The notes below the pieces were generated by a model. The model worked only from the letters and a program-made list of their open reading frames with translations, was not told where the DNA came from and did not search any database. From positions 2,108,001 through 2,172,000 of the forward strand of contig NZ_CP023315.3 of assembly GCF_002310375.3 (NCBI RefSeq): a DNA stretch of 64,000 nucleotides, in the 5' to 3' direction. Made by a program: the position numbers and the translations under genes. Source of the stretch: Caulobacter vibrioides. GTDB taxonomy: Bacteria > Pseudomonadota > Alphaproteobacteria > Caulobacterales > Caulobacteraceae. Shown here piece after piece: positions 1 through 64,000 of this stretch (position 1 is the stretch's first letter; each line of letters opens with the position of its first letter).

Positions 1-424
1 AGGTCAGCAGGACGTTCTTGGCCACCTGCTGGGTGATGGTCGATCCACCCTCAAGGCGACGACCCCGCACCGCGTTGCCGACATTCTTGATCATGGCGCG
101 CGAGAGCCCGCCCACGTCGACGCCGCCGTGCTGGAAGAAATTGCGATCCTCCGCGGCCAGGAACGCCTGGGCCAACTGCGGCGGGATCTGGTCGTAGGCG
201 ATGAAGATCCGGCGTTCCTTGGAGTACTCGCCGATCAGGGTGCCGTCCCAGGCATAGACCCGCGTCGCGGTCGGCGGACGATAGTCCTGCAGCTCACCGG
301 CGTCGGGCATGTCGTGGAACAGCCAGGCGGCGTAGATCGCGATCGCGAATCCCGCGACGGCGATAGCCGACAGCACCGCCACGCCCGCGATGGCCATCCA
401 TCGTTCGGTGGGTTTCAGATCCAC
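1..424 (-). CDS. mrcA: Penicillin-binding protein 1A, N-terminal part (runs off window)
   Basis: The N-terminal 141 codons of a class A (bifunctional) penicillin-binding protein, which polymerises lipid II through a GT51 glycosyltransferase domain and crosslinks it through a transpeptidase domain in the periplasm. The start is a GTG at 424 preceded by GGAGGT. The protein opens with a short cytoplasmic stretch and one membrane anchor (about residues 10-33). Then come the GT51 motif EDRNFFQHGG, containing the catalytic Glu, and the second motif EGGSTITQQ. The transpeptidase domain lies outside the window. The gene follows amiC on the same strand with a 160-base gap, so two cell-wall genes are neighbours. 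The family is clear; the choice of PBP1A over another class A PBP is inference. Confidence 0.9.
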   Translation of the reverse strand, partial: MDLKPTERWMAIAGVAVLSAIAVAGFAIAIYAAWLFHDMPDAGELQDYRPPTATRVYAWDGTLIGEYSKERRIFIAYDQIPPQLAQAFLAAEDRNFFQHGGVDVGGLSRAMIKNVGNAVRGRRLEGGSTITQQVAKNVLLT

Positions 425-480
425 GCGACCTCCGTCGAGCAGGCCCCCTCGCCTGCTGTACACACTTCACTAGATCGCTT

Positions 481-515
481 GTCGCGGAACCGTAAGCGGT
501 TTCGCGGTCGCACCT
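481..515. repeat. Imperfect hairpin sharing a 14-base core with the repeat at 24.1 kb
   Basis: In the amiC-PBP gap an imperfect inverted repeat pairs GTCGCGGAACCG with CGGTTTCGCGGTCGC. Its core GTAAGCGGTTTCGC (492-505) recurs in reverse complement at 24129-24142, inside another intergenic palindrome. An AGAGCGCG half-motif lies nearby at about 551-558. It looks like a degenerate copy of a dispersed Caulobacter intergenic repeat. Its function is unknown. Confidence 0.45.
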
Positions 516-584
516 CCAGGGGCGCGACACGATCCATCATGCCTGTGATTAGAGCGCGACAGTCGAAAGGGGAAGCGCGGTCGC

Positions 585-1772
585 CTAGGACTTGCGCAGC
601 CCAGAGGAGAAATAAGCCTCGATCGAGTCCGCGACGGCGTCGACGAGGCGGGCGCGGCTGGCCTTGGAGCTCAGGAACGCTTCGTCCTCGGGATTGGTGA
701 TGAAGCCCATCTCGAGCAGGACGGCCGGAACGTCGGGCGCCAGCAGGACGATGAACCCCGCGTCGCGGTGGCTGCGGCGCAGCAGCGCGGTTTCCTCGCC
801 GACATTGGCCAGAAGCAACTGCGCGAAGGCCGCAGAACGGTTCTTGGTCGCCCTTTGCGACAGGTCCAGAAGGATCTGGCTCACCGCGCGATCCCGGCCC
901 GGCATATTGGCCTTCATCAGCCAATCGTCCTTCTCGAGGACCCGCCCGACCCGGTCGGCGCCCTTCTCGGAAAGGGTGTAGACCGAGGCGCCGCGTGTGG
1001 TCACGTCAGGCCCTGAGTCAGCGTGCAGCGAAATAAAGAGGTCGGCGTCCGCGCGCCGCGCGATCTGCACGCGCGATTCGAGGGGGACGAACGTGTCGGT
1101 CTCGCGCGTCAGCACGACCTGAAAGCGTCCCGTGCGCTCAAGGCGATCCTTCAGCGCCTTGGCGGCCGCCAGCGTGACTTCTTTCTCGTAGATGTTCGCG
1201 CCCAAGGCGCCGGAATCTTTGCCGCCATGACCGGCGTCGATCACGACGACCTTCTTGAGGCGTAGAGGCGCGGCCTTGACGGGCGCCGATGCGAGGCTCA
1301 CGCGCGGCGCTTGCGGCACGGCGGCGCCGTCGACGGCCTTGAGATCGATCACATAACGATAGGCGGTCGCGCCATCGCCGGGCGGAAGCAGGAAACGGCG
1401 GCGAACCTCGACCTTGCCGGCAAGGTCCAGACGCAACCGCGCGCCGCCAGCGGCCTCGTCGATCAGCCAGCGCTTCACCAGCCCCTGCCCCGCGCCCTGC
1501 AGGTCGCCGGACACCATGACGTTCGGAAGCGCGATCACGAGCCGTTGATCGGCCATGCCGTCCGAGACCAGCTTGCCGGCGGCGGCGCGGTCAAGATCGA
1601 TCACGACGCGCGTTTCGACGCGATCACCGCCAAAGCGCACCTTCTGGACGCCGGCCGGCGCCGCAGGACCTTGCGCCGTAGCCACAGCCACGCCGGCGAG
1701 CGTTACGCCGCCGACGATCAGCATGGCTCTAACCCAGCCCATGCGCGCAAAACTGATGAGACGTGTACGCAT
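585..1772 (-). CDS. amiC: N-acetylmuramoyl-L-alanine amidase AmiC (AMIN + Amidase_3)
   Basis: A 395-aa periplasmic zinc amidase that cuts the peptide stem from N-acetylmuramic acid during daughter-cell separation. A signal peptide covers about residues 1-34 (ATAQ at the cleavage region). An AMIN targeting domain covers about 43-150. The catalytic domain covers about 174-390 and shows VIDAGHGG (zinc ligand His182), YEKE (Glu196), SLHADS and the C-terminal LEMGFITNPED motif. Length and layout are those of AmiC-type enzymes. In Caulobacter the single such amidase is known to work with DipM-type activators; that is family knowledge and not visible here. It is divergent from rne across a 510-base gap and is followed by a class A PBP on the same strand. 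Confidence 0.95.
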   Translation of the reverse strand: MRTRLISFARMGWVRAMLIVGGVTLAGVAVATAQGPAAPAGVQKVRFGGDRVETRVVIDLDRAAAGKLVSDGMADQRLVIALPNVMVSGDLQGAGQGLVKRWLIDEAAGGARLRLDLAGKVEVRRRFLLPPGDGATAYRYVIDLKAVDGAAVPQAPRVSLASAPVKAAPLRLKKVVVIDAGHGGKDSGALGANIYEKEVTLAAAKALKDRLERTGRFQVVLTRETDTFVPLESRVQIARRADADLFISLHADSGPDVTTRGASVYTLSEKGADRVGRVLEKDDWLMKANMPGRDRAVSQILLDLSQRATKNRSAAFAQLLLANVGEETALLRRSHRDAGFIVLLAPDVPAVLLEMGFITNPEDEAFLSSKASRARLVDAVADSIEAYFSSGLRKS

Positions 1773-2282
1773 TCCCGCCCGCGATACCCGGAACTGGTGA
1801 ACTGGAGGTCAATATCGACCGGCTGCGGTAGCGAAAGGGTTAAGTCGTGTTCGAACCGCGAAACCTTTTCTTTTGCGCGCTGATGTGGCTACAGTCCCGC
1901 CGCACGCGAAATCCGTGATCGTCACGACTCCGCGTGAGCCGTTCAGGCGTCGAATTTGGTCTTGAACCCCTTTCGGCACTGGAGCGGCAGATTAGATAGT
2001 GTTCGAGACGTGGTCGACCTGGCGGGCAAGACGCCTGCAGAGACGCCGCGCCACGGGGCCCGCGTCGGGCTCAAACGCCGTCCCGGCGACGACGCGCCAT
2101 CCAATCCCGCGCCTGACGCGGTAGGGACAAACGAACCTCAATGGGCTGCGCCGCACCCGACCGCCTTTGGCACCTGACCCTTCGCAACCGCGCTGACGGT
2201 GCGACGGTCGGCGACGCGCGCGCCCTTCATTCATATCGGCGACCGGGCCCCGCGCCCGCAGCGCGCCGCGGAGAATTCCTTT
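1773..2282. other. 510-base divergent intergenic region, amiC/rne
   Basis: No gene is supported here. The amiC and rne transcripts must both start in this gap. The stretch next to rne is long and GC-rich, which suggests a long 5' untranslated leader. I could not place either promoter with confidence: GCTACAGT near 1888 resembles a Caulobacter -10 element but lacks a well-spaced -35. Confidence 0.5.
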
Positions 2283-5006
2283 ATGTCGAAGAAGATGCTG
2301 ATCGACGCAGCACACGCCGAAGAGACGCGTGTGGTCGTCGTGGACGGTACCCGGGTTGAAGAGTTCGATTTCGAGAGCCAGACCCGCAAACAGCTTCGTG
2401 GAAACATCTATCTCGCCAAGGTGACGCGCGTCGAACCCAGCCTGCAGGCTGCGTTCATCGAGTACGGCGGCAACCGTCACGGCTTCCTGGCGTTCAACGA
2501 GATCCACCCCGACTACTACCAGATCCCGGTCGCCGACCGCGAAGCGCTGATGCGCGACGACTCCGGTGACGACGAGGACGACACTCCGATCTCGCGTCGC
2601 GCCTCGGGCGGCGACGACGAAGACGACGTCAATGGCGGCGACCGCGCGGTCGACGACGATGATGACGATGTCGAAGAAGAACTGGCGCGCCGCAAGCGCC
2701 GCCTGATGCGCAAGTACAAGATCCAGGAAGTGATCCGCCGCCGGCAGATCATGCTGGTTCAGGTCGTCAAGGAAGAGCGCGGCAACAAGGGCGCGGCCCT
2801 GACCACCTACCTGTCGCTGGCCGGCCGGTATGGCGTCCTGATGCCCAACACCGCCCGTGGCGGCGGCATCAGCCGCAAGATCACGGCGGTCACCGACCGC
2901 AAGCGCCTGAAGAGCGTCGTCCAGAGCCTGGATGTGCCGCAAGGCATGGGCCTGATTGTCCGCACGGCCGGCGCCAAGCGCACCAAGGCCGAGATCAAGC
3001 GCGACTACGAATATCTGCTGCGTCTGTGGGAAAACATCCGCGAGAACACGCTGCACTCGATCGCGCCGGCGCTGATCTACGAGGAAGAAGACCTCGTCAA
3101 GCGCGCCATCCGCGACATGTACGACAAGGACCTGGACGGCATCTGGGTCGAGGGCGACGCCGGCTACAAGGAAGCGCGCGACTTCATGCGCATGCTGATG
3201 CCGAGCCAGGCCAAGAAGGTCTTCAATTACCGCGACCCGACGCCGCTGTTCGTCAAGCACAAGATCGAGGACCATCTGGCCCAGATCTATTCGCCGGTCG
3301 TGCCGCTGCGCTCCGGCGGCTATCTGGTGATCAACCAGACCGAAGCCCTGGTCGCCATCGACGTCAACTCGGGCAAGGCTACGCGCGAGCGCAACATCGA
3401 GGCCACGGCCCTCAAGACCAACTGCGAAGCGGCCGAGGAAGCCGCGCGTCAGCTGCGTCTGCGCGACCTGGCCGGCCTGATCGTCATCGACTTCATCGAC
3501 ATGGATGAAGCCAAGAACAACCGCACGGTCGAGAAGGTCCTAAAGGACGCGCTCAAGGACGACCGCGCGCGCATCCAGATGGGCAAGATCTCGGGCTTTG
3601 GCCTGATGGAGATCAGCCGTCAGCGTCGCCGCACCGGCGTTCTTGAAGGCACCACCCACGTCTGCGAACACTGCGAAGGCACTGGTCGCGTCCGCTCGGT
3701 CGAGTCGAGCGCGCTGGCCGCCCTGCGTGCGGTCGAGGTCGAGGCCCTGAAGGGCTCGGGCAGCGTGATCCTGAAGGTCTCGCGCTCGGTCGGCCTCTAC
3801 ATCCTCAATGAAAAGCGCGCCTACCTGCAGCGCCTGCTGGAGACGCACGGCCTGTTCGTGACGGTGGTCGTCGATGACAGCCTGCACGCCGGCGACCAGG
3901 AGATTGAGCGCACGGAGCTGGGCGAACGCATCGCCGTGGCGCCGCCCCCGCTTGTCGAAGACGACGACGACTTCGACGCGGCCGCTTACGACGACGAGGA
4001 AGAAGAAGACGAGATCATCCTCGAGGACGAGGACGAAATCGACCGCGAGAACACCGATGACGACGACGCGTCGGCGCGCAAGCAGGCGCGTGACGACGAT
4101 CGTGGCGATCGCAAGGGCCGCCGTGGCCGTCGCGACCGTGGCCGTGGTCGCGGCCGTCGCGATGAGCGCGATGGCGAGACCGAGACCGAGGTCGAGGACG
4201 AGGACGTCGCGGGCGAAGGCGCGGATGAAGATCGCGCCGAGTTCGGCGATGACGATGACGGCGGTCGTCGCCGTCGCCGTCGGGGTCGTCGCGGCGGACG
4301 CCGTGGCGGTCGCGAGGACGGCGATCGTCCGGCGGACGCCTTCGTCTGGATCCGCCCGCGGGTGCCCTTCGGCGAGAACGTCTTCACCTGGCACGATCCG
4401 GCCGCGCTGGTTGGCGGCGGCGAGTCGCGCCGTCCGGCGCCCGAACCGCGCGCCGAGGCTTCGGCGGAAGCTGCGCCGCGTCCCGAACGGGCCGAACGCG
4501 AGGAACGCCCGGGTCGCGAGCGTGGCCGTCGGGGTCGCGACCGCGGTCGTCGCCAGCGCGACGAGGCCCCGGTCTCCGAGGTGAGCGCCGTCGAAAGCGC
4601 GAGCGTCGAAGCCGCCGAGCCTTTCGAAGCGCCGATCCTGGCGCCGCCGGTGATCGCCGCTCCGCCGGCTGACGTCTGGGTCGAACTGCCGGAAGTCGAG
4701 GAAGCGCCCAAGAAGCCCAAGCGTCCGCGCTCGCGCGGCAAGAAGGCGGCTGAAGCGGCTGAGACGGCTGTGGAGGCGGTCGACGTCGTGGCCGATGTGA
4801 CGGTTGAAGACACCGCTCCTGAGGCCGCCGCGCCTGAGGCTGTCGAGGTCGCTCCGCCTGCTCGGACGGTCGAAGCTGCGCCCCAGCCCGAGCCGACGCC
4901 GGTCGTCGAGAGCGAGCCCGTCGAGGCGGCGAGCCCCGCCGAGCCCGACCCGAACGAGATCACCGCACCGCCCGAAAAGCCCCGTCGGGGCTGGTGGCGC
5001 CGGTAA
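2283..5006 (+). CDS. rne: Ribonuclease E
   Basis: A 907-aa endoribonuclease, the scaffold of the RNA degradosome. The ATG at 2283 (MSKKMLIDA) was chosen because family homology begins there and GGAG lies upstream; a longer reading back to 2199 has no homology. An S1 domain starts near residue 35 and is interrupted by a very acidic Asp/Glu insertion (about 92-135), typical of alphaproteobacteria. The DNase I-like catalytic aspartates are Asp360 and Asp403, spaced as in E. coli, and the zinc-link is CEHC (461-464). The C-terminal half is a low-complexity tail alternating Asp/Glu blocks with Arg-Gly-rich blocks. It ends in a GWWRR motif; in Caulobacter the extreme C-terminus is reported to bind PNPase, and the disordered tail drives condensate formation. 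A strong terminator follows. Confidence 0.97.
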   Translation: MSKKMLIDAAHAEETRVVVVDGTRVEEFDFESQTRKQLRGNIYLAKVTRVEPSLQAAFIEYGGNRHGFLAFNEIHPDYYQIPVADREALMRDDSGDDEDDTPISRRASGGDDEDDVNGGDRAVDDDDDDVEEELARRKRRLMRKYKIQEVIRRRQIMLVQVVKEERGNKGAALTTYLSLAGRYGVLMPNTARGGGISRKITAVTDRKRLKSVVQSLDVPQGMGLIVRTAGAKRTKAEIKRDYEYLLRLWENIRENTLHSIAPALIYEEEDLVKRAIRDMYDKDLDGIWVEGDAGYKEARDFMRMLMPSQAKKVFNYRDPTPLFVKHKIEDHLAQIYSPVVPLRSGGYLVINQTEALVAIDVNSGKATRERNIEATALKTNCEAAEEAARQLRLRDLAGLIVIDFIDMDEAKNNRTVEKVLKDALKDDRARIQMGKISGFGLMEISRQRRRTGVLEGTTHVCEHCEGTGRVRSVESSALAALRAVEVEALKGSGSVILKVSRSVGLYILNEKRAYLQRLLETHGLFVTVVVDDSLHAGDQEIERTELGERIAVAPPPLVEDDDDFDAAAYDDEEEEDEIILEDEDEIDRENTDDDDASARKQARDDDRGDRKGRRGRRDRGRGRGRRDERDGETETEVEDEDVAGEGADEDRAEFGDDDDGGRRRRRRGRRGGRRGGREDGDRPADAFVWIRPRVPFGENVFTWHDPAALVGGGESRRPAPEPRAEASAEAAPRPERAEREERPGRERGRRGRDRGRRQRDEAPVSEVSAVESASVEAAEPFEAPILAPPVIAAPPADVWVELPEVEEAPKKPKRPRSRGKKAAEAAETAVEAVDVVADVTVEDTAPEAAAPEAVEVAPPARTVEAAPQPEPTPVVESEPVEAASPAEPDPNEITAPPEKPRRGWWRR

Positions 5007-5018
5007 GGTCTAGAGCAA

Positions 5019-5058
5019 CGGCCCGCGCGTCTTTCTGGCGCGCGGGCCGAATTCTTTC
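5019..5058 (+). terminator. Rho-independent terminator of rne
   Basis: A perfect 11-bp stem (CGGCCCGCGCG at 5019-5029 with CGCGCGGGCCG at 5039-5049) closes a 9-base loop and is followed by AATTCTTT. It begins 12 bases after the rne stop. Confidence 0.85.
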
Positions 5059-5148
5059 GCGAGACGAGGCCGAACCCTTGTTCCCTCGCCATCGCGATCC
5101 AAGTTAGATTGGTCAGGGTTCGCGGGGGCGCGATCTGGAGATCACGTG

Positions 5149-6570
5149 ATGACCTCGCGTAGTGGGCGGGCCAGTAAGAGACTAAGTGGGGCGATCTGCG
5201 CGCTCGCCGTGCTCGCATCCACCGTTTCGGCGCCCCAATCGGTGAAGGCGCAGAGCGACGGCCCCTCGTTGATCCGCGACACCGAAATCGAAGAAATCCT
5301 GCATCGCGATTCCGATCCGATCTTCGCGGCGGCGGGCCTGGACCCGAAGAACGTTCGAATCCTGATCGTCGGCGACAAATCCCTGAACGCTTTTGCGACC
5401 CAGGGCCTGCAGATGGGCCTGAACACAGGCCTGATCCTTCAGACCGAGAACCCCAATCAGCTGCGGGGCGTCATCGCCCACGAGACCGGCCACCTGGCCG
5501 GCGGCCACCCCATCCGTTCCGACGAGATGATGCGCGCCGGCCTCAAGCCGATGATTCTGACCATGGGCCTTGGCGTTCTGGCCGCGCTGGCGGGCGCGCC
5601 GGATGCGGGCGCCATGCTGATCGGCAATGCGCAATACGCCGGCGCCCTGGGCGCGCTGGGCTACAGCCGCGAGCAGGAGTCGCGCGCCGACCAGGCCGGC
5701 GCCGGGTTCCTGGAAGCCACCGGCCAGTCGGGACGCGGTCTCGTCGAGTTCTTCGACAACTTCCGCTATCAGGAAGTCTTCGACCAAGCGCGGCGGTTCG
5801 CCTACTTCCGCAGCCACCCCCTGTCGTCTGAACGGATCGAGGTGCTCCGCAGTCGCGTCGAGCGCCAGACCCACTACCACGCGGTGGACACGCCAGAGGA
5901 TCTTGCGCGCCACGAGGTGATGAAGGCCAAGCTGGAGGGCTTCCTCAACCCGCAGATCGCGCTGATGAAGTACAAGGAGACCGACACAGGGTTTCCGGCC
6001 CGCTACGCGCGCTCCATCGCCTACTACCAGATGAAAGAACCCGATCGGGCCCTGAAGCTGCTGGACGGTCTGATCGCCGACCACCCTGAGAACCCTTACC
6101 TCTGGGAGCTGAAGGGGCAGGTTCTCTTCGAGTTCAACCGTGTGGAGCAGGCCGAAGAGCCTCAGCGCCGTTCGGTGGCGCTGAAGCCGGACGCCGCCCT
6201 CCTGCGGATCAATCTGGGCCAGACCCTGATCAACCTGAATGACCCAAAGAAGGTCGAGGAAGGGGTTCAGGAACTCAAGCGCAGCCTTCTGAACGAGCCG
6301 GACAATCCGGTGACCTGGCGGCTTCTGGCCCAGGCCTACGACAAGCAGAAGAAGGACGGCGAGGCGCGCCTGGCGACCGCCGAACAGTACTTCTCGCTCG
6401 GCGCCGTGCGCGAGGCCAAGGTGTTTGCGATGCGCGCGCGAGAACTGCTGGCCAAGAACACGCCCGACTGGCGCCGCGCGACCGACATCGTTCTGGCCTC
6501 GCGCCCCTCGAACCAGGAACTGAAGGACCTGGCGAAGGAAAGCGCCATGCCCTCCTCCACCGGTCGCTGA
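5149..6570 (+). CDS. M48-family periplasmic metalloprotease with TPR repeats (BepA-like)
   Basis: A 473-aa exported zinc metalloprotease. ATG 5149 has GGAG eight bases upstream; the GTG immediately before it is less likely. An N-terminal signal peptide (about 1-35, ending SVKAQ) is followed by the M48 domain with HETGH (His111, Glu112, His115) and a downstream SREQESRADQAG segment that should supply the third zinc ligand. The C-terminal half (about 270-440) is alpha-helical with TPR-like repeats. This is the layout of BepA/YfgC, a chaperone-protease that monitors outer-membrane protein assembly. It lies 24 bases upstream of a DsbA-like gene and probably forms a two-gene envelope-quality-control unit with it. 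Confidence 0.9.
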   Translation: MTSRSGRASKRLSGAICALAVLASTVSAPQSVKAQSDGPSLIRDTEIEEILHRDSDPIFAAAGLDPKNVRILIVGDKSLNAFATQGLQMGLNTGLILQTENPNQLRGVIAHETGHLAGGHPIRSDEMMRAGLKPMILTMGLGVLAALAGAPDAGAMLIGNAQYAGALGALGYSREQESRADQAGAGFLEATGQSGRGLVEFFDNFRYQEVFDQARRFAYFRSHPLSSERIEVLRSRVERQTHYHAVDTPEDLARHEVMKAKLEGFLNPQIALMKYKETDTGFPARYARSIAYYQMKEPDRALKLLDGLIADHPENPYLWELKGQVLFEFNRVEQAEEPQRRSVALKPDAALLRINLGQTLINLNDPKKVEEGVQELKRSLLNEPDNPVTWRLLAQAYDKQKKDGEARLATAEQYFSLGAVREAKVFAMRARELLAKNTPDWRRATDIVLASRPSNQELKDLAKESAMPSSTGR

Positions 6571-6594
6571 CCGGCCCCGCCTCCAGAGACCTCA

Positions 6595-7335
6595 ATGACC
6601 ATGCTTCGTCGCGCCGCGACCCTCGCCCTTCCTCTGGCCATCACCGGGCTCGCCCTGTCGGGCTGCGATCAATCCAAACCCGACAAGGCGTTCGGGGAGA
6701 AGGTTCGCGCCTACCTGCTGGAGCACCCTGAAGTTCTGATGGAGGCCAGCCAGAAGCTGCAGGAGAAGCAGGCGGCGCAGCAGGCGGTGTCGTCTCAGAA
6801 GGCCATTGGCGAGTATCGGCAGGCGATCGAACGCGACCCGCGCGACATCGTCATCAATCCGACCGGCACGATCACGGTGACCGAGTTCTTCGACTACCGC
6901 TGCGGCTTCTGTCGCCAGGCCACGCCGGCGGTTCTGGAGCTGGTTCAGAAGAACCCGGACATCCGGCTGGTGCTGAAGGACTTCGTGATCTTCGGCAACG
7001 ACAGCGAGGCCGCCGCGCGTATCGCCCTGGGGGCAAAGGATCAGGGCAGGAGCCTGGAGCTGCACAAGGCCCTGATGGCTGAGAACGCCCTCGACGCCGT
7101 CGGCGCCCTGCGCATCGCCAAGGGGCTCGGCATCGACATGGACAAGGCCAAGGCCGTCGGCGAAAGCCAGGCCGTCACCCAGCATCTGGCCGACACCGAG
7201 GCTCTGGCGCGGGTCCTGAACCTGTCGGGCACGCCCGCCTTCATCGTCGGCGACACCCTGGTCCCCGGCGCGGACATCAACGCCCTGAAGCTGGCGATCG
7301 AGCAGACGCGGGCGGCCAAGGCCAAGGCGGGCTGA
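6595..7335 (+). CDS. DsbA-family thioredoxin-fold lipoprotein
   Basis: A 246-aa thiol-disulfide oxidoreductase. The N-terminus has a lipobox LSGC (Cys24), which predicts a membrane-anchored periplasmic lipoprotein. Residues about 30-75 form a helical, Gln-rich segment like the ScsC-type N-terminal domain. The thioredoxin fold follows with the active site CGFC (Cys103, Cys106) and the cis-Pro loop SGTPAF. It probably acts in disulfide formation or isomerisation; the N-terminal helix hints at oligomerisation, as in ScsC/BdbD-type proteins. It follows the M48 protease on the same strand and converges with thiG across a repeat. Confidence 0.88.
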   Translation: MTMLRRAATLALPLAITGLALSGCDQSKPDKAFGEKVRAYLLEHPEVLMEASQKLQEKQAAQQAVSSQKAIGEYRQAIERDPRDIVINPTGTITVTEFFDYRCGFCRQATPAVLELVQKNPDIRLVLKDFVIFGNDSEAAARIALGAKDQGRSLELHKALMAENALDAVGALRIAKGLGIDMDKAKAVGESQAVTQHLADTEALARVLNLSGTPAFIVGDTLVPGADINALKLAIEQTRAAKAKAG

Positions 7336-7340
7336 TGAAG

Positions 7341-7471
7341 ATCCTTCCGCCCCCCTTTGGGGGCGGACGACCGCGCAAAGCGCGGTCAGGTGGGGGCAAA
7401 TCGGCGCTTGCCGAACCGCACCAGCCCCCTCCGCGCCTAAGGCGCTCCTCCCCCAGAGGGGGAAGAAGGAT
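7341..7471. repeat. Mosaic palindromic intergenic element (REP-like)
   Basis: Between convergent dsbA-like and thiG genes lies a string of nested hairpins: CCGCCCCC/GGGGGCGG (7347-7366), GACCGCGC-AAA-GCGCGGTC (7369-7387), GCGCCTAAGGCGC (7433-7445) and CCCCC-AGA-GGGGG (about 7450-7462). All lie within outer arms ATCCTTC (7341-7347) and GAAGGAT (7465-7471). This is a repetitive extragenic element and probably also a bidirectional terminator. Confidence 0.7.
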
Positions 7472-7475
7472 TGGC

Positions 7476-8285
7476 TCAGATCAGCCCCGCCAGCGGCGAG
7501 CTGGGGTCTGCGTAGAGGCGCTTTTGCATCCGGCCGGCGAGATAGGCCTCGCGGCCGGCAATGACGGCGTGCTTCATCGCCTTGGCCATGCGGATCGGAT
7601 CCTTGGCCTCGGCGATGGCGGTGTTCATCAGGATGGCGTCGCAGCCCAGCTCCATGCCGATCGCCGCGTCCGAGGCCGTGCCGACGCCGGCGTCGACCAG
7701 GACAGGCACCTTGGCGTTCTCGATGATGATCCGCAGGTTGACGCGGTTCTGGATGCCCAGGCCCGAGCCGATCGGCGCGCCTAGCGGCATGATCGCCACC
7801 GCGCCCGCCTCTTCCAGCTTGCGGGCGTAGACCGGGTCATCCGAGCAATAGACCATCACCTGGAACCCGTCGGCGACCAGCAGCTTCAGCGAACGCAGGG
7901 TCTCTTCCATGTCCGGGAACAGGGTCTTGGGATCGCTCAAGACCTCTAGCTTGACGAGGTCCCAGCCCCCGGCCTCGCGGGCCAGCCGCAGGGTCCGCAC
8001 GGCGTCCTCACCGGTGAAACAGCCGGCGGTGTTGGGCAGATAGGTGAATTCGGTTGGTTTGACGTAGTCGACCAGCAGCGGCTGAGTCGGGTCGGTCAGG
8101 TTCACGCGGCGCACGGCCACGGTGACGATCTCGGCACCGGCCGCGCGGGCGGCGGCGGCGTTGGTCGCATAGTCCTTGTACTTGCCCGTGCCGACGATCA
8201 GGCGCGAGCGGAAGGTGCGGCCGGCGACGGTCCAGGTCTCTTCGGAGTCGCTGCTGACGGAGTCGGGGGAAACATGCGCGTTCAT
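7476..8285 (-). CDS. thiG: Thiazole synthase ThiG
   Basis: A 269-aa (beta/alpha)8 enzyme that builds the thiazole phosphate moiety of thiamine from deoxyxylulose 5-phosphate, dehydroglycine and ThiS-thiocarboxylate. Visible features are the opening strand LIVGTGKY, the KLEVL segment with the Schiff-base lysine, CSDDP, and the phosphate-binding GVGTASDAA and MNTAIAEA segments near the C-terminus. The first 15 or so residues are not conserved, so translation might start slightly later. It lies downstream of thiS on the same strand, with a 144-base spacer that holds a large palindrome. I saw no TPP-riboswitch sequence in the spacer or upstream of thiS. Confidence 0.95.
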
Positions 8286-8324
8286 GGGGCTGGTTTACGC
8301 CCGGGAAGCCGCACTTTCAAACGC

Positions 8325-8426
8325 CTTGCGTCCTTCGAGGCCGCTTCGCGGCGCCTCAGGATGAGGAAAGCAGCACGAGTTTCCTCATCCTGAGGTGCGA
8401 GCAAAGCGAGCCTCGAAGGACGCAAG
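8325..8426. repeat. Large nested inverted repeat between thiS and thiG
   Basis: Perfect 17-bp outer arms (CTTGCGTCCTTCGAGGC at 8325-8341, its complement at 8410-8426) enclose a second perfect palindrome CCTCAGGATGAGGAAA (8354-8369) with TTTCCTCATCCTGAGG (8380-8395). The GTCCTTCGAGGC/CCTCAGGATGAGG sequence family recurs widely between genes in Caulobacter and other alphaproteobacteria (from general knowledge). Here it sits inside the thiS-thiG transcript and would form a very stable hairpin. Confidence 0.85.
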
Positions 8427-8429
8427 ACC

Positions 8430-8630
8430 TCAACCGCCGCCGATGAACGTGACGATCTCAATGCGGTCGCCGTCGGTCAGCGGCGTGGCGGCGTAGGTAG
8501 ACCGCGGGGCGATCTCGAGGTTGCGCTCGACCGCCACCTTGCGGGCGTCCAGCCCCAGCGCAGCCACCAGATCAGCGATCGTGACCACCCCGGCCACGTC
8601 CCGCTCTTCTCCGTTCAGTAAAAGCCTCAT
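8430..8630 (-). CDS. thiS: Sulfur carrier protein ThiS
   Basis: A 66-aa ubiquitin-fold sulfur carrier for thiamine thiazole synthesis. The protein begins [10 protein letters not shown], has the [10 protein letters not shown]-terminus whose terminal Gly-Gly is thiocarboxylated, and matches the family length. ATG 8630 is preceded by GGAGGAGAG. It is the promoter-proximal gene of thiS-thiG and is divergent from aroQ across 78 bases. Confidence 0.93.
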
Positions 8631-8653
8631 CTCTCCTCCGAAGCGAGCCGTGC

Positions 8654-8680
8654 TTGTGACCCGGCGGAACCGGCTATACA
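8654..8680 (+). promoter_or_regulatory. Predicted sigma-73 promoter for aroQ
   Basis: TTGTGAC (8654-8660) and GCTATACA (8673-8680) are 12 bases apart and resemble the Caulobacter housekeeping consensus TTGACNS / GCTANAWC. The -10 lies 28 bases upstream of the aroQ start. Confidence 0.65.
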
Positions 8681-8708
8681 AGACCCTCGGAATCGACGGC
8701 GGAGCCGC

Positions 8709-9149
8709 ATGGTAAAACCGATCCACGTGCTGAGCGGGCCCAACCTCAACCTGTTGGGAACACGCGAGCCCGAGATTTACGGCAAGGACACCCTCGATGA
8801 TGTCCGGACGCGCTGTGAGGCGCGGGCGGCTTCGCGCGGCTTTTCGGTGGTCTTCCGCCAGTCCAACCATGAGGGCGTGCTGATCGATTGGGTGCACGAG
8901 GCGCGCTTGTCCGCCTCGGCGCTGGTCATCAATCCGGCCGGCTATGGCCACACCTCGATCGCGCTTTTGGATGCGCTCAAGACCTTGAGCATTCCCGTGA
9001 TCGAGTGTCACCTGTCCAACCCGGCGGCGAGGGAGGAATTCCGCCGCCACACCTACGTTTCGCTGGCGGCTACGGGGATCGTCTCCGGGTTCGGCGCGGC
9101 GAGTTACGAACTGGCGATCGAGGCCGCCTTCGGCCTGATCCGCGAATAG
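8709..9149 (+). CDS. aroQ: Type II 3-dehydroquinate dehydratase
   Basis: A 146-aa dodecameric enzyme of the shikimate pathway (3-dehydroquinate to 3-dehydroshikimate). It shows the family signatures [12 protein letters not shown] (with the catalytic Arg), [18 protein letters not shown] with the catalytic His, and ECHLSNP. Full length. ATG 8709 has GGAG upstream and a good promoter 30 bases before it. accB follows 60 bases downstream on the same strand, so aroQ-accB-accC may be one transcript. Confidence 0.96.
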
Positions 9150-9209
9150 CAACGATAACGCCCGGCGTTTTCCGCCGCCCGGCGCATCAGAAGAACAAGG
9201 TAAGCTTCC

Positions 9210-9719
9210 ATGTCGAACCCCAAGGCCCCCGCCGATCCGGTCGAAGCTCCCGCGATCGACGCCCGTCTGGTCCGCAAGATCGCGGACATCCTGAAGGACA
9301 CGGGCCTGTCCGAGATCGAAGTCGAGCATGCCGGCCTGAAGATCCGCGTCGCGCGTGAACTGACCGCCGCGCCCGTCAATTACGTCCAGGCTGCGGCTCC
9401 GGCCTACGCCCCGGCGCCTGTCGCCGCTCAGGCTCCGGCCGCCGCCCCCGCCCCGGTCGCCGAGGCCGCGCCCGCCCCCGTCCGCGGCGACGCCGTGAAG
9501 TCGCCGATGGTCGGCACCGCCTATCTGTCGCCCCAGCCGGGCGCCGACGCCTTCGTGAAGGTCGGCGACACCGTCGCGGCCGGTCAGACCCTGCTGATCG
9601 TCGAAGCCATGAAGACCATGAACCCGATCGCCGCGCCGAAGGCCGGCAAGATCGTCGAAATCCTGGTTGACGACGCCCAGCCCGTCGAGTTCGGCGAGCC
9701 GCTCGTCGTCATCGAGTAA
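9210..9719 (+). CDS. accB: Biotin carboxyl carrier protein of acetyl-CoA carboxylase
   Basis: A 169-aa carrier that holds the biotin used to carboxylate acetyl-CoA to malonyl-CoA in fatty acid synthesis. The N-terminal dimerisation region is followed by an Ala/Pro-rich flexible linker (about 52-90) and the biotinyl domain, with the attachment motif [10 protein letters not shown] (the Lys carries biotin) and the 'thumb' segment around [10 protein letters not shown]. An AAGG sequence precedes the ATG. accC starts 5 bases after the stop. Confidence 0.96.
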
Positions 9720-9724
9720 CGCTC

Positions 9725-11071
<1,347 letters not shown>

Positions 11072-11084
11072 GGTCCGGTTTGCG

Positions 11085-11738
11085 ATGGACGACGCCTTCA
11101 CGGTCGACGATCTGATCGCCTGCTATGCGCGTGGCGTCTTTCCGATGGCCGACGCGCGAGAGGACGAGAGCCTCTTTCTGATCGATCCCGAGCGGCGCGG
11201 CGTGCTGCCGCTCGGGAGCTTTCACATTCCCAAGCGCCTGGCCCGTACGGTTCGCAATGGACCCTATGAGGTCCGCGTCGACACCGCCTTCGACGCAGTG
11301 ATCGAGAGCTGCGCCGCCTCGCGGCCCGGACGGCTGGACACCTGGATCAATCATCCGATCCAGCGGCTCTATGGCCAGCTCTACGCCCGTGGGCTCGCCC
11401 ATAGTGTCGAGACCTGGCTGGGGGATGAGCTCGTCGGCGGGCTCTACGGCGTGTCTCTGGGTGGAGCCTTCTTCGGCGAAAGCATGTTCTCGACCGCGCG
11501 GGACGCCAGCAAGGTGGCCCTCGTTCACCTCGTCGCGCGCTTGGTCGCGGGCGGGTACACGCTTTTGGACACTCAGTTTCTCACCGAGCATCTGTCGCAA
11601 TTTGGCGTCACGGAGATCAGCCGCGCGGACTATCGCCGTCGGCTGTCCAAGGCCCTGGCGACGCAGGGTGACTTTTACGGCTTGGCGGGCGCCTCGACGG
11701 GGATCGACTGCTTGCAGGCGATCAACCAGGCGTCATAG
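11085..11738 (+). CDS. aat: Leucyl/phenylalanyl-tRNA-protein transferase
   Basis: A 217-aa N-end-rule enzyme that adds Leu or Phe from aminoacyl-tRNA to proteins beginning with Arg or Lys, marking them for ClpS/ClpAP. It shows [10 protein letters not shown], the [10 protein letters not shown] segment, [25 protein letters not shown] and the DTQFLTEHL motif. Its last 64 bases overlap the 3' end of the convergent DUF2155 gene. It follows accC closely on the same strand. Confidence 0.95.
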
Positions 11739-12346
11739 ACCGGATGCTGCAGCGGGTTCAGGCCCGGCGAGCTCGCATACATCCAGCCCTTGTAGATCTG
11801 CCGTCCCGGCGGGGCGGCGCGCCCCGCTTGAGCCTTAGGCTGGGTGTCCACGACGACATAGGCCGTTGATTCCGGCGCGACCTCGTCGGCGGCCGCCGTT
11901 TCGCAGGCCCGCACCGTGAAGATCAGGGTCTTGTAGCGGATCGGCTGACCAATCGGGACCTCGAACCGCATCGTCTCGGTCGTGACCTTGTCCAGCGCCT
12001 GCAGGATCGCCACGGCGTAGCGCGCGCGCTTGGCGGGCTCGGCCGGCTTGGTCGCAGCCGCAGTCGCAGGCTTGGCCGGGGTCGAGGTTCCCGGCGCGGG
12101 CGACGCCGGCGGGTTCGGGCGCGTTGCGGCGGGCGCGACCTGCACGGGCTGGGCGGGACGGAGTTCTCCGGCCGACGGCGCCGACGCGGGTCTGGCGGCC
12201 GGCGCCACAGGCGCGGGGGTCGCTGCGGGCGCAGCGGCCGGGGCTTGTGCTGGGGGCGTCCCCGCCTGACGCGCGACAGCGATACCCGCCACGGCCAAAC
12301 CGGACAGGGCGCTGACGGCCGCGATCAGGGACGCCCGGCGGGCCAT
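11675..12346 (-). CDS. Exported DUF2155 protein
   Basis: A 223-aa protein of unknown function from a family found in alphaproteobacteria. The start ATG 12346 lies 4 bases after the upstream gene's stop, giving [10 protein letters not shown] and a clear signal peptide. The next 80 or so residues are Ala/Pro-rich and low-complexity. The conserved C-terminal domain (about 115-215) carries [45 protein letters not shown] and two cysteines. The tail overlaps aat by 64 bases in the opposite orientation. It probably acts in the envelope; no reaction can be assigned. Confidence 0.85.
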
Positions 12347-12350
12347 GTCC

Positions 12351-12746
12351 CTATTCCGGCGACCAGGCTTGATAGTCGCTCGTCGCCGCTTGACGTTCAC
12401 CGCCACGAGCCAGCGAACCCTGCGGACGCCAAGCGTGCACGGTGCCGGTCAGGTTAGGAAGCGTGTCCTTCTCCCATTCGCGGCGCTTCAGCGGCTCACG
12501 GGTCGGCGGCTCATCTAGCGTGTAGTGCAGCCAACCGCTCCACTCGGCCGGAACCTTCGAGGCCTCGGCGTAACCGTTGTAGATCACCCAGCGGCGCTTG
12601 CGCTCGTCGTAGCTGTCGCTGTTGTCGCGCGCCTCGAAGTAGCGGTTGCCGTAGTCATCTTGACCCACGAAGACGCCGCGACGGCCGATGTGGAAACGTT
12701 GACCCAAGGTCGCGCCGTTCCACCACGTGAAGATCGCTTTCAGCAC
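12351..12746 (-). CDS. NADH:ubiquinone oxidoreductase accessory subunit, NDUFA12 family
   Basis: About 131 aa, homologous to the mitochondrial complex I 17.2-kDa subunit, which alphaproteobacteria share. Conserved segments are FTWWNGATLG, VGQDDYGNRYFE, RRWVIYNGYAEASKVPAEWSGWLHYT and DEPPT. I chose the GTG at 12746 because AGGTG lies at good spacing and homologues begin just before KAIFTWWNG; a GTG at 12779 would add 11 residues but has no ribosome binding site. It is separated from the DUF2155 gene by 4 bases. This gene lies apart from any nuo operon in the window. Confidence 0.9.
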   Translation of the reverse strand: MLKAIFTWWNGATLGQRFHIGRRGVFVGQDDYGNRYFEARDNSDSYDERKRRWVIYNGYAEASKVPAEWSGWLHYTLDEPPTREPLKRREWEKDTLPNLTGTVHAWRPQGSLARGGERQAATSDYQAWSPE

Positions 12747-13024
12747 TACGTTCGCACCTGAATCTGCAAGGCTTTGCACGGCCGCGATAAGCGCGGCGAA
12801 GCGGGCGGACCATAGCGCCCCGCGCCGCCACCGTCCAGCCGCGCGCCTGTCGCGGCGAACTTCAACATCTTGTGGATTAGCGCCCCTTCACCCGCAACAT
12901 CTATTGAGAGGCGCGGATCAAGGTTCTAGCTTGTGGTGCGACCTTACGCCCTTCCCGGCCGCGTGGAATCACACGTTAGGGATTTGGTAAGCACTCAAGC
13001 TGGCACCCGGACCAGGAAACGCCC

Positions 13025-15748
13025 ATGCGCACCGCCGCCAAAGCCGCAGGTCTAGCTCCCGCGATGGAATGGCGGGACCTGGAAAGGGCTGACGGCATCG
13101 AGGTCGTCTCCGCGCCCGCCTCCTGGTCCGACGCCCGAGTCGAAGCCTGGCTTGACTGGGGTGGCGAGGTCGAACCAAAGGCGCCGCTCGGCGGCGGTCC
13201 CACGCGCTACGCCGGGCGGGTCGCCCAGCTTGGCCTGTCGCATGGTCTGTTTGGCGACAAGGCCGACGCCGACGCGTTCCGCGAGGCGTTGCTGACCACC
13301 ATGCTGTCCGGGATCGCCACGCCGACCGCCGGCCAGGCGGGCCTCCAGCTTTTGCCGGACATCACCGAGTTCGAATTCCAAAGTCAGGCGCGCGGCATTC
13401 TGGTTCGCCGTCGCAGCCGCGATCTGGCCGCCCAGGCGTCCGCGCGACTGAACGCTGCGCTTGAGCACGTCGCCGATGCTGTCCGCCGCTGCCAGGGCGA
13501 CAGCCGAGCCTGCTCGGATGTGCGCAAGAACCCGGCCCTGGCGCGGGCGGCGCGCAAGGCGCGCGAGCTCGGCGCGGACGATCAGACAATCCTCGACGCC
13601 ATCGCCATGGCCGATCAGCCCCGGGCCTCGCTGACCGGCCTGGCGCCCGATCGTGATCCGCCTGTGGTCGCCGCGGCCACCCGGCAGGGCGTGTCCGCCG
13701 GCGACGAAGCTGCAACCTTGGCCGCCCAGGTCGGCTGGGAGACGAGCGCCCTGACGCTGGCGCTGGCGCCGACCGACGCCGAAGCCTTGTCGCGCGGCGT
13801 GGCGATCGGCGCGGCGATTGACGCCAGCGCCTTCCTCGACGCCGACGGGTTCGATATCGAGCGCTTCACCTTCGTCTGCCACCTGTGGGCCACGGCTCTG
13901 GAGCTGGACCGTGGCGAGCGGCCTGCTCGGCTCTCGCTGGCGGGCGTGGGCGACTGCCTGTTGAGCCAGGGCTACAGCCAAACCAGCGTCGAAGGCCGCG
14001 ATGGCGCCGCCGCCTTGTGGGCCCTGGCCGTCGGCGCTGCGCTTTCCGCCAGTGCGGAAGCGGCGACCGCCCTGGGGCAGGACCCCATTTTCGCCCAGGA
14101 CCGCCAAGGCGTCCTGAAGACCTTGGCCGAACGCCGGGTCCGCGCCGCCGCACTGCGCTCGGCGCTGGCGACGGAAGCCGCAGCCGCGCTCGCGACGGCG
14201 CACGCCCTCGCCCGCAAGCACGGTTTGCGCTCGGCCGGCCTGGTCGGCCCCTTCGTCGACGCCGAGGCGACCCTGCGTCTTGGCGGCGCGCCCGTGGGTC
14301 CGGCGGGCGCAATGGCGCCGGTTTCGGTGGCCCAGACGGCCGACGGCTTCCTGCTGCCAACGTTCAGCGCCGCCGCCTTCGAGGCGCTATCCTCCGAGGC
14401 CGTCGACCTTGACGCGGCCCGTCGCCACGCGCTCGGCCATGGATCGCTGGCCGAAAGCCCCGCGATCGACCACGCCATGCTTCAGGCGCGCGGCTTCACC
14501 GCCCACGAGATCGAGAAGGCCGAAAACGCCTTGCGTGAGCATCACGGGATCCGCGCGGCGTTCGCCCCGTCCGTGGTGGGCGCCGGCTTCCTGCGCGACG
14601 TCCTGGGCGCGTCTGCGGAGGACGTCGCCCGTCGCGACTTCGACACCCTGGCCTTCGCCGACTTTTCGGTTGCGGAGATCGCAGCGGCCGAACGCCATGC
14701 CCTGGGCGCGGGCACGCTGGGCGACTGCGAGGCGTTGAACCCCGACCTGCGCGAGGCCTTCCGCTCCGTGGAGAGCGCGTCGTTCCCCGAACGCCTGTCC
14801 ATGCTCGCGGCCGTGGAAAGCTTCGCCTGCCTGCCGACGGCGGTGACGGTGTTGATCCCGCACGATGCGCGTCCGGCCGACGCGGTGCGCGCCCAGGCCG
14901 CGGCGGCCAGGGCCGGTGTTCGCGCCCTGCGCCTGCAGCGCGCGCCGACGCCCGCCGACTTCAAGCTGGACCTGCCCGAAGAGCCTGCGGCCGAAGCGCC
15001 CCGCCCCGCTCCGGCGCGAGAACCGGTGGTGACCGAGCGCGTCGTCGAGCGGATCGTCGAGCGCGACCGCTCGCGCCGTCGCCTCCCCGACCGTCGCAAG
15101 GGCTACATCCAGAAGGCGGCCGTGGGCGGGCACAAGGTCTATCTGCACACCGGCGAGTACGAGGACGGCGAACTGGGTGAGCTGTTCATCGACATGCACA
15201 AGGAAGGCGCGGCCTTCCGGAGCCTGATGAACAATTTCGCCATCGCCGTCTCGCTGGGTCTGCAGCACGGCGTGCCGCTGGACGAGTTCGTCGACGCCTT
15301 CGTCTACACCAAGTTCGAGCCGGCGGGTCCGGTCACGGGCAATGACTCGATCAAGTCCGCGACCTCCATCCTGGACTACATTTTCCGCGAGTTGGGCGTT
15401 TCGTACCTTGGCCGCGACGACCTCGCCAATGGCGACCCCGGCGAGTTCAACGCCGATGGCCTTGGGGCCGGCAAACGCCTCGCCGAGGACGAGCTGCTGG
15501 ACGACGACGCCGATCCGGTCCCCGCCAGCCGCTTCATTTCCAAGGGCTTTTCGCGCGGCGCCACGCCCGACAATCTGGTGTTCGCCAGCTTCGGTCGGCG
15601 TCGGTTGGAAGGCGCTGACCGGCCCGGGGCGGATGGTGAGATGTGCCCAGCGTGCGGGGACCTTTCCCTCGTGCGGCGGGGCGGCTTGACCGTCTGCGAC
15701 ACCTGCGGGGCGCAGTCGGAACGCCCAGGCCCGATGGCGTCCTCTTGA
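13025..15748 (+). CDS. Degenerate class II (B12-type) ribonucleotide reductase paralogue, probable pseudoenzyme
   Basis: A 907-aa protein colinear with NrdJ but shorter (family about 1200 aa) and stripped of catalytic features. NrdJ-like traces run along it: the [18 protein letters not shown] region (about 155-172), [13 protein letters not shown] (276-288), a GYANLG-like loop (about 303-318), [18 protein letters not shown] (465-482), [11 protein letters not shown] (490-500) and the FAD-segment before TLGDCEAL (565-570). The TSCPD-type C-terminal domain (about 694-800) is well preserved, as is the final Cys4 ribbon CPAC/CDTC (874-877, 891-894). Missing are the NPCSE motif, the finger-loop cysteine motif (DDTACNLASLN in NrdJ, replaced by an Ala-rich run about 255-275) and the central barrel cysteines. 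It cannot plausibly reduce ribonucleotides. The frame is intact and codon use matches its neighbours, so it is a maintained gene and not a fresh pseudogene. Confidence 0.85.
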
Positions 15749-15819
15749 GCGCGTTTGGTTGGCGTTAAGCTTGCTGGGTCAGGGTGGATCCTGCCTCTTC
15801 GCTCGGAACGTGCGCCAGA

Positions 15820-16320
15820 ATGAAACCGATCGCCCAATTCGCAGCCGCCGCCCTTGGCGTGGCGTTGGTCGCCGCGACGCCCGCGAGCGCCCAGAACGCC
15901 GGCCAGATCGCGGCCGTGCGAAACGGCGCGCACTGCCCGCGTTGCAACCTCTTCCAGGCGGATGTGTCCAACCTGACCTTGAAGGGCAAGAACCTCGCCG
16001 GCGCGCGCCTTCGCCAGGCGGACTTGTCGACCGCCGTCATGAACCGCAGCAGCTTCGCCAGCGGCGACCTTAGGGACGTCAACGCCTATGGCGGGGTCTT
16101 TACGGGGGCCAGTTTCGCGCGCGCGGACCTGACGAACGCCAGCTTCGTCGGCGCCTATCTGCAGGGCGCGAACTTCACGGGCGCAAGGCTCGCGGGCGTC
16201 AACTTCTCGGGCGCCGAAATGGGCCGCGCCGCGGGCCTCAAGCAGAGCCAGTTGAATCAGGCCTGCGGCGACGACTCCACGTTGTTGCCGCGTGGCCTTT
16301 CGATCCCGCGCTGCCGTTAA
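15820..16320 (+). CDS. Exported pentapeptide-repeat protein, copy 1
   Basis: A 166-aa protein. The start at 15820 gives a clean signal peptide (MKPIAQFAAAALGVALVAAT, cleavage after PASAQ). A CPRC motif follows shortly after, then a run of A(D/N)LXX-type pentapeptide repeats that should form a short right-handed quadrilateral beta-helix. It ends in GLKQSQLNQACGDD...LP...PRC. Pentapeptide-repeat folds are used for protein binding; no target can be named. It is paralogous to the next gene, sharing the N-terminal Cys pair and the C-terminal cap. Confidence 0.85.
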   Translation: MKPIAQFAAAALGVALVAATPASAQNAGQIAAVRNGAHCPRCNLFQADVSNLTLKGKNLAGARLRQADLSTAVMNRSSFASGDLRDVNAYGGVFTGASFARADLTNASFVGAYLQGANFTGARLAGVNFSGAEMGRAAGLKQSQLNQACGDDSTLLPRGLSIPRCR

Positions 16321-16414
16321 ATCCCCGTCATTACCGCAATTTAAGTGGTCTCTACCCCTCCGACGGTTCAAACCGTAACTCACACAGTCGCGTATGGACT
16401 GCACGGAGAAGTCG

Positions 16415-17299
16415 ATGTCCCGCTTGGGCGTTTCCATCGCCGCCTTGACGCTGAGCCTGCTGGCGATGACCGGTCAGGCGAGCGCCCGGACCGAAGATAA
16501 GGACGTCGCCAAGCTGACCTCCTTTGGCGGCATGTGCGCCAACTGCGACCTCGCGGGTCGCAAGCTGATGAACGCCAAGTTCACGGGCGCCAACTTCACC
16601 AAGGCCGTTCTGATCGGGGCCGACCTGCGCGGCGCGATCTTCTATGGGTCGCAGTTCAGCTGGGCCGATCTGAGCCGCGCCGATCTGCGCGGCGCCGAGA
16701 TGCGCGGCGCCAACTTCACCCGCGCCAACTTCACCGACGCGCGTATGTCCGGCGTCGAGAGCAGCGGCGCCAACTTCGCTCAGGCGACTCTGGTCCGCGT
16801 GGACCTGTCTTCGGCGGAGCTGCACGCCGCCAACATGGCCGGCGCCAACCTGCAGAAGGCGCGCTTCGCCAACGCCGAACTGATCGCCGCCAATCTGTCG
16901 GGCGCCAACGCCCGCGACGCCGACTTCTCGAACGCCGACATCAACAACGCCAACTTCCAGGGCGCGCGCTTCGACGGGGCCCGTTTCCACAACGCCGACA
17001 TGACCGGCTCGAACCTGCGCGGCGCCATCTTCAACGGCGCGGACTTCCGTAATGCGGACCTGACGATGGTCAATCTCAGCGGCGCGGATCTGTCCAGCGC
17101 CCGGGGCCTTGATCAGGAGCAGTTGGACGACGCCTGCGGCGACAGCGCCACGCGCCTGCCTTCGGGGCTGAATGTCCGCACTTGCAACGGTCTGCGTGGC
17201 GGTCAGCACTTCATGCTGTTACGCGCGGTTCCCAAAGCGCCGCCCGCGCCCGCTGCGCCCCCGGCCCCGCCGAAACCACCCAAGCCTCCGAAACAGTGA
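16415..17299 (+). CDS. Exported pentapeptide-repeat protein, copy 2
   Basis: A 294-aa protein. ATG 16415 is chosen because GGAGAAG precedes it and a signal peptide follows directly (cleavage near GQASA). A CANC motif comes next, then a long tract of A(N/D)(L/F)XX repeats (about 50-230), roughly twice as long as in its neighbour. A cap, GLDQEQLDDACGDSATRLPSGL, is nearly the same as in copy 1. The last 20 or so residues are a Pro/Ala/Lys tail absent from copy 1. A perfect terminator follows. The pair arose by tandem duplication followed by repeat expansion (inference). Confidence 0.87.
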   Translation: MSRLGVSIAALTLSLLAMTGQASARTEDKDVAKLTSFGGMCANCDLAGRKLMNAKFTGANFTKAVLIGADLRGAIFYGSQFSWADLSRADLRGAEMRGANFTRANFTDARMSGVESSGANFAQATLVRVDLSSAELHAANMAGANLQKARFANAELIAANLSGANARDADFSNADINNANFQGARFDGARFHNADMTGSNLRGAIFNGADFRNADLTMVNLSGADLSSARGLDQEQLDDACGDSATRLPSGLNVRTCNGLRGGQHFMLLRAVPKAPPAPAAPPAPPKPPKPPKQ

Positions 17300-17317
17300 G
17301 GCCTCCGTAGTGGAACG

Positions 17318-17353
17318 AAAAAGCCCTCCGATCAGCTGATCGGAGGGCTTTTT
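17318..17353. terminator. Bidirectional terminator, perfect 18-bp palindrome
   Basis: AAAAAGCCCTCCGATCAG (17318-17335) is followed immediately by its exact complement, with A and T runs on both sides. It serves the pentapeptide gene on the plus strand and aspS on the minus strand. Confidence 0.92.
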
Positions 17354-17375
17354 CTTGTTCCGCTTGCGATCAGGC

Positions 17376-19214
17376 TTACACCTTGATGGGCGGCGCGGTC
17401 CGGATGTGCAGTTCCTTCAACTGCTTGTCGAGCACGTTGGCCGGGGCGTTCATCAGGAGGTCCTGGCCCTGCTGGTTCAGCGGGAAGGCGATGACTTCGC
17501 GGATGGCGACCTGGTCGGCCAGCAGCATGACGATACGGTCGATGCCGGGCGCCAGACCACCGTGCGGCGGCGCGCCGTAGCGGAACGCGTTCAGCATGCC
17601 GCCGAACTGCTCCTCGACCACTTCGGGACCATAGCCGGCCGTAGCGAAGGCCTTGAGCATGATCTCGGGCTTGTGGTTCCGGATCGCGCCCGAGCACAGC
17701 TCGTAGCCGTTGCACACGATGTCGTACTGGTAGGCGCGGATGGTCAGAGGATCCTGGGTCTCCAGGGCCTCCAGACCGCCTTGCGGCATCGAGAACGGAT
17801 TGTGCGAGAAGTCGACCTTCTTCTCTTCCTCGTTCCACTCGAACATCGGGAAGTCGACGATCCAGCAGAACTTGAACTGGTTTTCGTCGACCAGCTTCAG
17901 CTCCGTGCCGACGCGGGTGCGCGCCAGGCCGGCGAATTTGGCGAACACGGCAGGATCGCCGGCCACGAAGAACGCGGCGTCGCCGGCGCCCAGGCCCAGC
18001 GACTCCATCAGGGCTTGCGCCGGCTCGCCCAGGTTCTTGGCGATCGGGCCACCCCATGAACCTTGGTCTTCCGACCAGAACACGTAGCCCAGGCCTGGCT
18101 GGCCTTCGCCCTGGGCCCAGCTGTTCATGCGATCGCAGAAAGCGCGGCTGCCGCCGGTCGGCGCGGGGATGGCCCACACCTGGTTCTTGGCGTCGGCGCC
18201 CAGGATCTTGGCGAACAGGCCAAAGCCGCCGTCACGGAAGTGCTCCGAGACGTTGGCCATCTTGATCGGGTTGCGCAGGTCCGGCTTGTCGCTGCCGTAC
18301 CAGGCCATCGACTGGGCGTAGGTCAGGCGCTCGAAGCCCTTGTGTTCGAACGATTGGCCAAAGTCGTTGGTGAAGGTATGCGTGCCGCTGATCGGCGACA
18401 CCGGCTTGCCGTTGCTGAACTCCTCGAACACGCCATGCATGACGGGCTCGATGGCCGCGAAGACGTCTTCCTGGGTGACGAAGCTCATCTCGACGTCGAG
18501 CTGGTAGAACTCCAGGCTACGGTCGGCGCGCAGGTCTTCGTCGCGGAAGCATGGCGCGATCTGGAAGTAGCGGTCGAAGCCCGAGACCATCAGCAGTTGC
18601 TTGAACTGCTGGGGCGCCTGCGGCAGCGCGTAGAACTTTTCGGGGTGCAGACGCGAGGGCACCAGGAAGTCGCGCGCGCCTTCCGGCGAGCTGGCGGTCA
18701 GGATCGGCGTCTGGAACTCGTTGAAGCCCTGCGCGAACATGCGGTTGCGGATCGACTGGATCACGCGCGAGCGCAGGACGATGTTCTTGTGCAGCGTCTC
18801 GCGACGCAGGTCGAGATAACGGTGCTTAAGGCGGATCTCTTCGGGATAGTCGGGCTCGCCGAAGACGGGCAGCGGCAGCTCAGCGGCCTCGGACAGCACC
18901 TCGACGGCCGAGACGCGGATCTCGATCTCGCCGGTCGGCAGGTTCGGGTTCACGACGCTGGCGTCACGGGCGATGACTTCGCCGTCCACGCGGATCACGC
19001 TCTCGGCGCGCAGGCGCTCGACAACGTTGAAACCCGGGGTTTCGGGGTGCAGCACCAGCTGGGTCAGACCATAGTGGTCGCGCAGGTCGATGAAGACCAG
19101 ACCGCCGTGGTCGCGCTTGCGGTGGATCCAGCCCGACAGACGCACGGCCGAGCCGGTGTCGGAAGCGCGCAGGGCGCCGCAGTTGTGGGTGCGATAGGCG
19201 TGCATGGCGGTCAT
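17376..19214 (-). CDS. aspS: Aspartyl-tRNA synthetase
   Basis: A class II aminoacyl-tRNA synthetase of the bacterial type (612 aa). It has an N-terminal anticodon-binding OB fold beginning [10 protein letters not shown], motif 2 ([23 protein letters not shown], of which FRDED is diagnostic), the bacterial GAD insertion domain in the middle (about 300-420), and motif 3 [13 protein letters not shown] near the end. Translation may start at the ATG at 19205 (MHAYRT), three codons later. It is downstream of tpiA on the same strand, separated by 121 bases with a hairpin. Confidence 0.97.
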
Positions 19215-19287
19215 GAAAGTCTTGAATACGCGGTGATTTGCAAGGCGCGGTAAGGCGCACGTGGGCGCCGCGATGTCAAGGATTCTG

Positions 19288-19317
19288 GGACAGACCGTGC
19301 GCGGGCACGGCCTGTCC
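19288..19317 (-). terminator. Hairpin between tpiA and aspS
   Basis: GGACAG-CCGTG and CACGG-CTGTCC pair with one mismatch around a GC loop. There is no T-run, so it is either a weak terminator for tpiA or a processing structure. Confidence 0.45.
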
Positions 19318-19335
19318 TTGGAAGGTTCTTGAGGT

Positions 19336-20097
19336 CTAGGCGGCCCGGATGATGGCCAGGAAGTCCGTCGCCTTCAGCGAAGCGCCCCCCACCAGGGCGC
19401 CGCCGACTTCCGCAGCCGCGAGAATCTCGCCCGCGTTTTCGGGCTTTACGGAGCCGCCGTAGAGGATGGGGACGACCTTGCCCTGCTCCCCGAAGATCGC
19501 TGCGAGCTCGGCGCGGATCGCAGCGTGCATTTCCACGATGTTGTCCACTGACGCCGTGCGGCCCGTTCCGATCGCCCACAGCGGCTCATAGGCGAGGTTG
19601 AAGGGCTTGCCGGCCAGCGATGCCGGGAGCGACTCGCGCACCTGGGCGACAACGAAGGCCACCGCGTCGCCCGCCTCGCGCGTTTCCAGGGTCTCGCCGA
19701 CGCAGACGATGGGCTCCAGGCCCGCCGCCGCCGCCGCTTCAGCCTTGCCGGCCACCTGAGCGGAGGTTTCGCCGTGGTCGGTGCGCCGCTCGGAATGGCC
19801 GCAGATCACCAGAGATCCGCCGGCGTCCAGAATCATCTCGGCGGAGATGTCCCCGGTGTGCGCGCCGCTGGACTTGCCGTGGCAGTCCTGCGCGCCGGTG
19901 GCGACGGGAGAGCCCCGCACCGCTTCGCTCAAGCGCGACAGCAGGGTGGAGGGCGGGAAGATCGCCACGCGGGCGGTCGAGGCCTGGCTCTCAAGGGCGG
20001 CCGCGACGGCGCGGGCCTCGTCGAGGGCGGCGGAAAGGCCGTTCATCTTCCAGTTTCCGGCGATCAAGGGCCGGGACGTTGTGCTCGAAAGGGTCAT
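19336..20097 (-). CDS. tpiA: Triose-phosphate isomerase
   Basis: A 253-aa glycolytic TIM-barrel enzyme that interconverts dihydroxyacetone phosphate and glyceraldehyde 3-phosphate. It shows IAGNWKMNG (catalytic Lys), GHSERR (electrophilic His), [11 protein letters not shown] (catalytic Glu) and the phosphate-binding [10 protein letters not shown]. Full length. It is divergent from ppiD. Confidence 0.97.
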
Positions 20098-20146
20098 GAG
20101 CGCCTTCTTGAGGTCACGCTCCCTTGGGAAGTCAAGTCCACGCCGC

Positions 20147-20176
20147 TTGCCCCCTCGCCTTCGGCTCTACTATACC
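20147..20176 (+). promoter_or_regulatory. Possible promoter for ppiD-trpE
   Basis: TTGCCCC (20147-20153) and ACTATACC (20169-20176) approximate the Caulobacter housekeeping consensus, with a rather long 15-base spacer, 60 bases upstream of the ppiD start. Confidence 0.4.
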
Positions 20177-20236
20177 CGCTGCTCTCGACCGCCGCGTCCC
20201 TGTGCGCAGCGGTCCGTCTGGAAGGTTTTCGCGCTC

Positions 20237-22201
20237 ATGCTCGCCGGTTTCCGCAAGTTCGCCAAATCGCCCTTCGCGGTGGTGCTGTTTGGCTTGCTGA
20301 TTGTCAGCTTCGCCATCTTCGGCATCAGCGACGTGTTCAAGGGGCCGCAGGGCTCGGGCGTGATCAATGCCGGCTCGCGCACCATGTCCGCTGCGGATTT
20401 CAAGCAGCGTTTCGACAACTATCGCAAGGCGATGGAGCAGCAGAACGGGACGGCCCTGACGCCTGACCAGGCCGTCGAGCAAGGCGTCGATCGCCAGATT
20501 GTTCAGGAACTGGTGCTGCAGGAGTCGCTGGCCGCCGCCTTGCACAAGATGGGCGTCGCGCCGTCCGACAAGCTGGTCGCCGACACCGTGCGCGAACAGA
20601 TGAGCCAGTTGCCGCCCGCGACGCGCCCGTTCGACCCCATCACCGGCAAGTTTGATTCTCGCGCCTATGCGGCGCTGATGCAGCAAAATGGCCTGACGCC
20701 CGAGGGCTACGAAGCCGCGCTGCGCGACGAGATCGCCCAGACGCACTTCTTCTCGGCCATCGCCGACGGCCTGAAGGCTCCACGCATCTATGCCGCGCTT
20801 CAAGGCGCCTACATGCTGGAAGCCCGGGAAATCTCGGCCTTTGTCGTCAATCCCGCTTCCGTCCAGCGCCCCAACCCGCCGACCGATGCGCAATTGATGG
20901 CGTTCATGAAGGAAAACGCCGACCGTCTGACGCGTCCTGAAACCCGCGTCCTGTCGATCATGCGCGTCAGCGCTGCGGCGCTGGAGCCCTCCGTCACGAT
21001 CAATCCGGCTGACGTTCAGAAGGCTTTCGACTTCCGCAAGGACAGCCTGGCCCGGCCGGAAACCCGCACGATCGTCCAGATCGCGGCCCCGGACGCCAAG
21101 GCGGCGGCGGTGATCTCCCAGCGCCTCGCCAAGGGCGAGGACCCGGCGGCGGTCGCCAAGGCCTACGGCAAGACGCCGCTGGTCCTCGCCGACAAGCCCA
21201 AGACCGCCGTTCCGGATCGCAAGGTCGCGGACGCCGCCTTCGGGCTCGCGGTCGGCCAGGTCAGCGGCCCGATCACGGGCGACCTGGGCGTAGCGGTCGT
21301 CAAGGTGACCAAGATCACCCCCGGCGCTGTCGCCTCGCTGGAAAGCGTCCGCCCGCAGATCGAAGCCGAGGTTCGCAGCCAGACGGCGCAGGCCAAGGCC
21401 TATGAACAGACCCAGACCTATCAGGACGCGCGCGACGCGGGCGCTGACCTGCTCTCGGCGGCCAGCAAGGCCGGCGCGCTGGTCATCACGACCGCGCCGG
21501 TGACCGCGCAGGGCGCTGACCAGATGGGCCAACCGTTCGCCGGCCTGACGCCGGACATCGTCAAGACCGCGTTCGACCTGTCGCAAGGCGGCGAGAGCGA
21601 ACTGGTCGAGGCCGGCAAGGGCGACTACTACGCCGTCAAGGTCGAGCGGATCATTCCCGCGGCCCTGCCGCCGCTGGCCGAGATCAAGCCGCAGCTGACC
21701 GCCGTGTGGTTTAACCAGGAAATGGCCAAGCGGATGAAGGCCAAGGCCGATGAGCTCGCCGCGCGCGCCAAGAAGGGCGAGAGCCTGGACGCGGTCGCGA
21801 CGGCGGCGCAGTCCAAGGTTCAGAAGATCCCGGGCGGCCTGACGCGCCAGAACGCCCAGCAGAACATGGCCCTGGGCCAAGAGTTCCTGGGCGCGGCCTT
21901 CTCGGCCAAGCCGGGCGCGATCTTCACCGCGCGCGCCGGTCAGCAGGGCGAGGCCTATCTCGTCGCCAAGCTTGACACGGTCCGCGCCGCGCCGACCGCA
22001 AACGTCGCGCAGATCGCCGTTCTGGCCGGGGGGCAAGCCGCCAATGGCCTGATGCGCGATCTGGCCGAGGCCACCCGCGTGGTCGCCAAGACCCAGATGA
22101 AGGCCAAGAGCAACCTGACCCTGGCGCGCCAAGCCATCGGCGTCGACACCGACGCCCTGGCCAAGGCCGAGGCTGGCAAGGCTGGAAAGAAGGCCGAGTA
22201 A
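20237..22201 (+). CDS. ppiD: Membrane-anchored periplasmic PPIase/chaperone, PpiD/SurA family
   Basis: A 654-aa protein starting MLAGFRKFAKSP, with one transmembrane segment at about residues 12-33 (VVLFGLLIVSFAIFGI), the classic PpiD topology. A SurA-like N-terminal chaperone domain covers about 35-250. Degenerate parvulin-type domains follow (about 260-380 and again after 400), and the C-terminus is helical and Lys/Ala-rich. PpiD assists folding of newly exported envelope proteins. The reading frame is open far upstream, but the homology and membrane anchor begin here. The stop codon shares one base with the trpE start (TAATG), so the two genes are translationally coupled. Confidence 0.92.
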   Translation: MLAGFRKFAKSPFAVVLFGLLIVSFAIFGISDVFKGPQGSGVINAGSRTMSAADFKQRFDNYRKAMEQQNGTALTPDQAVEQGVDRQIVQELVLQESLAAALHKMGVAPSDKLVADTVREQMSQLPPATRPFDPITGKFDSRAYAALMQQNGLTPEGYEAALRDEIAQTHFFSAIADGLKAPRIYAALQGAYMLEAREISAFVVNPASVQRPNPPTDAQLMAFMKENADRLTRPETRVLSIMRVSAAALEPSVTINPADVQKAFDFRKDSLARPETRTIVQIAAPDAKAAAVISQRLAKGEDPAAVAKAYGKTPLVLADKPKTAVPDRKVADAAFGLAVGQVSGPITGDLGVAVVKVTKITPGAVASLESVRPQIEAEVRSQTAQAKAYEQTQTYQDARDAGADLLSAASKAGALVITTAPVTAQGADQMGQPFAGLTPDIVKTAFDLSQGGESELVEAGKGDYYAVKVERIIPAALPPLAEIKPQLTAVWFNQEMAKRMKAKADELAARAKKGESLDAVATAAQSKVQKIPGGLTRQNAQQNMALGQEFLGAAFSAKPGAIFTARAGQQGEAYLVAKLDTVRAAPTANVAQIAVLAGGQAANGLMRDLAEATRVVAKTQMKAKSNLTLARQAIGVDTDALAKAEAGKAGKKAE

Positions 22202-23742
22202 TGAGCCTGGAGCCCGCGTTCGACGCCTTTTCGGAAGCCTATGACGCCGGACGGCAGCAGGTCGTCTGGACCCGCCTGATCGATGATCTGGAAACGCCGG
22301 TCTCGGCCTATCTGAAGATCGCTCAGGCGCGGCCCTACAGCTTCCTGTTCGAAAGCGTCGAGGGCGGCGCCTGGCGCGGTCGCTATTCGATCGTCACGAT
22401 GAACCCGGACCTCGTCTGGCGGTGTCGCGGCGACCAGGCCGAGATCGCCGAGGGCGAGGACATCGCCGCTGGCCGGTTCACGCCCCAACCGGGCGGCGCG
22501 CTCGACAGCCTGCGGGATCTGGTGGCGCGCTCGCGCATGGACCTCCCGAAGGGCCTGCCGCCCATGGCCGCCGGCGTGTTCGGCGCCTTGGGCTATGATC
22601 TGGTGCGCCTGGTCGAGCGTCTGCCGGACGTCAATCCGGACGCCTTGAACCTGCCTGATGGCATCATGACCCGCCCGTCGATCGTGGCGGTGTTCGACGC
22701 CATCGCGCAGGAGATCATCCTGACGACGACGGTGCGTCCCCAGGCCGGAGTTTCTGCCAAGGCGGCGCATGATCAGGCCCGCGCGCGCATCGAGGCGGTG
22801 ATGGCCGACCTGCACCGGCCCCTCGCCCACGACGCACCGCGCCCGCCGCGCGGGCCGATGGACTTCACCACCCCGGTCAGCCGCGCCGACTACGCCGAGG
22901 TCGTGGCCAAGGCCAAGGACTACATCGCCGCCGGCGACATCTTCCAGGTCGTGGCCAGCCACCGCTTCCGCAGCCCCTTCGATCTGCCGCCGTTCGCGCT
23001 GTATCGGTCGCTGCGCCGGACCAACCCGTCGCCCTTCCTGTTCTTCCTGAACCTCGACGGCTTCAATCTGGTCGGCTCCAGCCCCGAGATTCTGGTTCGT
23101 CTGCGTGACGGCAAGATCACCATCCGGCCGATCGCCGGCACGCGCCCGCGCGGAGCGACCCCGGAGGAAGACGCCGCGCTCGAGGCCGAGCTGCTGGCCG
23201 ATCCCAAGGAACGCGCCGAGCACCTGATGCTGCTCGATCTTGGCCGCAACGATGTGGGCCGTGTGGCGATGCTGAACCGCCACGGCCGTAACGCGCCGCC
23301 CGAGCAAGAGCGCCCGAAGGGCCCGAACGTCCGGGTGACCGAGAGCTTCACGATCGAGCGCTACAGCCACGTGATGCACATCGTCTCGAACGTCGAAGGG
23401 ACCGCGCCCGAGGGTGTCGACCCCGTGGACGTTCTGATGGCCGCCCTGCCCGCCGGAACCCTGTCGGGCGCGCCCAAAGTGCGCGCCATGGAGATCATCG
23501 ACGAGCTGGAAGTCGAGAAGCGTGGCATCGGCTACGCCGGTGCCGTCGGTTATTTCGGCGCTGACGGCGCGGTCGACACCTGCATCGTGCTGCGCACGGC
23601 GCTGGTGAAGGACGGCATGATGTACGTGCAAGCCGGTGGCGGCATTGTCGCCGACAGCGACCCGGACGCCGAGTACGACGAGACCCTGCACAAGTCCCGC
23701 GCCCTGAAGCGCGCGGCCGAAGAAGCCTGGCGATTCAGCTGA
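22201..23742 (+). CDS. trpE: Anthranilate synthase component I
   Basis: A 513-aa chorismate-utilising enzyme that makes anthranilate with ammonia from TrpG. The C-terminal chorismate-binding domain shows GDIFQVVASHRF, SSPEILVRL, IRPIAGTRPRG, LDLGRNDVGRV, SYSHVMHIVS-type segments and the closing LSGAPKVRAMEIIDELE and AGGGIVADSDP motifs. The N-terminal domain carries the usual Trp feedback region. It overlaps ppiD by one base. It is separated from trpGDC by about 450 bases that hold a small opposite-strand gene, so the trp genes are split into two units. Confidence 0.96.
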   Translation: MSLEPAFDAFSEAYDAGRQQVVWTRLIDDLETPVSAYLKIAQARPYSFLFESVEGGAWRGRYSIVTMNPDLVWRCRGDQAEIAEGEDIAAGRFTPQPGGALDSLRDLVARSRMDLPKGLPPMAAGVFGALGYDLVRLVERLPDVNPDALNLPDGIMTRPSIVAVFDAIAQEIILTTTVRPQAGVSAKAAHDQARARIEAVMADLHRPLAHDAPRPPRGPMDFTTPVSRADYAEVVAKAKDYIAAGDIFQVVASHRFRSPFDLPPFALYRSLRRTNPSPFLFFLNLDGFNLVGSSPEILVRLRDGKITIRPIAGTRPRGATPEEDAALEAELLADPKERAEHLMLLDLGRNDVGRVAMLNRHGRNAPPEQERPKGPNVRVTESFTIERYSHVMHIVSNVEGTAPEGVDPVDVLMAALPAGTLSGAPKVRAMEIIDELEVEKRGIGYAGAVGYFGADGAVDTCIVLRTALVKDGMMYVQAGGGIVADSDPDAEYDETLHKSRALKRAAEEAWRFS

Positions 23743-23764
23743 GCCTGAGGGCTGCTTTGTTCCG

Positions 23765-24088
23765 CTAAGGACCGCCCAGCCGATCGTCGGGAAGGTGTTG
23801 CGTCACCGCTGGCGGCGCCAGCACCATCACCGTGGCGAAGCTCAACGCGCAGAACGCGGCGAAGGCCGCGGCGGCCAGCACAGGCGCCATCTTCTGGATG
23901 CGTTGCTTGGGCCGCAGCAAAGCGCGGACATAGGCGACGGCGACGGGGTCCAAGGCGGAATCACGCGGGTCCATGAGCCTATGATGCTCAAGTCCGCGAT
24001 CGCTGTAACCGTTACGGAAGGCCGCAGGCGAAAATGGCGCTAGATATTGCTCCCGCTCAGGCCAAAGGTCTTTTGGATCGTCATCCAA
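23765..24088 (-). CDS. Small single-pass membrane protein of unknown function
   Basis: 107 aa. ATG 24088 has GAGGT at good spacing; an internal ATG at 23974 would give 69 aa. The N-terminal part is polar (DPKDLWPEREQYLAPF). Then follow LDPVAVAYVRALLRPKQRIQKMAP, a hydrophobic membrane span (about 69-92) and a short tail. It does not match a family I recognise. It lies on the opposite strand between trpE and trpG. Confidence 0.55.
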   Translation of the reverse strand: MDDDPKDLWPEREQYLAPFSPAAFRNGYSDRGLEHHRLMDPRDSALDPVAVAYVRALLRPKQRIQKMAPVLAAAAFAAFCALSFATVMVLAPPAVTQHLPDDRLGGP

Positions 24089-24113
24089 ACGACCTCATTC
24101 TGGTTGAAACCTG

Positions 24114-24161
24114 GAGCGCGTTCGAGCGGCGAAACCGCTTACACTTTCGCCTAACGCGCTC
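24114..24161. repeat. Cruciform intergenic repeat upstream of trpG
   Basis: An outer perfect stem GAGCGCGTT/AACGCGCTC (24114-24122, 24153-24161) encloses an inner perfect stem GGCGAAA/TTTCGCC (24128-24134, 24145-24151) with the loop CCGCTTACAC. It ends 27 bases before the trpG start and shares the core GCGAAACCGCTTAC with the element near 492-505. It belongs to a dispersed palindromic family. It could also affect the trpG leader. Confidence 0.7.
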
Positions 24162-24188
24162 TAGAACCGCACCTCGAAAGGCGGCGTC

Positions 24189-24785
24189 ATGATCCTCGTC
24201 ATCGATAACTACGACAGCTTCACCTACAACCTCGTCCACTATCTGAACGAGCTTGGCGCCGACACGGCCGTCTACCGCAACGACGCGCTGACCGTGACCG
24301 AGGCCCTGGGCCTCAAGCCGGCCGCCGTGCTGCTGTCGCCCGGCCCCAAGGCTCCCGATCAGGCGGGCATTTGCCTGCCGCTGCTGGAGGCCGCGCCCGC
24401 CGATCTGCCGATCCTCGGCGTTTGTCTGGGTCACCAGGCCATCGGCCAGGCGTTCGGCGGTGAGGTGATCCGGGCCAAGGCCGTCATGCACGGCAAGGTC
24501 AGCAAGGTGCGCCACAACGACAAGGGCATCTTCAAGGGCCTACCCAACCCCTTCACCGCCACGCGCTACCACAGCCTGGCCGTGCGCCGTGAAGACCTTC
24601 CGGACGACCTGGAAGTGACGGCCTGGACCGATGACGGCGAGATCATGGGCGTGCAGCACAAGACGCGTCCGATCTTCGGCGTCCAGTTCCACCCTGAGTC
24701 GATCGCCACCGAAGGCGGGCACCAGATGCTGGCCAACTTCATGGATCTGGCCGGCGTCAAACGCGACGCGGCGGTCTGGGTCTAG
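24189..24785 (+). CDS. trpG: Anthranilate synthase component II (glutamine amidotransferase)
   Basis: A 198-aa class I glutamine amidotransferase that supplies ammonia to TrpE and possibly also to PabB. It shows [15 protein letters not shown], the oxyanion region [12 protein letters not shown], the nucleophile motif [10 protein letters not shown] (Cys) and the catalytic [10 protein letters not shown] (His-x-Glu). It is the first gene of trpG-trpD-trpC; trpD starts 8 bases after it. Confidence 0.95.
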
Positions 24786-24793
24786 GCTTTCCG

Positions 24794-25819
24794 ATGTCCG
24801 ACGCCTTCAAGCCCCTTCTGGCGAAACTCGCCGATGGCCAGACCCTCGACGACAGCGACGCCGAGGTCTTCTTCGCCGCTTGCCTGCGCGGCGAGCCGAC
24901 ACCGGCGCAAGTCGCCGCCGCCGTGACCGCCATGCGCCTGCGCGGCGAGACCGTGGGCGAGATCGCGGCCTGCGCGCGCGCCATGCGCCGCGCCGCTATC
25001 CCGCTGGAGCATCCGTATGACGTCATCGACGTTTGCGGCACCGGCGGAGACGGCCTTCACACCCTGAACATCTCCACCGCCGTGGGCTTCGTGGTCGCCG
25101 GAGGCGGCCTCAAGGTCGCCAAGCACGGCAACCGCGCCATCACGTCCAAGTCCGGCACGGCCGACGTTCTGACCGCGCTCGGCGTGAATATCGACGCCAC
25201 GCGCGAGCAACAGCGCAAGGCGCTGGACGAGGCCGGCATCTGTTTCCTGTTCGCCCAGGCCCATCACGGCGCGATGAAGCATGTCTCGCCGATCCGCCAG
25301 CAGCTGGGTTTCCGCACGATCTTCAACCTGCTGGGCCCGTTGACCAATCCAGCCGGCGCCAAGCGTCAAGTGGTCGGGGTCTCGGCGCCGCGCTTCGTCG
25401 AGCCTATCGCCAAGGCCCTGGGGGCTCTTGGGGCCGAACGCGCCTGGTCGGTTCACGGCTCGGGCATGGACGAACTGGCGACCACCGGCGAGACGGAGGT
25501 CGCCGAATGGCGCGATGGCGTCATGCGCCTGTTCAAGATCACGCCCGAGGCCGTCGGCCTGCCGCGCGCTTCGTTGTCGGACCTGACGGGCGGTGATCCT
25601 GCGTTCAACGCGGCCGCGCTGACGCGTCTGTTCGACGGCGAGGCCGGCGCCTATCGCGATATCGTCCTGCTCAACGCCGCCGCGGCGTTCCTGGTCGGCG
25701 ACAAGGTCGAGACCCTGGGCGAAGGGATCGCACTGGCCGGCGACGTCATCGATAGCGGGCGCGCCAAGACCGCCCTCGCAGGCCTTGTGGCCGCCACCAA
25801 TACGGAAGTTCCCGCGTGA
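24794..25819 (+). CDS. trpD: Anthranilate phosphoribosyltransferase
   Basis: A 341-aa enzyme that attaches phosphoribose to anthranilate. It shows the PRPP-binding [73 protein letters not shown] and VHGSGMDE. Full length. Its TGA overlaps the trpC GTG (GTGA), so translation is coupled. Confidence 0.97.
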
Positions 25820-26604
25820 CCGACATTCTGGCCAAGATCGCCGCCTACAAGCGCGAGGACGTCGCGGGCCGCAAGCTGGCGCGTTCCCAAGCCGGTGTCG
25901 AAGACGCGGCCAAAGCCGCTTCAGCGCCACGCGGGTTCAAGGCCGCGCTGGAAGCCCGTCATTCGTCCGGTAAGCTGTCGCTGATCGCCGAGATCAAGAA
26001 GGCCTCGCCGTCCAAGGGCCTGATCCGCGAAGACTTCGACCCGCCCGTCCTGGCTAAGGCCTACGAGGCCGGCGGCGCGGCCTGCCTCTCGGTGCTGACC
26101 GATGGGCCCAGCTTCCAGGGCGCGGATGAGTATCTGGTCGCCGCTCGGGCGGCGGTCGCCCTTCCCTGCATCCGCAAGGATTTCCTGGTCGATCCCTGGC
26201 AGGTGGCCGAAAGCCGCGCGCTGGGCGCCGATGCGATCCTGGTGATCCTGGCCATGATCGACGACGTCCTGGCGGCGGAGCTGATGTCCGAGGCTCGCCG
26301 CATGGGCATGGACGCCCTGGTCGAGGTGCACGATGAGGCCGAGATGGCCCGCGCGGCCAAGCTGGGATCCGATCTCGTGGGGATCAACAACCGCGATCTG
26401 AAGAGCTTTGTCGTCGATCTGGCGGTGACCGAGCGTCTGTCGGCGAAGGCGCCCGAAGGCGCGCTTCTGGTCACCGAAAGCGGCATCTTCACCCACGACG
26501 ACGTCGTCCGCATGGAAGCCACTGGCGCCAAGGCCATGCTGGTCGGCGAAAGCCTGATGCGGCACGCGGACGTGACGAGCGCCACCCGCGCCTTGATCGG
26601 TTGA
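25816..26604 (+). CDS. trpC: Indole-3-glycerol phosphate synthase
   Basis: A 262-aa TIM-barrel enzyme converting carboxyphenylamino-deoxyribulose phosphate to indole-3-glycerol phosphate. It shows [15 protein letters not shown] (catalytic Lys), [36 protein letters not shown]-type [10 protein letters not shown] and [10 protein letters not shown]. The GTG start overlaps the trpD stop. No trpF, trpB or trpA follows, so the pathway is completed elsewhere. Confidence 0.96.
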
Positions 26605-26699
26605 ACCCAAAACGGGCTTTCCTGACGCTGGCGCCTTAGGGCAAAGCAGTCCCATCCTTCCAACGTCGCCGCGCCGAGAACGCGGCTGAGGAAACGTGC

Positions 26700-27290
26700 A
26701 TGAACTGGCTCGCGCGAGTCGTGAAATGGGCCCTGGCCACGAACTTTAAGCTGCAGGGCTGGAAGATCGAGGGCGCGCCTCCTGAGACGCGGAAGTTCGT
26801 CGTGATCGCCGCGCCCCATACCAGCAACTGGGACTTCGTCTATTTCGTCGGCGCCGCCGATGCTCTGGACCTCGACCTGAGCTTCATCGGCAAGGCCTCG
26901 CTGTTCAAGGCGCCCTTCGACCAAATGATGCGTGATCTGGGCGGCATCCCCCTGGATCGCGAGCGCTCCAAGGACATGGTCAAGGCGATGGTCGAGGAGT
27001 TTGGCCGCCGCGACACGTTCATGCTGACGATCGCCCCGGAAGGCACGCGCGGCAAGGCGCGCCAATGGAAGACGGGCTTCTACCACATCGCGATGGGCGC
27101 CAAGGTGCCGATGGTGCTGGGCATGATGGACTATCAGCGGAAGGTCGTGAGCCTTGGCCCCGCCATCTATCCGACCGGCGACTACGCCGCCGACATGCGC
27201 CGGATCGCCAGCTTCTACCAGAGCTGCACGCCCAAGTTCCCCGAAATGGCCACGCGGTTCGACGATCTCGACGCCGCGCCGGACGCGTAA
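26700..27290 (+). CDS. 1-acyl-glycerol-3-phosphate acyltransferase-like protein
   Basis: A 196-aa PlsC-superfamily acyltransferase. The HX4D motif is present as HTSNWD (about residues 40-45), with the second substrate motif APEGTRGKARQWKTGFYHIA. It lacks the long N-terminal membrane anchor of PlsC and resembles the short glycerol acyltransferase group, so the substrate (lysophospholipid or another acyl acceptor) is unknown. It is followed 50 bases later by a methyltransferase on the same strand. Confidence 0.85.
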   Translation: MNWLARVVKWALATNFKLQGWKIEGAPPETRKFVVIAAPHTSNWDFVYFVGAADALDLDLSFIGKASLFKAPFDQMMRDLGGIPLDRERSKDMVKAMVEEFGRRDTFMLTIAPEGTRGKARQWKTGFYHIAMGAKVPMVLGMMDYQRKVVSLGPAIYPTGDYAADMRRIASFYQSCTPKFPEMATRFDDLDAAPDA

Positions 27291-27340
27291 GACCAAACCC
27301 TGGTCTATAAGGCGGGCGCCGTTCTGACCGGGAGAATCGG

Positions 27341-28183
27341 ATGCGCGACCTTCTGACCGCCTTGAAGACACTCGCGCCGCGCCCGCTTCGCGACGCGGTC
27401 GGTCGGCTGCGGTCGTCGACGCCCGCGCCCGCCGTCGACAGCGTCGCCGCGCCAGAGGCGGTGCGAGCGCCGCCTGAACTGTGGCACCTGGTCGGCGCTG
27501 CGGACGCCGACTTCGTGCGGGTCGGCCAGCAGTTCAAGGCGCTGTTTCTCGACGCGGGCCTCAAGCCTCATCATGCGATCCTCGATGTCGGCTGCGGGAT
27601 CGGGCGCGCCGCCGCGCCTCTGGTCGACTATCTCGATGAGAACGGCCGTTACGCCGGGTTCGACGTCATGGCCGAGGCCATCGCCTGGTGTCGCGCCAAT
27701 ATCGCCGTCGGCGACCCGAGGTTCGAGTTCCTCCACGCCGACATGCACAGCGACCGCTACAATCCGGGCGGCTCCCAGCCGGCCAGCGCCTATGTCTTCC
27801 CCTACCCCGACGCCAGTTTCGACTATGTCTGGCTGGGTTCGGTGTTCACCCATCTGCTGGCGGCCGACCAAGCGCAGTTTGCGCAGGAGATCGCGCGGGT
27901 CCTGAGGCCTGGCGGCATCAGCATCGTCTCCTGGTACCTCATCGATGACGAGGCCAGGGCCAACACCGGAAGCGGCCAGATCGCCTTCGATTTCGTCCAC
28001 CCGCTGAACGGATGCTGGACCGCAACCCCCGAGTTGCCCGAGGCGGTGATCGGCTACGAGCTGCCGCTGATCCAAAAGCAGTACAAAGATCTGGGCCTTG
28101 AGATCCTCAACCAGGCGCTTGGGGTCTGGCGGCGCGAACCGCTGCAGGACCAGGACATCATCGTGGCGCGCAAACAGGCCTGA
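27341..28183 (+). CDS. SAM-dependent class I methyltransferase
   Basis: A 280-aa protein with the Rossmann motif I ILDVGCGIGRAAAPL, the acidic residue of motif II in YAGFDVM, the motif FEFLHADMHSDRYNPGG, and FDYVWLGSVFTHL followed by VLRPGGISIVSWYL. The N-terminal 70 residues resemble helical extensions of methyltransferases acting on sugars or lipids. The substrate is unknown. The PlsC-like gene upstream makes a lipid or surface role possible but unproven. Confidence 0.85.
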   Translation: MRDLLTALKTLAPRPLRDAVGRLRSSTPAPAVDSVAAPEAVRAPPELWHLVGAADADFVRVGQQFKALFLDAGLKPHHAILDVGCGIGRAAAPLVDYLDENGRYAGFDVMAEAIAWCRANIAVGDPRFEFLHADMHSDRYNPGGSQPASAYVFPYPDASFDYVWLGSVFTHLLAADQAQFAQEIARVLRPGGISIVSWYLIDDEARANTGSGQIAFDFVHPLNGCWTATPELPEAVIGYELPLIQKQYKDLGLEILNQALGVWRREPLQDQDIIVARKQA

Positions 28184-28294
28184 AAGATTTCATTAAGCTT
28201 TTGATTCTTTGCGCATTTTGCCGATTTCGACACCTAACCGACTGAAATTTCGAGCCTTTCCCGCGTTAACGAAGCTCGGCTTGACTTTGACGCG

Positions 28295-28309
28295 GAACAC
28301 CAGGAGAAC
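28295..28309. promoter_or_regulatory. LexA (SOS) box upstream of lexA
   Basis: GAACACCAGGAGAAC is a perfect GTTC-N7-GTTC direct repeat read on the minus strand, the alphaproteobacterial SOS operator. It lies 46 bases before the lexA start, just after TTGACTT (28281-28287), so LexA would block its own promoter. Confidence 0.88.
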
Positions 28310-28354
28310 ATTCGAAAGGTTTGCGGTTTGTTCCGCGCTCCAGCCGAGGCCGAC

Positions 28355-29059
28355 ATGCTCACGCGCAAGCAGCACGAACTGCTGATGTTCATCCATGAAC
28401 GGATCAAGGAAACCGGCGTCTCACCGTCGTTCGACGAGATGAAGGAAGCTCTGGATCTGGCGTCCAAGTCGGGGATCCATCGCTTGATCACCGCTCTCGA
28501 GGAACGCGGGTTCATCCGCCGCCTGGCGCATCGAGCCCGTGCGTTGGAAGTGGTGAAGCTGCCACAGCAGGCCACGACCGCCGCGCCGCCCAAGGGACGC
28601 GGCGCATTCCGCCCGCAAGTCTTCGAAGGCGGTGGCGCGCCGCCGCCGGCCAGCAGCGCCGCAGCGCCGGCCAATGACAGCCGCGAGCTGCCCATCCTGG
28701 GCAAGATCGCCGCCGGCACGCCGATCGACGCGATCCAGCACGAGCGCGATCGGCTGCCGGTGCCAGAAGCGATGCTTGGCGGCGGCGAGCACTATGTCCT
28801 GGAAGTCCAGGGCGACTCCATGATCGAGGCCGGTATCCTCGACGGCGACTATGTGATCATCAAGAAGGGCGACACCGCGACGTCGGGCGAGATCGTCGTC
28901 GCGCTGGTCGGCGAGGAAGCCACGCTGAAGCGCCTGCGCAAGAAGGGCGGCTCCATCGCCCTTGAGGCCGCCAATCCAAAGTACGAGACCCGCATCTTCG
29001 GCCCAGATCAGGTCGAGGTGCAGGGTAAGCTGGTCGGTCTGATCCGGCGCTATCACTAA
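28355..29059 (+). CDS. lexA: SOS regulator LexA
   Basis: A 234-aa repressor of the SOS regulon. ATG 28355 gives the canonical [10 protein letters not shown] start; an in-frame start at 28328 adds unconserved residues. The winged-helix DNA-binding domain covers about 1-68, with recognition helix segment [22 protein letters not shown] Pro/Ala-rich linker covers about 70-108. The C-terminal peptidase domain has the self-cleavage site Ala120-Gly121 (KIAAGTP), nucleophile Ser155 (GDSM) and general base Lys192 (ATLKRL). It carries its own operator and, by the same motif, should control sidA at 57.1 kb. Confidence 0.97.
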
Positions 29060-29087
29060 GCCTCAGCGCTCGGCGCGCCAGAGATAG

Positions 29088-29119
29088 GGCCCTGATCCTG
29101 CAAGGGATCAGGGCCTCTT
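29088..29119. terminator. Terminator between lexA and the convergent PEP-mutase gene
   Basis: A perfect 11-bp stem, GGCCCTGATCC (29088-29098) with GGATCAGGGCC (29105-29115), and a 6-base loop, followed by TCTTCGT. Confidence 0.8.
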
Positions 29120-29124
29120 CGTGT

Positions 29125-29892
29125 CTAGGCCTTGGACGCCAGCCGTCCCTCGTTGGCCAGTCGCTTGGCCATGACGTCGAAACCCGCCCAGGACGCCGCT
29201 GCGAGCGCCCCGCCCGTGCTGACTCGCCGCACGCCAAGCCTAGCCAGGCTGTCGACCGTCATGTCGTCCCCCCAGAGCAGTACGTTCACAGGCTTGGGCG
29301 CGACGGCGTCGACGAGCGCCTTGATCTCGACTGGATCGGTGATGGCTGGGGCATAGAGACAGTCCGCCCCGGCGTCGGCATAGGCCTTCAGGCGTTCGAG
29401 GGTCGGCGCCAGTTCGCGGCGTCCGCGCAGATAGCCTTCGGTGCGGCCCACGAGCATCACATCCCGTCCGCTCGCGTCGATCGCAGCGCGCGCGGCCTTG
29501 AGTCGCTCCACGGCCACAGGGAGCTCATAGAGCGCCGTGCCGGACCAGTCCTCGATCGAGAGCCCTGCGACACCGGTTTCGATCGCCAAGGTCACGCTCT
29601 GGGCCACCTGCGCAGGCGTCTCTCCAAAACCGTTCTCGAAGTCGGCGTTGACCGGCAGATCGGTGGCCGCGCACAGCATCGTCAGATGGGCGATGACCTC
29701 GTCACGCGTGACCTCACCATCGGACTTGCCCAGCGCCCAGGCCATGCCCGCGCTAGTCGACGCCAGAGCGTGGAACCCCAACTGTTCCAGCCGCTTGGCG
29801 CCGCCCGCATCCCACGGGTTGGGCAGCGCAAAGCAACCTTCACCATGCAGCGCGCGAAACGCGGCGCGCCGGTGGGCGTAAGGATCTGACAT
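29125..29892 (-). CDS. Isocitrate lyase/PEP mutase-family enzyme
   Basis: A 255-aa (beta/alpha)8 protein of the PEP mutase/isocitrate lyase superfamily. It shows PNPWDAGGAKRLEQLGF, the DADFENG-type metal site as NADFENGFG, a GLSIEDWSG segment and VGRTEGYLRG. The catalytic-lid Cys motif of isocitrate lyases (KKCGH) is absent, so this belongs to the oxaloacetate-hydrolase/PEP-phosphonomutase-like branch. The exact substrate cannot be read from sequence. Confidence 0.85.
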   Translation of the reverse strand: MSDPYAHRRAAFRALHGEGCFALPNPWDAGGAKRLEQLGFHALASTSAGMAWALGKSDGEVTRDEVIAHLTMLCAATDLPVNADFENGFGETPAQVAQSVTLAIETGVAGLSIEDWSGTALYELPVAVERLKAARAAIDASGRDVMLVGRTEGYLRGRRELAPTLERLKAYADAGADCLYAPAITDPVEIKALVDAVAPKPVNVLLWGDDMTVDSLARLGVRRVSTGGALAAASWAGFDVMAKRLANEGRLASKA

Positions 29893-29959
29893 GGCTAGGC
29901 CTCCGGGGGTTGAACGCTATAGGTCGGCCGTTTCCTAGCCCTGTTCGCGCCACGGACTG

Positions 29960-32080
29960 TCAGTAGCCGCTCCAGGGGCGGACGCCGCGCAACGGCTGCG
30001 CCCAGACAATCCGCCAGCCGTCGGGCTGTCGATAGAGCTCGGCTGCGCCATGGCGTGCAAAGTCCTCGCCCGTCAGCAGCACGGTTTCGGCGCACAGCGG
30101 CGGGATGCGAGGCGGCGCAGGCCCGCGCACCACCACGACTTCGCTTCGAACGCAGAGGCCGCTGAGCGTCTCGGCGTCTGGAGCCTTGCGAGACCACGCC
30201 AGAGACAGGCGCACCGGGGCGCCCAGATCTGGCGCGCAAACCCATCGGTCGCAGCCGTAGAGGCTCCAGGTGGTCGGCTGAAGACCCCTGCGTCGCGCCC
30301 ACAGCTCGGCCCCGAAACGTTTTGCATCGGTCCGGAGCAGAACCGCGGCGTCACCCGAACGCACGGCGGCCGTCGCGCCGTCGGCGGCAATCCAGGCGTC
30401 CGGCGGCGTCGACCTTGGCCATAGGGCGACGGCCAGCGCCAAGGGCGCGCCGATCCAGCGCAGGCGGCCCTTCCAGAGGCACAGGACCATCAGGCCCAGG
30501 AAGGCCAGAAGCAGGACCTGCGGCGGGGCGCTGGCGACGACATGCTGAGCGCCGTGGGCACCGGCGAACAGACCCGCGACACCCAGCATAGCGTCTACGC
30601 CCCATCCGGCGATCGCCAGGAACGGGGCGCCCAGCCCGATCGGCTCCAGGACGGCGCCGATCGCCAGGAACGGCATGATCACGAACGAGGACAGCGGCGC
30701 TACAAGCAGGTTCGCCGGCAGCCCCCACACCGCGACCCGGTTGAAGTGCTGCATGGCGAAGGGAGCCGTGGCGAGACCCGCTACGAAACTGGCCATGACG
30801 CTGGCGGCGAGCCAGGCGACGGCGGCCTGCGGCGCTTGAATCCACCACGGCGTCGACAGTTCCCGAACCGGCCTGGGCCAGGCCTCGGCCAGCGCGACCA
30901 GGGCGGCCGTTGCGGCGAAGGACATCTGGAAACCCGGCTCCCCCGCCGTTTCGGGCTTGAGCAGCAGGATCAACAGCGCCGCCAGCGCCAGACCATGCAG
31001 GGTGATCGCGCGTCGATCGAACAGGATGGCCAGGAAGGCCACACTGGCGGTGATGGCGGCCCGCTCTGCGGGCGGCGGCGCACCTGAGACGACGAGATAG
31101 CCCAGAACGGCGACAAGCCCCGCCGTCGCCGCGATCTTCTTGCCCGGGGCGCGCAGCGCCAGCCACGGCCAGGCGGCGACGCCCAGTCGGAAGGCGACGA
31201 AAACAAAGCCGCCCACGATCGCCATGTGCAAGCCCGAGATCGACAGAATGTGAGCCAGGCCCGAAGCGCGCATCGCCTCGGTTTGACCGTCGGTGATCCA
31301 GGCCTCGTGCCCGGTCACCATGGCCGCCCCGACACCGCCGCTGGTGGGCCCCATCCTGGCGAGCAGCCGCTGGGCTAGGTCCCACCGAAAGGCGTTCACC
31401 GCCATGTTGAGGCGCAAGCGCGCGGGCGGAGAATCGAGCCTGGCGCTTTCGATGTCGCCGATGGTGAAGCCCACCCCGCCGATAGAGTCGAACCACGCGT
31501 CGCGGGCGAAGTCGTAGGCGCCGGGCGCAGCGGGCGGCGGAGGCGGTCCCAGCATCGCGCGAAGGCGAATCGCGCGTCCCGGTTGCGGTATTGGGTTCTC
31601 GCCGATCGTGACGCGGATCCGACGCGGCGTGTCTTCTGGCTTCAGCCCCGCGATTCTCACCGGCGCGATCAGCACACGCTGTCCACCGGCGCCGGGACTG
31701 ACCACGTCCACCACGAACCCTTCAACACGCCGCACCACACGCTCGCCACCGACGACCGGCGCAGCCACCTGCTCGCTGCGAACCTTGGCGGCGAAAGTCC
31801 CAGCCGCGCCAAAGGCCGCCAAGCCCAGCAACACCGCCAGGATCGCAGGCGCATTCCAGCGCCGCGCCGCCCAGGCCAAAAGGGCCAAGCCCGTCGCCAG
31901 AAGGCCCAAGCCCCACAGCGCTGGCTCAGCGCGCGCCTCAAGATACGCAGCGGCGCCTAGCCCAAACGCCACGGGCGCCCAGAGGAAGCGGCGATCAAGG
32001 TTGCCCGACGCCTCGGTCGACGTAGCCCGCCACAGCGCTCGCCAGCGCAGGACGCCCGGCGAAGCCGGCGGTCGCCCCAT
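29960..32080 (-). CDS. comEC: ComEC/Rec2-family membrane channel protein
   Basis: A 706-aa polytopic membrane protein related to the DNA-uptake channel ComEC. ATG 32080 (MGRPPASPG) is preferred because AAGGCGAG precedes it. An N-terminal DUF4131-type region with two or three membrane spans and an OB-like periplasmic segment (about 100-230) is followed by the competence domain with SGLAHILSISGLHMAIVGG and many spans (about 270-540). The C-terminal domain (about 560-706) resembles the ComEC beta-lactamase-like domain in place only: no HxHxDH metal motif is visible. No other competence genes are nearby. It is divergent from gltX. Confidence 0.88.
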   Translation of the reverse strand: MGRPPASPGVLRWRALWRATSTEASGNLDRRFLWAPVAFGLGAAAYLEARAEPALWGLGLLATGLALLAWAARRWNAPAILAVLLGLAAFGAAGTFAAKVRSEQVAAPVVGGERVVRRVEGFVVDVVSPGAGGQRVLIAPVRIAGLKPEDTPRRIRVTIGENPIPQPGRAIRLRAMLGPPPPPAAPGAYDFARDAWFDSIGGVGFTIGDIESARLDSPPARLRLNMAVNAFRWDLAQRLLARMGPTSGGVGAAMVTGHEAWITDGQTEAMRASGLAHILSISGLHMAIVGGFVFVAFRLGVAAWPWLALRAPGKKIAATAGLVAVLGYLVVSGAPPPAERAAITASVAFLAILFDRRAITLHGLALAALLILLLKPETAGEPGFQMSFAATAALVALAEAWPRPVRELSTPWWIQAPQAAVAWLAASVMASFVAGLATAPFAMQHFNRVAVWGLPANLLVAPLSSFVIMPFLAIGAVLEPIGLGAPFLAIAGWGVDAMLGVAGLFAGAHGAQHVVASAPPQVLLLAFLGLMVLCLWKGRLRWIGAPLALAVALWPRSTPPDAWIAADGATAAVRSGDAAVLLRTDAKRFGAELWARRRGLQPTTWSLYGCDRWVCAPDLGAPVRLSLAWSRKAPDAETLSGLCVRSEVVVVRGPAPPRIPPLCAETVLLTGEDFARHGAAELYRQPDGWRIVWAQPLRGVRPWSGY

Positions 32081-32263
32081 CTCGCCTTCAGCGCTTAACA
32101 CGCGGAAACCGCTGTATTTTTCGCAAGATCGTGGCGCATTTCGCGCTGCGGAAAACCGCTAGGCCCGGCCTTGGGCCGCGTGCTAAGACGCCTCGCCCGC
32201 GTCGCTTCGCGGCGAACGTTTCCCAGCGCCGCTCCGGCGCCCTGTCCTGCAGCCTTGAAGTCC

Positions 32264-33691
32264 ATGTCGAACCCCACACCCACCGGCCCCAATCCTACGG
32301 GCGTCGTCACGCGCTTCGCCCCCTCGCCCACCGGTTTCCTGCATATCGGCGGCGCTCGTACGGCGCTGTTCAACTGGTTATATGCACGCCATACGGGAGG
32401 GAAGTTCCTAATTCGCGTCGAGGACACCGATCGCGAGCGCTCGACTGAGGCCGCCGTCGCCGCGATCTTCGAGGGCTTGGACTGGCTGGGCCTAAAGTCC
32501 GACGATGAAGTAGTCTTCCAGCACACCCGCGCGCCGCGTCACGTGGAGGTGGTGCATGAGCTGCTGGCCAAGGGCCGCGCCTATCGCTGCTGGATGAGCG
32601 TCGAGGAACTGGAGGTCGCCCGCGAAAAGGCGCGCGCTGAGGGCCGCGCGATCCGCTCGCCGTGGCGCGATGCGCCCGAAGGCGATCTCTCCGCGCCGCA
32701 CGTGATCCGCTTCAAGGGACCGCTGGACGGCGAGACCGTGGTCAACGACCTGGTCAAGGGGCCTGTCACCTTCAAGAACATCGAGCTGGACGACCTGGTC
32801 CTTCTCCGCGCCGACGGCGCGCCGACCTACAACCTCGCCGTCGTCGTGGACGACCACGACATGGGCGTCACCCACGTGATCCGCGGCGACGACCATCTGA
32901 ACAACGCCGCCCGTCAGACCCTGATCTATCAGGCGATGGACTGGGCTGTGCCGGCCTTCGCGCACATCCCGCTGATTCACGGCCCGGACGGCGCCAAGCT
33001 GTCCAAGCGCCACGGCGCCCAGGCCGTCGGCGAGTTCGCCGACCTCGGCTACATCCCAGAAGGCATGCGCAACTATCTGGCCCGCCTGGGCTGGGGTCAT
33101 GGCGATGACGAGGTCTTCACCGACGAGCAGGCGATCAGCTGGTTCGACGTGGCCGATGTCGTCAAAGCCCCCGCGCGCCTGGACTGGGCCAAGCTGAACC
33201 ACACCAACGCTCAGCATCTGCGCAAGGCCGACGACGCGCGCCTGACGGCTCTGGCCCTGGCGGCGGCGGAAAAGCGCGGTGAACCCCTGCCCGCCGATGC
33301 GGCCGAGCGCATCGCCCGCACGGTTCCCGAGGTCAAGGAAGGCGCCAAGACGATCCTGGAACTGGTCGATCACTGCGCATTCGCGCTGAAGACCCGTCCA
33401 CTGGCGCTGGACGAGAAAACCCAAAAACAGCTTACCGAAGAGACGGTCGAGCGGCTGAAGCGTCTGCGCGACCAACTGGCCGCTGCGCCCGACTTCGACG
33501 CTGCAACCCTGGAAACCGTGTTGAAATCATTCGCGGAATCCGAGGGCGTCGGCTTTGGCAAGTTCGGTCCCGCGCTGCGGGGAGTCCTCACGGGCGGGGC
33601 GCAAGCTCCCGACCTGAACAAGACCATGGCGGCCCTCTCCCGCGATGAGGCGATTGGCCGTCTTGACGACGCGCTAGCGCCTCGCGCATGA
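32264..33691 (+). CDS. gltX: Glutamyl-tRNA synthetase
   Basis: A 475-aa class I synthetase. ATG 32264 (MSNPTPTG) places TRFAPSPTGFLHIGGARTALFNW at the proper distance; an upstream in-frame ATG at 32171 adds no homology. The HIGH motif is HIGG and the KMSKS motif is KLSKRHGA. The segment IRGDDHLNNAARQ is also typical. Alphaproteobacteria often carry two GltX enzymes, one charging tRNA-Gln with Glu for the amidotransferase route; which type this is cannot be decided here. gltA follows 67 bases later. Confidence 0.96.
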   Translation: MSNPTPTGPNPTGVVTRFAPSPTGFLHIGGARTALFNWLYARHTGGKFLIRVEDTDRERSTEAAVAAIFEGLDWLGLKSDDEVVFQHTRAPRHVEVVHELLAKGRAYRCWMSVEELEVAREKARAEGRAIRSPWRDAPEGDLSAPHVIRFKGPLDGETVVNDLVKGPVTFKNIELDDLVLLRADGAPTYNLAVVVDDHDMGVTHVIRGDDHLNNAARQTLIYQAMDWAVPAFAHIPLIHGPDGAKLSKRHGAQAVGEFADLGYIPEGMRNYLARLGWGHGDDEVFTDEQAISWFDVADVVKAPARLDWAKLNHTNAQHLRKADDARLTALALAAAEKRGEPLPADAAERIARTVPEVKEGAKTILELVDHCAFALKTRPLALDEKTQKQLTEETVERLKRLRDQLAAAPDFDAATLETVLKSFAESEGVGFGKFGPALRGVLTGGAQAPDLNKTMAALSRDEAIGRLDDALAPRA

Positions 33692-33694
33692 GGC

Positions 33695-33702
33695 GCTATA
33701 AC
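33695..33702 (+). promoter_or_regulatory. Possible -10 element for gltA
   Basis: GCTATAAC matches the Caulobacter GCTANAWC consensus exactly and lies 57 bases upstream of the gltA start. TTGACGA at 33663-33669 is too far away (25 bases) to be a normal -35, so only the -10 is supported. Confidence 0.4.
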
Positions 33703-33758
33703 GCACCCGCGAAAAGCGAAAATTGGACTGCCCGTCCCAATAATGAAGGGGTCTACGG

Positions 33759-35039
<1,281 letters not shown>

Positions 35040-35066
35040 GGCGCTCCCGGTTCTGCTTTACGGATC

Positions 35067-35094
35067 AGGCCTCGCTTCGGCGGGGCCTTTTTCG
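35067..35094 (+). terminator. Terminator of gltA
   Basis: AGGCCTCGC-TTCG-GCGGGGCCT (35067-35088) has one G-T wobble in a 9-bp stem and is followed by TTTTTCG. Confidence 0.88.
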
Positions 35095-35096
35095 TT

Positions 35097-35360
35097 TCAG
35101 CGCTTGAGCAGGAAGCTCAGCACCTCGGCGACGGCGCGGTAGAGCGCTTCGGGGACCTCCTCATCGATCTCGATGGTCGACAGCGCCTGGGCGAGAACCG
35201 GGTCCTCCTCGATCGGCACTCCGTGCTCCTTGGCCGTCTCGATGATCTTCTCGCCAATCCAGCCCTGCCCCGAGGCGACGACCTTGGGCGCATTCGGATC
35301 CTCGTAGAGGAGCGCGACGGCGATGCGCGGCTTGGACGACGGGCCTGTGATTCCGCTCAT
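35097..35360 (-). CDS. Stand-alone FlhB C-terminal domain protein (FhlB/YlqH type)
   Basis: An 87-aa protein that matches only the cytoplasmic C-terminal domain of the flagellar export gate FlhB: IAVALLYEDPNAPKVVASGQGWIGEKIIETAKEHGVPIEEDPVLAQAL and VPEALYRAVAEVLSFL. The NPTH self-cleavage motif and all membrane spans are missing. In other bacteria such proteins (FhlB, YlqH) partly replace the FlhB C-terminal fragment. Its start overlaps the stop of the upstream FliK-like gene by 4 bases (ATGA), so they form a coupled pair. Confidence 0.85.
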   Translation of the reverse strand: MSGITGPSSKPRIAVALLYEDPNAPKVVASGQGWIGEKIIETAKEHGVPIEEDPVLAQALSTIEIDEEVPEALYRAVAEVLSFLLKR

Positions 35361-37132
35361 GAGGCCTGATCCACGAAATGCCCCAGCGCACTGACGCCTC
35401 GCACCGGCGGCGCGCCTGAATGAACCGCCACCTCCGGTGTCAGGTCCGCCTGGCGCAACGCCGCCCCAAGGGCCTCCTCCCCGGCGCGGAGGCGCGAGAT
35501 GGTCTCGGCGCGTTCAGCCCAGAGCGACACGCGGGTTCGGGCCCCGGTGAGCACGACCAGGGCATGCACCGGCCCAAGCGGTTCGACATCGATCGAGAAG
35601 CGCGCGCGATAGGTCGGCTCGATCGTCGATACGGCGCCGCCACCGCCGCCACCGCCATCTCGGCTGATCTCGAATTGCGCCACAGCGACGCCCTGGGGCG
35701 TGACGAACGGCAGATCAAAGTTCAACTTCGCCGAAGGAATGCGCGGCTCCGAGATCTCCTGCTCATGAACCACGGGCTCGGGCAGGGACGCGATCTGCAT
35801 CAGGTCCTGACGGGCCAAGGCCGACTGGACGCTCTTGAGCAGGCGACGCGCCATCGCCTCGGGACTTCCCGTCAGTTGGGGGCTGGGATCCATGGGCTTC
35901 TGCCCCGCCGTCGGTCCGCCCGCATAGGGCGGCGGAGGCGTCTTCGCCCGCACCTCTTCTCCGGATGCGCCATAGCCGCGGGCCACGAGGGGGCGGGCCT
36001 CGATCGGGTCGGTCGGCTGGGTCTCCGGCGGTTCGACATCACCGTCCAGATGTTCCACCTGGATCAGCGCCGGCGGCGTCGGCTTGGCCAGCGGCGCCTT
36101 CGCCGTCGACGGCTCGCCGCCCTTCGGAGGCGGCGCGACAAAGGCTCCAAAGCGCGCCTCGATGTCCGAATCAATGGGCGCTTCGATGATCGGGGGCGAC
36201 GCCTGGGGCGGCGGTCCGGCTGGGAAAGCCTGCGCGAGGGGCGCCGCCGCCTGGGGCGCCGACGCGCCAGCAGCCTGGGCTAAGGGATGCGCGACCGGCG
36301 GGCCGGGCGTCGGGCTTCTCTGCATCGGTGCGGCCGGAACCGGCAGGACCGCCCGGGCCTTATCGTTGTCGCCGAGCGGCCGGCCCACCGCCGGGTCCGC
36401 CAAATCAGGCGCCGCGTCTCCAACCGGCTGGGGCGCCATGTCGCGTCTCTGCTCGCTCGGTCTGGCCGGGAGCTCGATCCGGGCGAGCCAGGCCGATAGA
36501 GCACCGCGGAACACCAGCAGCGCGGCCTTCAGGTCTCCCTGGCTCGCGATGGGCTGCGGCGCGGGACCGGCGGCGGACGGGACGGCCGCCGCCCTCGCCA
36601 AGTGGGCCTCCAGCAAGACCCCCGAACGTTCCACCGCCTGGCGAAGGCCAGCGGCGGTCGTGATCTCTGGAATCGTTGGCGTGACGGACAGAAGCGTCCG
36701 GGCGGCTTCGACGACATCGGGCGGCGAACTGGCCTCGCCGACAATGGCAGCGATATCCGCCATCAGCGGCGCGATGCCCGCCTGTCTGGGCACAGCTTCC
36801 GCCGTCGCGACCCGGACCGCCCGCGCAATCTGTGTTTCAGGGGGTGATCTCGAAACCGGCGCGGTGGCCTGGACGGTGGGCGAGAGGGCCTCTTTTGGCG
36901 TCGTCGCGGCCCGTTCTGCGTCTCCCGCCGACGATTGCCCCGCCTGCTCGACCTGCCCCCGCGCCTGTGGCGAACCGGCCTCGGCCTGACCGACGATACC
37001 GGCGAGTTGGGCGGTCGCGTTCGTCAACGCCTGCCGCGCCAAGGCTTGAAGGACCGCGCTGGAATCAGCCCCTGTTCCAGCCGGAGCGGTTGGAAGGATC
37101 GGAGACACGGGCGCGGTCGGGTCTACAGCCAC
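35357..37132 (-). CDS. FliK-like (hook-length control domain) protein
   Basis: A 591-aa protein starting at a GTG (37132). Residues 1-445 or so are Ala/Pro-rich and low-complexity with no clear fold. The C-terminal 120 residues resemble the FliK/Flg_hook domain: KLNFDLPFVTPQGVAVAQFEI, a run of eight glycines, RARFSIDVEPLGPVHALV, VSLWAERAET and LRQADLTPEVAVHSG. It pairs with the FlhB C-terminal protein just downstream, as ylqG-ylqH do in Bacillus. Whether it is the true FliK of the flagellum or a separate partner of the export gate cannot be decided here. No other flagellar genes are in the window. Confidence 0.75.
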   Translation of the reverse strand: MAVDPTAPVSPILPTAPAGTGADSSAVLQALARQALTNATAQLAGIVGQAEAGSPQARGQVEQAGQSSAGDAERAATTPKEALSPTVQATAPVSRSPPETQIARAVRVATAEAVPRQAGIAPLMADIAAIVGEASSPPDVVEAARTLLSVTPTIPEITTAAGLRQAVERSGVLLEAHLARAAAVPSAAGPAPQPIASQGDLKAALLVFRGALSAWLARIELPARPSEQRRDMAPQPVGDAAPDLADPAVGRPLGDNDKARAVLPVPAAPMQRSPTPGPPVAHPLAQAAGASAPQAAAPLAQAFPAGPPPQASPPIIEAPIDSDIEARFGAFVAPPPKGGEPSTAKAPLAKPTPPALIQVEHLDGDVEPPETQPTDPIEARPLVARGYGASGEEVRAKTPPPPYAGGPTAGQKPMDPSPQLTGSPEAMARRLLKSVQSALARQDLMQIASLPEPVVHEQEISEPRIPSAKLNFDLPFVTPQGVAVAQFEISRDGGGGGGGAVSTIEPTYRARFSIDVEPLGPVHALVVLTGARTRVSLWAERAETISRLRAGEEALGAALRQADLTPEVAVHSGAPPVRGVSALGHFVDQAS

Positions 37133-37217
37133 GACGACGACTCCACGACGACAGCTGTGTTGAGGCTAGCGGCTTGAGCGTAAACCGTTGATTAACCTCG
37201 ATGGACACCACGAGCGT

Positions 37218-38414
37218 CTAGCCTGTAACGGCGGCCCTGCCGCGCGCCGTCAGAAAGTCCAGCAGCGCGGTCGCCGCCGCTTCTGAAGGGTCGGGCATGC
37301 CACGGCCCATCTTGTCGAGCGCCGCGTACTGCTCAGCCGCCTGCCGCTGGCGCAAGGCGCGATCATCCAGGCGAATGGCCACTTCGCGCGCCAGGCCCTC
37401 GGCCTCGCAGGCGTCCTGGATCAACTCCGGCGCCACGGCCTTGCCGGCCGCGATGTTGAACAGGGTGATCCAGCGCGGCTTCATCAGCCGTTTGACGATG
37501 GCGTAGGTGACCGCGCCAGTCTTGTAGCCGACCACCATCGGGCGGCCCGCCAGCGCCAGTTCGGTGGTCACGGTGCCGCTGCACGCCAAGGCGACGTCGC
37601 CCGCGAGGAACGCGTCATCCTTGAGGCCTTCATCCTCGATCACGTGCGCCCGGAACGGCCAGCCGGCGACTCGCGCCTTGACCGCTTCGGCGACGGTATA
37701 GGCTGCGGGCACGACCACATGGAGCTGGGGGCGCTCGGCCTTCAGGCGGCGAACGGCGCCCTCGAACGCCGGCATCACGCGCTCGATCTCAGAAGGTCGG
37801 CTCCCCGGCAGCACCAGGAGGATCTGTTCGGAGCCCGACGCCCCGATCGCCGCGCGCAGCCGGGCCGGATCGGCGTGATCGAAGCGCTTGGCGAGGGCCG
37901 AGTTGCCGACGAAGACGTTCTCAAGCCCGGCGGCGTCGAAGTACGGCTTGTCCATCGGCTGGATGGACAGCAACAGATCCACGGCCTTGGCGAGCCCTCG
38001 CGCCCGGCCTTCACGGTACGCCCAGACCTGCGGCGCGACGTACTTTACGAGCGGCAGGCCCGGGTCGAGTTTTCGCAAGGCGTGCGCCAGTCGAATATTG
38101 AAGCCCCAACTGTCGATCAGCACAGCGACATCGGGCTTCTCGCGCGCCGCCAGGGCCACAGTGTCCTTCAGTCGCGCCATCGCCCGTGGATAGGCCTTCA
38201 GGCTCTCCAGGATGCCCAGGATCGAGAGCTGGGCGATGTCGAAGGGGCTCTCGACCCCCTGCTCGGCCATCTTGGCCCCGCCGATCCCGACGAACGTCAC
38301 ACCGTCCCCCAGGCGAGCGCGCAGCACCTTGGCCAGGCCCGCGCCAAGCGCGTCGCCTGACGCCTCGGCGGCGACGAGCATGACCTTCAGAGGCTTATCA
38401 TCAGGGGTCGTCAC
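37218..38414 (-). CDS. lpxB: Lipid-A-disaccharide synthase
   Basis: A 398-aa GT19 glycosyltransferase joining UDP-diacylglucosamine and lipid X at the inner membrane. The GTG at 38414 overlaps the lpxI stop (GTGA), and family homology starts there with KVMLVAAEASGDALGAGL. Other signatures are GIGGAKMAEQG, YVAPQVWAYREGRA, VGNSALA, LLVLPGSRPSEIERVMP and ALACSGTVTTELALAGRPMVVGYKTG. Last gene of the envelope operon. Confidence 0.96.
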   Translation of the reverse strand: MTTPDDKPLKVMLVAAEASGDALGAGLAKVLRARLGDGVTFVGIGGAKMAEQGVESPFDIAQLSILGILESLKAYPRAMARLKDTVALAAREKPDVAVLIDSWGFNIRLAHALRKLDPGLPLVKYVAPQVWAYREGRARGLAKAVDLLLSIQPMDKPYFDAAGLENVFVGNSALAKRFDHADPARLRAAIGASGSEQILLVLPGSRPSEIERVMPAFEGAVRRLKAERPQLHVVVPAAYTVAEAVKARVAGWPFRAHVIEDEGLKDDAFLAGDVALACSGTVTTELALAGRPMVVGYKTGAVTYAIVKRLMKPRWITLFNIAAGKAVAPELIQDACEAEGLAREVAIRLDDRALRQRQAAEQYAALDKMGRGMPDPSEAAATALLDFLTARGRAAVTG

Positions 38415-39253
38415 GGCCGCTCCTGCGGATCGACCCCCAGGACGAAGAGGCCCAGATCGTCGGCGGCCGCGATCACCGCGTCCCGATCGACGACGAGCAG
38501 GCGCCCGGTTTCGCCGACGATGCCGGCCAGACCTGCGCGTGCGGCCCGCTGGATCGTGGCGACACCGATGGTCGGCAGATCGACGCGCGTCTCCTGGATC
38601 GGTTTCGGCGCCTTGGCCAATACGCCGAACCGGCGCTCGACCCGCCCGCGAATGGCCTCTGGCAGATCGGCCACGCGACGCAACATGGCGTCGGTGCCTT
38701 CCTGAGCCTCGACGGCCAGGATCAGGCCGTCGCACACGACGGCGCCCTGCCCGATGTCCAGCCGTCCGATCTCGCGCGCGACATGCAGCGCCTTATCGAT
38801 GTCCGCCATGTGCTCGGGCGCGGGCGAGACCTTGCCAAGACGGCCCCGGGGAAGGGTCATCTCGCCCATCACCTCATGCGCGCCCTCGATCTCGAAGCCT
38901 TCTTTCTCGAACTCGTCCAGCACCCGCCGTAGGAGCGCGTCGTCGCCCTTGCGCGCGGCGACGATCAGGCCCGGCAGAACCTTCAGGCCTCGCGCATCCG
39001 GCATGAGCGCCGAGAAGTCCGGACGGCTGACATTTCCCGCAAAGCAGACGACTTCGCAGGCCTCGGCGCGGAGGGCCTTGAAGATCTTGCCGAACTCGCC
39101 AAGCCCGACCTCAACGCCCGGGCGCTGCGCTAACGAGGCGTCGGCAAATCCCCGTAGCCGCATCACGGAGAAGGCGCGCCCAGCGGCCTCGCAGTGAGAC
39201 GCTAGCTCGACGGGAAGCGCCCCGCCGCCGGCGATGAGGCCCAACTTACGCAT
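38411..39253 (-). CDS. lpxI: UDP-2,3-diacylglucosamine pyrophosphatase LpxI
   Basis: A 280-aa enzyme making lipid X from UDP-2,3-diacylglucosamine. This is the non-LpxH route, first characterised in Caulobacter crescentus, where the gene also lies between lpxA and lpxB. It shows MRKLGLIAGGGALP, the linker region with VSPAPEHMADI, GAVVCDGLILAVEAQEGTDAML, and the reported catalytic Asp225 in ETRVDLPTIG. It overlaps lpxB by 4 bases and follows lpxA by 10. Confidence 0.95.
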   Translation of the reverse strand: MRKLGLIAGGGALPVELASHCEAAGRAFSVMRLRGFADASLAQRPGVEVGLGEFGKIFKALRAEACEVVCFAGNVSRPDFSALMPDARGLKVLPGLIVAARKGDDALLRRVLDEFEKEGFEIEGAHEVMGEMTLPRGRLGKVSPAPEHMADIDKALHVAREIGRLDIGQGAVVCDGLILAVEAQEGTDAMLRRVADLPEAIRGRVERRFGVLAKAPKPIQETRVDLPTIGVATIQRAARAGLAGIVGETGRLLVVDRDAVIAAADDLGLFVLGVDPQERP

Positions 39254-39263
39254 CGATGAAACC

Positions 39264-40055
39264 CTAGACCTCTCGCTCCGGCAGACACAGCGGGCGATTG
39301 GCGTCGGCGCGGATGAAATCGACGATCTCCATCACCTCGGGGTTGCCCGCGTGGATCTCGGCTACGTCGTCGAGACGCTCCTGGAAGGTGCCTTCGTCAG
39401 CGAACATCAAGCGATAGGCGGCGCGCAGCGCGTTGATCGTCTCGCGCGAGAAACCGCGACGCTTCAGACCGACCAGGTTCAGGCCCTCGAGGTGCGCGTG
39501 GTTGCCCCACACCGAACCATAGGGGATCACGTCCTTGGTCACGGCGGCGAGCCCGCCGATGAAGCTGTAGCGGCCGATGCGCGAGAACTGATGCGCCGCA
39601 GCGAGCCCGCCCATGAACACATAGTCGCCGATCGTCACGTGGCCGCCCAGGGTCGCGCCCTTGGCCAGCACCACGAAATCGCCGACCGCACAGTCATGCG
39701 CCACGTGGGAGCCGACCATGTAGAGACCATCGGACCCGATCGTGGTCATGCCCTTACCCGACGCGGTGCCGGTGTGCATGGTCACGTGTTCGCGGATGAT
39801 GTTGCGCGGGCCGATGATCAGCTCGGTGCGCTCACCCTTGTGGCCCAGGTGCTGGGGCGGACCGCCGAGATTGGCGAAGGGATGGACGATACAGCCCTCG
39901 CCGATCGTCGTCGCGCCTTCCACCACCACGTGGGAAAGAAGGCGCACGCCAGCCGCCAGCGTCACATCCGGACCAACGATGCTGTAGGGCCCGACCTCGA
40001 CGTCGGGGGCCAGCTTGGCTTCCGGAGAGATGATGGCGGTAGGGTGGATGGTCAT
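39264..40055 (-). CDS. lpxA: UDP-N-acetylglucosamine O-acyltransferase
   Basis: A 263-aa left-handed beta-helix acyltransferase carrying out the first step of lipid A synthesis. It begins [29 protein letters not shown], carries the hexapeptide repeats, [14 protein letters not shown] with the catalytic His, and [18 protein letters not shown] in the C-terminal helical domain. The start overlaps the fabZ stop (ATGA). Confidence 0.97.
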
Positions 40056-40531
40056 GCCTTGGGTCCCGTCTCGACAACCATGGCGGCGAACTCGGCCTCG
40101 GCGGCGACCTTGTCACCGACCTTGGCCACGCCCTTGAACTTGAAGATCGACGACCGCGCGCGCACGACTTCGACCTCCATGCGGATCACGTCGCCAGGAC
40201 GCACGGGATTGCGGAAGCGCGCGTTGTCGACCGACATGAAGAAGATCGTCTTGCCCTCGGTGTCGACTTCCAGGGACTTGCTCATCAGCACCGCGCCGGT
40301 CTGCGCCAGGGCCTCGATGATCAGGACGCCGGGCATGACCGGGTTGCCTGGGAAGTGGCCTTGGAAGAACGGCTCATTGATCGTCACGCACTTGATGCCG
40401 ACGATCGACTGGTGGGGCTTGTAGTCTTCAGCGCGGTCGACGAGCAGGAACGGATAGCGGTGCGGGATGCGCGCGAGGATTTCCGCGATATCGATATCGG
40501 TCTGCACCGTTTGCTCGGTGTTCTCGCTCAT
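40052..40531 (-). CDS. fabZ: 3-hydroxyacyl-ACP dehydratase FabZ
   Basis: A 159-aa hot-dog-fold dehydratase of fatty acid elongation. It shows [41 protein letters not shown] (catalytic His and Glu), and the closing [19 protein letters not shown] 40531 overlaps the lpxD stop (ATGA). Its place beside lpxA links supply of 3-hydroxyacyl-ACP to lipid A synthesis. Confidence 0.97.
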
Positions 40532-41553
40532 GGTCTGCCCCTCGTCCCTCGACCGCCCGCCATGCGCGACAGCCATGCGGTCTCCCTGAGCCACCGCTTC
40601 AGCGGTCGCGCGGGGAAGCCCGTCCAAGTTTCGCCTTCCGGCACGTCCTTGAACACCGAGGCGGCCGCCCCGATGCTCGCGCCCGAGCCGATGTTCAAAT
40701 GATCGGCCACCCCGGCCTTGCCGCCGAAGGCGACACCGTCGCCGACGACGGTGCTGCCCGAGACGCCCGTATAAGCCGCCAGCACGCAATTGCGCCCGAT
40801 ACGGACGTTGTGCGCGACATGGACCAGATTGTCGATCTTGGTGTTCTCGCCGATGGTCGTATCGCCAAAGGCGCCCCGATCGACGCAGCTATTGGCCCCC
40901 AGGGTCACGTTGTCCTGGATGACGACCCGTCCAAGCTGCGGAAGGTCCACCATGCCGCGGGGCCCCGGGGCCGCGCCGAAGCCTGCTTCGCCGATCACGG
41001 CGCCGGCGGAGACGCAAACACCATCGCCCAGCAAGGCGAACCCGATGACCGCGTTCGCGCCAATGCGGCAATCTCGGCCGATCAGAACGCCCGGACCGAT
41101 CACGGCGCCGGGGCCGATCCGGGTTCCCCGGCCGATCCGAGCGCCCTGCCCGATCGTGACGTTCGGCGCGAGCTCCACGCCAGTCTCCAGCGTCGCCTCG
41201 GGATGAATGGGCGGAGCGCCAGGTTCGTGACGGCGCGGCGCGTGCAGGCGGTTAGCGGCGGCCGCCCACGCAGCCTGCGGACGCGTCGTGACCAAGGCCG
41301 CGCACGTCGCCGGCAGGAAATCCTTGTGTTCCGGACGCACAAAGCAGGCGCCGGCGCGCGTACCGGCGGCCGCGTCCTTGCGCTTGACGTCGGAAAAGAA
41401 TGTCACAGCGCCCTCATCGGCCGTGTCCAGCGGCGCGACGTGGGCGATCAGCCTATTGGCCAGGGCGACGTCCGCGATCTCGGCGGCGCCGGCCTGGGCC
41501 AACTCGGAAAGCAACGCCGGACCCAGGCTATCGAAGAAACGCGGGTCCGGCAT
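40528..41553 (-). CDS. lpxD: UDP-3-O-acylglucosamine N-acyltransferase
   Basis: A 341-aa trimeric acyltransferase of lipid A synthesis. The N-terminal uridine-binding domain (about 1-100, with GAVTFFSDVKR and ACFVRPEH) precedes hexapeptide repeats beginning IHPEATLETGVELAPNVTIGQGARIG. The motifs GEAGFG, IQDNVTLGANSCVDRGAFGDT and NLVHVAHNVRIGRNCVLAA (catalytic His) are present, as is a C-terminal helix. It is coupled to fabZ. Confidence 0.97.
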   Translation of the reverse strand: MPDPRFFDSLGPALLSELAQAGAAEIADVALANRLIAHVAPLDTADEGAVTFFSDVKRKDAAAGTRAGACFVRPEHKDFLPATCAALVTTRPQAAWAAAANRLHAPRRHEPGAPPIHPEATLETGVELAPNVTIGQGARIGRGTRIGPGAVIGPGVLIGRDCRIGANAVIGFALLGDGVCVSAGAVIGEAGFGAAPGPRGMVDLPQLGRVVIQDNVTLGANSCVDRGAFGDTTIGENTKIDNLVHVAHNVRIGRNCVLAAYTGVSGSTVVGDGVAFGGKAGVADHLNIGSGASIGAAASVFKDVPEGETWTGFPARPLKRWLRETAWLSRMAGGRGTRGRP

Positions 41554-41606
41554 GGTTCCTCACGGCGAAAAGGTCCCCCTACGTAACCACGCGGGGGACG
41601 ATTCGC

Positions 41607-42245
41607 TTACCTGTTCGTCGGTTGCAGCGGCGCGGCGCCGGGGACTTGCTGGTCCAGACGCTCACGGTCGAAGGTCAGGGTCTTGATGCGCGCGTCCAAG
41701 GCGGCGACGACCGCGTCGGTGATGTCCATGGCCGGGTTGGCCAGCATCACGGACTCGCGGTCCAGCAGGATGCTGCACTTCTGGGCCTGATAGACCTGTT
41801 GGATCGGCGTGTTCAGCTCCGAATAGACGCGCGACAAGGCCTTCTGTTCGGTGGCCTCGACTTCCTTCTGGCGAAGCTGGCCCTTGCGCTGCCAGGCGTT
41901 GGCCTTGGCCTGCAGGGTCGCGGCTTGCTGCTCAAGCGCGTCCTGGGCGATCGTCGTCTTCTTGGCGTCCAGGGCCTTGGCTTCGTTATCCAGAGCGGTG
42001 CGCTCGCCGGTCAGCTCGGCGTTGACCTGCTGGATGATCGTCTTCAGGCGCGCGTCGACAGCCTTGCCGACCTGCGAGCTGCCCACGGCGCGGGGGCTCG
42101 AGAAGATGCAGACGCCCGCGAGAGCGGGGCCGTGCGTGACGGCGGGGGCAGCCGGCGCGGCGGCCGGGGCCGTCTGAGCCGACGCGCTGGTCGCGATGGC
42201 GAGGGCGACGACGCTGGACGCGGCCGCGAACAGGAACTTGGACAT
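41607..42245 (-). CDS. skp: Periplasmic chaperone Skp/OmpH
   Basis: A 212-aa exported coiled-coil chaperone for outer-membrane proteins. A signal peptide (about 1-23, ending SASA) is followed by a short Ala/Pro stretch and then the Skp region: charged helices (about 60-160) rich in Gln, Lys and Glu, and the closing EKCSI-like QKCSILLDRESVM segment. It lies 2 bases after bamA, the outer-membrane insertase it feeds. Confidence 0.9.
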   Translation of the reverse strand: MSKFLFAAASSVVALAIATSASAQTAPAAAPAAPAVTHGPALAGVCIFSSPRAVGSSQVGKAVDARLKTIIQQVNAELTGERTALDNEAKALDAKKTTIAQDALEQQAATLQAKANAWQRKGQLRQKEVEATEQKALSRVYSELNTPIQQVYQAQKCSILLDRESVMLANPAMDITDAVVAALDARIKTLTFDRERLDQQVPGAAPLQPTNR

Positions 42246-42247
42246 GT

Positions 42248-44599
42248 CTATTGGAACCTTGTGGAGGTGGAGAACCGGAACGTTTCGGTTCGGTCGTAGT
42301 CTTCCTTGGACAGGATGCGGCTGATGTCGAAGCGAATGGGTCCCATGGGGGACTTCCAGTCGATCGAGATACCCGCCGAGGCACGCAGGCCAAGGTTATC
42401 CCGGATGTTCGGATCGAAGACGCCTGGCGACTTCTGACGATCCACGTCATCCAACAGACCGGCCGTACCCACGTCGCTGAACAAGGCGGCCTTGATGCCG
42501 TACTGCTCGGGCAGGAAGGTTGGAACGGTCAGCTCGAAGGTGCTGATGGCGTAAAGCTTCGCGCCCATCGAATTGTAGGAGCTCGAGATGTCGCGCGGAC
42601 CAATACCGGCGATCTCGAAGCCGCGGAACGAGGTGCCGCCGCGATAGAAGCGGTCGTTGATGCGAACATTGTCGCCGCCCCAGCCCTCGATGTAGCCGAC
42701 AGAGCCGGTTGCGCTGAACACCAGATCCTTGGTGAAGCCCCAGTACCAGCCAGCGTCGGCTTCGGTCTTGAGGTACTTCACGTCCCCGCCCACGCCGGCG
42801 AGGTCCTGGTTCAGGTCGGCGAACCAGCCGCGAGTGGGGTTGATCGGATCGTTCCGCTTGTCGATGCGCAGGCCATAGCCGATCAGCGAGGTGATGTAAG
42901 CGCCGCGCTGCAGGCAGAGGATCTGCGAGACCGAGCCGCTGGTGCAGAGGCTGTCGGCGACGCTCACCTCGTCCTGACGGACCGTGTAGCGCAGGCTCAT
43001 CGACGAGTCGTTGGTCAGCGGGAAGCCGAAGCGCACATCGCCACCGATCGACTTGGTGTCGTAGGCTGCGTACTCCGACAGGTCGTAGCGGAAGGTGTAG
43101 AGGTTCACGCCCGCGACCAGGTTGCGACCCAGGAAGCGCGGCTCACTGAACCCGAAATCGATCTGCTGACGCAGCGAACCCACGGACGCGCGCGCGCGGA
43201 GGTTCTGGCCGCGGCCGCGGAAGTTACGTTCGGTGATGCCCACGTCGAGCACCAGCTTGTCGATCGAGCTGTAGCCCGCGCTGAACGACAGTTCGCCGGT
43301 GGGCTGCTCCTCGACCTTGACACGCAGGCTCGTACGGTCCGGGGCCGAGCCGGGCGCGTCCTCGATCTCGACTTCCTTGAAGAAGCCCAGGCGACGCATG
43401 TTGTTCTTCGACCGATCGACCAGAACGCGGTTGTAGGCGTCGCCCTCGGCGACCTCCAGTTCACGGCGCAGGACGTAGTCAAGCGTACGGGTGTTGCCGA
43501 CGATGTCGATGCGATCGACATAGACGCGCGGTCCTTCGCGGACCTGGAACACGACGTCGACCGTCTTGGTCTCGCGGTTCGGGACATAGCGCGGCCGCAC
43601 GTCCACGAAAGCGAAACCGGCGGCGCCGGCCGCGAAGGTCAAGGCGTCGGTCGCTTGCTCGATTCGCTCGTCCTCATAGAGCTGTCCGGCGCGAACCGGC
43701 AGGATCTGCGCCAGCAGATTGCCGTCCAGCTTCTTCAGCTCCGTCTCGACGGTGATCTTGCCGAACTTGTACTTGGGCCCCTCTTCGAGGGTGTAGCTCA
43801 CGGCGAAGCCGTTCTTGTCCGGAGCCAGCTCGGCGACCGAAGAGACCACGCGGAAATCGAAATAGCCGCGATTACGGTAGTGCTTGCGCAGCTGTTCGCG
43901 GTCATACTCGATCCGGTCGGGATCGTAGTTATCGTTGCTGGTCAGGATCTTGTACCAGCGGCTCTCCTTGGTGACGATGACGTCGCGGAGATCGTTGTCC
44001 GAGAACTCGGCGTTACCGAGGAAGTTGATCCCGAGCACGCCGCTCTTGGCGCCTTCGCTGATCTCGAACACCAGGTCGACGCGCTTTTGCGGCAGTTCGA
44101 CCACCTTGGGCGTCACAGTGGCCGAGATCCGGCCTGAACGACGATAGAGCTCGATGATGCGTTGAACGTCGGCCTGAACCTTGGCGCGCGTGAAGATGCC
44201 GCGCGGGCGGATCTGCACTTCGTCCTTCAGCTTGTCTTCCTTGAGCGAGGAATTCCCCTCGAACACCACCTGATTGATGATCGGGTTCTCAACGACCTTC
44301 ACGACCAGATCGCCACCTAGCATCTCAATCTTCACGTCCGCGAAGAGGTCGGTGCGGGCCAGGGTCTTCAGCGCTAGGTCGAGGCGCTGGGAGTCGACCG
44401 TGTCGCCGGGCTGGATCGGCAGATAGGACAGCACCGTGCCCTGTTCGATCCGCTCGTTGCCTTGCACCAGGATGCGCTGCACCACACTGGTCTGGCCGGC
44501 TTGAGCGAAGGCCTGCTGCGGCGCCACCAGGGCCGTCGAGCCGAGGAGCAGCGCCATACCCGTGGCGAACGCGGCGCTTTGGGCGCGAAGTTTGTTCAT
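42248..44599 (-). CDS. bamA: Outer-membrane protein assembly factor BamA
   Basis: A 783-aa Omp85 protein, the core of the BAM complex. The start MNKLRAQSAAF gives a signal peptide (about 1-34); a start four codons earlier (MIGH) is possible. Five POTRA domains run to about residue 425, starting VQRILVQGNERIEQGTVLSYLPIQPGD. The C-terminal barrel has the conserved FRGFEIAGIGPRD loop motif (VRGF/Y type) and ends in Phe-rich strands with a C-terminal ...STRFQ. The neighbours rseP and skp fit its role. Confidence 0.96.
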   Translation of the reverse strand: MNKLRAQSAAFATGMALLLGSTALVAPQQAFAQAGQTSVVQRILVQGNERIEQGTVLSYLPIQPGDTVDSQRLDLALKTLARTDLFADVKIEMLGGDLVVKVVENPIINQVVFEGNSSLKEDKLKDEVQIRPRGIFTRAKVQADVQRIIELYRRSGRISATVTPKVVELPQKRVDLVFEISEGAKSGVLGINFLGNAEFSDNDLRDVIVTKESRWYKILTSNDNYDPDRIEYDREQLRKHYRNRGYFDFRVVSSVAELAPDKNGFAVSYTLEEGPKYKFGKITVETELKKLDGNLLAQILPVRAGQLYEDERIEQATDALTFAAGAAGFAFVDVRPRYVPNRETKTVDVVFQVREGPRVYVDRIDIVGNTRTLDYVLRRELEVAEGDAYNRVLVDRSKNNMRRLGFFKEVEIEDAPGSAPDRTSLRVKVEEQPTGELSFSAGYSSIDKLVLDVGITERNFRGRGQNLRARASVGSLRQQIDFGFSEPRFLGRNLVAGVNLYTFRYDLSEYAAYDTKSIGGDVRFGFPLTNDSSMSLRYTVRQDEVSVADSLCTSGSVSQILCLQRGAYITSLIGYGLRIDKRNDPINPTRGWFADLNQDLAGVGGDVKYLKTEADAGWYWGFTKDLVFSATGSVGYIEGWGGDNVRINDRFYRGGTSFRGFEIAGIGPRDISSSYNSMGAKLYAISTFELTVPTFLPEQYGIKAALFSDVGTAGLLDDVDRQKSPGVFDPNIRDNLGLRASAGISIDWKSPMGPIRFDISRILSKEDYDRTETFRFSTSTRFQ

Positions 44600-44628
44600 G
44601 TGACCAATCATGGACGGAGGACGGACGT

Positions 44629-45825
44629 TCACGTGAAAAGTCCGCCGATGAATTTGAACACGTCGTAGCGGTTTAGGTCGTTCCATGCCGCGAACAGCAT
44701 GAAACCCAGGATCAAGGCAAGCCCTGCGCGGAAGCCCGCAGCTTGGAACTCCGCCCGCAAGGGTCGTTTCGCGACAGCTTCATAGGCGTACATCAGCAGG
44801 TGACCGCCATCGAGAACCGGAATCGGCAACAGGTTCATGAAACCGATGCTGACCGACAGGCTCGCGATGAGCCAAAACTGCGAATAGAGCAGCCCGATCG
44901 CCAACGCCTTGCCGTTGGGAGCCTGTTCGACAACGCCGTTGGTGACAGCGCCGGCCGTGTGACCGATGCCGATGATCCCGCTGATCTGGTCGGCGGGAAG
45001 CTGACCCATCAGCAAGCGACCAAGATAGAAGGCGATGGTCCGGATCATGTCCCAGACCTCGACGGTCGCGTCGGGAATGGCGCTCAGGAGCGATGAACGC
45101 TCAAACCGCCCGCCCGGCGCGCTGCGAAGTCCCAGTTCGCCGATCTTGACGCGACCGCTGATCTCGTTCTGACGCTCCACGAGCCGCGGCGTGGCGGTGA
45201 GATGCACCGTGCGCCCTTCCCGCTCGACCGAAAAGTCGATGGGCATGTTCGCCCGCAGCGCCACATAGCCCTGGATGTCCTGGAACGATCGGATCTTGCG
45301 GTTATCCGCCTGCAAGATCACATCGCCCGGCTTGAAGCCCGCGACAGCGGCCGGCGTGCCGGCGACGACTTCGCCGACGGTTGTCGAGGTCTTCTGCGCG
45401 CCGAACGACACCAGGATGACCGCGAAGACCAGGATCGCCAGGATGAAGTTCGCCATCGGACCGGCGACGGCGATGAAGGCGCGTTGCCAGACCGGCTTGA
45501 AATGGAAATAGCGATTGACCGCGTCGTCGCCCTCGCGGCGGCGGATTTCGTTCCGCATCGCGTCGAGGTCGTTCTGGTCCGGAACGCTGGCCGCGTTCTC
45601 ATCGCCGGCGAAGCGCACATAGCCGCCCAAAGGCAGGGAGGCCACGCACCACTCGACGCCGTGCTTGTCGCGCCAGGAGATCAAGGGCGCGCCAAATCCG
45701 ATGGAAAAGCGCTCGATGGCCACGCCGCAAGCGCGCGCAGCCCAATAGTGTCCGAGTTCGTGGACCGTCACCACGACGGACAACACGAACACCAAAGACA
45801 CAAGCATGATCAGAAAGCCGATCAT
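44629..45825 (-). CDS. rseP: Site-2 intramembrane metalloprotease RseP/MmpA
   Basis: A 398-aa inner-membrane zinc protease. The start MIGFLIMLVS at 45825 puts the first membrane span at the N-terminus. The active site is VHELGHYWAARA (HExxH) in span 1, with the third ligand in the MNLLPIPVLDGGHL motif near the C-terminus. One PDZ domain (about 110-200, GEVVAGTPAAVAGFKPGDVI) lies between them. The Caulobacter orthologue MmpA is known to release the polarity factor PodJ from the membrane. It lies between dxr and bamA. Confidence 0.95.
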   Translation of the reverse strand: MIGFLIMLVSLVFVLSVVVTVHELGHYWAARACGVAIERFSIGFGAPLISWRDKHGVEWCVASLPLGGYVRFAGDENAASVPDQNDLDAMRNEIRRREGDDAVNRYFHFKPVWQRAFIAVAGPMANFILAILVFAVILVSFGAQKTSTTVGEVVAGTPAAVAGFKPGDVILQADNRKIRSFQDIQGYVALRANMPIDFSVEREGRTVHLTATPRLVERQNEISGRVKIGELGLRSAPGGRFERSSLLSAIPDATVEVWDMIRTIAFYLGRLLMGQLPADQISGIIGIGHTAGAVTNGVVEQAPNGKALAIGLLYSQFWLIASLSVSIGFMNLLPIPVLDGGHLLMYAYEAVAKRPLRAEFQAAGFRAGLALILGFMLFAAWNDLNRYDVFKFIGGLFT

Positions 45826-45847
45826 CGCGCGAAAATACTCTCCTCGG

Positions 45848-47047
45848 TCAGGCCCGCAGACGCTTCTGCGCGACAACCTCGGCCGCAATGCGGCGAGCGC
45901 TGCCATCGATCATCAACGCGGTTTCGACAGCGTCGCTTTCCGCGACGGAGAGGTCACCCAGGCTGTTCATACGCTCGAGGGTCCCCGCCACCGCGCCGGC
46001 AATATCGAGAAACCCGATACGGCGGTCAAGGAAAGCAGCCACTGCGACTTCATTGGCGGCGTTCATGGCCGCCGGAGCGCCTCCGCCAAGCCTTAGCGCC
46101 TCGCGCGCGATCCCGATCGCGGGAAAGCGATCCAGGTCAGGCGATTCGAAGGTCAGCTGGCCATAGGCGGCCAGATCGAGGCGCGGCGCCGGCCATGGCA
46201 GTCGGTCAGGCCATGCAAAGGCGCAGGCGATCGGCGCGCGCATGTCCGGCGGGCCAAGCTGCGCCAAGGTGGACCCGTCGACATACTCGACAAGACTATG
46301 GATCACCGATTGCGGATGGATCACGACGTCGACGCGGTCTTCCGGGGTTGCGAACAGATAGGACGCCTCGATCATCTCGAGGCCCTTGTTCATCATGGTC
46401 GCGGAATCGACCGAAATCTTGGCGCCCATCGACCAGTTCGGGTGAGCGATCGCCTGCTCGGGCGTGGCGCGGGCCATCGCCGCCTTGTCCCACGTCCGGA
46501 AGGGCCCGCCGGACGCCGTCAGGATCAGTCGCGACACCCGATGAGCGCAGTCAGGCTGCAGCACCTGGAAAATGGCCGAGTGCTCGGAGTCGACGGGAAC
46601 GACCGAGCCCCCGGCGGCTCTGGCGATGGCGAGTAGCGCAGGTCCGGCGCAAACAAGGCTTTCCTTGTTGGCCAACGCGATCACGGCGCCGGTCCGCGCG
46701 GCCGCGACCGTGGGCGCCAGGCCCGCCGCGCCGACAATCGCCGACATGACCCAGTCCGCGCCCATCGCGGCGGCTTCGCGCACCGCCTCGGCGCCCGCCG
46801 CGGCTTTCACGCCCGTTCCAGCCAAACCGGCTCGAAGATCGGCGAGGCAGCTTTCGTCCTCGATGACCGCCAGGATGGGTTTCCAGCGTCTGGCCTGCTC
46901 GATCAGGCGCTCGACGTTGCGGCCGGCGGTGAGCGCCAGCATCTGTACGGGCGCGCCGGACTCTTCGAAGAGGCTCAAGGTCGAAAGGCCGATCGATCCC
47001 GTCGAGCCTAGCACCACCACCTTGCGGGGCGGGGTCAATGCGCCCAT
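45848..47047 (-). CDS. dxr: 1-deoxy-D-xylulose 5-phosphate reductoisomerase
   Basis: A 399-aa NADPH-dependent enzyme of the MEP isoprenoid pathway. It shows [16 protein letters not shown] (NADPH binding), [51 protein letters not shown] and [10 protein letters not shown]. Its start overlaps the cdsA 3' end by 13 bases. With uppS nearby, the operon carries both an early and a late step of undecaprenyl synthesis. Confidence 0.97.
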
Positions 47048-47862
47048 CCGATGTGGTCCACCAAACGGACGGCGGCGATCACGATCGCCGCGAACATCAG
47101 TCCGTCCACACGATCCAGAAGTCCCCCATGCCCGGGGATCAGGTCGCCGCTGTCCTTGACGCCAAAACGACGCTTGAGCATCGATTCCCAGAGATCACCG
47201 GCCATGGTCGCCAGACCGCCGAGCAAGCCAATCAACGCCGCCACGGGCCAGATGAGATCAAGCTTGGCTAACGAGGCTACGACGACGGCCCCAAGCGTGG
47301 AGGCCGCGAGACCCCCGATAAAGCCCGCCCAGGTCTTGTTCGGCGAGATTCTCGGCCACAGCTTTGGGCCTTTGAAGATGCTGCCCGTGACATAGGCGAA
47401 GATGTCGGCGAACCAGGTCACCACAAACAGCAGCAAGGTCCACCAGAGACCGTCGTTAAGCGACCGCACCCAGACCATCGCGATCACCGCCGGCGCGATA
47501 TAGACGACGCCATACGCGGCGTCGGCGCGGCGCTCCACAGCGCCGCGCGCGATGAGGCCGGCCAGGAAAGAGCCCACCACAACGACCGCCCAAGCGACCA
47601 GAAACTGCTGAAGGAAGGCCGCAACGACGGCGATGCCGCAGAAGACGCCGACAACGGCGCCGACCGCATTCGGCGCCTTCGGCGCGCTGATCTTGCCCCA
47701 CTCGCGGGCCAGCAGCCCGACGCAGACCAAAGACAAGGCCATGAACCAATAGCCGCCCAGCCAGACCGCAGCCACGACGGTAGGAACGAGCACGGTCGCC
47801 GAGACCACGCGCGTTCGCAGATTGCCCCAGTTGAAGCGCTTAGCCGGCGACGGCGACGTCAT
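47035..47862 (-). CDS. cdsA: Phosphatidate cytidylyltransferase
   Basis: A 275-aa polytopic membrane enzyme forming CDP-diacylglycerol. The start [10 protein letters not shown] at 47862 overlaps the uppS stop region by 23 bases. Many hydrophobic spans are present, and the CDP-alcohol signature appears near the C-terminus as [23 protein letters not shown]. Confidence 0.96.
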
Positions 47863-48619
47863 CGGCAGCGACCCCTCCATACCGGCGATCACGGCCGCGA
47901 TACTCGGCGATCGCCGCCGCCAGCGCCTCGGGACCATAGTCGGGCCAGAGCACGTCCTGGAAGACGAGCTCGGCGTAGGCGCAATCCCACAGGAGGAAGT
48001 TCGAGATACGACGTTCGCCGCTGGTGCGAACGATCAAGTCGGGCGGCGGCGCCGCAGCGGTCGACAGAAGTTGCTCGAATGTCTTTTCGGTCAGGTCGGA
48101 GGCCTTGGCCTCGCCCCGCTCCACCCGCTCGGCGAAGGCGCGCGCCGCGTCGGCGATATCGGCCTGGCCGCCGTAGTTGAAGGCGACCTGGAGGACGAAC
48201 TCAGAATTGTCCGCCGTGCGCCGTTCGGCCCGCTCGATCACCTCGGCGATATCCGGGGAAAGGCCCGTACGCCGTCCGATGATGCGAACGCGCACGCCAG
48301 CCTTGAACAGTCGCTCCAGGTCCGATTCGACATAGGCCTTGAGCAGGCTCATGAGCTCGGAAACCTCCTGGGCGGGGCGGCTCCAGTTCTCGGTCGAGAA
48401 GCCGAAAACCGTCAGAACACCGACGTTCTGGCTCTGAGCGCCCTCAACCGTGCGCTTGAGGGCGTTCACGCCAGCGCGGTGCCCCAGCACGCGCGGCATG
48501 CCCCGCTGCTTCGCCCAGCGGCCGTTGCCATCCATGATAATGGCCACGTGCAAGCGCTCCGTGGACGCCTGCCCCCCGGCGCGTCCCGAAACGTCCTGCG
48601 GACCGGTGGTCGCCGGCAT
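47840..48619 (-). CDS. uppS: Undecaprenyl diphosphate synthase
   Basis: A 259-aa cis-prenyltransferase that makes the C55 lipid carrier for peptidoglycan and O-antigen. It shows HVAIIMDGNGRWAKQRGMPR (catalytic Asp), LTVFGFSTENWSRP, FNYGGQADI, DLIVRTSGERRISNFLLWDCAYAELVF and LWPD. ATG 48619 was chosen over an in-frame ATG at 48652 because GGAAGG lies at the right distance upstream. Confidence 0.95.
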   Translation of the reverse strand: MPATTGPQDVSGRAGGQASTERLHVAIIMDGNGRWAKQRGMPRVLGHRAGVNALKRTVEGAQSQNVGVLTVFGFSTENWSRPAQEVSELMSLLKAYVESDLERLFKAGVRVRIIGRRTGLSPDIAEVIERAERRTADNSEFVLQVAFNYGGQADIADAARAFAERVERGEAKASDLTEKTFEQLLSTAAAPPPDLIVRTSGERRISNFLLWDCAYAELVFQDVLWPDYGPEALAAAIAEYRGRDRRYGGVAADDVAVAG

Positions 48620-48670
48620 TCGCTTCAACCTTCCCTCTTCGCTCCCCATCAAAACTCGCGAGGCGGGCGC

Positions 48671-49237
48671 TTAAACCTGCATGATCTCATGTTCCTTGGT
48701 TTTCAAGGCCTCGTCGATCCGCTTGATGGCGTCGTCGGTCATCTTCTGGACCTCCGTTTCCATCTTCTTGCGCTCGTCCTCGGCGATGGCCCCGTCCTTC
48801 TCGGCCTTCTTCAGGTCGTCGTTGGCGTCGCGACGAACATTGCGCACAGCGATCTTCTGCTGTTCGGCGTACTTGCCGGCGATCTTCTGCAGATCACGAC
48901 GACGCTCCTCGGTCAGCGGCGGGATCGGGATACGCAGGTTCTGGCCCTCGACCACAGGGTTCAACCCCAGGCCCGAGGCGCGGATAGCCTTCTCGACCGA
49001 GACCACGACACCGCGATCCCAGACGCTGACATTGATCTGGCGCGGCTCAGGCACGCTCACGGACGCGACCGCGTTCAGCGGCGTCGTGGAGCCATAGGCC
49101 TCGACCATCACCTGGTCGAGCAGGCTGGCCGAGGCTCGGCCGGTGCGCAGGCTGCCGAACTCTTCCTTCAGAGCGGAAACAGCCTTGTCCATGCGGTCGC
49201 GATAGCGCGACAGGACGGGTTTTTCGGCGGCGGCCAT
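48671..49237 (-). CDS. frr: Ribosome recycling factor
   Basis: A 188-aa tRNA-mimicking factor that splits post-termination ribosomes with EF-G. It shows [26 protein letters not shown], the central [14 protein letters not shown] region, and the C-terminal long helices with [16 protein letters not shown] and [11 protein letters not shown]-like VRNVRRDAN. Lies 25 bases after pyrH. Confidence 0.97.
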
Positions 49238-49262
49238 GTGGCTCTCCTCGCTAGACTTGATT

Positions 49263-50003
49263 TCAGGCGGCGCGGTCTTCGGCGACCACGGTGTGGGTCC
49301 CCTCGCCTCGCAGGACGGTCAGCAGGTTGCCGCGTCCCTTGATCGAGAAGACCACGATCGGAATGTTGCTGTCGCGCATCAGCGCCACCGCCGAAGCGTC
49401 CATGACGCGGAGATCCTTGGCCAGGACGTCCATGTAGCTCAGGCGATCATAGCGCTGAGCGGTCGGATCCTTCTTGGGATCGGCGGTATAGACGCCGTCG
49501 ACGCTGGTCCCCTTGAACAGGGCGTCGCATTGCATCTCGGCGGCGCGCAGGGCGGCGGCGGTATCGGTGGTGAAGAACGGATTGCCCGTACCGGCGGCGA
49601 AGATCACCACACGCCCCTTCTCGAGGTGGCGCTGAGCGCGGCGACGGATATAGGGTTCGCAGACCGTGGCCATCGGGATGGCCGACTGCACGCGGGTCTC
49701 AACGCCGATCCGCTCCAGGGCGTCCTGCATGGCCAGCGCGTTCATCACCGTGGCGAGCATGCCCATATAGTCGGCGCTCGAGCGCTCCATGCCCTTGGCG
49801 GCCCCGGCCATGCCACGGAAGATGTTGCCGCCGCCGATGACCAGGCAAAGCTCGACGCCCGACTTGACGATCTCGGCGACGTCCTCGGCGACCGATTGAA
49901 CCGTGTTGGTGTCGATCCCGTAGGGCGTGTCGCCCATCAGGACCTCGCCGGACACTTTGAGCAGGATGCGGCGATATTTTTGGGGCGCGCTGGTATCGGA
50001 CAT
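49263..50003 (-). CDS. pyrH: UMP kinase
   Basis: A 246-aa bacterial UMP kinase. It shows [80 protein letters not shown] and [21 protein letters not shown]. It is the first gene of the 13-gene run ending at lpxB, behind its own predicted promoter and the tsf terminator. Confidence 0.97.
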
Positions 50004-50046
50004 GGGACCGCTATTCCTGAGTCGTCGGCACGCACATTACGTGCGT

Positions 50047-50074
50047 TCTATAGAAGTGGGATGGGTTTTGCCAA
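50047..50074 (-). promoter_or_regulatory. Predicted promoter of the pyrH-lpxB operon
   Basis: On the minus strand TTGGCAA (50074-50068) and TCTATAGA (50054-50047) are 13 bases apart and approximate the TTGACNS/GCTANAWC consensus. A short palindrome, CGCAC-GTAAT-GTGCG, lies between this and pyrH. Confidence 0.55.
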
Positions 50075-50108
50075 CCACGGTGCGTACGCCGGATGGCAGG
50101 CGTGAAAA

Positions 50109-50139
50109 GGGCGCGGCGCGCGTCGAACGCGCCGCGCCC
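50109..50139 (-). terminator. Terminator of rpsB-tsf
   Basis: A perfect 12-bp stem, GGGCGCGGCGCG with CGCGCCGCGCCC, around CGTCGAA, followed on the minus strand by CTTTTC. It lies 42 bases after the tsf stop. Confidence 0.88.
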
Positions 50140-50180
50140 AATTTCTCGATCCGACGCCACGGGGCGCCGGCGATCAGGCC

Positions 50181-51119
50181 TTAGGCCTGGCCGGTCATCG
50201 AGGCGACTTCGGCCGCGAAGTCGTCTTGCTTCTTCTCAACGCCTTCGCCCAGGGCCAGACGCGTGAAGCCCTTCACGGTGACCGGAGCGCCAAGGGTCTT
50301 GGCGGTCTCGGCGACCAGCTGCTCGACGGTCTGATCCGGGTTCATCACGAAGGCTTGCTTCAGCAGCACGACTTCTTCCAGGAACTTGCGGATACGGCCT
50401 TCGATCATCTTTTCGACGACCGCCGGCGGCTTGCCCGATTCCAGCGCCTGCTCGGTGAACACGGCCTTTTCACGCTCGATGGCGGCCGGGTCCAGGTCGT
50501 CCGGCGACAGCGAAAGCGGCGAGGTCGCGGCGACGTGCATCGCGATCTTGCGGCCCAGCTCACGCAGGGCGGTCTTGTCGCCGGTCGACTCGACGGCCAC
50601 CAGCACGCCGATGCGGCCGAGGTCCGGCGCGGTGGCGTTGTGGATGTACGAGGCGACGACGCCGCTCTCGACCGACCACTTGGCGGCGCGGCGGACCATC
50701 ATGTTCTCGCCGATCGTGGCGATCAGGTTGGTCAGGTGGTCCTGAACGGTTTCGCCACCGGCCAGCGTGGCGGCGGTGATCGCGTCGACCGAACCGTCGG
50801 TGCCGAGCGCGGCGCCGGCGATCTGACGGGCGGCGCCCTGGAACAGGTCGTTACGCGACACGAAGTCGGTCTCGGCGTTCACTTCGACGGCCGTGGCCGT
50901 CTCGCCCGCGCCTTGTTCGGCGGTGGCGATGGCCACCAGGCCTTCGGCGGCGGCGCGGTCAGCCTTCTTGGCGGCCTTGGACAGGCCCTTGGCGCGCAGC
51001 CAGTCGATGGACGCTTCGATGTCGCCGTTGTTTTCAGCCAGCGCCTTCTTGCAGTCCATCATGCCGACGCCGGACTTTTCGCGCAGTTCCTTGACGAGGG
51101 CGGCGGTGATCTCAGCCAT
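50181..51119 (-). CDS. tsf: Elongation factor Ts
   Basis: A 312-aa guanine-nucleotide exchange factor for EF-Tu. The N-terminal UBA-like domain ([40 protein letters not shown]) and the ETDFVSRN core motif are present, followed by the dimerisation domain with [26 protein letters not shown]. It pairs with rpsB upstream, as in most bacteria. Confidence 0.98.
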
Positions 51120-51184
51120 CGAAAATCTCCAGATTCAAACGGTTGGCGACCGAGCTTGTTAGCTCGCCAAATCGATAAAGAGTT

Positions 51185-51210
51185 GGGACCGGACTACTTA
51201 GCCCGGTCCC
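51185..51210 (-). terminator. Hairpin in the rpsB-tsf spacer
   Basis: GGGACCGG and CCGGTCCC (8 bp, 10-base loop), followed on the minus strand by CAACTCTTT. It could be a partial terminator that sets the rpsB to tsf ratio. Confidence 0.5.
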
Positions 51211-51258
51211 ATGTCATGGTCGCGACGGTCCCCGGATGAAACGGGGAGCCGTAGGAAA

Positions 51259-52083
51259 TCAGCCTTCGGCCGATTCCGGAGCCGCTTCGGCGGCCGGAGC
51301 GACTTCGGCGGCCGGAGCTTCCGGAGCCAGCTCACGAGCCAGGGCCGGCTCGACCGGAGCGACCGAAGCGCCCAGGTCGACGCCCGAGGCGGCTTGGCCG
51401 GCGGCCAGGCCGTCCAGGACGGCGTCGGCGATCAGGTCGCAGTACAGCTGCAGGGCGCGGGCGGCGTCGTCGTTACCCGGGATCGGATAGGTGATGCCGT
51501 CCGGATCGCAGTTGGTGTCGAGGATGGCGACGACCGGGATGTTCAGCTTGCGGGCTTCCAGGATCGCGATCGCTTCCTTGTTGGTGTCGATCACGAACAT
51601 GATGTCGGGGATGCCGCCCATGTCCTTGATGCCGCCCAGCGACAGCTCCAGCTTGTCGCGTTCGCGCGTCAGTTGCAGCAGTTCCTTCTTGGAACGGCCT
51701 TGGGCTTCACCGGCCAGCACGCCTTCCAGTTCGCGCAGACGAGCGATCGAGCCCGAGACGGTGCGCCAGTTGGTCAGGGTGCCGCCGAGCCAGCGGTGAT
51801 TCACATAGTATTGGGCGCAGCGCTTGGCGGCGGTGGCGACCGGGTCGCTGGCCTGGCGCTTGGTGCCGACGAACAGCACGCGGCCGCCGGCGGCGGCGAC
51901 TTCACGAACCTTCACCAGAGCCTGGTGCAGCAGCGGGATCGACTGCGACAGGTCGATGATGTGGATGTTCGAGCGCGAACCGAAGATGTAGCGGTCCATC
52001 TTCGGGTTCCAGCGGTGCGTCTGGTGGCCGAAGTGAGCGCCGGCTTCCAGGAGCTGACGCATGGAGAATTCGGGAAGAGCCAT
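51259..52083 (-). CDS. rpsB: 30S ribosomal protein S2
   Basis: A 274-aa ribosomal protein. ATG 52083 gives [29 protein letters not shown], the canonical start; the frame stays open upstream without homology. Further signatures are [37 protein letters not shown] and PDIMFVID-type [16 protein letters not shown]. The C-terminal 40 or so residues form an Ala/Glu/Pro-rich tail that is longer than in E. coli S2. Confidence 0.98.
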
Positions 52084-52395
52084 CGGGCCTGTATCCTTTT
52101 TCCGGTTGAACCTCCGTGGACACCCCCGTTCCAGACCATTCTGGAGCGGGACCGGAACGGCGACGCCGGGATGTCTCCCCGGTGCGGCCGAACGTCCACG
52201 TGTGGAATGGCCGCGCAATTAGTCGCTGCGGAGCGAAAAAGCAAGCCCAGTCTTCGGCGGCGGAGGGTCACGATATGCCCCGGCGAGACGATCAGCCGCA
52301 CCGCGCGGTCGCCTTCGTCCACAGAAACCGCCGACGGTGTCGCAAATCTTCCACGGGAGCGTGGCTCCATGCTGACGCTTGTGGCGGAGATGACA
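52084..52395. other. 312-base divergent region, rpsB / HAD phosphatase
   Basis: It holds the rpsB promoter and leader on the minus strand. No additional gene is supported. The plus-strand frame that runs through it is the open extension of the HAD gene and has no homology. Confidence 0.5.
52217..52244 (-). promoter_or_regulatory. Predicted promoter of rpsB-tsf
   Basis: On the minus strand TTGCTTT (52244-52238) and GACTAATT (52224-52217) are 13 bases apart, 134 bases upstream of the rpsB start, leaving a long leader as is usual for rpsB. Confidence 0.45.
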
Positions 52396-53046
52396 ATGCT
52401 GGCGGTGTTCGACATGGACGGCACGTTGCTGGATGGCGACTCCACGGCGGTTTGGCTTTGGGAGCGCGTCAAGCAATCGCCCGTCCGTCTGCTGGCCGCC
52501 CTGGCCGTTCTCCCCGTCGCCCTGCCCATGGTCGCCCTGCCCAGCACGCGCCGGGCCGGCGCATCGGTCCTTCTTTGGATCGCGACGGCCGGTCTTAGCG
52601 AGCGCCAACTCGCTGCGTCATGCGAGCGTTTCGCCCAGGCGCTCAGGAGCGGACGCAACAGCCTGACCTGGAAGGCGCAAGCCTTGAGTGTTCTGGAGGA
52701 TCACGCCCAGGCCGGTGACCGTATCGTGGTCGTCACGGCGGCGCCGACCTGCCTGGCCAAGGCCCTGCTCGACACCCTCGATCGCCCGGTCGAACTGCTC
52801 GGGACATCGCTGAAGCCCGTCCTGGGCGGTTGGGTCGCAGACATCCACTGCCGTCACCAGCGCAAATGCCAGGCCTTGGCGCAAGCGGGCCATGGGGCAC
52901 GCTGGACTTACGCCTATACCGACAGCCTGGATGATCTGCCGCTGTTGCGCGCCGCCGAGCGGCCGGTGATCGTCAAAGGTGGCAAGGCCGCCGAGCGGAA
53001 GCTGCTGCGCGCCGGCCTGCAGAACGCCCGGGCGGCGGCTTGGTAG
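52396..53046 (+). CDS. HAD-superfamily (IB subfamily) phosphatase
   Basis: A 216-aa hydrolase related to phosphoserine phosphatase and PgpB/YfhB-type HAD enzymes. It shows the nucleophile motif AVFDMDGTLLDGDST, a cap region with hydrophobic segments, motif II VVVTAAPT, the Lys of the CxxK-like RKCQAL region, and motif III YTDSLDDLPLL. ATG 52396 has GGAG six bases upstream; in-frame ATGs at 52369 and 52390 are alternatives. The substrate is unknown. Confidence 0.85.
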   Translation: MLAVFDMDGTLLDGDSTAVWLWERVKQSPVRLLAALAVLPVALPMVALPSTRRAGASVLLWIATAGLSERQLAASCERFAQALRSGRNSLTWKAQALSVLEDHAQAGDRIVVVTAAPTCLAKALLDTLDRPVELLGTSLKPVLGGWVADIHCRHQRKCQALAQAGHGARWTYAYTDSLDDLPLLRAAERPVIVKGGKAAERKLLRAGLQNARAAAW

Positions 53047-53227
53047 GGCCGAGACGCGCGCTACGACAAAAAGCCCGCGCATAATAGACCCCTGGCTTGA
53101 GACGGCTGGGGCCATTGAGGCCTGAAGACCTTTGATGGTGTTTTGACCTTCGCACCGGCGCTTGCCGTCGCGGTCCCGATGGCGGCTGCCGAGAGGCGCG
53201 ACGGGCCAGGATAACGAAGGGCCGCCG

Positions 53228-53578
53228 TTAGAACGACTTTCCGTCCACAGGCTGGGGCTTCAGCGCAAACACATCGACGCCGTCCAGGCACCGGAGATTC
53301 ACCGCGATCACCTCCTGGCCGCTCGGCGCGGTCCCCCGTCCGAACGATTGGATACCGCAGGTGCGACAGAAGAGATGCGCCACCCGATGCGCATTGAACC
53401 GGAACTCCGTCAGAGCGTCCTCGCCTTGCTCCAACGTGAAGGACGCAGAATCCGCAAAGGCCAACACCGAACCGAGCTTACCGCAGCGCGAACAGTTGCA
53501 CTGGATAGAGTCGTCGAGCTCAAGATCGACCGTGAAACGAACCTGGCCGCATTGGCAGCCACCCTGATGTTGCGCCAA
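53228..53578 (-). CDS. GFA-family (CENP-V/GFA domain) zinc protein
   Basis: A 116-aa protein with the glutathione-dependent formaldehyde-activating enzyme fold. Zinc-binding cysteines are visible as GGCQCGQVRF, QCNCSRCGKLG and FCRTCG. These proteins are widespread and mostly uncharacterised; a specific glutathione or formaldehyde role is not established for this one. It lies upstream of dnaE's 3' end in opposite order, with 77 bases between, and is alone on its side. Confidence 0.88.
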   Translation of the reverse strand: MAQHQGGCQCGQVRFTVDLELDDSIQCNCSRCGKLGSVLAFADSASFTLEQGEDALTEFRFNAHRVAHLFCRTCGIQSFGRGTAPSGQEVIAVNLRCLDGVDVFALKPQPVDGKSF

Positions 53579-53655
53579 CGTCTTTCTCCAACCTCGAGCC
53601 AGCTATTCCACCGCGTGCGATCTCTCCCTGAGACCCCAAAAATAGGAATATTTTC

Positions 53656-57087
<3,432 letters not shown>

Positions 57088-57122
57088 GACCGACCTCCGC
57101 TAGATCATCGCCATGCGGCGAC

Positions 57123-57212
57123 TCAGGCCACCAAATTGGCCACCGTGCACATCATCCAGACGAAGCCGACCACGGAAACAAGGGCCAAAGACTCACGCGC
57201 CACACGGATCAT
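57123..57212 (-). CDS. sidA: SOS-induced cell-division inhibitor SidA (29 aa)
   Basis: A 29-codon gene: start ATG 57212, stop TGA 57123-57125, with GGAGG seven bases upstream. The peptide starts [10 protein letters not shown] and is a single hydrophobic span from about residue 9 to the end, with FVWMM and a Cys in the middle. The size, topology, position next to dnaE and the perfect LexA box 50 bases upstream match Caulobacter SidA. SidA is a LexA-controlled inner-membrane peptide that binds FtsW/FtsN and delays division after DNA damage. Its identity rests on these features, as I cannot align it to the reference. It may be co-transcribed with dnaE, which starts 35 bases downstream. Confidence 0.88.
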
Positions 57213-57261
57213 CGGAACCTCCACAGATTTCTTGTTTTGTTCCCTATTCCTCTTTTGTTCT

Positions 57262-57276
57262 GTTCACAAGATGTTC
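57262..57276. promoter_or_regulatory. LexA (SOS) box upstream of sidA
   Basis: GTTCACAAGATGTTC is a perfect GTTC-N7-GTTC site. Its nearest gene on the minus strand is sidA (start 50 bases away). A weaker GAAC-N7-GAAT repeat overlaps it on the sidA side. The nucleoside hydrolase on the other strand starts 77 bases away and could also be affected. Confidence 0.9.
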
Positions 57277-57352
57277 CGCAGCCTTCTTGCGCATTTTCTT
57301 CACGCCGGCCCGCTCAGACCCTCAGCCCTTTGCGAAACGGGTGGCCAAGGCG

Positions 57353-58336
57353 ATGGGAGTCGGCCAGATCAACGGCATGCGCCTGATCATCGACACCGAC
57401 ACGGCGGGAGACGACGTGTTCTCCCTGATGCTCGCCCTCACCCGCCCGGGTGTTGAGGTTGAAGCCATCACCATCGCGCACGGAAATGTGGGCTTTGAGC
57501 AGCACGCCGAGAACGCGCTCGTCACCCTGGATCGCTGTGGGCGGGCTGGCGAAGTTCCCGTCTATCTGGGCGCCCAGTTCCCCCTGATGCGCGCGCCGCT
57601 GGACGCCGCCTACGTGTTCGGGCGCGACGGGATGAGCGACAGCGGATTTGCGAAGACCCCTCAGCGGCCCGCCGAAGGTCACGCGGTCGATGAGCTTGTC
57701 CGACGGATCATGGCCGCGCCGGGCGAGATCACCCTGATCGCTCAGGCGCCCCTCACCAACATCGCTCTGGCCTATCAGCGCGAGCCGCGCATCGCCAAGG
57801 CGCTGAAGCATCTGTGGGTCATGGGCGGCACGGACAACGGCGTCGGGAATGTGACGCCGGCGGCGGAGTACAATTTCTATGCCGACCCGGAAGCGGCGAA
57901 GATCGTCGTCAATGCGGGCTTCAATCTAACCATCGCGACATGGACCCTGACCTTGAAGGACGGCCTGTGGACGACGGCGCAGCTCGACGCGCTCGACGCG
58001 CTGGGCACCGAGAAGGCCCGGTTCTTCACCGACGTGAACCGCGCGTCGCTCGCCTTTGCGCGTGAGACCGAGGGACTGGACGGCAGCCTGCATCCGGACG
58101 CGCTGACCTGCGCGATCGCTCTGGCCCAGAGCCTGATCCTGGAAGCCGAGGACTGCGTGGTCGACGTTGAAACGATCGGTGAGCTGACCCGGGGCTATCT
58201 GAGCGTTTCCCACTCGATCCTACCGGATATCGAGATCGCCGATCCTGCGCTCAAGCGGCGCGCGCCGAACGCGCGCGTGATCAAGGCGATCGACCGCGAA
58301 GGCTTCTTCGCGGCGATGAAGACTGCCCTGCTCTAA
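57353..58336 (+). CDS. Nucleoside hydrolase (IUNH family)
   Basis: A 327-aa ribonucleoside hydrolase, inosine-uridine preferring or related. It shows the calcium-binding MRLIIDTDTAGDDVF (the DTDxGxDD motif), EAITIAHGNVG, PVYLGAQFPL, ITLIAQAPLTNIALA, VMGGTDN...NVTPAAEYNFYADPEAAKIV and HPDALTCAIALA. The start may instead be the ATG at 57377 (MRLIID), where family homology begins; neither has a strong ribosome binding site. It ends with a 4-base overlap with convergent lolD. Confidence 0.9.
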   Translation: MGVGQINGMRLIIDTDTAGDDVFSLMLALTRPGVEVEAITIAHGNVGFEQHAENALVTLDRCGRAGEVPVYLGAQFPLMRAPLDAAYVFGRDGMSDSGFAKTPQRPAEGHAVDELVRRIMAAPGEITLIAQAPLTNIALAYQREPRIAKALKHLWVMGGTDNGVGNVTPAAEYNFYADPEAAKIVVNAGFNLTIATWTLTLKDGLWTTAQLDALDALGTEKARFFTDVNRASLAFARETEGLDGSLHPDALTCAIALAQSLILEAEDCVVDVETIGELTRGYLSVSHSILPDIEIADPALKRRAPNARVIKAIDREGFFAAMKTALL

Positions 58337-59019
58337 CCCCGTTGGACTTCCAGGTGGCCGTCCTTGAGGGCGACCACGCGGTCCATGAAGCGCGCGAGCT
58401 CCATGTTGTGGGTCGCGATCACGGCCGCAACGCCTTGCTCGCGGCAGACTTGGTATAGCGACTGGAAGACCGCTGCGGAGGTGGCCGGGTCGAGGTTCCC
58501 CGTCGGCTCATCGGCGAGTAACAGCTTGGGACGATTGGCCAGGGCGCGCGCGATAGCGACGCGTTGCTGCTCCCCGCCCGACATCTGGGCGGGCTGATGG
58601 TTCAGGCGATGCCCAAGGCCAAGGCCTTCCAAAAGCTCCTTGGCCCTGGCTTCCGCCTCGCGACGTCCCCTGCCCGCGATCGTTAGCGGCATGGCCACGT
58701 TCTCAAGCGCCGAGAACTCCGGCAGCAGGTGGTGAAACTGATAGACGAAGCCCACTGTCCCCAGGCGAATGCGCGTGCGCGCCCGCTCGGAGAGCTTGGA
58801 GCAGTCACGCCCCTCGAGGGCCACCAGGCCGGCGTCGGGCCGCTCGAGCAGGCCCGCCGAATGCAGGAGCGAGGACTTGCCCGAGCCCGAAGGGCCGATC
58901 AGGCCGACGACTTCACCGGGATAGACGTCCAGATCGACGCCCCGCAGGACGGGCAGGTCGCCGGCCTCGGTCTTGTAGACGCGTTCCAGGCCGCGCAGGG
59001 CGAGAACAGGGTCACTCAT
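58333..59019 (-). CDS. lolD: Lipoprotein-releasing ABC transporter ATPase LolD
   Basis: A 228-aa ATPase powering release of outer-membrane lipoproteins from the inner membrane. Walker A is GPSGSGKSSL, the signature is MSGGEQQRVAIARAL and Walker B is LLLADEPTGNLD; the His switch is ATHNMEL. The start overlaps the 3' end of lolC by 8 bases. Confidence 0.96.
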   Translation of the reverse strand: MSDPVLALRGLERVYKTEAGDLPVLRGVDLDVYPGEVVGLIGPSGSGKSSLLHSAGLLERPDAGLVALEGRDCSKLSERARTRIRLGTVGFVYQFHHLLPEFSALENVAMPLTIAGRGRREAEARAKELLEGLGLGHRLNHQPAQMSGGEQQRVAIARALANRPKLLLADEPTGNLDPATSAAVFQSLYQVCREQGVAAVIATHNMELARFMDRVVALKDGHLEVQRG

Positions 59020-60292
59020 AGCGCAGCGCCTCCACCGGATCGAGACGCGAGGCGCGCAGGGCGGGCGGAAGAGTCGCCAGGATGCTCATGGCCGCCGAGG
59101 TAAGGACGATTCCCCCCACCTCCCGCCAATCGATCTTGGCCGGGATGTGCGAGAGCATGTAGACGTCGGCGTTGAAGACGGATGTTCCGGTCGCCCATTC
59201 CACGAAGTTCTGGATCGGGGTGATGTAGGCGCAGAAGACAACGCCCAGCGCCAGGCCGCACAGGGTGCCAGCCACGCCGATCGACGCGCCGGCCATGATG
59301 AAGATCCGCAGCACCGCGCCTTGGCTGGCGCCCATGGTGCGCAAGATGGCGATGTCCTTACCCTTGTTCTTCACGAGCATGACCAGGCTGGAAATGATGT
59401 TCAGGGTTGCGATCGCGACGATACAGAACAGGATCAGCCGCATCACCTTCCGCTCCACTTGGAGCGCGGTGAAGTAGCTGTGGTTCTTGTCCATCCAGTC
59501 GTTGACCAGAGCGCCAGGACCGCTGGCGATTTCGACAGCTGGCTTAATCTCCTTGGCCTTGTCGGGATCGTCGACCTTGATCTCCACGTAGTCGACGGTG
59601 GTGTCGCGCCCGAAGAACAGCTGGGCCTGTTCCAACGGCATGTACATGAAGGCCTCGTCGAACTGGCTCATGCCGACGCTGAACACGCCGCCAACGATGT
59701 AGTTCTTCTCGCGCGTCGAGCTGCCGAAGGCCGTGGCGGGGCCGGACGGGGAAATGACGGTGATCGGGTCGCCGGGCTGTACGCCAAGGGTCTGGGCCAT
59801 GCGGTCGCCGATCAGCACGATGTCGCCACCATACTCGCCCTGGCCAAACCCCTCCATCGAGCCCTTCTTGATGTTGCCCGAAATGAGCGACATCTGGCGC
59901 AGGTCGCTCGTCGCCACGCCGCGCACGATCGCCCCAGTGACCTGGGTGGGACCGATGACCATGGCCTGCGCCTCGACCATCGGCGCGGCCTGGGTGACGC
60001 CGGGCGCGGCCTTGATGCGGCGGATGATCATGTCTCGATCAGGACCGTTGATCAGCGGCGATTGGGCGTAGAGATGGCCGTTGAACCCGACGATCCGCCC
60101 CAGGAGCTCGGCCCGGAAGCCGTTCATGACGCTCATCACGGTGATGAGGGCGAAGACCGCCAGCATCACCGCGCTGAACGAGATGACCGAGATCAGAGCC
60201 ACGCCGCCGTTCTTGCGCTTGGCGAACAGATACCGGCGAGCGACGGAGCGCTCCCAGCGACTGAAGGGACCGGCGGCGCGGGCGTCTGGCAT
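59012..60292 (-). CDS. lolC: Lipoprotein-releasing permease LolC/LolE
   Basis: A 426-aa MacB/FtsX-type permease with four membrane spans: one near residues 35-60, then three after 280. A large periplasmic domain lies between (about 60-275). It shows the N-terminal RRYLFAKRKNGGVALISVISFSAVMLAVFALI and the closing TLPPALRASRLDPVEALRYE coupling segment. A single LolC/E gene here implies a homodimeric permease, common in alphaproteobacteria. Its ATG overlaps the proS stop by one base. Confidence 0.95.
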   Translation of the reverse strand: MPDARAAGPFSRWERSVARRYLFAKRKNGGVALISVISFSAVMLAVFALITVMSVMNGFRAELLGRIVGFNGHLYAQSPLINGPDRDMIIRRIKAAPGVTQAAPMVEAQAMVIGPTQVTGAIVRGVATSDLRQMSLISGNIKKGSMEGFGQGEYGGDIVLIGDRMAQTLGVQPGDPITVISPSGPATAFGSSTREKNYIVGGVFSVGMSQFDEAFMYMPLEQAQLFFGRDTTVDYVEIKVDDPDKAKEIKPAVEIASGPGALVNDWMDKNHSYFTALQVERKVMRLILFCIVAIATLNIISSLVMLVKNKGKDIAILRTMGASQGAVLRIFIMAGASIGVAGTLCGLALGVVFCAYITPIQNFVEWATGTSVFNADVYMLSHIPAKIDWREVGGIVLTSAAMSILATLPPALRASRLDPVEALRYE

Positions 60293-61623
60293 CAGGCGTT
60301 CTTGCTCTTGGTCAGACCGTCGAGGATCGATTCCAGCGAGGCGGTATAACGCTCGCCGGTCTTGCGGTTCTTGATCTCGACAACACCCTCGGCGATGCCC
60401 TTGGGTCCGACGATCATCTGCCAGGGCAGACCGATAAGATCCATGGTCGCGAACTTGGCGCCGCCGCGGGCGTCGGTGTCGTCGTAGAGCACGTCTTTGC
60501 CGGCGGCCTTGAGCGCCGCATAGGCCGTCTCGCAGGCCGCGTCGCAGGCCGCGTCACCCTGGCGCATATTGACGATGCCGACGTCGAACGGGGCGACGCT
60601 TTCCGGCCAGATGATGCCGCCGTCGTCGTGGCTGGCCTCGATGATCGCGCCCAAGAGGCGCGAAACGCCGACGCCGTAGCTGCCCATCTGGACCGGGACC
60701 TGCTGGCCATCGGGCCCCTGGACCGTGGCCTTCATGGGCTCGGAGTACTTCGTGCCGAACGAGAAGATGTGGCCGACCTCGATGCCGCGCGCCGACAGGC
60801 GATCGCCTTCCGGCAGAGCGTTGAAAGCGGCCTCGTCGTGCATTTCCTCGGTCGCGGCGTACAGCGCCGTGCGCTCGTTCACGATCGGCTGCAGGTCGCC
60901 GTTGATCCAGTCGAGGTCCGGCCCCGGAGCCGGCATCTCGACGAGGTCCTTATGGCAGAAGACGGCGCTTTCGCCGGTCTCGGCCAGGACGATGAACTCG
61001 TGGCTCAGGTCGCCGCCGATCGGACCGGTGTCGGCCCGCATCGGAACGGCCTTCAGGCCCATCCGCGCGAACAGGTTCAGATAGGCCACGAACATGCGGT
61101 TGTACGACTTGCGCGCGCCGTCGGCGTCGAGGTCGAAGCTGTAGGCGTCCTTCATGAAGAACTCGCGGCCGCGCATCACGCCAAAGCGCGGACGGCGCTC
61201 GTCCCGGAACTTCCACTGGATGTTGTAGAGGTTCTTGGGAAGGTCCTTGTAGCTCTTGATCGAGGCGCGGAAGATGTCGGTGACGACCTCCTCGGCCGTG
61301 GGACCAAACAGCAGCTCACGCTTGTGGCGGTCGGTGATGCGCAGCATCTCGTCGCCATAGTCGTCATAGCGACCGCTTTCGCGCCACAGATCGGCCAGCT
61401 GGATGGTCGGCATCAGCAGCTCGATGGCGCCGGCGCGATCCATTTCTTCGCGGACGATCTGTTCGATCTTGTTGAGGACCCGCAGGCCCAGCGGAAGCCA
61501 GGCATAGATGCCCGCCGCTTCCTGGCGGATCATGCCGGCGCGGAGCATCAGCTGATGCGAGACGATCTGGGCGTCAGACGGCGCTTCCTTCAGCACCGGC
61601 AGGAAATAGCGCGACAAGCGCAT
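60292..61623 (-). CDS. proS: Prolyl-tRNA synthetase, short type lacking the editing insertion
   Basis: A 443-aa class II synthetase. It shows [50 protein letters not shown], motif 2 ([30 protein letters not shown]) and motif 3 ([14 protein letters not shown]). At this length the INS editing domain of E. coli-type ProRS is missing between motifs 2 and 3, which is usual for alphaproteobacteria; editing of Ala-tRNA-Pro then depends on separate proteins. It is upstream of lolC-lolD and coupled to it. Confidence 0.96.
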
Positions 61624-61657
61624 CAGCTTGGAAACTCCGGGAATTCGAGAAGGGCCT

Positions 61658-61687
61658 GAGATAGCCCCTCGCCCGACAGCTTGGCAA
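61658..61687 (-). promoter_or_regulatory. Possible promoter for proS-lolC-lolD
   Basis: On the minus strand TTGCCAA (61687-61681) and GCTATCTC (61665-61658) are 15 bases apart, with the -10 35 bases upstream of the proS ATG. Confidence 0.42.
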
Positions 61688-61840
61688 CGCGGTACAGCCT
61701 GCGCAGTTCAGATCTTTCATCCAAACTGGGCCGGCAGACAGACCCGTCCAAGCCTGCGAGCGCGGTGATCGCAGATACCAACCGGAGCTTTCTGTGGTCG
61801 CGCTTCGGGCGGAAGTAAGGCTTCCCGGCGGAAAAAAGAA

Positions 61841-61866
61841 AGGCCGCGCGGATCGCCGCGCGGCCT
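61841..61866 (-). terminator. Strong minus-strand terminator
   Basis: A perfect 11-bp stem, AGGCCGCGCGG-ATCG-CCGCGCGGCCT, followed on the minus strand by TTCTTTTTTCC. It is about 190 bases beyond the nearest upstream gene end, with no open gene in between. Confidence 0.9.
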
Positions 61867-61997
61867 GTCAGTCATCGTCGGGGAAGACGCCACAGAGCGA
61901 GACCGGCGAGGCCGATCTCCTGAAGACACCCTACCGACCAAACAGATGTTGGGGCACGACCAACCGCAGGAAGCGCTAACAATGAGGCCGTTCGCCC
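61841..61997 (-). ncRNA. Candidate small RNA ending at the terminator
   Basis: This 157-base stretch between the DUF1467 operon and proS has no supported gene but ends in the strong terminator above. An internal hairpin (GAGA-CGGC/GCCG-TCTC, around 61900-61918) would form in the minus-strand RNA. The 5' end is a guess: TTGGGCG...GTTAGCGC near 61976-61996 is only a weak promoter match. It could also be a long 3' untranslated region. Confidence 0.4.
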
Positions 61998-62045
61998 AAG
62001 CCTTGAGCGTTTGAAGGCAAATCGCCCGCTCCCCGCTCAAGGCTT
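61998..62045 (-). terminator. Hairpin after the mce-DUF1467 genes
   Basis: A perfect 12-bp stem, AAGCCTTGAGCG (61998-62009) with CGCTCAAGGCTT (62034-62045), 14 bases after the DUF1467 stop. There is no T-run downstream, so it may be a weak terminator or RNA 3'-end protector. Confidence 0.55.
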
Positions 62046-62058
62046 ATGCATTCGCACG

Positions 62059-62319
62059 TCAGACGGCCGCCGGCAGGTCCGGAAGCGTGATGAGCTTGAA
62101 GTGCACGATCAGGAAGAACAGTCCGAACACCACGGCCGAAAGCCAGGTCGTGGTGATGAACTTGCGCTTCAGGTTCGGATTCATCGGCGCGCCCGGATCG
62201 ACACCCGGCGGCGGCTTGATCCCGGCTTCGAAAAAGCTGCGCGACCCCAAGGGCAGAACCGCGAACAGCACGGTCCACCAGATGGTCATGTAGATCGCGA
62301 ACCAGGTAATCGGGCTCAT
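62059..62319 (-). CDS. DUF1467 small membrane protein
   Basis: An 86-aa inner-membrane protein with two spans (about 5-27 and 58-80) and the conserved WWTVLFAVLPLG and NLKRKFITTTWLSAVVF segments. Function unknown; the family is common in alphaproteobacteria, next to methylmalonyl-CoA epimerase. Its ATG shares one base with the epimerase stop (TGATG), so translation is coupled. Confidence 0.88.
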   Translation of the reverse strand: MSPITWFAIYMTIWWTVLFAVLPLGSRSFFEAGIKPPPGVDPGAPMNPNLKRKFITTTWLSAVVFGLFFLIVHFKLITLPDLPAAV

Positions 62320-62738
62320 CAGTGATGCGCGTCCTTCGGCGTTTCCATGAGTTCGACAAGCATGCCGCCCATATCCTTGGGATGGACGAAGATAATCAGC
62401 GTGCCGTGCGCGCCGATGCGCGGCTCGCCAAGCACGGTGGCCCCCTTCGCCACCAGGGCGTCACGGGCCTCATAGATGTTCTCGACTTCGAAACAGATGT
62501 GGTGCTGGCCGCCCTTCGGGTTCTTGGCCAGAAAACCGTGGATCGGCGAGTTTTCACCATAGGGCTCGATCAGCTCGATCTGGCTGTTGGGCAAATTGAC
62601 GAAACAGACCCAGACCCCCTGCTCTGGCATCGCCCACTTGTCGGTGACCGACGTGGCGCCGAGCAGGTCCCGGTACATCTTCACCGACTCGTCGATGGAA
62701 GGCGTGGCGACGCCGACATGGTTGAGCTTGCCGATCAT
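62319..62738 (-). CDS. mce: Methylmalonyl-CoA epimerase
   Basis: A 139-aa vicinal-oxygen-chelate enzyme interconverting (S)- and (R)-methylmalonyl-CoA in the propionate route. It shows IGKLNHVGVATPSIDESVKMYRDLLG (metal His), QIELIEPYGENSPI (metal Glu), HHICFEVENI (metal His) and KDMGGMLVELME. Full length. The partner methylmalonyl-CoA mutase (B12-dependent) is not in the window. Confidence 0.95.
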   Translation of the reverse strand: MIGKLNHVGVATPSIDESVKMYRDLLGATSVTDKWAMPEQGVWVCFVNLPNSQIELIEPYGENSPIHGFLAKNPKGGQHHICFEVENIYEARDALVAKGATVLGEPRIGAHGTLIIFVHPKDMGGMLVELMETPKDAHH

Positions 62739-62750
62739 CTTTGTTCTCCC

Positions 62751-63992
62751 TCACCCCCCAAACGTACCGAGCGGATCGCTAAAAGCCGAGTGCAGATCGT
62801 CCAATTTGCTGATCGGCATATGAAAGCTGCAACCCTTGCAGGGCTCGGGGACGCCACAGCCACGCCAGTCCCAAAGCGCCCGTACGCGCTCTGAGCCCAA
62901 CAGCTCCGATAGACTGGCTTCGCGGATATCGCCCAGAACAAGCTCTGTCTTGCCGTCGAAATCGGCGCAGCCGCAGAACGACACCTTGCCGCTGGACAGC
63001 ACCTGCAGGCTGATCAGCGGCAGAGCGCACTGCTCGGTGTTCTGCTGAGCAGGCATCCATTCGGCGTCGAGCGGAAGTGGCTTGGACGTGTCGAACACGG
63101 TCCAATTGGCGTAGACCTTGGTACCCGGCAACGTCAGCTGACCGGCCTCGACACCGGCGCGCTGAGACACCTCTGTCAGCCACGCCTCGACCTCTTCAGA
63201 AGGACGCTTGCGCAGGTGACGCGCTCCCAGAGCGACCTTGCCCACCCCAAAGATGCGGATCAGACGCCCCAACGACTCCATGAACTGGTCGTATTGGTCC
63301 TTGCGCGTCATGAGCTGGAATTCTTCGGCGTCGAGACCGTAGACCGATACGGTGATGCGGTCGAAGTAGGTGGCCAGTTCGGCCAGTTCCTCATCCGTAT
63401 ACAGATAGGCCATGGTCGCGTTGGTGATCGCCGAGACGCGGGAGATCGACGGCATCGCGCGCAATAGCTTCAGGCGTTCCAGCAACTGCTTGTCCAGCAG
63501 CACCTCACCAACCATCGGCGTCAGGGTCACCGGCCCGCCGCCGAGCGCCACGTAGTCGGCCACAACCTTGGCGAACACCGCCATCTCCATACCCTGCCGC
63601 TTGCGGGTCTGGATCGAGTAGGGGCAGATCACACAGTCGTTGTTGCAGATGTTGACCGTCTCGATGCTCAGCGCGAGCGGACGGAAACGCCCCCGATGCG
63701 TGAAGTAAGATATCCGCTCGGGCTGATAGAGGGCCGGAAACTTGGCGATCGGATGACCGGCGACGCGCTCGCGGTACTCCGGAGAGGCGATGATCTCATC
63801 GCGGATCTCGTCGGCGGTCGCACCACGCTCTATCCAGGCCACACAGGCCGCCAAGGCGTCGGGATCTGGCTCGCGCTTGAGCAGATCCCGATAGAGGTAC
63901 TGCACCAGAAGGGCGGCGTATCCGTTGTCGTCCGCATCCGAAATCAGCGGGCTCAGCATCTGAGGCTCGGCGAAACGACTACGGCGAAACAT
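62751..63992 (-). CDS. DUF4214-radical SAM/SPASM fusion protein
   Basis: At least 413 aa. The ATG at 63992 is 8 bases from the window edge and the frame is open beyond it, so the N-terminus could be longer. A DUF4214-like module covers about 24-77 (ALLVQYLYRDLLKREPDPDAL, SPEYRERV). It is followed by a radical SAM domain with CNNDCVICPYS (CX3CX2C iron-sulfur cluster motif, about 116-123) and a SPASM-type C-terminal cysteine set (CALPL, FCGCADFDG, CGVPEPCKGCSF). Such enzymes modify peptides or sugars, often for cell-surface products. The substrate is unknown and the next gene lies outside the window. Confidence 0.8.
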   Translation of the reverse strand: MFRRSRFAEPQMLSPLISDADDNGYAALLVQYLYRDLLKREPDPDALAACVAWIERGATADEIRDEIIASPEYRERVAGHPIAKFPALYQPERISYFTHRGRFRPLALSIETVNICNNDCVICPYSIQTRKRQGMEMAVFAKVVADYVALGGGPVTLTPMVGEVLLDKQLLERLKLLRAMPSISRVSAITNATMAYLYTDEELAELATYFDRITVSVYGLDAEEFQLMTRKDQYDQFMESLGRLIRIFGVGKVALGARHLRKRPSEEVEAWLTEVSQRAGVEAGQLTLPGTKVYANWTVFDTSKPLPLDAEWMPAQQNTEQCALPLISLQVLSSGKVSFCGCADFDGKTELVLGDIREASLSELLGSERVRALWDWRGCGVPEPCKGCSFHMPISKLDDLHSAFSDPLGTFGG

Positions 63993-64000
63993 CACAGACG

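Follow-up and report, generated by a model that had tools for sequence, protein, structure and literature searches.

A probable NrdJ orthologue of Caulobacter vibrioides that lacks the reductase residues and is conserved in its TSCPD domain

Introduction

Catalytically inactive homologues of the large subunit of ribonucleotide reductase (RNR) occur in betaherpesviruses, where they are RNR-derived pseudoenzymes with a new role. The C-terminal domain of an active NrdJ holds six cysteines, a set of four attributed to zinc and a pair attributed to electron shuttling. This domain (CRD), which in NrdJd of Stackebrandtia nassauensis ends in a zinc ribbon, drives the formation of tetramers and hexamers with dATP or dGTP, direct binding assays having been inconclusive (PMC5704485). 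The same source describes NrdJa and NrdJb of Pseudomonas aeruginosa, in which the C-terminal domain is a separate protein, NrdJb, that serves an active NrdJa. The RNR promoters of P. aeruginosa each carry two NrdR boxes, one of which overlaps the -10 element (PMC4409342). For Caulobacter crescentus, the gene CCNA_01966 has been named a vitamin B12-dependent ribonucleotide reductase (PMC5869019) and is shown as NrdJ among the nucleotide-reduction proteins in a figure on B12 (PMC6538847). Here we describe the presumably corresponding locus of Caulobacter vibrioides, whose product is colinear with NrdJ and lacks the catalytic cysteines.

Results

The encoded protein is colinear with NrdJ and lacks its catalytic residues

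The window, by which we mean the whole stretch of 64,000 nt of C. vibrioides DNA that was analysed (NZ_CP023315.3, GCF_002310375.3, positions 2,108,001-2,172,000), carries at 13025..15748 (+ strand) the coding sequence of a non-catalytic NrdJ orthologue of 907 aa, which starts with ATG and has no internal stops. A profile search with this protein gave four stretches of match to the model for B12-dependent RNR, NF005736, with a score of 404 bits where the model's cut-off is 1737; the best of these stretches aligns residues 450-853 with positions 717-1132 of the 1222 in the model. The TSCPD domain (PF12637) scored 39.2 bits, above its curated Pfam cut-off of 22.8, and 43.0 bits as an isolated segment, and the RNR barrel (PF02867) remained below threshold at 10.4 bits against a cut-off of 23.9. 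A related NrdJ model, NF005122/PRK06556, to which the S. nassauensis enzyme presumably belongs, matches residues 591-897, and the match to the nearest solved chains, 7b9p and 7b9q (B12-dependent RNR, 925 residues), ends at chain residue 912. No credible match of the TSCPD domain was found among solved structures, so that a nucleotide site in it is only putative, which counts against the mechanism considered below.

Along the + strand, the gene encodes an N-terminal helical remnant (residues 61-101, 13205..13327), followed by deletion of the next strand, which in canonical NrdJ carries the first barrel cysteine; a retained helical insert (residues 140-198, 13442..13618); a barrel-side remnant (residues 263-375, 13811..14149), which comes after the replaced NPCSE and TACNLASLN positions; a helical-repeat insert whose retention is seen in the alignment (residues 446-565, 14360..14719); the TSCPD domain as the near-invariant core (residues 684-803, 15074..15433); and a C-terminal zinc ribbon (residues 869-899, 15629..15721), in which the zinc-type cysteines 874, 877, 891 and 894 are kept and two shuttle cysteines are gone. 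The first of the two inserts weakly resembles the N-terminal helices of YebC/TACO1 (PF20772), with all scores below the curated cut-off of 36 bits: the canonical proteins L034, L041 and L055 gave E values of 3e-6, 3.2e-5 and 2.5e-4 (21.9-28.1 bits), and the window protein, at 0.088 and 13.7 bits, was not assigned to the family.

Two sets of homologues were aligned at the residue level. The non-catalytic set comprised 68 homologues without NPCSE, of which 30 (the window included) were the best family-search matches, all in the window's genus, and 38 came from wider stretches; the canonical set comprised 31 NrdJ of the same order, L101 and the 30 top-scoring proteins, and is biased toward well-kept enzymes because 30 of the 31 were picked as top scorers. 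The radical cysteine of the NPCSE finger loop, barrel cysteine B and each of the C-terminal shuttle cysteines were found in 0 of 68 non-catalytic and 31 of 31 canonical proteins. Barrel cysteine A was likewise present in 31 of 31 canonical proteins and in a single non-catalytic row (1/68); that row is L087, not the window, and its cysteine is a lone cell inside a gap, doubtful and probably misaligned. None of the 68 rows has a cysteine at the radical position or up to four columns away from it, and in five rows a cysteine lies near the barrel B position, never on it. The four zinc-type cysteines were retained in 65 of 68 non-catalytic proteins (L067, L073 and L074 lack them) and in 31 of 31 canonical ones. 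Canonical NrdJ of this order has six C-terminal cysteines, and one canonical protein, L033, reads SPCSE in place of NPCSE. In the window protein much of the barrel around the missing cysteines is deleted as well. As judged from this alignment, the stripped protein has none of the residues on which the known mechanism of reductase chemistry depends, and it departs from class II RNR in its radical cysteine, its redox barrel cysteines and its score against the NF005736 cut-off. The ribbon is incapable of disulfide transfer of the known type because the cysteine pair that aligns with the shuttle is lost.

The TSCPD-bearing frame also lacks NPCSE at 15 further loci of the order (L223-L237). Thirteen of these have a single frame of 774-1026 aa; two are split and were checked in the downstream half alone. 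In these two, L223 (genome G011) and L224 (G347), the TSCPD part is a separate frame of 432 or 383 aa. Among 80 named loci NPCSE (or SPCSE) is present in 56 and absent in 24, namely 23 Caulobacterales records, together with Maricaulis salignorans; of these 24 records, five are incomplete, and eight are weaker evidence because the position is covered by a tblastn match to the window in only 16.

Most of what the preliminary description said of this protein was borne out: the intact frame colinear with class II RNR, the absence of the NPCSE segment and of the radical and barrel cysteines (to which barrel deletions are now added), the descent of a pseudoenzyme from NrdJ, with the catalytic cysteines lost throughout the 68 homologues apart from the doubtful L087 cell, and the location of the conserved part in the C-terminal region. 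The loss that it reported is conserved among orthologues. It had also raised the possibilities that the catalytic cysteines are displaced and that NrdJ similarity is confined to the C-terminal 200 residues; no displaced cysteine was seen beside the radical position, and both the profile and the solved-chain matches extend well past that region. Its statement that the TSCPD domain and a Cys4 ribbon are well kept holds for the domain and the four zinc-type cysteines and does not extend to the shuttle pair of the six-cysteine canonical ribbon, and with that pair lost in 68 of 68 rows its suggestion of disulfide transfer falls.

The gene occupies the ancestral nrdJ locus

Non-catalytic and active nrdJ genes stand in a common gene order, accB-accC-aat-DUF2155(-)-NDUFA12(-)-nrdJ-pentapeptide genes-aspS(-). 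In the window, two members of this conserved locus, a DUF2155 gene (11675..12406, - strand) and a divergent NDUFA12-family gene (12351..12779, - strand), lie on the left, and an aspS-like class II tRNA synthetase gene (17376..19214, - strand) closes the locus on the right. Two pentapeptide-repeat genes (15784-16320 and 16394-17299, + strand) lie downstream of nrdJ, as at most non-catalytic and active loci of the order and in genome G356. With some stretches ending at contig ends, NDUFA12 and DUF2155 adjoin 35 of 38 non-catalytic and 11 of 22 canonical loci, pentapeptide genes stand beside 35 of 38 and 19 of 22, and aspS is present at 31 of 38 and 9 of 22, respectively. Named Rhodospirillales, Hyphomicrobiales and SAR116 loci keep parts of the left-side order; at the other named loci it was not seen within the sequence covered.

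A single TSCPD domain and no second NrdJ were found in the window's genome (4.14 Mb, one contig). Because the gene encodes the sole NrdJ of the genome and stands at the ancestral nrdJ locus, it is an orthologue rather than a paralogue, and both the shared genomic locus and the colinear HMM stretches agree with NrdJ orthology. The preliminary description had called the protein a paralogue that might act with the true NrdJ as its partner or serve as a decoy for it; neither proposal survives in a genome where no other NrdJ was found. C. crescentus and C. vibrioides are, we assume, one species, and a C. vibrioides record (L103) shows 95% identity in the best segment. From this record and the single copy in the window's genome, we infer that CCNA_01966 is the orthologue of the window gene. 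Judged by sequence, the label of B12-dependent reductase or NrdJ that two papers give to the C. crescentus gene is probably wrong, a misannotation that had been foreseen; among the literature matches listed, no paper was found that describes CCNA_01966 or a protein of the window type as inactive.

Purifying selection is centred on the TSCPD domain

Mean segment identities were calculated over 34 of the 68 non-catalytic rows and all 31 canonical ones. The TSCPD segment (684-803) averaged 88.6% identity within the non-catalytic set, 88.7% within the canonical set and 83.1% between them, whereas the segments outside it averaged 20-48% within the non-catalytic set versus 39-82% within the canonical set. 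The insert at residues 140-198 is equally conserved in the two (47.8% and 48.1%, respectively). Comparison of the window gene with seven congeners gave dN/dS values of 0.08-0.16 for the whole gene and 0-0.02 for TSCPD. In the same seven comparisons dS in TSCPD (15074-15433) was 0.15-0.60, below the whole-gene value of 0.60-0.84. The identity pattern of TSCPD and the low dN/dS indicate that this is neither a pseudogene nor a case of general relaxation; by these measures the gene is under purifying selection, centred on the 120-aa TSCPD domain. The domain is also 70-73% identical (tblastn) between the window protein and proteins of about 280 aa in genomes G533 and G444, and since the G+C content of the respective stretches is 27.5% and 29.2%, compared with 66.4% for the window, the constraint appears to act on protein rather than on DNA.

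NrdR-box-like sites precede the gene

Upstream regions were scanned for pairs of matches, 30-33 bp apart, to an assumed 16-bp NrdR-box consensus. In the window a pair was identified that consists of CTTCAACATCTTGTGG (12860..12875) and CCGCAACATCTATTGA (12892..12907), neither assigned to a strand, 32 bp apart from start to start; 117 bases separate the end of the second site from the start codon of the stripped gene. Its score of 17.5 out of 24 was matched by 0 of 300 shuffles (p 1/301), and it is the top pair of the 64-kb window, the next scoring 15.0. The genome's own nrdA and nrdB carry pairs that score 17.5 and 16.5 (p 1/301 each), and the upstream regions of its nrdR, penta1, aspS and accB gave p values of 0.89, 0.94, 0.98 and 0.28, respectively. 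An earlier, cruder scan for single sites showed little contrast to shuffles. By sequence, the window gene is preceded by a predicted box pair of the kind that marks the NrdR regulon, and the predicted sites common to it and to nrdA and nrdB speak for a possible role together with NrdAB.

The scan was extended to the other loci, with 100 shuffles each; related loci are not independent, so the following counts (in families f1-f5 of the order, f1 being Caulobacteraceae) should be read accordingly. A pair at p<=0.01 precedes 53 of 68 non-catalytic loci (48/50 in f1, 5/5 in f3, 0/11 in f4 and 0/2 in f2) versus only 6 of 30 canonical loci (6/19 in f5 and 0/11 in f4) and none of the 127 control upstream regions (accB 0/36, aspS 0/37, penta1 0/54). 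In the 20 listed stretches of f1, the best pair lies at or just before the gene start as judged by frame coordinates. Two of the 15 further loci passed, L233 (f3) and L236 (f2), giving 1/7 in f2, 1/4 in f3, 0/2 in f4 and 0/2 in f1. L235 (f1) failed the scan, and L223 (f1) and L224 (f3) offer no fair test, because the gene is split in both and the scan started from its downstream half.

The two halves of NrdJ are lost separately

A homologue of the stripped gene was found in 189 of 199 genomes of the family. Across the order, NrdB is present in 291 of 299 genomes, and the NF005736 cut-off is passed in 64 of 299, all in f4 or f5. The window's genome has its own class I RNR, with an NrdA of 627 aa that carries the SCFL, NLCSE and CCLSS motifs and an NrdB of 347 aa.

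A survey of the class identified TSCPD in 85 of 133 genomes, 75 of them in frames of 1180-1364 aa. Stripped forms also occur outside the order: the frame with TSCPD is 278 aa long in G533 (a single contig of 1.21 Mb), 282 aa in G444 (1.4 Mb), 530 aa in G462 and 667 aa in G535. All four genes adjoin NDUFA12, and the forms in G533 and G444 (L240 and L241) are stand-alone TSCPD proteins at the nrdJ locus. No full-length NF005736 match was found in these four genomes, each of which has a class I NrdA 62-70% identical to that of the window's genome with NrdB adjoining, the G462 stretch reaching only the end of NrdB. Further short frames were seen in G507 and G453 and, next to a contig edge in each case, in G499 and G461; the frame in G534 is cut by the contig. 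The reverse case is found in G356 (L100, 8008-10713), whose catalytic NrdJ has NPCSE and a six-cysteine ribbon and lacks TSCPD and the helical insert; TSCPD was not found anywhere in that genome.

On a tree of neighbour genes, two changes of state were needed within the order. The AU test did not reject a single non-catalytic clade there (p 0.912), and we therefore claim several losses in the class and not two within the order. With outgroups, four changes were needed in the class, three of them forced by starred branches, in a tree that joins the long branches L240 and L241 and from which L242 was dropped for having too few columns.

We also considered TSCPD as compensation for a missing ATP-cone. 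Matches to the ATP-cone were confined to frames of 152-260 aa (NrdR-sized) in 34 of 34 genomes, among them G356 and 12 genomes without TSCPD/NrdJ (eight shown, four presumed so from weak best matches). This co-occurrence rule is unsupported, NrdA and NrdB having gained no ATP-cone where TSCPD is absent; one form of the nucleotide-sensor idea has thus failed its prediction.

Discussion

Taken together, it is likely that the window gene is a direct orthologue of nrdJ, stripped of its reductase and retained for another part of the protein. The reading that we prefer is that of a pseudoenzyme kept for a reductase-independent function of TSCPD in deoxynucleotide metabolism, although it has to accommodate observations of another kind: the gene was not found in some nearly complete f1 and f4 genomes and is dispensable there, the ribbon is lost in three of 68 non-catalytic rows, and the boxes were not found in f4 and at most f2 loci.

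A redundant nrdJ that erodes after takeover by NrdAB, with TSCPD conservation as a mere lag, would explain the large diverged and Ala-rich parts, the genomes in which the gene was not found, the split frames of L223 and L224 and the single stop inside the match at 11 places among those listed. It would not be expected to remain stop-free at most places among the matches listed, to show a dN/dS as low as that of the whole gene and above all of TSCPD, or to hold that domain as constant among non-catalytic forms as among active enzymes, and we regard decay as very improbable. Still less credible is continued enzymatic activity, as an unusual ribonucleotide reductase or as a redox protein acting through the C-terminal ribbon, even with 404 bits of similarity to NF005736 and four C-terminal cysteines retained: the score lies far short of the 1737 cut-off, the radical and redox cysteines are gone in 68 of 68 rows save one doubtful cell, barrel strands are deleted and the ribbon itself is missing in three rows.

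A role of TSCPD outside nucleotide metabolism has somewhat more in its favour and is nonetheless unlikely. The zinc ribbon and the YebC/TACO1-like insert could point to RNA or ribosome contact, the resemblance to PF20772 being clearer in canonical proteins than in the window, and complex I assembly might be suggested by NDUFA12, which adjoins active and non-catalytic loci alike. However, the YebC-like stretch covers merely some 31-33 residues, the adjacency of NDUFA12 is equally explained by ancestry, and the NrdR-box-like sites common with nrdA and nrdB tie the gene to dNTP supply.

How a retained TSCPD might act in deoxynucleotide metabolism can be outlined by analogy. The TSCPD module of NrdJ would have a job separable from nucleotide reduction, one that remains useful where class I NrdAB supplies deoxynucleotides. 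If the TSCPD/ribbon part is the counterpart of the C-terminal domain that drives dATP- or dGTP-dependent oligomerisation in the active relative, the stripped protein could form oligomers in response to (deoxy)nucleotides and so assist or regulate dNTP supply, with NrdR controlling its expression jointly with that of NrdAB; we put this forward tentatively, as the likeliest mechanism. In the wider and equally speculative form of the proposal, alphaproteobacterial NrdJ would be two-functional: its TSCPD module would regulate dNTP supply independently, in response to deoxynucleotides, and would persist after the reductase is lost. The catalytic half would have been lost separately in several lineages and the regulator kept in place, in Caulobacteraceae under NrdR, its target being either class I RNR itself or the repressor of that enzyme.

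The findings probably correct the annotation of a gene of the model organism C. crescentus. They also amount to a natural experiment, since some genomes have kept the TSCPD half of NrdJ without the catalytic half and G356 the catalytic half without TSCPD; this makes the role of TSCPD directly testable in a genetically tractable organism. If TSCPD does sense deoxynucleotides, it would provide a route of dNTP control where the ATP-cone is found only in NrdR-sized frames.

Of the related systems described, canonical alphaproteobacterial NrdJ (NF005736/PRK07562) shares with the window protein the locus, the domain order, a near-identical TSCPD, the helical inserts and the zinc-type cysteines, whereas the window protein is about 300 residues shorter, has lost much of the barrel and lacks the NPCSE finger loop, both barrel cysteines and the redox pair. 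The NrdJd CRD of S. nassauensis is similar as a C-terminal region that ends in a zinc ribbon (PMC5704485) but differs in that the window protein has neither the redox pair nor the catalytic domain. NrdJb of P. aeruginosa resembles the forms of about 280 aa in G533 and G444 in being a C-terminal domain made as a separate protein; unlike NrdJb, which as described there works for an active NrdJa (PMC5704485), these forms occur with class I NrdA only, NF005736 finding no class II catalytic subunit in either genome. Finally, the RNR homologues of betaherpesviruses, although also RNR-derived pseudoenzymes, are class I, viral and of unrelated origin.
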